DNA of 26,823 nt from a virus. Location: positions 1 through 26,823 of the IMG/VR virus record IMGVR_UViG_3300031951_001027. The stretch is one strand, 5' to 3'. The notes under the pieces were generated by a model that saw only the letters and a program-made list of their open reading frames with translations, had not been told where the DNA came from and ran no database searches. Shown piece by piece: positions 1 to 26,823 of the stretch. The translations under genes were made by a program, and so were the position numbers. Every line of letters starts with the position of its first letter. The first letter of the stretch is position 1.

Positions 1-104
1 GCACAAAAGCACAACTTGGCCAGATCAAGGTCAGACAGATTGCCTTTCTTTTGTAGTGCTGCCTCAATGGCAGGCTCTACACGGGGTTTTAAGCCTCTGG
101 CCAT
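1..104 (-). CDS. Partial small phage protein (N-terminus only)
   Basis: The reading frame begins with ATG at 104 on the minus strand and runs off the left edge after 34 codons with no stop. It begins MARGLKPRVEPAIEAALQKK and continues with an acidic/leucine stretch (LSDLDLAKL). The pattern suggests a short helical, possibly DNA-binding, protein, but too little is present to assign a family. It overlaps the end of the upstream 60-residue gene by 16 bases and so belongs to the same minus-strand operon. The frame is supported by operon position, tight overlap and amino-acid composition like its neighbours. Function unknown. Confidence 0.55.
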   Translation of the reverse strand, partial: MARGLKPRVEPAIEAALQKKGNLSDLDLAKLCFC

Positions 105-271
105 GTGCCACTCTCCATTCGGGATTTCAAGCGCTCCAGCATTGTTTTGACAACGAATGCGTGGGTTCTTATCTCTTGAGTGGTGGCATGGCCATAACCC
201 TCTGGTGCAGTCAGGGCAATGGTCAGGTCCAAGCAAGCCTCAAGGGCGAGTGGCAATTCTTTATCGGTCAT
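89..271 (-). CDS. Small hypothetical phage protein (60 aa)
   Basis: A 60-residue protein, MTDKELPLALEACLDLTIAL at its start, mostly predicted helical (ALEACLDLTIAL, VVKTMLERLKSRM). The frame is open further upstream, but those extra residues are Trp/Cys-rich and lie inside the preceding gene. The ATG at 271 is therefore preferred; it overlaps the upstream stop by 11 bases. There is no signal peptide, membrane segment or metal-binding motif. It is third from the end of a five-gene minus-strand operon of small proteins and its function is unknown. It could be a host-takeover or regulatory factor, from position only. Confidence 0.6.
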   Translation of the reverse strand: MTDKELPLALEACLDLTIALTAPEGYGHATTQEIRTHAFVVKTMLERLKSRMESGTWPEA

Positions 272-530
272 TGAGCTTCTCCAGCGCAGACACTTCAATG
301 TGGTCCACCATGGACTGCAAAATAATGTGGGCAATGTCCACATCAGTGCCAGCGATGTATGCGTTATTCAGCACCATGCACTCCTCATAGTCAGGCTCAT
401 AAGGTGAGCCAAGGGAATCAACTGACCCCTTTTCTTCTGGGCTGTATTCCAGAAAGCATATAAGGTCAACATCTTCTACTGAGCAGGCAAATTCAAAGAG
501 GCCCTTGGGGCAAATAGGTGTTGGCTTCAT
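261..530 (-). CDS. Small acidic hypothetical phage protein (89 aa)
   Basis: A soluble acidic protein of 89 residues starting MKPTPICPKGLFEF, with acidic patches (YSPEEKG, YEPDYEECM) and a helical C-terminal third (IAHIILQSMVDHIEVSALEKL). An in-frame ATG four codons upstream (542) is possible. The ATG at 530 is preferred because it forms an ATGA stop/start overlap with the 31-residue membrane protein gene upstream, the junction used throughout this genome. No recognised family. Membership of the early minus-strand operon suggests an early function; small acidic phage early proteins sometimes bind host proteins, but that is inference only. Confidence 0.6.
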   Translation of the reverse strand: MKPTPICPKGLFEFACSVEDVDLICFLEYSPEEKGSVDSLGSPYEPDYEECMVLNNAYIAGTDVDIAHIILQSMVDHIEVSALEKLNDR

Positions 531-622
531 GTTGACCACCATGCGACAAGTAATGCGGCCATGCCAACGCCAATGGCAATGGCAGTCAAATAATCCAAGA
601 GGGTTTCGGTTGAGGGTTTCAT
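527..622 (-). CDS. Single-pass membrane microprotein (31 aa)
   Basis: A 31-residue reading frame starting MKPSTETLLDYLT and continuing into one hydrophobic helix (residues about 10-28, TAIAIGVGMAALLVAWW), ending in a few polar residues. The short polar N-terminus followed by a helix fits a single-span inner-membrane peptide. It ends in an ATGA overlap with the next gene, supporting translation as part of the operon. The ribosome binding site is weak (GAAAG about 6 nt upstream). Function unknown; possibilities include membrane-linked superinfection exclusion or a small membrane effector, with no direct evidence. Confidence 0.5.
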   Translation of the reverse strand: MKPSTETLLDYLTAIAIGVGMAALLVAWWST

Positions 623-640
623 TGGTTTCTTTCGTTAATA

Positions 641-653
641 GGGCCGAAGCCCC
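641..653 (-). promoter_or_regulatory. UUCG-tetraloop hairpin in early minus-strand mRNA
   Basis: Read on the minus strand, GGGC-TTCG-GCCC forms a four-base-pair GC stem closing a C(UUCG)G tetraloop, an exceptionally stable RNA hairpin class. It sits between the 71-residue gene and the membrane microprotein gene. No T-run follows, so it is not a standard terminator. It may stabilise or partition the mRNA between the first and later genes. Confidence 0.35.
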
Positions 654-663
654 GTGGGTTTGA

Positions 664-879
664 TTAGGCTGCGGCTTGCTGGGCTATTTTGTTTTGTGCA
701 AAAGAAAAACACATTTCATGGAGCTTGGAGTTTTTGCGAATTTTGCGGAAGTTTGAGTTTTCATAAACTTCATTTTTTGTAGTGCCGTGGTTATCAACAA
801 ATATGCAATATTCAATATTGCTTTTTTCAACAATAACAGTCGTGTGGCCACAGGCTTGATCGATGCTAATAAGTTTCAT
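664..879 (-). CDS. Small hypothetical early protein (71 aa)
   Basis: First gene of the minus-strand operon, 71 residues beginning MKLISIDQACGHTTVIVEKS. The N-terminal half looks like beta strands (TTVIVEKSNIEYCIFVDNHG) and the C-terminal half is basic and helical (RKIRKNSKLHEMCFSFAQNK). It has a good Shine-Dalgarno (GGAG, 8 nt before ATG) and a promoter just upstream. The gene is clearly more A+T-rich than the replication genes, typical of exchangeable early phage genes. No family recognised. A small DNA- or RNA-binding role is conceivable from the basic C-terminus, but unproven. Confidence 0.6.
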   Translation of the reverse strand: MKLISIDQACGHTTVIVEKSNIEYCIFVDNHGTTKNEVYENSNFRKIRKNSKLHEMCFSFAQNKIAQQAAA

Positions 880-911
880 TTCGTTTACTCCGTTTTGTGT
901 TGGTGTAACGA

Positions 912-939
912 ATTATGACGCAAAACAAATATCTTGCAA
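912..939 (-). promoter_or_regulatory. Sigma-70-like promoter for the minus-strand early operon
   Basis: On the minus strand the -35 hexamer TTGCAA (934-939), a 16-bp spacer and the -10 hexamer CATAAT (912-917, five of six consensus bases) precede the 71-residue gene, giving a leader of about 25 nt containing GGAG. The -35 hexamer is the centre of a perfect palindrome (932-941), suggesting repressor control. Confidence 0.55.
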
Positions 940-941
940 GA
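932..941. promoter_or_regulatory. Candidate operator palindrome TCTTGCAAGA
   Basis: A perfect 10-bp palindrome centred on the -35 hexamer of the minus-strand early promoter, within the 113-bp gap between the divergent early gene (start 879) and the helix-turn-helix regulator gene (start 993). Position and symmetry fit a dimeric repressor site; the neighbouring 66-residue regulator is the obvious candidate ligand (inference). Confidence 0.4.
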
Positions 942-992
942 ATTATTTTTAATCTGTTGTTTTTATACATAAAGCGCAATTAGAATGCGGTC

Positions 993-1193
993 ATGCAATC
1001 AATTCACGATATCAAGGCAAAGGCCAAAGCTCACAAGATCACCATGGCTGCGGTGTGCAATGAGGCTGGCATCCAACAGTCCCAGGTGAGCCGATGGCTG
1101 TCTGGGACTGTTGAGCCACTGTGGACATCAGTCAATCAATTGCACTTGGCCCTTGAGAAACTGATCGACAGATCACCAGTCGCTGTCGACTGA
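993..1193 (+). CDS. Cro/XRE-like helix-turn-helix regulator (66 aa)
   Basis: A 66-residue protein with a helix-turn-helix at about residues 17-37 (MAAVCNEAGIQQSQVSRWLSG): the QQSQVSRWLSG recognition helix is typical of XRE/Cro-family or Cro-like regulators. A short helical C-terminus (LHLALEKLI) could dimerise. Its length suits a Cro-type single-domain repressor with no cleavable domain. It is divergent from the early minus-strand operon, with a candidate operator between them, so it likely represses that promoter and perhaps its own. No clear Shine-Dalgarno precedes the ATG; TAGAAT (981-986) may be a -10 giving a nearly leaderless transcript. Its last 21 bases overlap the SSB gene convergently. 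Confidence 0.7.
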   Translation: MQSIHDIKAKAKAHKITMAAVCNEAGIQQSQVSRWLSGTVEPLWTSVNQLHLALEKLIDRSPVAVD

Positions 1194-1742
1194 CTCGGCC
1201 ACTGGTGCAGAGCCTTTGCCTGCCACCACGCCAAAGTCACTGGCCGCTGATGGCTTTGCACCACCTAGCGAATCACCCTTGGACAACAACATGATGTTGT
1301 TCAATCCATACGACACACCCTTGTTGCCTGCCTGGTCATAAGCATAGGCATTGAGACTCACCCTGCCATAGTCGCCAGAGACAATATCTTGTGATCCAAG
1401 AATGTCATGGCCATGGGCATCCACTGCACCAGGCTTGTTGGTGCTTTTGGTGTTGAAGAAATAATGGCCAGCGTACTCAGCCCCCAGTGGTGATCCATCA
1501 GACTTGACTTCAGTATCGCCATCACGCAATGGATTGCGCACTGTCTTGGGAATCTTGTCCCCGAACTTGGCGGTCAATGCGGCCTTGGCTGCCGCTTTCA
1601 ATTGGTTCACAGTGTCAAGGTCTGTCTTGGGGACAAGCACTTGTGTTGAGAACTCTTCTTTGCCGTTCATCTCATTCTTGCGAGCTGTTAAAGCTGAGAA
1701 ATAAGAAAAACGAACTTTTCCGGTTACGACTCTAGTTGACAT
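1173..1742 (-). CDS. Phage single-stranded DNA-binding protein, DUF2815 (Enc34-type)
   Basis: A 189-residue protein recognised as DUF2815, the Enc34-like phage ssDNA-binding family (OB fold, functionally like T7 gp2.5). Evidence: the N-terminal RVVTGKVRFSYFSAL strand, the STQVLVPKTD motif, the later AGHYFFNTKS region, VSGDYGRVSLNAYAYD and GVSYGLNNIMLL, and an acidic tail ending in an aromatic residue (ESVDSDW). Such tails in SSBs recruit replication partners. It should coat ssDNA during replication and recombination. It is transcribed from the minus strand with AAGGAAAA before the ATG, divergent from the helicase gene, and overlaps the regulator gene by 21 bases at its 3' end. Confidence 0.85.
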   Translation of the reverse strand: MSTRVVTGKVRFSYFSALTARKNEMNGKEEFSTQVLVPKTDLDTVNQLKAAAKAALTAKFGDKIPKTVRNPLRDGDTEVKSDGSPLGAEYAGHYFFNTKSTNKPGAVDAHGHDILGSQDIVSGDYGRVSLNAYAYDQAGNKGVSYGLNNIMLLSKGDSLGGAKPSAASDFGVVAGKGSAPVAESVDSDW

Positions 1743-1775
1743 GGTTTTTTCCTTTTAAGGGTTTAGGTTTTTACG

Positions 1776-1795
1776 TTTCTGTCGTCAAACAGAAA
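1776..1795. promoter_or_regulatory. Inverted repeat in the SSB/helicase divergent promoter region
   Basis: TTTCTGT (1776-1782) and ACAGAAA (1789-1795) are perfect 7-bp arms separated by CGTCAA. On the minus strand the central six bases read TTGACG, a good -35 hexamer for the SSB gene, although the matching -10 is poor. Its location between the divergent SSB and helicase genes suggests an operator for coordinate control of replication genes. Confidence 0.4.
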
Positions 1796-1825
1796 TTGCA
1801 CTTTAGCACAAATGTCAGTTAAGAT
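1796..1825 (+). promoter_or_regulatory. Candidate promoter for the replication operon
   Basis: TTGCAC (1796-1801) followed after 18 bp by TAAGAT (1820-1825) is a moderate sigma-70-like match placing a start near 1832. The helicase gene follows with a good Shine-Dalgarno, GAGGAAA (1842-1848). The match is partial, so the exact start site is uncertain; a promoter somewhere here is expected because the genes diverge. Confidence 0.35.
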
Positions 1826-1853
1826 GCCTGCAAGTTAAAACGAGGAAACGATC

Positions 1854-3080
1854 ATGCAACTATTCCCCCACCAGCAAGAGGCCAAGCTCTTCTTGCTGTC
1901 CAGGCGCAGGGCCATATTGGCCGACCAGCCACGGGTTGGTAAGACGCTACCCACAGCAGCTGCTGCACTTGAAAACCTACCCGCACTGATCGTCTGCCCA
2001 GCCATTGCCAAGACAGTTTGGGAATCTGCCTTTGCCAAATTAGCCCCGAACGTCTCGGTCCATGTTGTCAATGGAAAACGCGAGGCTTCAGAGGTAAATA
2101 GCGCAGATATCACCATCATTAACTACGATGTGTTGCAATACGCACAAACAGATTTGGACAGATATAACACTCTAGTTTTGGATGAGTGCCACAGAATCAA
2201 GAATCCAAAAGCCCAAAGGACCAAGGCCGCCATGCTGGCCATGAAGAAGATTTCTTTTGTTTATGCATTGTCTGGCACACCAATTCCAAATCGGCCCATC
2301 GAGCTGTGGCCCATCTTGCACGGCCTTGGCATTTACAGGGGCGGCTGGTTTGACTTTGCAGGCCGATACGCCAAGATGTGGGTCGCCCCATGGGGCTTGG
2401 ATACCAGTGGCGCATCTAACCTGGTTGAACTCAAAGACATGATGAAGCCCCATGTCATGCGCAGAAAAAAAGAAACCATCTTCAAAGACTACAAAGAGCC
2501 ACAAGTCAGCCTGATCACCTTTGATTTACCCAACGACAAACGTGAGCAAAGTTTTGATGCCGATGCCTTGATGGCAAACCCCAACGCCTTGCTGGCCTTT
2601 GAGGGTCTGGCCGAAGTCATGCGCGAGGCCGGAATGCGCAAAGTCAAGGCGGCCAGTGAATTCATCGATGACTTGCTCCAGGCCGATGAGCCAGTGGTGG
2701 TGTTTGCGCACCACAAAGATGTGGTCCAAGCCCTGCAAGATGAACTCAAAACCCACAAGCCCGTGACAGTAGTGGGGGACACTACAAGAGCCAAGCGCGA
2801 CAAGGCCATTGCAGATTTTCAGTCTGGCCAGACCAAATGCATCATTGGCAACATTGCCGCCATGTCTGAAGGTGTAGACCTATCCGCTGCCGACACGATT
2901 GTCTTTGTTGAATGCACTTGGTCCACATCAGCACTGGAGCAGGCCAGCAGCAGAGTCGAAAACATCAACAAATCAGGCATTCCACCCGTCATCTACATAT
3001 TGACCATCAAGGCCAGCTTGGACCATACAGTCTTGGCCAAGGTCTTAAAGAAACTGAATATCGTCAATCAAATCATTTAA
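1854..3080 (+). CDS. SNF2-like superfamily 2 DNA helicase/translocase
   Basis: A 408-residue two-lobed SF2 ATPase. Lobe 1 carries an N-terminal FPHQQEAK Q-like motif, a Walker A variant DQPRVGKT (23-31), motif II DECHRIKN (110-117) and motif III LSGTP (139-143). Lobe 2 carries VVVFAHH (281-287), MSEGVDL (337-343) and QASSR (363-367). It resembles compact phage SNF2-type helicases implicated in replication, repair or recombination. SNF2 proteins usually have DEMGLGKT and QARDRAHRIGQ; here a Walker A glycine is replaced by Arg and the second motif VI Arg is absent (EN), so catalysis may be unusual. It is first in an operon with the nuclease and primase-helicase. Confidence 0.85.
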   Translation: MQLFPHQQEAKLFLLSRRRAILADQPRVGKTLPTAAAALENLPALIVCPAIAKTVWESAFAKLAPNVSVHVVNGKREASEVNSADITIINYDVLQYAQTDLDRYNTLVLDECHRIKNPKAQRTKAAMLAMKKISFVYALSGTPIPNRPIELWPILHGLGIYRGGWFDFAGRYAKMWVAPWGLDTSGASNLVELKDMMKPHVMRRKKETIFKDYKEPQVSLITFDLPNDKREQSFDADALMANPNALLAFEGLAEVMREAGMRKVKAASEFIDDLLQADEPVVVFAHHKDVVQALQDELKTHKPVTVVGDTTRAKRDKAIADFQSGQTKCIIGNIAAMSEGVDLSAADTIVFVECTWSTSALEQASSRVENINKSGIPPVIYILTIKASLDHTVLAKVLKKLNIVNQII

Positions 3081-3092
3081 CCAGGAGAAACC

Positions 3093-4100
3093 ATGCAACA
3101 CGAAACCAGAAAACACGCCCGACTCTCAGCATCACGAACAGATCGGTTTATGCAATGCCCAGGCTCATATCGCCTCGAATCCCTCATGCCATGGGAGCCA
3201 GCTGGCGAGGCTGCTGCCATTGGCACAGCCATCCATGAGCTGTCAGAGATCATTCTGCGCGGTGGTGCAATCCCCACTGGCACTGACCCTGACCATTTGT
3301 CCATGGCCCAAGGCTATGCCAACTTTGTCAATACTTTGGTAGAAAACCCCAGAAAGAAGCTGATCGAAGTTAACCTTGATGAAGGCTTGAAGTCTCTGCA
3401 CCCAGCGCTTGGTGGCACAGCTGATGCCATCCTGGTCGATGGCAACCATCTTCATGTCATTGATTTGAAGACTGGCCGTGTGGCCGTTGACGCAAATGAC
3501 AACAAGCAGCTCTTGACTTATGCCCTTGGTGCAATGCGCCAGCTCAAAGCGCCAGACACCATCGAATGCACCATGCACATTTTCCAGCCCCGTGTTGGCC
3601 ACAGCAAGTGGACAGTGTCTGGCAATTACTTGAATTTGCACGGCAGGCGCTTGAAAGAGGCTGCCGAGCTGGCGCTCACTGGCGATGCCCCCACAAACCC
3701 ATCACCCGATGCTTGCCGATACTGCAAGGCCAAGACCATTTGCCCATCCATGCGCGAGAAGGTCCAAGAAGTCGCTAGGAGCGATTTCAAGCCTGACACC
3801 ACTGTTACCCCAGAGATGCTAGATAACGCTGTCCTGATGGCCGCATGGGCCGATGCCGTGCAGTCTGCTGCCAAGGCTCAGATCACTGAAGGCAAAGCGA
3901 TTGACGGCTGGACCATGCGCGCAGGCCGTAAGACAAAATTCTGGAAAGACGAGGCTTTGGTCATGGAAGCATTCAAAGACAACTTGAAGGTGTGGGAACT
4001 CAAAAGCCCCAGCGCTGTCTTGAAACTTGGTGTCGAGGTGAGCGAAGACCTAGTCGGTGAGAAGAGTGCTGCGCCCAGTCTTGTCAAGGCCAAGGAATGA
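3093..4100 (+). CDS. Cas4/RecB-like PD-(D/E)XK nuclease with iron-sulfur cysteines (DUF2800)
   Basis: A 335-residue DUF2800-type exonuclease. The catalytic elements are GTAIHEL with H48, GGTADAIL with D111, and VIDLKTG with D124 and K126. Four cysteines, C22 (QCPGS) and C208/C211/C217 (CRYCKAKTICP), match the 4Fe-4S cluster that staples the ends of Cas4/AddB-like nucleases. Members are thought to process DNA ends for recombination or replication and usually neighbour DUF2815 SSBs, as here. It starts 12 nt after the helicase stop with AGGAGA as Shine-Dalgarno and ends in an ATGA overlap with a membrane microprotein gene. It is not part of a CRISPR locus; no array or other cas gene is present. 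Confidence 0.85.
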   Translation: MQHETRKHARLSASRTDRFMQCPGSYRLESLMPWEPAGEAAAIGTAIHELSEIILRGGAIPTGTDPDHLSMAQGYANFVNTLVENPRKKLIEVNLDEGLKSLHPALGGTADAILVDGNHLHVIDLKTGRVAVDANDNKQLLTYALGAMRQLKAPDTIECTMHIFQPRVGHSKWTVSGNYLNLHGRRLKEAAELALTGDAPTNPSPDACRYCKAKTICPSMREKVQEVARSDFKPDTTVTPEMLDNAVLMAAWADAVQSAAKAQITEGKAIDGWTMRAGRKTKFWKDEALVMEAFKDNLKVWELKSPSAVLKLGVEVSEDLVGEKSAAPSLVKAKE

Positions 4101-4189
4101 GGCCAGGTTATGTCTGGGTTTTACTTCTGGCCGTGCTGACTGCCTTTTGGACCTACATGATCCATTTGGCTTTTCTCTGGCAAGCATAG
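4097..4189 (+). CDS. Single-pass membrane microprotein (30 aa)
   Basis: A 30-residue frame starting MRPGYVWVLLLAVLTAF, almost entirely one hydrophobic helix with aromatic residues at both ends. Its ATG overlaps the nuclease stop (ATGA). It has no recognised family. Translational coupling to a replication gene and the clean hydrophobic profile argue that it is expressed. A tiny membrane protein inside a replication operon could tether the replisome to the membrane or act as an antihost factor, but neither is shown. Confidence 0.5.
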   Translation: MRPGYVWVLLLAVLTAFWTYMIHLAFLWQA

Positions 4190-4218
4190 AATCCACAACT
4201 CACGCCCCCAAAAGAAAA

Positions 4219-4246
4219 GCCTGGCAGCGCGTTAACACTACCAGGC
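4219..4246. repeat. Imperfect inverted repeat upstream of primase-helicase
   Basis: Arms 4219-4229 and 4236-4246 pair as a GCCTGG/CCAGGC core plus three further pairs and two mismatches, around a six-base loop (CGTTAA). There is no T-run, so it is not a simple terminator. It lies in the 84-bp gap between the microprotein and the primase-helicase and may be an mRNA structure or a protein-binding site. Confidence 0.3.
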
Positions 4247-4273
4247 CAAAGTCCAACTCAAGGGCAACTAACA

Positions 4274-6442
4274 ATGAAACACCCAACTAAAGGAATTTCA
4301 GTGGCAATCATAACTGAAACACCCCAAAACGACACATTTGTCCAGTCCCAGTCTGTGGCCTGCAAGATAGGCGCAGTCGCACCCGATGCCGTCTTTTGTA
4401 CCTTTGCCCTGCAAGGCAATAAAAAGATTCCATACAAGCGAAGCGGCCAAGGTGTTGCACGGGATACAGACCCAGCAGAACTCTACACATCCGAAGACAT
4501 TTGGGCCATGGAGTCAGCCCCAAGTGGCCAATACCTTGGCCTTGTCCAGCAGCGCCCCATCATCAGCGCATCAGGAAACTATTTGGTTTGCCTTGATGTA
4601 GACATGAAACACGCCTCTGGCCCGACCAACGTGGCCATTCAGCGCATGGCAAAGTATGTCAAGCAAAAGAAGATGCTGACCGAGGTTTCTGTCTCAGGCC
4701 GTGGCCGTCATGTCTTCTTATGGGTCTCACCACCCAAAGAATCTGACCTGGTGCTGCCCAAGTACAAGCTAGGCGGTGGTCAGGAACTGGAAGTATTTGG
4801 CCTCCCAAACAGTGCCGGAAAGTCAGTGCTACTCAGTGGCAACGCTGTGGTGGGTGAATTCCAAGAGGCTGTGGACCTTTTTAGTCTTCTACAAGACTGG
4901 GGCATCATCGAGCAGCACCAGATGCAAGAGCCAAAGCCTGCACCACCTACACAATCATTTGACTTCACCCAATTAGGCTCAAGACTTGAAGACAGCGATC
5001 TTGATCGTGCCATCAAGGCTTTGCACCACATCAGCCCCGACTGTGACTATGACCAGTGGATTGAGCTAGGCCAAGCGCTGCACACCGAATTCGGAGAGGC
5101 TGGTCTTGGCCCATGGATGCAATGGTCTATGGCTGGCCAGAAGTTTGCCGGCACAAAAGACATTGAGACCCACTGGAAGTCATTCCACCAGGGCAAAGGT
5201 GTTGGTCTTGGCACACTCTACAAACACGCCAAGGACTGTGGCTGGGAAGCCCCAACCAAGCAGACCGAGCGTAAAAGTGCGGTGGAAGACTTTGCAGCGG
5301 TGATCAGTCAGGCCCAAGCACCAGTGGCCACAGATGAAGTCAAAGGCTGGCCAGAGCGCCATCTATTCATTGGCCAGATCAAGCCGATCCGCTACATGGT
5401 TAAAGGATTCTGGGCGCACAGTTTCATGGTACTGGCCGGTCAGCCTGGCATTGGCAAGACCACGGCCATCATCAGTCTTTGCATGGTCATGGCAGGCTTA
5501 CAGGCCAAGGACTGCCAACTTACAGCCACCAAAAAGCGCAAAACAATCATCGTGACTGAAGACTCTGACCAGGTTGAAAGAACATTAACAGGCTATGCAC
5601 GGCATTATGGGATAAACCCCAAAGCATTATCAGACTGGTTTGTCATCATCGATGCCAAAAGGTCCAATGTGAAAGATTTACTCATGCTTGCGCATAATGT
5701 AATAAACCACACGATTGATAATATCCGGCCATTATTGGTACTTGACACGGCCAATGCCACCATGGATATTGATAATGAGAATGACAACTCTGAAGTGGGT
5801 GCATATATTGCCGCCCTAAAGCAGACCATCTATATCCAACTGGACACGCCAGTCTGCATCATCACCCACACGAACAAAACAATCAGCAAGTCAGACTCAG
5901 ATGCCACAGCCCGTGGAGCAAGTGCATTCACGGGTGACGCAACCCTCACCGGCATTCTGTTTGAAGACGAGACCAAGACCCGATATATGCGCCTGGTCAA
6001 AACCCGTTACCAACCCAACTTCAGAGAAATTAAATTCCATAGTGATGTCTTTGCCGACACAGTCTTGGATGAAGATGGAGATATCCAAGAGCAGATGGTG
6101 CTACTGGTAGTCCCAGAAATGTCATCAGAGGAAGACCGAAGGCAGGCAGCCAATGACAGGATGAATGACAAGCGCCAGCAACAAGTCCAAGATGCCGCAG
6201 ATGCTGCCTGCAACTTTGTCCAAAGCATCATCAATGCTAAAGGCGCAGTCATTATGCGCAGAGGGTCAGGGCGGCCATCAGTGCCAAAGGAGATGGCAGG
6301 GATGCACCAACTTGAGTGGGCCGACATCTACCAAGCAGTGCCAATGGCTGACCAAAGCTATGCCAGACGGGCAGTAGGCGCGGCTATTTTCCAGCGCTTC
6401 TGTCAGGACCAATCAGGCAATGGGTGGGTGCAAATAAAGTAA
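4274..6442 (+). CDS. Primase-helicase: AEP-like primase, PriCT-like domain and RepA-like ATPase
   Basis: A 722-residue replication initiator/helicase. Residues about 30-210 look like an archaeo-eukaryotic primase (PrimPol) domain, with catalytic-type CLDVD (D108, D110), SGRGRHVFLW (141-150) and an acidic strand ELEVF (171-175). Residues about 240-325 resemble a PriCT-2 domain (DYDQWIELGQALH, KGVGLGTLYKHAKDCGW). Residues about 360-620 are a RecA-fold, RepA/AAA_25-like ATPase with Walker A GQPGIGKT (389-396) and Walker B PLLVLD (486-491). A GTG at 4301 with AAGGAA six to seven bases upstream is a strong alternative start; either removes nothing from the domains. The stop codon lies inside the first origin iteron, so this protein is the best candidate iteron-binding initiator. 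Confidence 0.85.
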   Translation: MKHPTKGISVAIITETPQNDTFVQSQSVACKIGAVAPDAVFCTFALQGNKKIPYKRSGQGVARDTDPAELYTSEDIWAMESAPSGQYLGLVQQRPIISASGNYLVCLDVDMKHASGPTNVAIQRMAKYVKQKKMLTEVSVSGRGRHVFLWVSPPKESDLVLPKYKLGGGQELEVFGLPNSAGKSVLLSGNAVVGEFQEAVDLFSLLQDWGIIEQHQMQEPKPAPPTQSFDFTQLGSRLEDSDLDRAIKALHHISPDCDYDQWIELGQALHTEFGEAGLGPWMQWSMAGQKFAGTKDIETHWKSFHQGKGVGLGTLYKHAKDCGWEAPTKQTERKSAVEDFAAVISQAQAPVATDEVKGWPERHLFIGQIKPIRYMVKGFWAHSFMVLAGQPGIGKTTAIISLCMVMAGLQAKDCQLTATKKRKTIIVTEDSDQVERTLTGYARHYGINPKALSDWFVIIDAKRSNVKDLLMLAHNVINHTIDNIRPLLVLDTANATMDIDNENDNSEVGAYIAALKQTIYIQLDTPVCIITHTNKTISKSDSDATARGASAFTGDATLTGILFEDETKTRYMRLVKTRYQPNFREIKFHSDVFADTVLDEDGDIQEQMVLLVVPEMSSEEDRRQAANDRMNDKRQQQVQDAADAACNFVQSIINAKGAVIMRRGSGRPSVPKEMAGMHQLEWADIYQAVPMADQSYARRAVGAAIFQRFCQDQSGNGWVQIK

Positions 6443-6512
6443 AGCGGTAAACAGGTAGTAAACAGGTAGTAAAGCGGTATACCTGTTTAGACAATGGCTG
6501 GCTCTGTTGGTA

Positions 6513-6537
6513 TAAGTGGGGGTCGTAGACCCACTTA
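6513..6537. repeat. Hairpin in the origin region
   Basis: TAAGTGGG (6513-6520) pairs with CCCACTTA (6530-6537). Two further pairs (TC/GA), set off by a GG bulge, close a GTA loop. The right arm runs directly into the DnaA box at 6535-6543. Such a hairpin could be a cruciform, primase landing or single-strand initiation structure. Confidence 0.5.
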
Positions 6538-6543
6538 TCCACA
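6535..6543 (+). promoter_or_regulatory. DnaA box TTATCCACA
   Basis: A perfect match to the strong bacterial DnaA box consensus, located between the two iteron groups. With iterons on both sides this suggests cooperation between host DnaA and a phage initiator. Confidence 0.65.
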
Positions 6544-6571
6544 GGCAAGTCTGGCAAGTTTTGTGATGGTG

Positions 6572-6624
6572 AAAAGTAAAGCGGTAAAGCGGTAGATTTC
6601 CTTTGTCCATACCGCTTTACTTTT
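6572..6624. repeat. 15-bp perfect inverted repeat closing the iteron region
   Basis: AAAAGTAAAGCGGTA (6572-6586) and its exact reverse complement (6610-6624) are separated by 23 bp containing a further direct iteron. The right arm ends in TTTT on the plus strand, so it could act as a terminator after the replication operon as well as an origin element. Downstream lie GGAGG (6635-6639) and the next gene. Confidence 0.6.
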
Positions 6625-6645
6625 AACGATTTTTGGAGGTTATCG

Positions 6646-6978
6646 ATGGTCCAACAAGTTGAACAGTTATCCACAGGTTATCCACAGTCGTTGGATGAGA
6701 GGGTTTTTTGCCATGAATGTCAGCATTCATGCATGGTCGAGCAGCGCCAGTCCATGCCAGCAGAGCAGATGGAAAGGCACAGGAAGGTCAACTCAAAACC
6801 ACTCCAGTGGATGTTTGACCAGGCAAAGATTAGGAATGGATGGGCAACCATCACATGGTCCGAACATCAGTGCGGCCAGACTGGCCTTGCCGCATTCCCA
6901 ACCGATGTCAAACACCGATGCCATTTGTTCCAAGCCAAAGCCTCGGCAGTAGAATCGGAGTCATGGTGGTTGACATAA
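6646..6978 (+). CDS. Cys/His-rich putative zinc-binding phage protein (110 aa)
   Basis: A 110-residue protein with an excellent Shine-Dalgarno (GGAGG, 6 nt before ATG). It carries a CHEC knuckle (C22, C25) with H27 and C29 nearby and a second possible ligand set (H90, C92), suggesting a zinc-binding domain; the intervening region is basic and Trp-rich (PLQWMFDQAKIRNGWATITW). Two perfect DnaA boxes (6667-6686) lie within codons 8-14, so part of the origin overlaps its coding sequence. It precedes the VRR-NUC nuclease gene, which it overlaps by 16 bases. No family confidently recognised; a replication- or recombination-linked DNA-binding role is inference from position. Confidence 0.55.
   Translation: MVQQVEQLSTGYPQSLDERVFCHECQHSCMVEQRQSMPAEQMERHRKVNSKPLQWMFDQAKIRNGWATITWSEHQCGQTGLAAFPTDVKHRCHLFQAKASAVESESWWLT
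6667..6686 (+). promoter_or_regulatory. Two tandem perfect DnaA boxes
   Basis: TTATCCACA occurs at 6667-6675 and again at 6678-6686, separated by two bases. Two consensus boxes 11 bp apart in the same orientation would place two DnaA molecules on the same face of the helix. The spacing matches the 11-bp iteron period nearby. Confidence 0.65.
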
Positions 6979-7349
6979 AGCGCAAGCGAAAGAGCATTGA
7001 ACACATTGAGCAAGTCAAGGTGGTGCAGCACTTTCGTGCGTTCTATCCGGAAATCATCATTGCAGCAATACCCAATGGAGGCGATAGAACGGCCTCAGAG
7101 CGCGTTAGGTTGCATTCTGAAGGGGTATTGGCAGGGATGCCTGACCTTTGCGTCTTAGAGCCTAAAAATGGCTTTCATGGGTTATTTTTGGAAATGAAGA
7201 CCAAGGCCGGAGTGGTCTCAAGCAAACAAAGCGCTGTGGGTTTGCAGTTAAACGCAAAAGGATATCTGTGCCTGGTCTCTCGATCAGCACCAGATGCAAT
7301 CAAAATCATTGAGGATTACTTGAATGGCAAAAGCACAAACACTGAGTGA
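6963..7349 (+). CDS. VRR-NUC domain nuclease (Holliday-junction resolvase-like)
   Basis: A 128-residue stand-alone VRR-NUC enzyme of the PD-(D/E)XK superfamily. Key elements from the ATG at 6963 are E13/E16 in the first helix, AIPNGG (35-40), D61 in GMPDL, E77 and K79 in LFLEMKT, and Q89 in SSKQSAVGLQL. Small viral VRR-NUC proteins are structure-specific endonucleases thought to resolve branched replication intermediates before packaging. The open frame extends upstream to 6840, but that stretch lies inside the preceding gene and lacks domain similarity. The start overlaps the preceding stop by 16 bases; the 3' end overlaps the terminase small subunit gene by 26 bases. Confidence 0.85.
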   Translation: MVVDIKRKRKSIEHIEQVKVVQHFRAFYPEIIIAAIPNGGDRTASERVRLHSEGVLAGMPDLCVLEPKNGFHGLFLEMKTKAGVVSSKQSAVGLQLNAKGYLCLVSRSAPDAIKIIEDYLNGKSTNTE

Positions 7350-7830
7350 GCTGGCTGACAACATCGCAACCAGGCAGATGAACCAAAAAGAACTTGCCAA
7401 CATCGAGCGCAAAGAGATGTCTGGGATCAATAAGAAAATTCACGCCTTTGGCGGTGAGGCTATGCTCTTTGACCATATTGCCGAAGGGAAGACCATCGAT
7501 TCAGTGATTAAGTCTTTGGACATAAGCATTGGCGGTTTCTACAAATGGATAGAAAAAGATGCCAAGCGGGGGGAACTCCTCGCACGCGCACGCACGCGAG
7601 GTGGGAGAAGTTTAGCAGAGCAGACGCTGGAAATTGCAGACAACGCAAGCCCTCAAGAGGCGCAAGTGGCCAAGCTGAGAGTGGATACAAGGCGCTGGCT
7701 GGCCTCCAAGCAAGCGCCAGATGAGTATGGTGACAAGCAGCAACCACTGGTCAACATCGACCTTGGAAGCATGGCCCTTGATGCACTGCGCAAGCGCAGC
7801 GTGACAATCGAGGATATGAATACCAAATGA
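7324..7830 (+). CDS. terS: Terminase small subunit
   Basis: A 168-residue protein with an N-terminal helix-turn-helix-like region (about residues 48-76, LFDHIAEGKTIDSVIKSLDI through GGFYKWIEKD). The C-terminal signature RSLAEQTLEIADN, then AKLRVDTRRWLASKQAP and EYGDK (about 96-138), is characteristic of phage small terminase subunits. It should recognise the packaging site and stimulate the large subunit ATPase. The large subunit gene lies 1 kb downstream, separated by a noncoding region and four small genes. Shine-Dalgarno GAGG lies about 9 nt upstream of the ATG; the start overlaps the VRR-NUC gene. Confidence 0.8.
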   Translation: MAKAQTLSELADNIATRQMNQKELANIERKEMSGINKKIHAFGGEAMLFDHIAEGKTIDSVIKSLDISIGGFYKWIEKDAKRGELLARARTRGGRSLAEQTLEIADNASPQEAQVAKLRVDTRRWLASKQAPDEYGDKQQPLVNIDLGSMALDALRKRSVTIEDMNTK

Positions 7831-8140
7831 TTCAGTCACTTTATACAACGATCATTATGTTAAGTGGACAAGTCGTTATCCACAGAATTAAGTGCATCAA
7901 AGTATTACAAGCCTAGTTATGCACAGGAATCTGTGGATAAAGTTGGCCAAAATCTGGGGACAAGTCGGTGGTGGCCAGCTGGCGGTCGGTGGCGCGACCC
8001 CCCCCATGGCCGGATCGGAGGGGGCGACTGTGGCGGCACTAAACACCTACAAAAAAAATTTTCTAAAAAATAAAAAAATAATTTAACAAACAAGTCAAAT
8101 TGTGCAAAAATGTCAACTCCACAAACAACGGAGCAAACGA
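7831..8140. other. 310-bp noncoding region: DnaA-type boxes, GC hairpin, A-tract block
   Basis: No convincing gene is present. From left to right it holds a DnaA box TTATCCACA (7876-7884), a one-mismatch box TTATGCACA (7917-7925) and an inverted perfect box TGTGGATAA (7932-7940). A 10-bp direct repeat GGACAAGTCG occurs at 7866-7875 and 7958-7967, and its core ACAAGTC again at 8090-8096. A palindrome GCCAGCTGGC spans 7974-7983. A GC-rich hairpin joins eight C residues (7998-8005) with GGAGGGGG (8017-8024). An A/T block (8051-8085) has a single C. The layout suits an unwinding element beside DnaA sites, or a packaging site next to terS; it may also carry a late promoter. Confidence 0.6.
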
Positions 8141-8305
8141 ATGAAATCTAAACTAGCGACAGTGATCTTCAAAGGTCAGGAGTGGGTCGTCATTGACTCG
8201 ACTGAGACTAGAGACGAAAAAGTGTTTTGCAAGCTAATGAGCTTGGATGGGACAACTGTTTTGCACGCATGGGTCGACATTAACCTGATCGTGGGGATAA
8301 TATGA
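8141..8305 (+). CDS. Small hypothetical phage protein (54 aa)
   Basis: A 54-residue protein beginning MKSKLATVIFKGQEWVVIDS, mostly beta strand (EWVVID, KVFCKLM, TVLHAWVDINLIV), resembling a small SH3-like or beta-barrel fold. The ATG at 8141 has GGAG seven to eight bases upstream; a GTG at 8102 would extend it into the A/T-rich region without a ribosome site and is rejected. The leader (ACGGAGCAAACGAATG) is strikingly like that of the minus-strand 71-residue gene. It is first in a chain of overlapping genes leading to the large terminase. Function unknown. Confidence 0.6.
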   Translation: MKSKLATVIFKGQEWVVIDSTETRDEKVFCKLMSLDGTTVLHAWVDINLIVGII

Positions 8306-8463
8306 ATATTACGTTATTAACTAAAGTGCGCCAGTTATTCAATGTTGATTATGTGCCGCGCAGTACTAATCGACATAATCAACTGCAATATATCAAGGCA
8401 ATTAGATTATTAGGTGATAAATGGTTAATCCATAAAAATAATGAAGTGCAGAAAATACAGTGA
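8302..8463 (+). CDS. Small hypothetical phage protein (53 aa)
   Basis: A 53-residue basic protein starting MNITLLTKVRQLFNVDYVPR, joined to the preceding gene by an ATGA overlap and to the following gene by a GTGA overlap. Two helices (TLLTKVRQLF, YIKAIRLLG) flank an Arg/Asn-rich loop, followed by KWLIHKNNEV. The region is A+T-rich relative to neighbours. The short basic helical layout could suit a winged-helix or other small DNA-binding fold, but no family is recognised. Confidence 0.5.
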   Translation: MNITLLTKVRQLFNVDYVPRSTNRHNQLQYIKAIRLLGDKWLIHKNNEVQKIQ

Positions 8464-8657
8464 AGAGTAATTTTGTAAATAACCATATTCGGTTAAATGG
8501 GAATATGCATGGCCATAAATTACGGCTTTGTAATAAATGCGAAGAGATGAAGCCACCAGAGGGTGGGGTGCAGATGAGTGTGGCCAGGTGGATATGTGCA
8601 TCGTGCTGGACCGATCGGGAGACGGGCCGGAATCTGAAACAAGCGAGGATGAAATGA
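8460..8657 (+). CDS. Zinc-ribbon-like small protein (65 aa)
   Basis: A 65-residue protein starting at GTG (8460) in a four-base GTGA overlap with the preceding stop. Two CxxC knuckles, C24/C27 (LCNKCEEMKP) and C46/C49 (WICASCW), are spaced like a zinc ribbon. Phage proteins of this type often act as small transcriptional or DNA-binding adaptors. It ends in an ATGA overlap with the next gene. The four-cysteine pattern and the coupled start and stop make it a credible gene; its exact role is unknown. Confidence 0.6.
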   Translation: MKSNFVNNHIRLNGNMHGHKLRLCNKCEEMKPPEGGVQMSVARWICASCWTDRETGRNLKQARMK

Positions 8658-8857
8658 CTGATTTGTTGACAGCGATGCATTTGTCGGTGATGTTGCTGGA
8701 TTTGAAGATTCGGATGATGGAGGCGATACAAGAGGAGAGGTTTGACCTGGCGATGACTTACCACTTGTTGATACTTGTGAGGACTGATGAGCTTCAGGCG
8801 CACAGATGGGCGATGAGTCCCAAGGCATGGGCCATCTATGAGACGATCCACCCATGA
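8654..8857 (+). CDS. Small helical hypothetical protein (67 aa)
   Basis: A 67-residue, Met- and Leu-rich, wholly helical protein beginning MTDLLTAMHLSVMLLDLKIR. The frame is open upstream to 8537, but ATG 8654 gives ATGA overlaps at both ends, with the zinc-ribbon gene and with the large terminase gene. It has no membrane segment of clear length; the amphipathic helices suggest a small oligomer. Immediate linkage to terL may mean an accessory role in packaging, which is inference only. Confidence 0.5.
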   Translation: MTDLLTAMHLSVMLLDLKIRMMEAIQEERFDLAMTYHLLILVRTDELQAHRWAMSPKAWAIYETIHP

Positions 8858-10260
8858 AAGAAAATGTCTTTTCGCAGTGGGTAGAGAGGTATCAGCCTGA
8901 CCCCGTGTTGTTTGTGCGGGAGGTTTTGGGGGTTGACCCTGACCCGTGGCAAGTGAAGTTTCTTGGGGCGATTGCCCGTGGTGATCGGAAGATAAGCGTT
9001 AGAAGTGGCCACGGGGTGGGAAAGAGTACGGCCAGCAGCTGGGCCATGCTCTGGTACTTTATGACCAGGAGTCCGGTCAAGGTGGTGGTGACAGCGCCAA
9101 CGAGCAGTCAGTTATATGACGCGATGTTTGCAGAGCTAAAGAGGTGGATCAATGCGATGCCATTGCCTTTGCAGGGACTGCTGACTGTCAAGCAAGAGAG
9201 GATTGAATTTAATGCTGCACCGACTGAGATGTTTATTTCTGCCAGGACAAGTCGGGCAGAGCAGCCAGAGGCTTTGCAGGGGATTCACTCAGAGAACGTG
9301 ATGCTGGTGGCTGATGAGGCCAGTGGTGTGCCAGAGCAAGTGTTTGAGGCGGCAGCTGGCTCGATGTCTGGCCACAATGCGGTGACGCTGTTACTGGGGA
9401 ATCCGGTCAGAAGCTCTGGGTTCTTTTACGACACCCACACGCGCCTGTCTGATGAGTGGACCACGTTTCAAGTGGCTTGCACTGATTCACCCCGTGTCTC
9501 AGATGAGTACGTCAAAGAGATGGCCATGCGGTATGGCGAGGAGAGCAATGTCTACCGGATCAGGGTGATCGGGGAGTTTCCCAAGGGGGATGACGACACT
9601 GTGATTGCCATGGATTTGCTGGAGAGTGCGGTCAATCGGGATGTCGCGCCAAGTGACTATGCGCCCATGATCTGGGGGTTGGATGTGGCGCGGTTTGGAA
9701 GTGACCGATCAGCACTGTGCAAAAGGCAGGGCAATGCGGTCACAGAGAATATCCGGACATGGAAGAATCTGGACCTGATGCAATTGACTGGCGCGGTGGT
9801 GGCTGAGTATCAGGCATTGCCACCAAGCCAGCAGCCAAAGGAAATACTGGTCGATTCAATCGGACTTGGGGCTGGGGTGGTGGATCGGCTGCGGGAGCTG
9901 GGGCTACCGGCCAGAGGGATCAATGTGTCAGAGTCACCAGCCATGGGTGGGACTTATAGAAATCTGAAGGCAGAGCTTTGGTACAGGGCAAGAGCCTGGC
10001 TTGAGGCACGGGACTGCAAGATGCCAAAGGATGATGTCTTGATTGCCGAGCTGGCCACAGTGCGGTACAACTTCACCAGCAATGGCAAGATCGCTATTGA
10101 GGGAAAAGACGAGATCAAGAGGCGCGGCCTGCCAAGTCCTGACAAGGCCGATGCCTTTGTCCTGACATTTGCAAGTGATGCGGTGATGGGGATGTACGGG
10201 AGCAGTGGCTCAAGCAAATGGTCACAGCCCCTGCGCAGAAACCTTGTCAGGGTTGCATAA
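8854..10260 (+). CDS. terL: Terminase large subunit
   Basis: A 468-residue packaging motor. The ATPase domain has Walker A SGHGVGKST (51-59), Walker B MLVADEA (150-156) and the coupling motif LLLGNP (179-184). The C-terminal RNase H-like nuclease has acidic residues D277 (GLDVARFG), D334 (ILVDSIG) and D433 (KADAFVL). Length and motif order match complete large terminases. It translocates DNA into the prohead through the portal and cuts the concatemer. It starts in an ATGA overlap with the preceding small gene and is followed by small basic proteins and portal in the standard order. Confidence 0.95.
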   Translation: MKENVFSQWVERYQPDPVLFVREVLGVDPDPWQVKFLGAIARGDRKISVRSGHGVGKSTASSWAMLWYFMTRSPVKVVVTAPTSSQLYDAMFAELKRWINAMPLPLQGLLTVKQERIEFNAAPTEMFISARTSRAEQPEALQGIHSENVMLVADEASGVPEQVFEAAAGSMSGHNAVTLLLGNPVRSSGFFYDTHTRLSDEWTTFQVACTDSPRVSDEYVKEMAMRYGEESNVYRIRVIGEFPKGDDDTVIAMDLLESAVNRDVAPSDYAPMIWGLDVARFGSDRSALCKRQGNAVTENIRTWKNLDLMQLTGAVVAEYQALPPSQQPKEILVDSIGLGAGVVDRLRELGLPARGINVSESPAMGGTYRNLKAELWYRARAWLEARDCKMPKDDVLIAELATVRYNFTSNGKIAIEGKDEIKRRGLPSPDKADAFVLTFASDAVMGMYGSSGSSKWSQPLRRNLVRVA

Positions 10261-10292
10261 TTCGGGTATTGACAAACCAATGGGGGAAACCT

Positions 10293-10481
10293 ATGAAGGC
10301 AATGAGTAAAGCGCAAAAGAAGGTCGGCAAGGTGATGAAAGAGTTTGGCTCTGGCAAACTGCACTCCGGCAAGGGTGGACCGGTTGTGAAGAATCCCAAG
10401 CAGGCCATTGCCATTGCAATGTCTGAGGCAAAACTGCCCATGCGCGGTCAGCGCACGGCAAAGAACAAGGCGAAAAAATAA
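10293..10481 (+). CDS. Small basic phage protein, DUF6496-like (62 aa)
   Basis: A 62-residue lysine-rich protein, recognised by the pattern KAQKKVGKVMKEFGSGKLHSG then KNPKQAIAIAMSEA, as in the DUF6496 group of small phage proteins. The ATG at 10293 follows GGGGGAAA at a good distance; the frame opens further upstream, but inside terL. The next gene starts on its last base (TAATG). High positive charge suggests nucleic-acid binding, perhaps a virion-packaged DNA-binding peptide, but no function is established. Confidence 0.75.
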   Translation: MKAMSKAQKKVGKVMKEFGSGKLHSGKGGPVVKNPKQAIAIAMSEAKLPMRGQRTAKNKAKK

Positions 10482-10960
10482 TGGCTACTTTAAAACGCAC
10501 CATGGAACAAGTCATGGACAGGGAAGAGGGCGAGGACATGAGCGCAGGCGAGAACTGCCCATTGCCCACGCAAGACATTACCCTCAATCTGAAAAACCGC
10601 GCCAAGGCAATCACCAGCGCTGGCTATGGTCCTGAGAATCCCAAACTGCCCAATGAGGCTTTTTGGCGCAAAAAGGCTGACCAGTGGGATGTGAGCATGG
10701 ATGACGCAAAGCAGAGCGTATGCGGTAACTGCGCGGCATTCAATGTGTCTGACAGCATCAAAGAGTGCATTGCCCAAGGCATTGGCATGGAAGCAGACCC
10801 TTGGGGAACAATCAAGTTGGCTGATCTGGGTTACTGTGAAATCTTTGATTTCAAGTGCGCAGCCAGTAGAACGTGCGATGCATGGGTGGTCGGTGGCCCG
10901 AACACTGGCGAGCAAGAGGGTGAAGAATCTGAAGAGTATGAAGAGGGAGAAGAGGAATGA
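10481..10960 (+). CDS. Six-cysteine putative metal or Fe-S binding phage protein (159 aa)
   Basis: A 159-residue protein with an N-terminal helical region, a cysteine-rich core and a strongly acidic tail (EQEGEESEEYEEGEEE). The cysteines are C81, C84 (CGNCAAF), C96, C119 (GYCEIF), C126 and C132 (RTCDAW), a pattern suggesting a zinc or small iron-sulfur domain similar in look to high-potential iron-sulfur proteins. It lies between terminase and portal and starts on the last base of the preceding stop (TAATG). A structural or head-maturation role is plausible from position; the cofactor is unproven. Confidence 0.65.
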   Translation: MATLKRTMEQVMDREEGEDMSAGENCPLPTQDITLNLKNRAKAITSAGYGPENPKLPNEAFWRKKADQWDVSMDDAKQSVCGNCAAFNVSDSIKECIAQGIGMEADPWGTIKLADLGYCEIFDFKCAASRTCDAWVVGGPNTGEQEGEESEEYEEGEEE

Positions 10961-11109
10961 AGCAAGGTTTGTATTCCAACATTGCAGCAAAGCGTGAGCG
11001 TATTAAGGCAGGCTCTGGCGAGAAGATGCGCAAGCCTGGTGCTAAAGGCGCTCCATCAGCTGCTGATTTCAAGGCTGCGGCCAAAACTGCAAAGAAACCA
11101 AAGAAATGA
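10957..11109 (+). CDS. Small basic phage protein (50 aa)
   Basis: A 50-residue basic protein, MKQGLYSNIAAKRERIKAGS at the start, then GEKMRKPGAKGAP and a Lys/Ala tail. This pattern is common among small proteins encoded between terminase and portal genes of podovirus-like phages and is usually left unnamed. It is joined by ATGA overlaps on both sides. A DNA-associated virion role is likely from charge and location but not demonstrated. Confidence 0.7.
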   Translation: MKQGLYSNIAAKRERIKAGSGEKMRKPGAKGAPSAADFKAAAKTAKKPKK

Positions 11110-11402
11110 AGACCCCAGCTTGGCAGCGCAAAGAGGGCAAGTCACCATCTGGTGGTTTGAATGCCAAGGGTCGGGCAAGTGCCAAGGCCGAGGGCATGAA
11201 CTTGAAAGCGCCAGTCAAGGATGGCGACAACCCAAGACGCGCATCATTCTTGGCGCGCATGGGCAATATGCCTGGTCCTGAGATGAAGGGCGGTGAGCCG
11301 ACTAGGCTGCTGCTGTCACTCAAGGCATGGGGCGCAAGCTCCAAGGCTGATGCCAAGGCCAAGGCGGCTGCCATCAGTGCCAGGAACAAGGCCAAGAAAT
11401 GA
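11106..11402 (+). CDS. Basic phage protein, DUF6321-like (98 aa)
   Basis: A 98-residue basic protein recognised by KTPAWQRKEGKSPSGGLNAK, then NPRRASFLARMGNMPGPE and TRLLLSLKAWGASSKADAKAK, the DUF6321-like pattern seen near phage structural genes. Composition is Ala/Lys/Gly-rich with no signal peptide. ATGA overlaps couple it to both neighbours. Probably a virion or DNA-associated protein; its biochemical role is unknown. Confidence 0.75.
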   Translation: MKTPAWQRKEGKSPSGGLNAKGRASAKAEGMNLKAPVKDGDNPRRASFLARMGNMPGPEMKGGEPTRLLLSLKAWGASSKADAKAKAAAISARNKAKK

Positions 11403-12094
11403 TTTGTCCGATTGTCATTGCCACTGTCAAGGGCCACGGGTTGGCCGTATTGCTAGAGTCAATCAGGCAATACGCGCCAGAGTGTCCGGTTTACTTGCGC
11501 GGCCCAGAGTCAGTCATTGAGCATTTTGATGCTGACTTCAAGATTTATGGCCAGCCAAGGAACTTTGGCGAGGATTACAACGAAATCATTGAGGCGGCAC
11601 TCAAAGACTGGTCATCATGCATTGTGGCCAATGACGACATAGTGCTGACACCCACCAGCGTGAAGGTGCTGATGGAAGATGTGGCCATTGTCAGGACCAT
11701 GAACAGCTACAAAGCTGGGTGGGTTGCATCAAGGACTGATGCGGCCAGACCTTGTCAGAATGTGCGAATCACTGAACAGCCAGAGAAGCTGAACTTTTAC
11801 AAATTCCCATCAGAGGCCCACATCAAAATGGTCCAAGAAATCAGCCCAATCTTTGCATGGATATCAAGTGATGCATTTGAAGAGGCAAAGTTTCCCCCTC
11901 TGAATTGGTACTCAGATGATGTGCATTGTATGGACTTAATCCAAAAAGGCTATGCCCATTATGTGAGTGCCAGTTATGTCCACCACATTGGCAGCAACAC
12001 CATTGGCTTTAATGCTCAGAAGCTCCATGAGGATGCGCTGCCATGGCTTAGAGAAAACAGACCCGAATATGCGAGTGCCTGGTTTGATTCTTAA
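11399..12094 (+). CDS. GT-A-like glycosyltransferase
   Basis: A 231-residue protein with a nucleotide-sugar-binding-like N-terminus (MICPIVIATVKGHGLAVLLE), an NDD motif (78-80, IVANDDIVL) in the place of the DxD that binds metal and UDP/GDP-sugar, and a C-terminal WYSDDVHCMDLIQKGY region typical of GT2-like folds. It should transfer a sugar to a phage protein, DNA base or host glycan; the acceptor cannot be read from sequence. It starts in an ATGA overlap with the preceding basic protein gene, and the methyltransferase gene overlaps its 3' end by 26 bases. The pair may act on the same substrate. Confidence 0.65.
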   Translation: MICPIVIATVKGHGLAVLLESIRQYAPECPVYLRGPESVIEHFDADFKIYGQPRNFGEDYNEIIEAALKDWSSCIVANDDIVLTPTSVKVLMEDVAIVRTMNSYKAGWVASRTDAARPCQNVRITEQPEKLNFYKFPSEAHIKMVQEISPIFAWISSDAFEEAKFPPLNWYSDDVHCMDLIQKGYAHYVSASYVHHIGSNTIGFNAQKLHEDALPWLRENRPEYASAWFDS

Positions 12095-12602
12095 TCTAGG
12101 CTCTGGCAAAGACTGGTGTTCTGAATATCTGAATGCAGATATTCAAGCCAGCAAGAATCCTGACTGGCTGGTGGATATCAGCAAGATTAAGTGGGGCGAC
12201 ACGCTAGAGACTAGGTTTGGCCAGCTAGAAATCGTGCCAGGAATGTTTGAGGTGATACTGGCCAATGATGTGCTGGAACACATCCCCAATCTGGTGGATG
12301 CCATGACCAACTGCAAAGAATTGCTGATGGTGGGTGGCCAGATGCGGATTCATGTGCCGTATGAGCTGAGTCTTGGCGCTTGGCAAGACCCAACCCATGT
12401 CAGGGCATTTAACGAGAATTCTTGGAAATACTACACCGAGTGGCACTGGTACTTGGGCTGGCCTGATCGGTTTGAGCTGACAACACTGGAAATGCGTCTC
12501 TCAAAGGTGGGAGAAGCACTAGAATTGCCACAAGACGAAATTATCCGCACCCCAAGGGCTGTGGACTCCATGTATGTGGTTCTTACAAAGGTCAAGCCAT
12601 GA
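12069..12602 (+). CDS. Class I SAM-dependent methyltransferase
   Basis: A 177-residue Rossmann-fold methyltransferase. Motif I is LNLGSGKDW (8-16), followed by the acidic LNADI (21-25), DWLVDISKI (32-40), the motif IV-like ANDVLEHI (65-72) and GGQMRIHVPY (89-98). It most resembles the small-molecule or sugar-modifying Methyltransf_11 type rather than DNA methylases, since no NPPY or DPPY motif is visible. The ATG at 12069 puts the glycine motif at its usual N-terminal place; upstream in-frame sequence lies in the glycosyltransferase gene. The start site is weak and probably coupled to the preceding gene; the end overlaps the portal gene (ATGA). Confidence 0.75.
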   Translation: MRVPGLILNLGSGKDWCSEYLNADIQASKNPDWLVDISKIKWGDTLETRFGQLEIVPGMFEVILANDVLEHIPNLVDAMTNCKELLMVGGQMRIHVPYELSLGAWQDPTHVRAFNENSWKYYTEWHWYLGWPDRFELTTLEMRLSKVGEALELPQDEIIRTPRAVDSMYVVLTKVKP

Positions 12603-14812
12603 TTGAAAATATTACCGATAACCTATCCACCGACATTGCAGCCACCGAGCCAATGGATGATGCAGAACTGCAAGCGATCATCACGCAAGACCTGACCGAT
12701 GCGGTGAGCTATGTGGACAGTGATCTGTCACCCACACGCGCCAAAGGGACTGAATACTATCGCGGGGATTTATTCGGCAATGAGGTCGAAGGCAACAGTA
12801 AAGTGGTGGCCATGGAGGTGCGCGACACTGTCTCGGCCATGCTGCCAAGCCTGATGCGGGTTTTCTTTAATTCTGAGAATGTGGTGGAGTTTTCACCCCG
12901 TGGCCCAGAAGATGTGAAGATGGCCCAGCAGGCGACCGACTACGCCAACTATGTATTCCAAAATGACAACAACGGGTTTTTGACCAGTTATGCCATTTTC
13001 AAAGATGCATTGGTCAGGAAATGCGGCATTGCCAAATTCTGGTGGGAAGATGACGAGAAGGTCCGAATTGAGGAATATACGGGACTTGATGACCAAACCC
13101 TCGAAATGCTCATGCAAGAGCCTGGTGGCGAGGTCAAGATCATTACGTCTTACCCAGACCCTGCCATTGACGAGGCACAGCTGACGACAGTAGACCCCAC
13201 CACTGGCCAGCCCATGGTGATGCCTGCCCCGATGATCCATGATGTGCAGATCAAGCGCATCACAAAGGATGGCCGGATCAGGATCATGGCCGTGCCGCCC
13301 GAAGAGCTGCTATTGGACAGACGCGCTAGATCGTTTGAAGACTCGACCATCATTGCCCACAGGCAGATGGCCACAGTGGCCGACCTGATTGCCATGGGTT
13401 ATGACCAGGATGAGATCGAAGAGAATCTGTCATCGACAGACCTTGACAGCAATGACGAGTATTTGGCGCGTCAGCCACTGAGTACCACTTTTGGTACAAG
13501 TGACGCTGCCAACCCGATGATGCAGCGCGTGCTGTACATCGAGGCATATTCCCGTGTTGACTTTGATGGTGATGGCATTGCAGAGCTGCGCAAGGTCTGC
13601 TGCATGGGCGGTGGCTATAAGGTGGTGCGTAATCTGCCTGCCAGCTACATTCCATTTGCTGACTTTCCCTGCGACCCAGAGCCACACACAAGCCCACTTG
13701 AGGCTATGTCAATTTTTGACATTACCCGCGACTTGCAAGAGATCAAGTCGGAAATACTTAGAAACACATTGGACAGTCTGGCCCAGTCGATTCACCCGCG
13801 CACAGCTGTGGTCGAAGGTCAAGTCAACATTGATGATGTCTTGAACAATGAGACGGGCGCGATTATTCGCATGAGAGCGCCTGGCATGGTCCAACCCCTG
13901 ACAACGCCATTTGTGGGTCAGGCCGCATTCCCGATGATGGAATACATGGACCAGATCAAGGAAGATCGCACCGGCATGAGCAAGGCTGCCATGGGACTGA
14001 ATGCTGACGCATTGCAGTCAAGCACCAAAGCAGCTGTAAATGCGACCATCAATGCAAGCCAAGGCCGCATTGAGCTGACAGCCAGAATCTTAGCTGAAGG
14101 CATGAAAAAGCTATTCAAGGGCATTTTGTTCCTGGCCACAACGCACCAGGACAAAGCCCGAATGGTCAGAATGCGCAATGAGTGGGTGCAGATCGATCCA
14201 AGATTCTGGGATGCCAGCATGGATGCCAACATCAACATTGCCCTGGGCAATGGCGACACCAACGAGAAACTGCAAGCGCTGATGATGATCATGTCCAAGC
14301 AAGAGCAAATCTTGCAACAACTTGGCCCAACCAACCCCTTGGTCACGCCACAGCAGTTTAGTAATACCCTGCGAAAAATCGTAGAGTTGTCTGGTTTCAA
14401 AGATTCATCGAGCTTTTTCCAAGATATCCCTGCCGACTATGTGCCACCACCACCACAGCAAAAGCCATCACCCGAAGAGGTTTTGGCCCAGGTGCAGGCC
14501 GAGTCTATCAAGGCAGATATCCAGAAGAAAGCGGCAGAGCTGGAGCTAAAGCGCCAGCAAATGATGATGGATGATGATTTGACCCGTGACAAAATGGCTC
14601 AGGATTTGTATCTCAAAAAGTATGAAATTGAGTTAAAGTACAAATCACAGATCAGTACAGCCGAAATTGATGCGGCCCAGAATATTGATCGTGAAGCAAT
14701 GCGTCAGCAGGCATTGTTGGCCCAGCAGCAGGCGGCACAGTTTGTGTCACAGCCGCAGCCACCAATGCAAGAGCAGATGCCCCCATCAACCTTTCAAGGA
14801 ATGGCACAGTAA
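12599..14812 (+). CDS. Portal protein (P22-type)
   Basis: A 737-residue portal. It has the long N-terminal helical stem region (VAMEVRDTVSAMLPSLMRVF), the central wing/clip domains with DIQ-type strands, FADFPCDPEP, the crown helix region (RTGMSKAAMGLNADALQSST) and a long C-terminal charged coiled coil ending in a Gln/Pro-rich tail. Length and organisation match podovirus P22-like portals, which form the dodecameric ring for packaging and tail attachment. It starts in an ATGA overlap with the methyltransferase gene and is followed directly by a small gene, scaffold and capsid genes, the expected order. Confidence 0.9.
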   Translation: MIENITDNLSTDIAATEPMDDAELQAIITQDLTDAVSYVDSDLSPTRAKGTEYYRGDLFGNEVEGNSKVVAMEVRDTVSAMLPSLMRVFFNSENVVEFSPRGPEDVKMAQQATDYANYVFQNDNNGFLTSYAIFKDALVRKCGIAKFWWEDDEKVRIEEYTGLDDQTLEMLMQEPGGEVKIITSYPDPAIDEAQLTTVDPTTGQPMVMPAPMIHDVQIKRITKDGRIRIMAVPPEELLLDRRARSFEDSTIIAHRQMATVADLIAMGYDQDEIEENLSSTDLDSNDEYLARQPLSTTFGTSDAANPMMQRVLYIEAYSRVDFDGDGIAELRKVCCMGGGYKVVRNLPASYIPFADFPCDPEPHTSPLEAMSIFDITRDLQEIKSEILRNTLDSLAQSIHPRTAVVEGQVNIDDVLNNETGAIIRMRAPGMVQPLTTPFVGQAAFPMMEYMDQIKEDRTGMSKAAMGLNADALQSSTKAAVNATINASQGRIELTARILAEGMKKLFKGILFLATTHQDKARMVRMRNEWVQIDPRFWDASMDANINIALGNGDTNEKLQALMMIMSKQEQILQQLGPTNPLVTPQQFSNTLRKIVELSGFKDSSSFFQDIPADYVPPPPQQKPSPEEVLAQVQAESIKADIQKKAAELELKRQQMMMDDDLTRDKMAQDLYLKKYEIELKYKSQISTAEIDAAQNIDREAMRQQALLAQQQAAQFVSQPQPPMQEQMPPSTFQGMAQ

Positions 14813-15076
14813 GTGACAAACGAAGACCAGGTAAATAAAGGCCGAAAGGCCAAGCAGTTGCTAGAGGATGAAACCCTCAACAATGCGATTGCAAAATTGG
14901 AAGGTGACCAACTTTGGGCATTTCGTTCATCGAAACCCGAAGAGTCTGTGAAGCGCGAAACAGCATGGTGTATGTTGCAGGCCATTGATGGCCTAAGACA
15001 AGAGTTGATCAAGATTATGGACAACGGAAAAATTGCACAGAACGCTATTGGCAAATCACAGAAAAATCTAATTTAA
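14813..15076 (+). CDS. Small helical structural-region protein (87 aa)
   Basis: An 87-residue helical protein initiating at GTG immediately after the portal stop (no gap). It has charged amphipathic helices (KAKQLLEDETLNNAIAKLEG, EESVKRETAWCMLQAIDGLR, QELIKIMDNGK). Similar small helical proteins between portal and scaffold genes are common in podovirus-like phages and are unnamed. An AGG (14827-14829) lies inside the gene, so its own initiation may depend on termination of portal translation. Probably an assembly accessory protein, by position. Confidence 0.65.
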   Translation: MTNEDQVNKGRKAKQLLEDETLNNAIAKLEGDQLWAFRSSKPEESVKRETAWCMLQAIDGLRQELIKIMDNGKIAQNAIGKSQKNLI

Positions 15077-15085
15077 GAAAATACT

Positions 15086-16066
15086 ATGGCAGAAATACAA
15101 GCGATGAATGTGGCCGATGCGGCCAATGCTATCTCGACAATGTTAGCCCCCGAAAAGGGACAAGCAGAACTTGACGAGACGCAGCCAGTCGAGGAATCCG
15201 AAGAGGAAACCGAGACAGCGGCTTCTGAGGAAGATGACTCTGGTGTGGAAGACGCGCCAGATGAAGAATCTTCAGAAGAACAGTCCGAAGAAGAGGAAGA
15301 GCAAGAGGAGCAAGAACAGCCACAGACTTTCACTGTCAAAGTAGACGGCAAGGAAGTTTCTGTCACGCTAGACGAGCTTCAAAAGGGCTACTCCAGGACT
15401 CAGGACTACACCCGTAAAACGCAGCAGATTGCCGAAGTGCGAAAGCAAGTCGAGCATGAAACGCAGGCAGTACGGGCCGAGCGTGAGCAATACGCTCAAT
15501 TGTTGGGAGCATTGCAAGCCCAACTTCAGTCTTCAGAGCCTCAAGTCGATTTGGAACGTCTTTATCACGAAGACCCGATCGAATGGGTGAGGCAAAAGGA
15601 AGTCATGCGGGAGAGACAAGAGAAATTAGGTGCTATTCAGTCCGAACAGCAGCGACTCTCTCAAGTGTCCCAGTATGAACAGCAGCGCGCCATGGAAGCC
15701 CAACTTGCCAGCCAGCAAGAAGCTCTATTGGCAGCCTTACCCGATTGGAAAGACCCCAAGAAGGCAAAGGCCGAAAAGGCGCTGGTGATTGAGTCTGCGA
15801 AGGCAGCAGGCTTTTCCGATGAAGATTTGAAGAGCGTTTACGACCACCGACTGGTCCTGTTGTTGCGTAAAGCAGCGCTGTTTGACCAGATGGTAAGTAA
15901 ACGCCAAGGCATTAAGCCTGTGGTGAACAATGGCCCACGAACAGCCAAGCCTGGTGCAGCTGGTCGGGTTTCGACAACAACTGAGAGTGTGCGAGCAAAG
16001 CAGCGTCTTGCAAAAACTGGTCGCATCGATGATGCGGCTTCTGCAATTGAACTCTTATTGAAATGA
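15086..16066 (+). CDS. Capsid scaffold (assembly) protein
   Basis: A 326-residue scaffold-like protein. The N-terminal third is extremely acidic (ESEEETETAASEEDDSG, SEEQSEEEEEQEEQEQ), followed by FTVKVDGKEVSVTLDELQKG, a motif frequent in phage scaffold proteins, a long coiled coil (about 105-220, Gln/Glu/Arg-rich) and a basic helical C-terminus (RAKQRLAKTGRIDDAASAIEL) able to bind capsid. It lies between portal and major capsid genes, as expected. It guides prohead assembly and is lost or cleaved before maturation; no protease domain is visible in it. Confidence 0.85.
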   Translation: MAEIQAMNVADAANAISTMLAPEKGQAELDETQPVEESEEETETAASEEDDSGVEDAPDEESSEEQSEEEEEQEEQEQPQTFTVKVDGKEVSVTLDELQKGYSRTQDYTRKTQQIAEVRKQVEHETQAVRAEREQYAQLLGALQAQLQSSEPQVDLERLYHEDPIEWVRQKEVMRERQEKLGAIQSEQQRLSQVSQYEQQRAMEAQLASQQEALLAALPDWKDPKKAKAEKALVIESAKAAGFSDEDLKSVYDHRLVLLLRKAALFDQMVSKRQGIKPVVNNGPRTAKPGAAGRVSTTTESVRAKQRLAKTGRIDDAASAIELLLK

Positions 16067-16073
16067 GGAAATT

Positions 16074-17036
16074 ATGGCTATCGTAAGTAACACGTTCTTG
16101 ACCTATTCGGCCAAGGGCATCCGCGAAGACTTGAGCAATATCATCACAAATATTGCACCCGAAGAAACCCCTTACATGAGCAATATTGGCCGTGAAAACG
16201 TGTCAAACAGCTTGTTTGAGTGGCAGACCGATACATTGGCCAGCGCTGCTGCCAATGCCCAGTTAGAGGGTGACGATGTTGCATCGTTTGACTCTGTGAC
16301 TGCTACTGTGCGTTTGCAAAACTACGCACAGATTTCACGCAAGACAATCATCTTGTCAGCTACTGAAGAAGTAGTGAACAAGGCAGGGCGTCGCAGTGAG
16401 CTGGCCTACCAAATTTCGAAAAGGGCGAGCGAGCTAAAAAGAGACCAAGAATTTGTCATGCTCAATAGTGGCATTGCTGTTTCTGGTGACTCTACAACTG
16501 CCCGTGTAACTGCTTCTTTGGGTGCGTTTATCAAGACGAACACAGACAAGCAGACCAATGGTACTGACCCATCTTACACAACGCTGCCAAACAGCGCCCG
16601 TACAGATGGCAACGTGCGCACATTTACTGAAACCATTTTGAAAAATGTGATTCAGAAAGTGTGGACTGCTGGCGGTACACCTAAGATTTTGATGTGCGGT
16701 CCTGTTAATAAGCAGCGCGTGTCAGGTTTCTCTGGTATTGCCTCAAGCCGTTTCAACATTGATGGCGGTGCAAAGCCTGCCACACTGGTTGGCGCAGTTG
16801 ACATTTATGTTTCAGATTTTGGAAACGTACAGGTCATTGCGAATAGATTCCAGCGTGAGCGCGATGCATGGGTGATTGATCCTGAATACGCCAAAATGAC
16901 TATGCTGCGCCCTTACCAGCAAGTCGAATTGGCCAAGACAGGTGACGCTGAAAAGCGTATGCTGATCGTTGAGTGGGGTCACAAAGTGTTGGCTGAAAAT
17001 GCCCACGGCTTGGCTGCTGACTTGATTACTTCTTAA
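16074..17036 (+). CDS. Major capsid protein (SU10-like, HK97 fold)
   Basis: A 320-residue capsid protein of the SU10-like family. Characteristic segments are MAIVSNTFLTYSAKGIREDL, the early PEETPYMSNIG, the ARVTASLGA loop, VQKVW-type helix (NVIQKVWTAGGTPKILMCGP), and the C-terminal strand region DAWVIDPEYAKMTMLRPYQ and EWGHKVLAENAHGLAAD. It builds the icosahedral or prolate head. A GAGG Shine-Dalgarno is 7 nt upstream of the ATG. A strong intrinsic terminator follows 14 bases after the stop, so high capsid output can be separated from downstream genes. Confidence 0.9.
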   Translation: MAIVSNTFLTYSAKGIREDLSNIITNIAPEETPYMSNIGRENVSNSLFEWQTDTLASAAANAQLEGDDVASFDSVTATVRLQNYAQISRKTIILSATEEVVNKAGRRSELAYQISKRASELKRDQEFVMLNSGIAVSGDSTTARVTASLGAFIKTNTDKQTNGTDPSYTTLPNSARTDGNVRTFTETILKNVIQKVWTAGGTPKILMCGPVNKQRVSGFSGIASSRFNIDGGAKPATLVGAVDIYVSDFGNVQVIANRFQRERDAWVIDPEYAKMTMLRPYQQVELAKTGDAEKRMLIVEWGHKVLAENAHGLAADLITS

Positions 17037-17049
17037 TCGAAGCAAACTG

Positions 17050-17079
17050 AAAGGGCCAGGGAAACTTGGCCCTTTTTTT
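17050..17079 (+). terminator. Intrinsic terminator after the major capsid gene
   Basis: AAAGGGCCA (17050-17058) pairs with TGGCCCTTT (17067-17075), with an additional G-U pair inside, and a run of seven T residues (17073-17079) follows. The classic GC-stem plus T-tract lies between the capsid gene and the next gene, whose ATG is only four bases beyond the T-run. Confidence 0.9.
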
Positions 17080-17082
17080 AAC

Positions 17083-17400
17083 ATGATTCATAAAAGACTA
17101 TTTAGCGAAAACAAAGATCAAGGCATCAAAAGAATCTGGCATGAAAACCCAGAAACTGGTGATGTGACCATTGAGACCCAACAAGATGTCACAGCAGTGA
17201 TTGAGGCCAACAAGGCCATCTACAACGCTGTGGATGAGAAGGCGGCATGGAAAGGCGAATGGCACTTGGTGGCATCTATCCCCGAATCCCTTTATTACAA
17301 GATGAAGGCCGAGGGCAAGATCGATGACCAGGAGTACATGAAAAAATGGCTCAACGACTCTGACAATCAATTCTTTAGAACTAGACCTGGGAAAGTATGA
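17083..17400 (+). CDS. Hypothetical phage protein (105 aa) after the capsid gene
   Basis: A 105-residue soluble protein starting MIHKRLFSENKDQGIKRIWH. Charged strands and helices follow (DVTIETQQDVTAVIEANKA), ending NDSDNQFFRTRPGKV. The pattern is one met between capsid and adaptor genes of podovirus-like phages, without an assigned function. No Shine-Dalgarno is present: the ATG is four bases after the terminator T-tract, so expression depends on terminator read-through and S1-type or A/U-rich initiation. It ends in an ATGA overlap with the second glycosyltransferase gene. Confidence 0.65.
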   Translation: MIHKRLFSENKDQGIKRIWHENPETGDVTIETQQDVTAVIEANKAIYNAVDEKAAWKGEWHLVASIPESLYYKMKAEGKIDDQEYMKKWLNDSDNQFFRTRPGKV

Positions 17401-18047
17401 ACTACATTGCTGTATGCACCCCTGCCCGTGATCAGGTCCACACAAATTACACCTATTGCATGGTGAATATGGTGGCTTATCACACCCTCAACACCACAGA
17501 CGCTATCAGTCTGAAATTGATGCAAGGCACAATTATCCAAAACCAAAGGGCTGACCTTTGCTTGGATGCCATGGCTGAAGGCTGCACCCACATCCTTTTC
17601 ATTGACTCGGACATGACATTTCCACAGGACATGGTTCAAAGGCTCTTAAAGCACGACAAAGAGATTGTGGCTGCCAACTGTGCCAGGCGCAGAATGCCCA
17701 CTGGCCCAACTGCCCAGAACTATGACGCTGACGGCAAGCGCCAGGCTGTTTTCACCATGCCAGAATCCACCGGATTGGAAGAGGTGGGAAGCATTGGAAC
17801 GGGCATAATGCTGATCAAGCGCGAGGTGTTTGAGGGCATGAGCGAGCCATGGTTTGATATGCCGTGGCAGACCACACGGGGCTATATGGGAGAAGATGTG
17901 TTTTTTTGTAAGAAAGCGCAAGAGCTGGGTTACAAAGTCTACATCGACCATGATGTCTCAAAGGAAATTGGCCACATTGGCACATTTGAGTTTCGCCATG
18001 AACACACCTGGATTGTGAAAGAGGAAATGGAAAAAGAGGTCCAATAA
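17397..18047 (+). CDS. GT-A family glycosyltransferase with DSD motif
   Basis: A 216-residue GT2-like glycosyltransferase. A canonical DxD motif lies at 70-72 (ILFIDSDMTFP), GTGIMLIKREVF at about 134-145, and MGEDVFFCKKAQELGYKVYID at about 163-183, the segment carrying the catalytic base in GT-A enzymes. A histidine pair (EIGHIGTFEFRHEH) may complete the metal site. It presumably transfers a sugar to a virion protein or host structure. It is the second glycosyltransferase in the structural operon and is coupled by ATGA to the preceding gene and by TAATG to the adaptor gene. Acceptor and sugar are unknown. Confidence 0.8.
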   Translation: MNYIAVCTPARDQVHTNYTYCMVNMVAYHTLNTTDAISLKLMQGTIIQNQRADLCLDAMAEGCTHILFIDSDMTFPQDMVQRLLKHDKEIVAANCARRRMPTGPTAQNYDADGKRQAVFTMPESTGLEEVGSIGTGIMLIKREVFEGMSEPWFDMPWQTTRGYMGEDVFFCKKAQELGYKVYIDHDVSKEIGHIGTFEFRHEHTWIVKEEMEKEVQ

Positions 18048-18670
18048 TGGCACTGACAACCTATACAGAACTGAAGACATCCATTGGTGACTGGCTTAAT
18101 CGGTCGGACCTGACGACAGCCATTCCTGACTTTATTTCTCTGGCCGAAGCACAAATCGAAAGAACACTGCGCACCAGGCAGATGATCGTCAGGGCCAATG
18201 CGTCTTTTGACGCGCAGTATGGCGCAGTGCCAAGCGATTTTCTTGAGACCAAATCCCTCAAGCTCACCAGCACAAATCCCCAAACACCATTGGAATTTTT
18301 GAGCATTGATGCCTTGGACAACAAGGCAGCCGAATACACGGCCAGTGGCAAACCAAGATTCTTTGGTGTTGTTGGTGGCCAATTCCGAATTGTCCCAACA
18401 CCCGATGCAAACTACACCACTGAGCTGACCTATTACGCTAAGTTGACAAAGTTATCAAGCAGTGTGGCCAGCAACTGGCTTTTGGCATCAAGCCCAGACA
18501 TTTATCTGTATGGATCACTGCTCCAGGCTGCACCATACTTGCAAGATGATGCGAGAATCCAGACATGGGCAACGCTGTATGAGCGAGCCTTAAATGATTT
18601 ACAAACTGCCGATGATCGCGGTGCATCTTCTGGTGGTGCATTGCTGACCCGTGCAAAGACTTTTGGATAA
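18047..18670 (+). CDS. Head-tail adaptor protein (SU10/P22 gp4-like)
   Basis: A 207-residue protein recognised by TYTELKTSIGDWLNRSDLT, then IPDFISLAEAQIERTLRTRQ, a DFLETKSLKL strand, GGQFRIVPTP and LTYYAKLTKL, and the helical C-terminus (LYGSLLQAAPYLQDD, WATLYERALNDLQTADDR). This is the pattern of phage adaptor proteins that form the ring under the portal and prepare attachment of the short tail. It starts on the last base of the glycosyltransferase stop codon. An SU10-type adaptor agrees with the SU10-type capsid in the same cluster. Confidence 0.8.
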   Translation: MALTTYTELKTSIGDWLNRSDLTTAIPDFISLAEAQIERTLRTRQMIVRANASFDAQYGAVPSDFLETKSLKLTSTNPQTPLEFLSIDALDNKAAEYTASGKPRFFGVVGGQFRIVPTPDANYTTELTYYAKLTKLSSSVASNWLLASSPDIYLYGSLLQAAPYLQDDARIQTWATLYERALNDLQTADDRGASSGGALLTRAKTFG

Positions 18671-18680
18671 GGACTAGACC

Positions 18681-19076
18681 ATGTCATCTTTCAGCGACTA
18701 CACCGAAAACCTAGTTTTAAATTTTCTATTTACAACGAACACGGCAACCCGCCCGACAGCCTGGTATGTTGGCCTTTTCACGGCTGCGCCCAGTGACACG
18801 GGTGGCGGCACTGAGGTGTCTGGCAATGCTTATGCCCGCGTGGTCACTGGCACGATCTCAGGCTCTGGCACGGCCACGACATTCACCAATGCAGCGGCCA
18901 TCGAGTTTGCAGCTGCCTCTGGCGGTAACTGGGGATCAGTGGGCTGGGCTGGCATTTTTGACGCAAGCACTTCTGGCAACCTTTTGGCCTGGGCCCCTTT
19001 GACCACAGCGCGCACCATCAATGATGGCGATGTCTTGCGCATTCCAGCTGCATCTTTGAGCATCACTTTGGCCTGA
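18681..19076 (+). CDS. Beta-rich minor structural (tail fibre-type) protein (131 aa)
   Basis: A 131-residue Gly/Ala/Thr-rich protein. The signature TAWYVGLFTAAPSDTGGGTE, followed by GNAYARVVTG and WGSVGWAGIFDASTSGNLLA, occurs in many phage proteins annotated as tail fibre or minor structural components. It is predicted all-beta after a short N-terminal helix. Shine-Dalgarno AAGGA is 7 nt before the ATG. It follows the adaptor gene and precedes the repeat protein, so a tail location is likely. It could decorate the tail or be a fibre base; not resolvable from sequence. Confidence 0.65.
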   Translation: MSSFSDYTENLVLNFLFTTNTATRPTAWYVGLFTAAPSDTGGGTEVSGNAYARVVTGTISGSGTATTFTNAAAIEFAAASGGNWGSVGWAGIFDASTSGNLLAWAPLTTARTINDGDVLRIPAASLSITLA

Positions 19077-19077
19077 T

Positions 19078-19890
19078 ATGGCAGCCTATGGATCGGGGAA
19101 TTTTGGTGTTGGCCAATACTCTGATCCGAGGGTAGGCTACGGCTACGGCTCTTATGGCAAGGGCAACTACTCCAGAGGCACATTTGAGCCTGCTGTAAAC
19201 ATTACAGCAACCAGCACCATGACCATTGGTGCTGGGGTTATTGCCAAAGCAACTATTGCCATTTCTAGCACATCCACCATGTCGGTGGCAGCGACCAGAT
19301 ACACATTTGGCTCACTGGCAATATCTGACACTAGCACTCTGATGGTCAATGCCAGCTCAATTCTTAGAGCAAGTCTAGCGATATCAGACTCTAGCGTCAT
19401 GGCCATCAATGGCCTGCGCTATGCCATTGGTGTGGCCACAATCAGCGACACAAGCACCATGGCCGTGGCTGGGGTGCGTTATGCAGTGGGCGCAGCCGCC
19501 ATCAGTGACACAAGCACCATGGCGGTGGCTGGTCTCAGATACGCCATTGGCGCGGCCACCATTACAGACACATCGACACTGACAGTCGGCACAAGGATTC
19601 TTGGCAATTCTGGCTTTGCCATGACTGGCACAAGCACTTTGGTGGTGAATGCACAGCGCAGGCAGCCTGGTGCTATTGCTTTTACAGAAACATCATCCAT
19701 GGCGGTCAATGCAAGACTAAAATGGCAAGCAGAAAGTGACACGGCAGAAAGTTGGTCTGGGATATCTGATAATTCAGAGACTTGGACACCGATATCTGAC
19801 CAGTCAGAAACATGGACTGCAATTAGTGATTCAAGTGAAACTTGGACTCCAATTGCTGATAATAGTGAATCTTGGCAAATTGCCGCATGA
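19078..19890 (+). CDS. Two-tier tandem-repeat tail or surface protein (270 aa)
   Basis: A 270-residue secretion-signal-free protein. Residues 1-39 are Gly/Tyr-rich (YGSGNFGVGQY, GYGYGSYGKGNY). Residues 40-216 are nine tandem 20-residue units of the form xAISDTSTMAVxGxRYxxGx. Residues 220-269 are five tandem 10-residue units SDxSETWTPI. The regular short-period beta-strand pattern suggests a fibrous beta-solenoid or triple-stranded fibre shaft with a Trp-rich tip. It begins 1 base after the preceding stop and sits among tail genes, so a tail fibre or adhesin role is likely. No known family was recognised. Confidence 0.7.
   Translation: MAAYGSGNFGVGQYSDPRVGYGYGSYGKGNYSRGTFEPAVNITATSTMTIGAGVIAKATIAISSTSTMSVAATRYTFGSLAISDTSTLMVNASSILRASLAISDSSVMAINGLRYAIGVATISDTSTMAVAGVRYAVGAAAISDTSTMAVAGLRYAIGAATITDTSTLTVGTRILGNSGFAMTGTSTLVVNAQRRQPGAIAFTETSSMAVNARLKWQAESDTAESWSGISDNSETWTPISDQSETWTAISDSSETWTPIADNSESWQIAA
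19195..19725 (+). repeat. Nine 60-bp coding repeats (20-residue units)
   Basis: The coding DNA for residues 40-216 consists of nine consecutive 60-bp units, the last truncated to 51 bp. Units 5 and 6 (codons 120-159) are nearly identical in protein sequence (ISDTSTMAVAG followed by RYA and GA). The DNA similarity is high enough that unit number could change by slippage or recombination. Confidence 0.7.
19735..19884 (+). repeat. Five 30-bp coding repeats (10-residue units)
   Basis: Codons 220-269 form five exact-length decapeptide units: SDTAESWSGI, SDNSETWTPI, SDQSETWTAI, SDSSETWTPI and ADNSESWQIA. The period is exactly half the preceding 20-residue period, and every unit has a conserved Ser-x-Trp. 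Confidence 0.75.
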
Positions 19891-19898
19891 GGTGAAAA

Positions 19899-20702
19899 AT
19901 GGCTGATACAACCACCACGAATCTATTGCTAACCAAACCCGAAGTTGGTGCATCTACCGACAGCTGGGGAACGAAGATCAATTCAGACCTAGATTCAATT
20001 GACGCGCTGTTTGACGCTGGGCCAGTGCTAAAGGTCACAAAAGGTGGAACTGGTGGCGCTACGGCATCAGCAGCCAGGACAGCGCTTGGCGTGGCCATTG
20101 GCACTGATGTGCTGGCCTATGACTCCAACTTGCAGAGCTTTGTCACAGCATTCACATTGCCCACAGCTGACAGCACGGCCAACTATGTCCTAAAGACCAA
20201 CGGGTCTGGCACATTAGATTTTGCAGCTGCTGCCACTGGTGATGTGACATTAACTGGCACACAGACCTTGACCAATAAGACTCTTACAAGCCCAGTATTA
20301 ACAACTCCTCAATTGGGAACACCATCCAGCGGAACATTGTCATCTTGCACAGTAGATGGAACAGATGCCGTAGGTTTTAGAAACATCCCACAAAATAGCC
20401 AATCTGCTGCCTACACATTAGTTCTTGCTGATGCTGGTAAGCATATATTTCACCCATCAGGTGATGCCAATGCAAGGACATACACAATTCCTGACAATGG
20501 TTCTGTTGCCTATCCAATTGGAACTGCAATCACATTCATCAACATGACCAGTCAAGTGGTTACGATTGCAATTACTACTGACACTATGTACTTGTCTTCT
20601 GCTGGCACTACAGGCTCACGCAGTCTTGCTCAATATGGTTCAGCAACAGCAATTAAAATGACTTCAACAACTTGGCTTATTTCAGGGAGTGGATTGACAT
20701 GA
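19899..20702 (+). CDS. Tail fibre protein with short N-terminal repeat motifs
   Basis: A 267-residue protein with the tail-fibre N-terminal signature [20 protein letters not shown] followed by [15 protein letters not shown] and [21 protein letters not shown] shaft-like region [18 protein letters not shown] and a beta-rich C-terminal part ([20 protein letters not shown]) follow. These motifs are widespread in phage tail fibre and tailspike proteins, where they precede receptor-binding domains. Shine-Dalgarno GAGGTG is well placed. The next gene overlaps by ATGA and encodes a lectin-like domain, so the two probably form one receptor-binding apparatus. Confidence 0.8.
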
Positions 20703-21340
20703 GTGGTGCTTTACAAGCTGTTTTTCAAAACCAGAGGTCGTTTGCGCCAACTGTACCGACAGTTATTGGTCAGGCATTTGGTGGTGGGTTTTACGCTGGT
20801 CAAATTGGCGTATCGGGTGTAGCTACGCATTACTTAATCGTTGCTCCTAAAGCATCTGGTCAAAATGTTTCGCTGCAATGGAAAACAACGGAAACAAGCA
20901 CATCTGGAACATCATCACTTATTGATGGCCCAACCAATAGTAGCAATATGAACAATGCTAGTCATCCAGCCGCACAATTCTGCGAAGACCTTTCAATTGG
21001 TGGATTTACTGACTGGTATATGCCAGCTAGAAATGAACTTGAAATCTGCTATTACAATTTAAAACCTACAACCGCTACAAATAGTGGAGTTTCTGGAACA
21101 AATACCAATGCTGTTCCAAGTCGAGGCTCAAACTATTCCAGTGGAACTCCTGCTCAAACATCAGTTTCCGCATTTCAGTCTGGTGGGGCTGAATCTTTTG
21201 CTGCGGATATATACTTTTCTAGCACTGAATTTGATAGCACAGATGCAAGACATCAAAGTTTTACTAATGGTGCTTATGGAAATACTGGTAAAACTAGTGT
21301 GTCCTCTTATGTTCGTGCCGTTAGACGAATTGCTGTTTAA
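20699..21340 (+). CDS. Receptor-binding protein with DUF1566/Lcl-C lectin-like domain
   Basis: A 213-residue protein whose C-terminal two thirds match the DUF1566 (Lcl C-terminal, C-type-lectin-like) pattern: [20 protein letters not shown] then [10 protein letters not shown], and near the end [17 protein letters not shown] and YVRAVRRI. Such domains bind ligands and are used at phage tips. The start at 20699 (ATGA overlap with the fibre gene) is preferred to an ATG at 20672 inside that gene. The DNA is clearly more A+T-rich than the flanking structural genes, a sign of exchange. Domains of this fold are sometimes diversified by diversity-generating retroelements, but no reverse transcriptase or template repeat is visible in the window. 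Confidence 0.75.
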
Positions 21341-21358
21341 TTTTAAGGAATATTTAAA

Positions 21359-21784
21359 ATGTATATTTGCGTGACAGAAGTAGATGCAAACACTAAAATT
21401 CCTTGCACGATAGAGCCACAACGCACAGGCCCGTCTATGCCAGTCATCAAAGGTTGGACTCACATTTGGCATGACAGTTCTACATGGCCTGTACCAACAG
21501 CATCTGATGGCACATACTTACGTGCGCCTAAATACTATGGCACTTGCGATGCAGACGCTGACCTAAACATTGCTGGTGTATTACAAGTACTAACTGAAGC
21601 AGAATTCAACGCAGCTAAAGTTGCTGAACATGAAGCCCGTAAGCCTTATCCATCTTGGATTGGTTACATTGACACAATGACATGGGCTGCACCAGTAGCA
21701 AGACCAGCAAATGACGTTATGAATGGTGGCAATGTACGTTATCAATGGGATGAGGCCACAACATCTTGGGTTGAACGGACATGA
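21359..21784 (+). CDS. Tail-associated protein (141 aa), possible fibre assembly factor
   Basis: A 141-residue protein starting MYICVTEVDANTKIPCTIEP. A helical VLQVLTEAEFNAAKVAEHEA segment and a C-terminal W-containing strand (YQWDEATTSWVE) follow. The W..P and YxWDE..xxW pattern recurs in tail fibre accessory and assembly proteins encoded after fibre genes. Shine-Dalgarno AAGGAA lies about 8 nt before the ATG. It follows the receptor-binding gene, so it may be a fibre chaperone or a small capping protein; which one cannot be decided from sequence alone. Confidence 0.55.
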   Translation: MYICVTEVDANTKIPCTIEPQRTGPSMPVIKGWTHIWHDSSTWPVPTASDGTYLRAPKYYGTCDADADLNIAGVLQVLTEAEFNAAKVAEHEARKPYPSWIGYIDTMTWAAPVARPANDVMNGGNVRYQWDEATTSWVERT

Positions 21785-22008
21785 CACAAGAAGTCACCCA
21801 CGAACAAATCTACGAAAGACTGCTTGCAGTCGAAACCAAGGTAGATAGCATAGACAAGAATACAAAAGGTCTTGTGGAGGCTTTTGATGCTTTGCAAGGC
21901 GCTTTTAAAGTGCTTGGGTGGATTGCTTCTGCTGCCAAGCCTATTCTGTGGGTGGCTGCTTCAATCATGGCGGCTGGGGCTATCTGGCAAACATGGCTTA
22001 AAAAATGA
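21781..22008 (+). CDS. XhlA-like holin-associated membrane protein (75 aa)
   Basis: A 75-residue protein with an N-terminal coiled coil (EQIYERLLAVETKVDSIDKN) and one C-terminal transmembrane helix (about 47-70, ILWVAASIMAAGAIW), the architecture of XhlA/hemolysin-type phage lysis proteins and some holins. It begins the lysis cluster in an ATGA overlap with the preceding tail gene and is followed by several more small membrane proteins. It is one of three holin candidates here; its orientation and pore function cannot be read from sequence. Confidence 0.6.
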   Translation: MTQEVTHEQIYERLLAVETKVDSIDKNTKGLVEAFDALQGAFKVLGWIASAAKPILWVAASIMAAGAIWQTWLKK

Positions 22009-22097
22009 AAGACTGGGCCGTAGCATTCATTGCTGCGGCCTTGCTTACAGCGACCATTATTTGGTCGTTTTTTGTCATCATTTCGTTTTGGCCATGA
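22005..22097 (+). CDS. Single-pass membrane microprotein (30 aa)
   Basis: A 30-residue frame starting MKDWAVAFIAAALLTATIIW, with one hydrophobic helix covering most of its length and a Phe/Trp-rich end. ATGA overlaps join it to the XhlA-like gene and to the next gene. Tiny single-span proteins in lysis clusters can be holin partners or antiholins. The coupling and hydrophobic profile support translation; the exact role is unknown. Confidence 0.5.
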   Translation: MKDWAVAFIAAALLTATIIWSFFVIISFWP

Positions 22098-22213
22098 TCT
22101 ATGCTCTGGTCCTATTAGCAGCAACCACAGAATATCGATGCACCAGGTGGGCATGGACTGGTGATGTCTACAATCGGAAGGTTGTTTGTCTCAAGTGGGA
22201 GAAGAGAAAATGA
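22094..22213 (+). CDS. Small protein with hydrophobic N-terminus and two cysteines (39 aa)
   Basis: A 39-residue protein: MIYALVLLAATTEYRCTRWA, then TGDVYNRKVVCLKWEKRK. The hydrophobic N-terminus resembles a short signal or anchor, and C16/C31 could form a disulfide in the periplasm. Joined by ATGA at both ends. Similar short RCxRW...DVYNRKVVCL proteins occur near lysis genes of other phages (from memory, unverified). Function unknown. Confidence 0.55.
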   Translation: MIYALVLLAATTEYRCTRWAWTGDVYNRKVVCLKWEKRK

Positions 22214-22710
22214 TTGATCCGATGACGGCCCTGGCGGGGATACAAAGCGCCATCAGCATGGTCAAAAAGGCCAGCAAGGTGGCCAATGATTTAGGCTCAC
22301 TTGCCCCAATGATTGGCAAGATGTTTGACGCAAAGTCTGTGGCCACCAAGGCCATGCTTCAAGCAAAGCAGTCTGGCAAAGGCTCAAACATGGGTACGGC
22401 CTTGCAGATTGAGATGGCACTGGAACAGGCCAGAGCCTTTGAGGAAGAGCTAAAAATGCTTTTCATGCAGACTGGCAAGATTGATGTCTGGAACAAAATC
22501 AAGGCCAGGCAGGCCGAGATGGACTTGGCTGATGCCAAAGAATTAAGCGCATTAAAGAAGGCCGAGAAAGAGGCTAAAGCCAAAGAGCAAGAAATGAATG
22601 AGCTGGCCATGATCATTGGCGGTGTGGCTTTTGTCTTGTTTCTGGTGGCAATTGGCATCAATGAATTGATGGACTTCTGTGCAACAACTCGCAGATGTGG
22701 CGGCAGATGA
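22210..22710 (+). CDS. Helical protein with C-terminal membrane anchor (166 aa)
   Basis: A 166-residue protein: an N-terminal region rich in small and hydrophobic residues (MIDPMTALAGIQSAISMVKK), a long charged coiled coil (about 66-132, with ARQAEMDLADAKELSALKKA), and one transmembrane helix (132-154, ELAMIIGGVAFVLFLVAIGI) near the C-terminus. This layout recurs in freshwater phages between tail and lysis genes and may be a lysis regulator or internal virion protein. Start at 22210 makes an ATGA overlap; the frame open to 22186 is less likely. It ends in an ATGA overlap with another membrane protein gene. Confidence 0.65.
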   Translation: MIDPMTALAGIQSAISMVKKASKVANDLGSLAPMIGKMFDAKSVATKAMLQAKQSGKGSNMGTALQIEMALEQARAFEEELKMLFMQTGKIDVWNKIKARQAEMDLADAKELSALKKAEKEAKAKEQEMNELAMIIGGVAFVLFLVAIGINELMDFCATTRRCGGR

Positions 22711-22862
22711 ATGAGTATCAAAAGACCTTTGACCTATGCCTCAAGATATTCGTTTACGGATGCGTGGCGCTTTATTTCTTGGGTTTTATGAAGTTTCTGC
22801 CAGATGATTTATCTGACAAAATAGTCAATTTATTGCTTGGCAAAGTGGGACTAGGGAAATGA
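22707..22862 (+). CDS. Small membrane protein (51 aa)
   Basis: A 51-residue protein: MNEYQKTFDLCLKIFVYGCV leading into one transmembrane helix (about 12-31, through ALYFLGFMKFL) and a short polar tail (PDDLSDKIVNLLLGK) that could be an amphipathic helix. ATGA overlaps link it to the coiled-coil protein upstream and the lipoprotein downstream. Function unknown; possible holin partner by location. Confidence 0.55.
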   Translation: MNEYQKTFDLCLKIFVYGCVALYFLGFMKFLPDDLSDKIVNLLLGKVGLGK

Positions 22863-23050
22863 AATATCTATTGCTACTTTTACTGCTGACTGGCTGTGAC
22901 GAAAAATATCGATACAAGTGCCAGAATCCTGACAATTTTCATGCGACAGAGTGCCAAAAGCCTAGATGTCTGTTTACCCAGACTTGCCCAGAATACTTGG
23001 TAGCACCAATCTTGGAGAAAAAAGTTGACGAAGTTAAACCTAACAACTGA
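22859..23050 (+). CDS. Small cysteine-rich inner-membrane lipoprotein (63 aa)
   Basis: A 63-residue precursor with a short signal peptide of seven consecutive leucines and lipobox LTGC (lipidated C13). The mature protein, starting CDEKYRYKC, is only 51 residues with four further cysteines (C21, C32, C37, C43), likely disulfide-bonded in the periplasm. The +2 residue is Asp, the Lol-avoidance signal that retains lipoproteins in the inner membrane. It is coupled by ATGA to the preceding gene, and a TTG-started gene overlaps its end. It could be a spanin-like or superinfection-blocking lipoprotein; a dedicated Rz1 is encoded downstream, so a different role is likely. Confidence 0.65.
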   Translation: MKYLLLLLLLTGCDEKYRYKCQNPDNFHATECQKPRCLFTQTCPEYLVAPILEKKVDEVKPNN

Positions 23051-23522
23051 AGAGATCGAGGTCAGGGTCTGGAGCATTGTGGTGCTTGCTGTCACCCTGA
23101 TTCTTTTCTTTATCGTGATTGCGCTTTTGTATTCTGTGACCTTTGTGACCCAGCCTATCAAGAGCATGGCCCCGATTGACCAGGCATATACCAAGATGCT
23201 GAACGATATCGTTCTATTGATTGTGGGCGGTATTGGCGGTGTGATTGGCAAACGTGCAATGACTTCTAGGCAGCAGACACCACCCATGGGCCAGCCAATG
23301 TGCCAGCCTATGCAAGGCCAGTATGGTTACAGCAACAACCACGGGTTTACTGCAAGCACCAACGGCATCCCAAGTCAGCCATTTGGGGCAATGCCAACTT
23401 GGACCAATCCAGAGCTTGATGAGTCTTGGACACCTGGTCCACCACCCACAACGCCACCGGACCATCTTGAGGATGACCATGAGCGTGAGCAGCTGGCCAT
23501 TGCCAGACGGGAGTCAGAATAA
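23025..23522 (+). CDS. Two-helix membrane protein, holin candidate (165 aa)
   Basis: A 165-residue protein with two transmembrane helices (about 16-41 and 60-76, LLIVGGIGGVIGKRAM) and a long Pro/Gln-rich hydrophilic C-terminus ending in charged residues. The start is TTG at 23025, preceded by GGAGA seven bases upstream and overlapping the lipoprotein gene by 26 bases; no ATG fits as well. Two transmembrane helices and direct adjacency to spanins and endolysin make it the best class II holin candidate, although its C-terminal tail is longer than usual. A regulatory role in lysis timing is an alternative. Confidence 0.6.
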   Translation: MTKLNLTTEEIEVRVWSIVVLAVTLILFFIVIALLYSVTFVTQPIKSMAPIDQAYTKMLNDIVLLIVGGIGGVIGKRAMTSRQQTPPMGQPMCQPMQGQYGYSNNHGFTASTNGIPSQPFGAMPTWTNPELDESWTPGPPPTTPPDHLEDDHEREQLAIARRESE

Positions 23523-23986
23523 TGTTTGGCATCCCATTACCCTATATCGCCCTGGCAATCTGCATTGCCTTGTTTGGCTCTTACCGAGGTGGCTATCACT
23601 TTGGCTGGGAAGACAGGGACAATGACATGAAACTGGCCATTGCCCAAAAGAATGAAGAAGCCAGAGCCAAAGAGAAAGAGCTTGGCGAGAAACTGCAAGA
23701 TCAGGAAACAAAACTCAGAAAGGCCCAAGATGATGTCAAGAAAAAACAGTCTGCTATGCATGAGCTTGCTAGGACTGGTCGGCTGCGCCTCCCAGCCCCA
23801 AGTTGTCCACAAGCCAATGCAAGTGCCAGCACTGCCACAGGAAATAGCACCGATGCAAGCGAATCTGAGCGACAGACTATTGCAGCTCTTATCGACATCG
23901 CAGCCGAAGGAGACAAAGCCATCAGCAGGCTCAACGCCTGCATCAACGCCTATAACGAAGTGAGGGTTTTAGTCAATGGTCAATAG
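23522..23986 (+). CDS. Inner-membrane spanin (Rz-like)
   Basis: A 154-residue i-spanin. An N-terminal transmembrane helix (about 4-22, IPLPYIALAICIALFG) is followed by a long charged coiled coil (about 34-82, with EEARAKEKELGEKLQDQETK) and a C-terminal region with cysteines (LPAPSCP and LNACINAYNEV). This is the Rz architecture: one N-in anchor and a periplasmic coiled coil that pairs with Rz1 to fuse inner and outer membranes in the last step of lysis. An Rz1 gene is embedded in another frame. It begins on the last base of the preceding stop (TAATG), and the endolysin gene overlaps its end by 11 bases. Confidence 0.8.
   Translation: MFGIPLPYIALAICIALFGSYRGGYHFGWEDRDNDMKLAIAQKNEEARAKEKELGEKLQDQETKLRKAQDDVKKKQSAMHELARTGRLRLPAPSCPQANASASTATGNSTDASESERQTIAALIDIAAEGDKAISRLNACINAYNEVRVLVNGQ
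23730..23963 (+). CDS. Outer-membrane spanin lipoprotein (Rz1-like), embedded in Rz
   Basis: Lies entirely within the Rz gene in a different frame. From the ATG at 23730 the product is 77 residues with a signal peptide and lipobox LVGC (lipidated C19; MMSRKNSLLCMSLLGLVGC). The mature 59-residue protein begins CASQPQVVHKPMQVPALPQE and is proline-rich, as Rz1 proteins are. Ala at +2 gives no inner-membrane retention signal, so outer-membrane sorting is expected. AAGG lies seven bases before the ATG. The frame opens earlier (23640), but that part is highly charged and not signal-like. Embedded Rz/Rz1 pairs are known from lambda and other Gram-negative phages. Confidence 0.8.
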   Translation: MMSRKNSLLCMSLLGLVGCASQPQVVHKPMQVPALPQEIAPMQANLSDRLLQLLSTSQPKETKPSAGSTPASTPITK

Positions 23987-24572
23987 TGAACAGCTGGCCC
24001 AACTGCACATTGGCCCAGAGTGGGTGGATGCCCTCAATGAGACTTTCCAGCGCTTTGACATTTCAACGCCATTGCGCCAGGCTGCCTTTATTGGCCAGTG
24101 TGGCCATGAGTGTGGCAATTTCAGAATCTTGGAAGAAAACTTGAACTATCGCGCAGAGGCTTTGCAAAAGCTCTGGCCCAAGCGCTTTGACGCTGCCAAG
24201 GCCCAGATGTGCGCCAGAAATCCCAAGCTCATTGCAAACACTGTTTACAGCAGTCGCATGGGTAATAGGGATGAGGCCAGTGGGGATGGGTATCGTTTCA
24301 GAGGCCGTGGGTGCATTCAATTGACTGGGTCGGCTAACTATCACCATGCAGGCCAAGCGCTTGGTGTGGACTTGATCATGCAGCCTGAGCTGGTGGCCAC
24401 GCCCCAGTATGCTGCGCTGACTGCCGGATGGTTTTGGGATACTCAGAAGCTCAACCAATATGCTGATATCAAAGACTATAAGACCATGACCAAAAAGATC
24501 AATGGCGGGTTCATAGGGCTTGACGACCGCATTAAACACATCAACCATGCGCTGGCTGTATTGGCCACTTAA
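23976..24572 (+). CDS. Endolysin, GH19 chitinase-like muramidase
   Basis: A 198-residue lysozyme-like endolysin of the GH19 family. FIGQCGHECGNFR (38-50) carries catalytic glutamate E45, and LEENLNYRAEAL carries a second acid near residue 54. SSRMGNRDEASGDGYRFRGR, with GCIQLTG and NYHHAG, forms the usual substrate-cleft motif. The C-terminus (KTMTKKINGGFIGLDDRIKH) completes the family. Length is normal for phage GH19 enzymes. It hydrolyses peptidoglycan after holin-mediated release; no signal peptide is apparent, so it likely relies on a holin. The start overlaps the Rz gene by 11 bases, with GAGGG upstream. Confidence 0.9.
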   Translation: MVNSEQLAQLHIGPEWVDALNETFQRFDISTPLRQAAFIGQCGHECGNFRILEENLNYRAEALQKLWPKRFDAAKAQMCARNPKLIANTVYSSRMGNRDEASGDGYRFRGRGCIQLTGSANYHHAGQALGVDLIMQPELVATPQYAALTAGWFWDTQKLNQYADIKDYKTMTKKINGGFIGLDDRIKHINHALAVLAT

Positions 24573-24607
24573 ATTAAATTGACATAAAAGTCATATAAGG
24601 TGTTGAT

Positions 24608-24982
24608 ATGTCTAACATTCCTACACCACAAGATGCCGCGCTCTTTGCACAAAGTGTAAAGAAGTGGCAGAAAATCCTTAACCTTGGCGACTGGCGCATT
24701 GAGAAGGGATTGAAGCCTGCAAAGAATGCCATGGCCTCAGTGGAATTCAATGAGCCTGCCAGGCTTGCGACTTATCGTTTGGGTGATTTTGGCGCGGAAA
24801 AAATTACTCAGGAATCTTTAGACCAGACGGCCCTACATGAGCTGCTTCATGTCTTTTTGCATGACCTTATGACTGTGGCCCAAGACCCTAAGTCTTCTCA
24901 GGAAGAAATTGAAGTCCAAGAGCATAGGGTGGTCAATCTTTTAGAAAAGCTGTTAATTAAGGATTCCCATGGGCAACCATAA
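24608..24982 (+). CDS. HExxH zinc-metallopeptidase-like protein (124 aa)
   Basis: A 124-residue protein with the zincin motif HELLH at 77-81 (ALHELLHVFLHD) and a nearby candidate third ligand (E102 or E105, EIEVQEH). The N-terminus includes KKWQKILNLGDWRIEKGLKP. It resembles small phage-encoded SprT/ImmA-like peptidases, which cleave regulatory proteins or act on host factors; a structural zinc site without catalysis is possible. Shine-Dalgarno AAGG is 8 nt before the ATG. Its end overlaps the metallophosphoesterase gene by 14 bases, indicating a two-gene unit beyond the lysis genes. Confidence 0.65.
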   Translation: MSNIPTPQDAALFAQSVKKWQKILNLGDWRIEKGLKPAKNAMASVEFNEPARLATYRLGDFGAEKITQESLDQTALHELLHVFLHDLMTVAQDPKSSQEEIEVQEHRVVNLLEKLLIKDSHGQP

Positions 24983-25955
24983 TCAGACTTGCACAGACAC
25001 TGAATTTATACAGTTATGGGGTCAACTTCAGTCTGCTGCAAGAATAGCTGAACATCTTGATATTGCAATTAGAGCTGTCCATTTGCGCAGAAGGTGGATT
25101 GAAAAACAATACAACCTGACCCTTAATGCCAAAGACCATCGAGGCGCTTATTACGACAAAAACAGACCCAAATCATTTTCCCCTTTAAAGCAAATAGAAC
25201 TTGGCATCCTAGACGGGACTGTGATTGTTTTCTCTGATGCGCACTTTATACCTGGTCAAAGGTCCACGGCCTTTAAGGGTTTACTGTGGGCCATCCAAGA
25301 ATTCAAGCCAAAGGCGGTAATCTGCAATGGGGATGCGTTTGATGGCTCAACCATAAGCCGCCATGACATTACTGACCAGCCCCAGATTTCAGTCATTCAA
25401 GAGCTAAAAGCTACGCAAGGTGCGTTGGGTGAGATCGAGGAAGTGGCCAAGGCAGCCAGGCACAATGTAAAGCTACTCTTTACATGGGGAAACCATGACA
25501 TTCGGTTTGGCAACAGACTGATCCAACACGCCCCACAATTTAAAGAGGTCAAAGGCTTTAAGTTAACTGACCATATTACAGAGTGGGACTTCTGCTGGGC
25601 AGTGTGGCCCACTGAGCAGTGCATCATCAAACACCGATACAAGGGCGGTGTCCATGCCACCCACAACAATACTGTGAACGCTGGGGTTTCGGTGGTGACT
25701 GGTCATCTGCACAGTCTAAAGGTCACGCCATTTAACGACTACAACGGGGTGCGCTACGGGGTCGATACCGGAACATTGGCCGAGACTGATGGCCCTCAAT
25801 TCACCTATGCCGAGATAAACCCTGCCAATCACAGATCAGGCTTTGCGGTGCTGAACTTCTTTAATGGCCAGTTATTGTGGCCAGAACTGGTCCACAAGTT
25901 TGACGAGGACATGGTCCAGTTTAGGGGTGAGGTCATCGATGTAGGTCAATTTTGA
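24969..25955 (+). CDS. Calcineurin-like metallophosphoesterase with N-terminal HTH-like region
   Basis: A 328-residue enzyme. Residues about 10-50 are a helix-turn-helix-like segment (EFIQLWGQLQSAARIAEHLD, IAIRAVHLRRRWIEKQY), like phage proteins that use such a domain for DNA or nucleotide targeting. The catalytic domain shows the full metallophosphoesterase set: D90/H92 (FSDAHF), D122 (CNGDAFDG), N175/H176 (WGNHD), H229 region (GGVHATHN) and GHLH (245-248). It hydrolyses phosphomono- or diesters with two metal ions; DNA, RNA, nucleotides or modified nucleic acid are all possible substrates. It is coupled to the upstream peptidase-like gene and, by a TTGA overlap, to a membrane protein gene downstream. 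Confidence 0.8.
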   Translation: MGNHNQTCTDTEFIQLWGQLQSAARIAEHLDIAIRAVHLRRRWIEKQYNLTLNAKDHRGAYYDKNRPKSFSPLKQIELGILDGTVIVFSDAHFIPGQRSTAFKGLLWAIQEFKPKAVICNGDAFDGSTISRHDITDQPQISVIQELKATQGALGEIEEVAKAARHNVKLLFTWGNHDIRFGNRLIQHAPQFKEVKGFKLTDHITEWDFCWAVWPTEQCIIKHRYKGGVHATHNNTVNAGVSVVTGHLHSLKVTPFNDYNGVRYGVDTGTLAETDGPQFTYAEINPANHRSGFAVLNFFNGQLLWPELVHKFDEDMVQFRGEVIDVGQF

Positions 25956-26095
25956 GCGCCTGGCTAATCATCCTGACTGGCGCGATCTATGCCTACATTG
26001 CTGTGGAGCAGCTGCTTAAAGGCAGCCCATATATGGCGGTGGTATATGCTGGATATGCTTTTTCAAATGTGGGGCTGTACTTGATGGCCAAGTAA
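25952..26095 (+). CDS. Two-helix membrane microprotein (47 aa)
   Basis: A 47-residue protein starting at TTG (25952) in a four-base TTGA overlap with the metallophosphoesterase stop. Two hydrophobic helices (about 3-19, LIILTGAIYAYIAV; about 28-45, MAVVYAGYAFSNVGLYLM) are joined by a short polar turn (EQLLKGSP). The alternative reading with ATG starts deletes the first helix. AGG lies about 7 nt upstream of the TTG. Function unknown; a holin-like or membrane-anchoring role is conceivable. Confidence 0.5.
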   Translation: MSAWLIILTGAIYAYIAVEQLLKGSPYMAVVYAGYAFSNVGLYLMAK

Positions 26096-26120
26096 GCTCC
26101 ATTTAAGGCAAAATTACCCT

Positions 26121-26771
26121 ATGGCCAGTCAGACACAACAACTTGAGAATCCAGCACCGCCTACCCTTGGTTATCCCACCGAGGTGTATGAGCGCAGGCA
26201 TTTCAATGAGAACAATGGCTCACTGACGATTTACTTCAAAAAGCTGGCTGCTGTGCTTGGTTCATTATTTGGACCAAGGGGTGGTCGGTTTATGAATAAC
26301 CCCTATGGGGCTTTTCAAGACTCGACCGACCAGACGGCTGCCAGCACGACAGCGGCCTATGCTGTCACATTTAACACCACAGACTTTTCCAATGGCGTGA
26401 CTTTGGCAAGTGGATCGAGATTGACTGTGGCAGATGCCGGAATCTGGAACTGTCAGTTTTCTATTCAATTTAAGAACACGACCAATGACACGCAAGACAC
26501 TGAAATCTGGTTTAGGAAAAATGGCACAAACATTGCCAACTCAAACAGCAGATTTAATTTGTCACCTAGAAAATCATCAGGCGATCCATCTCACTTGGTT
26601 GCAGCCTTGAATTTCTTTGTGAGCATGAACAGCACTGACTATCTTGAGATAATGTGGCGAGTGAGCGATGTTGGTGTCTCCATTGAGCAATATGCCGCTG
26701 GAACAAGCCCCACACGGCCAGCCACTCCATCGGCCATCGTCACGATGAGCTTTGTGTCCAACATTACATAA
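26121..26771 (+). CDS. Structural protein with jelly-roll (C1q/TNF-like) C-terminal domain
   Basis: A 216-residue protein with a Pro-rich N-terminal segment (NPAPPTLGYPTEVYERRHFN) and a beta-rich domain from about residue 68 (FQDSTDQTAASTTAAYAVTF, IWNCQFSIQFKNTTNDTQDT, IWFRKNGTNIANSNSRF, ALNFFVSMNSTDYLEIMWRV, RPATPSAIVTMSFV). This pattern is typical of jelly-roll decoration or fibre-tip domains widespread in aquatic phage tails. It should be a virion surface or receptor-contact protein. It has only a weak AAGG ribosome site, 12-13 nt upstream, and is followed after 8 bases by another tail gene. Confidence 0.7.
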   Translation: MASQTQQLENPAPPTLGYPTEVYERRHFNENNGSLTIYFKKLAAVLGSLFGPRGGRFMNNPYGAFQDSTDQTAASTTAAYAVTFNTTDFSNGVTLASGSRLTVADAGIWNCQFSIQFKNTTNDTQDTEIWFRKNGTNIANSNSRFNLSPRKSSGDPSHLVAALNFFVSMNSTDYLEIMWRVSDVGVSIEQYAAGTSPTRPATPSAIVTMSFVSNIT

Positions 26772-26779
26772 TTGTCATC

Positions 26780-26823
26780 ATGTACATACCAATCAAATTA
26801 CCGCCAGGGGTTTACAGAAACGG
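26780..26823 (+). CDS. Partial tail structural protein (N-terminus only)
   Basis: The last 44 bases begin a frame at ATG 26780 reading MYIPIKLPPGVYRN before the window ends. The opening PxKLPPGVYRNG is distinctive for a group of phage tail structural proteins that continue with a GTEYQ-like segment (from memory; unverified). It follows the jelly-roll gene by 8 bases and so appears to continue the tail module to the right. Without the rest, its role in the tail cannot be given. Confidence 0.6.
   Translation, partial: MYIPIKLPPGVYRN

Follow-up and report, generated by a model that had tools for sequence, protein, structure and literature searches.

The alpha protein of phage P4 is a replication initiator, and the iterons that it reads lie within its own gene or close by. 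Lambda has four 18-bp iterons inside gene O, whose product is not known to contain a primase or a helicase, and lambdoid phages carry type-specific O/ori pairs.

Several described systems come close to the locus analysed here, as they are presented in those parts of the cited papers on which we draw. SaPI Rep and SCCmec Cch2 use a C-terminal domain to recognise iterons behind their own genes (PMC7581432), and in PLE the RepA protein and the origin form exchangeable modules, the selective force being likely an origin-directed nuclease (PMC8263062); PLE replication needs cognate RepA-origin pairs (PMC8263062, PMC7145576). In the plasmid pRN1 a stem-loop that follows the PrimPol-helicase gene ORF904 is required (PMC4234260), and hairpins that contain a DnaA box act in the ABC primosome (PMC6127211). 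Here we describe a replicon, for which we found no description in the open-access literature, in a 26,823-nucleotide stretch of viral DNA (hereafter the window). What is new is that, among aligned relatives, the last ~100 residues of its probable initiator track the iteron word.

A PrimPol-helicase gene and the region behind it

The features of the initiator gene and of the region directly downstream are as follows.

4274–6442, plus strand: PrimPol-helicase of 722 aa, probable replication initiator (PriCT_2, AAA_25, fold matches)
6122–6439, plus strand: C-terminal domain tracking the iteron word, codons 617–722 (border approximate, from A/B columns and divergence block)
6439–6449, plus strand: iteron 1, GTAAAGCGGTA, exact, overlapping the stop codon
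6447–6457, plus strand: iteron 2, GTAAACAGGTA
6458–6468, plus strand: iteron 3, GTAAACAGGTA
6469–6479, plus strand: iteron 4, GTAAAGCGGTA, exact
6480–6490, minus strand: iteron 5, inverted, CTAAACAGGTA, one mismatch
6501–6546, plus strand: hairpin of 17 pairs between the iteron groups, -12 kcal/mol as single-stranded DNA
6535–6543, plus strand: DnaA box within the hairpin's 3' arm, perfect TTATCCACA
6576–6586, plus strand: iteron 6, GTAAAGCGGTA, exact
6584–6594, plus strand: iteron 7, GTAAAGCGGTA, exact
6610–6620, minus strand: iteron 8, inverted, GTAAAGCGGTA, exact
6667–6675, plus strand: DnaA box within the next ORF, TTATCCACA
6678–6686, plus strand: DnaA box within the next ORF, TTATCCACA

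The 722-aa protein matched PriCT_2 (1.8e-18) and AAA_25 (7.7e-18) in Pfam. A structural model that drew on 55 related sequences had a mean pLDDT of 71.8, with some weak stretches in the helicase; it resembles NrS-1 PrimPol at its N-terminus (6a9w, E 6.3e-10, TMt 0.46), which agrees with the PrimPol-type initiator proposed in a first-pass annotation of this DNA. The modelled helicase part resembles RAD51/DMC1 and then RSF1010 RepA (1g8y, E 2.4e-3, TMt 0.51); we call it RepA-type on the strength of AAA_25 and of this 1g8y match behind RAD51/DMC1, its hexamer being predicted only. The C-terminal domain had no noteworthy match in Pfam and none at E 0.001 or better with Foldseek, and the best scores in a second structure comparison (Z 3.8 for 6r7f_O, cullin residues 655–744, and about 3 for glutaredoxins) were at noise level; such a missing match does not show a new fold. 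Its G-x-G-R-P loop may resemble an AT-hook. Sequence matches to pentatricopeptide proteins in the PDB at aa 177–213 were judged spurious, and plasmid matches, among those listed, covered at most 29% of the query, around the PriCT-2 region. The initiator unites a PrimPol, a RepA-type helicase and a probable origin reader in one polypeptide.

A sequence scan of the window located eight 11-bp units in the 182 bp from 6439 to 6620, comprising five exact copies of GTAAAGCGGTA, two of GTAAACAGGTA and one inverted CTAAACAGGTA. The units fall into two groups, the first starting at 6439, 6447 (+8), 6458 (+11) and 6469 (+11) before an inverted unit at 6480, and the second at 6576 and 6584 (+8) before an inverted unit at 6610, so that an inverted copy closes both. 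The stop codon of the initiator gene (TAA, 6440–6442) falls within iteron 1. The first-pass annotation had therefore described the anatomy correctly, both in its eight units, three at 11-bp spacing with inverted copies closing the groups, and in the overlap of the first copy with the primase-helicase stop codon. It had also held that scatter of the motif across the genome would count against an origin. In the window the motif is confined to the array, with zero matches elsewhere at 0–1 mismatch and three at 2 mismatches; matches with at most 2 mismatches number 10, against a mean of 2.79 in shuffled sequences, 0/100 of which reached 10.

The hairpin between the two groups has a z-score of -4.56 (0/200 shuffles). 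Its energy ranks 14 among 2678 50-mers of the window and does not single it out by itself, because thirteen other sampled 50-mers fold equally well or better. The DnaA boxes reported at the array were recovered as TTATCCACA at 6535, 6667 and 6678. Clustered direct repeats that adjoin an initiator gene and are absent elsewhere in the window, together with a DnaA box inside the origin, are features of iteron origins. The ORF behind the origin (6646–6978) is small, encodes a CxxC-type Cys cluster and holds two perfect DnaA boxes in its coding sequence; Pfam and PHROGs gave it no match at E 0.001. A search of Rfam returned no match.

Layout of the region in relatives, and GC skew

A first scan for relatives gave 80 loci, the scans keeping the best 80 of 120–175 relatives; classes D and E, and later F, came from subsequent scans. 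By the word repeated in the array, these 80 relatives and the window comprise 45 loci of class A (GTAAANNGGTA), 8 of class B (GTAATGCGGTA) and 23 of class C (CTAATNCGGAA), the remaining 5/81 being unclassified as the contig ends too early, near the end of the gene. Loci with under 250 bp behind the gene (8/80) were left out of the layout reading. In all, 111 origins merged to 93 distinct sequences. Separately, three class E loci were left unclassified. The spacing of the units recurs just behind the PrimPol/PriCT-2/RepA-type helicase gene in the relatives, with a repeated word that differs by class, and a layout score that is independent of the word placed 89/93 distinct origins below all 465 shuffled controls, although these 93 sequences, like the 20 records used below, are related and not independent. 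The four origins that failed (L102, L105, L111 and L112) are all of class E. The conservation in relatives on which the first-pass annotation had let its origin reading depend is thus borne out.

Within each class, every copy in the array has changed together to the class word, and in the other class A–C records the class word occurs 6–8 times genome-wide, which is about the array's own content (these being totals, not positions). Overlap with the stop codon belongs to classes A and B, and the class C array begins 5 bases past the stop (24/24 distinct). Arrays have also lengthened by whole units, as in L110 (+11 bp relative to L111) and in L296, L297 and L302 (+19 bp). L312 and L326 form a further lineage with B-like words. 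There are seven C-terminal domain lineages and at least five word types. One metagenome, 3300031857, holds classes A, B and C together (L006, L023 and L077). The earlier suggestion of two iteron subtypes for two proteins was dropped, since the middle bases (GC, CC or CA at word positions 6–7) are exchanged at identical unit positions among relatives; the two "subtypes" are interchangeable variants of one site and give no evidence for two proteins.

Some further observations concern the relatives and the rest of the window. In L031, whose origin is of class B in all other parts, the last inverted unit of the second group is A-type (TACCGGTTTAC), a pattern that a crossover within the group would give. 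A phage-like contig (L087, 1–9897) with a primase-helicase and a class D origin lies inside a MAG named uncultured Acidimicrobium; it gave the single match in a collection of genome contigs, is possibly mis-binned and was not counted as host evidence. In a phage collection we found no DNA match to window positions 1–25000. ORF 19078–19890, possibly encoding a structural protein, is internally repetitive, with units such as ISDTSTMAV and ISDSSETWT.

The hairpin is kept at 13–17 pairs in 92/93 distinct origins, a figure in which pairing as such is partly built in because every sequence was folded to its own energy minimum. Across relatives, several of its positions show two or three Watson-Crick types, and its energies compared with shuffles give z -3.5 to -7.2 in 14 representatives; two origins added later, L234 and L312, gave -2.86 and -2.59. 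In these relatives the hairpin with its DnaA box is maintained despite base turnover. When G003 is read as circular, 75/76 exact copies of TTATCCACA in 20 records lie within 2 kb of the array. The sole exact copy far from the origin region is G014:C1:19608–19616.

The same 20 records (the window, 18 virus records and MW202879) served for GC skew, which the first-pass annotation had proposed as a check for an origin at about 6.5 kb. The cumulative skew of the window has its minimum at 6022, and in 20/20 records the detrended cumulative minimum lies at most 475 bp from the DnaA box of the hairpin, although these do not count as 20 independent tests because the records are related. Without detrending, the minimum falls near the array in 5/20 and elsewhere in 15/20, mostly at the contig start because the overall skew is positive; the detrended maximum has no fixed place. 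The ORFs taken as genes run on the plus strand from 1854 onward, so a switch of coding strand does not account for the flip at 6 kb. Taken together, the uniqueness of the array, the conserved layout and the skew minimum support the origin reading well. The array itself is not conspicuously AT-rich (best 40-mer 0.60–0.72 AT), and a stretch of 0.95 AT lies 1.5 kb away in a second element (7876–8090) that sits between the small and large terminase genes:

7876, plus strand: DnaA-type box of the second element, TTATCCACA
7917, plus strand: DnaA-type box of the second element, TTATGCACA
7932, minus strand: DnaA-type box of the second element, TTATCCACA
8051–8090: 95% AT 40-mer, following the second box group

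C-terminal domain and iteron word across the classes

Comparison of the 45 class A and 8 class B proteins yielded 14 columns with disjoint residues, all at aa 627–716. Four class B proteins (L023, L031, L040 and L042) join an A-type helicase to a B-type C-terminus, and the other four (L054, L056, L057 and L058) have a C-like helicase. For the helicase part (5344–6064) there are two groups of alleles, the A-type and one common to class C and half of B; they recombine with respect to the primase part as well as to the C-terminal domain.

At the DNA level, divergence was scanned in 60-bp windows over those 53 of 76 classed loci that hold the full region (31 A, 5 B and 17 C). Between-class minus within-class divergence for A and B is at most 0.05 up to 6064, rises to 0.13–0.25 in windows starting at 6124–6544, is 0.07 at 6604 and falls to 0.01–0.03 right past 6664. 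The A/C and B/C excess is also high over this block and persists at 0.04–0.09 to about 6724, and that of A/C is additionally raised over the helicase from 5344. In these loci the A/B divergence is thus confined to a ~500-bp block made up of the codons of the C-terminal domain and the origin, and the two behave as a block in phages in which the primase domain and the downstream genes hardly sort by class. The stronger proposal, that this block is the sole class-associated region, was refuted by an A-versus-C comparison of one rotated record: among windows with at least 0.75 shared within A, values exceed 0.2 at 1001–2500, which corresponds to helicase, domain and array, and at 22501. Other windows above 0.2 are poorly shared even within A. 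In some windows C is closer than A.

Pattern scans, with the type of domain assigned by visual inspection of the final 50 residues (27 residues only for L241), found an A-type domain ahead of 52/53 class A arrays and a B-type domain ahead of 10/11 class B arrays. The exceptions are L247, which ends at a contig border, and L234, whose domain is 54–59% identical to those of A, B, C, D and F alike (54% to A) and is nevertheless followed by class A words. Neither an array without an initiator nor a free-standing C-terminal domain turned up in the 53 A-layout and 11 B-layout contigs or in the 75 of 80 domain matches examined; many of these contigs were also in the first scan, and the scans for relatives kept the best 80 of 120–175. 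A single specificity residue was sought and rejected: S665 is found in class A and L234, whereas classes B, C, D and F have P or A at this position, and a control over all 15 pairs of six lineages gave 0–3 such columns per pair, so that a lone shared column does not exceed chance.

Because the codons of the domain lie next to the array, linkage by itself could hold the pair together and could explain part of their co-segregation; linkage as the whole explanation is made less likely by the A/B block, both ends of which fall close to the limits of domain and array. Our best reading of these patterns is that the C-terminal domain binds the iterons and that domain and array move together as a specificity cassette. 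The first-pass annotation has neither this link between domain and word nor the DnaA-box hairpin.

Mechanism, alternative readings and known systems

We infer iteron binding, a role for DnaA, helicase loading and the direction of the forks as parts of one scheme. The C-terminal domain (about aa 617–722) would bind the 11-bp iterons that immediately follow its own gene, and the two groups of iterons, which both end in an inverted copy, would place two initiator assemblies about the central hairpin. Host DnaA may then bind the box in the hairpin and help to expose single-stranded DNA, on which the RepA-type helicase ring would load and the PrimPol domain would prime. The C-terminal domain, the iterons and the hairpin would be inherited jointly as an exchangeable cassette of origin specificity.

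We consider it probable that the region at 6439–6620 is the origin of a tailed phage, that the C-terminal domain binds its iterons and that both are inherited as such a cassette. The region could instead be an origin at which a different protein reads the iterons, with the C-terminal domain tracking the word by codon adjacency only. Its codons are indeed contiguous with the array, it has no recognised DNA-binding fold, L234 couples class A words with a divergent domain, and no lone residue accounts for the word beyond chance; we still find a separate reader unlikely, since the block of A/B excess divergence stops near the domain and array borders on both sides, helicase alleles are exchanged against the domain-array block, no other gene within 1.4 kb downstream sorts by class, and the cited account of SaPI Rep and Cch2 has them bind iterons behind their own genes through C-terminal domains (PMC7581432).

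That the array is an operator for a phage regulator, perhaps the initiator itself, over the downstream genes, with the origin elsewhere, strikes us as very improbable. The second group does stand just before ORF 6646–6978, its inverted copy 26 bp ahead of the start codon, but 6250–6850 has no sigma-70-like promoter or terminator-like site (0 found, with 0.7 and 0.4 expected, for the sigma-70 type only), and skew minimum, DnaA boxes and hairpin all coincide with the array. Autoregulation and origin function can, moreover, coexist. We give marginally less credence still to initiation at the second element (boxes at 7876–7940 and AT stretch at 8051–8090) with the array as an auxiliary, even though that element resembles a DnaA-box site with AT-rich unwinding sequence and recurs: all 15 class A–C records have at least one box at offset 1038–1433, and 14/15 have one of their four AT-richest 40-mers at offset 1515–1552. 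The skew minimum lies at the array and not 1.3–1.5 kb downstream, and the second box group is absent from the five class E and W01 records, two of which have AT-rich 40-mers at 1426–1442. The second element may be an accessory site for unwinding or a control element in its own right.

Returning to the reading of an origin with its own specificity cassette, we suggest, tentatively and with more doubt than confidence, that phages sharing and reassorting the rest of the replication region keep coexisting, mutually exclusive origin alleles under negative frequency-dependent selection, exchanged as cassettes. Such alleles might, for instance, avoid replicon incompatibility when infections are mixed, or evade origin-cutting nucleases or decoy origins, the last being a plausible pressure because extra copies of the lambda origin are described as arresting lambda (PMC4488673). 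If the alleles are mutually exclusive, origin type would serve to mark competition between replicons in environmental phages. Dozens of natural alleles of this phage replicon, several of which are domain chimeras, single out ~100 residues as the probable iteron reader and hence make origin specificity and exchange testable with natural parts only; the DnaA-box hairpin is a possible link to the host.

Set against the published accounts, in the parts cited, the locus shares with SaPI Rep and Cch2 an origin directly downstream of the initiator gene, and SaPI5 Rep too has a primase part (PMC7581432). Those initiators have DUF927 or Primase_Cterm/D5_N helicases, whereas ours has a RepA-like AAA_25 helicase, and the sections cited do not mention a DnaA-box hairpin (PMC7581432). 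Pfam detected no DUF927, Primase_Cterm or D5_N in the 722-aa protein at E 0.001 or better. For C-terminal iteron binding of the SaPI Rep/Cch2 kind, the present data consist of the co-segregation of domain and word.

As in PLE, the origin and what is here the putative DNA-binding domain of the initiator covary and are exchanged as modules; PLE differs in using a RepA_N family initiator with an N-terminal DNA-binding domain and neither primase nor helicase, in its iterons of ~30 bp and in being a satellite rather than a phage (PMC8263062, PMC7145576). Our initiator had no RepA_N match in Pfam at E 0.001 or better. With pRN1 the locus shares an origin element directly behind a PrimPol-helicase gene and a stem-loop whose shape is kept while its sequence changes, but pRN1 is an archaeal plasmid with an SF3 helicase, a stem-loop of ~100 nt and, in the account cited, no iterons identified (PMC4234260). 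RSF1010 oriV likewise combines iterons with a RepA-type helicase and has stem-loops recognised by primase, its RepA, RepB' and RepC being separate, whereas primase and helicase form one 722-aa protein here (PMC4234260).

The DnaA box within a hairpin recalls the A-site of the ABC primosome, which loads host DnaB via DnaC, whereas this phage has its own predicted helicase (PMC6127211). NrS-1 polymerase has the same PrimPol fold at its N-terminus and differs in having an SF3 helicase in place of AAA_25 and an 8-nt recognition sequence found twice per genome (PMC7102993). Lambda O/ori offers the parallel of a phage initiator reading iterons in or near its own gene (PMC6022878), and the CyRepA proteins, with DUF3854 and DEXDc domains, have another architecture (PMC10079941). 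The replicon thus combines features of known systems with a helicase of another family, and SaPI Rep/ori and PLE RepA/ori are its precedents.
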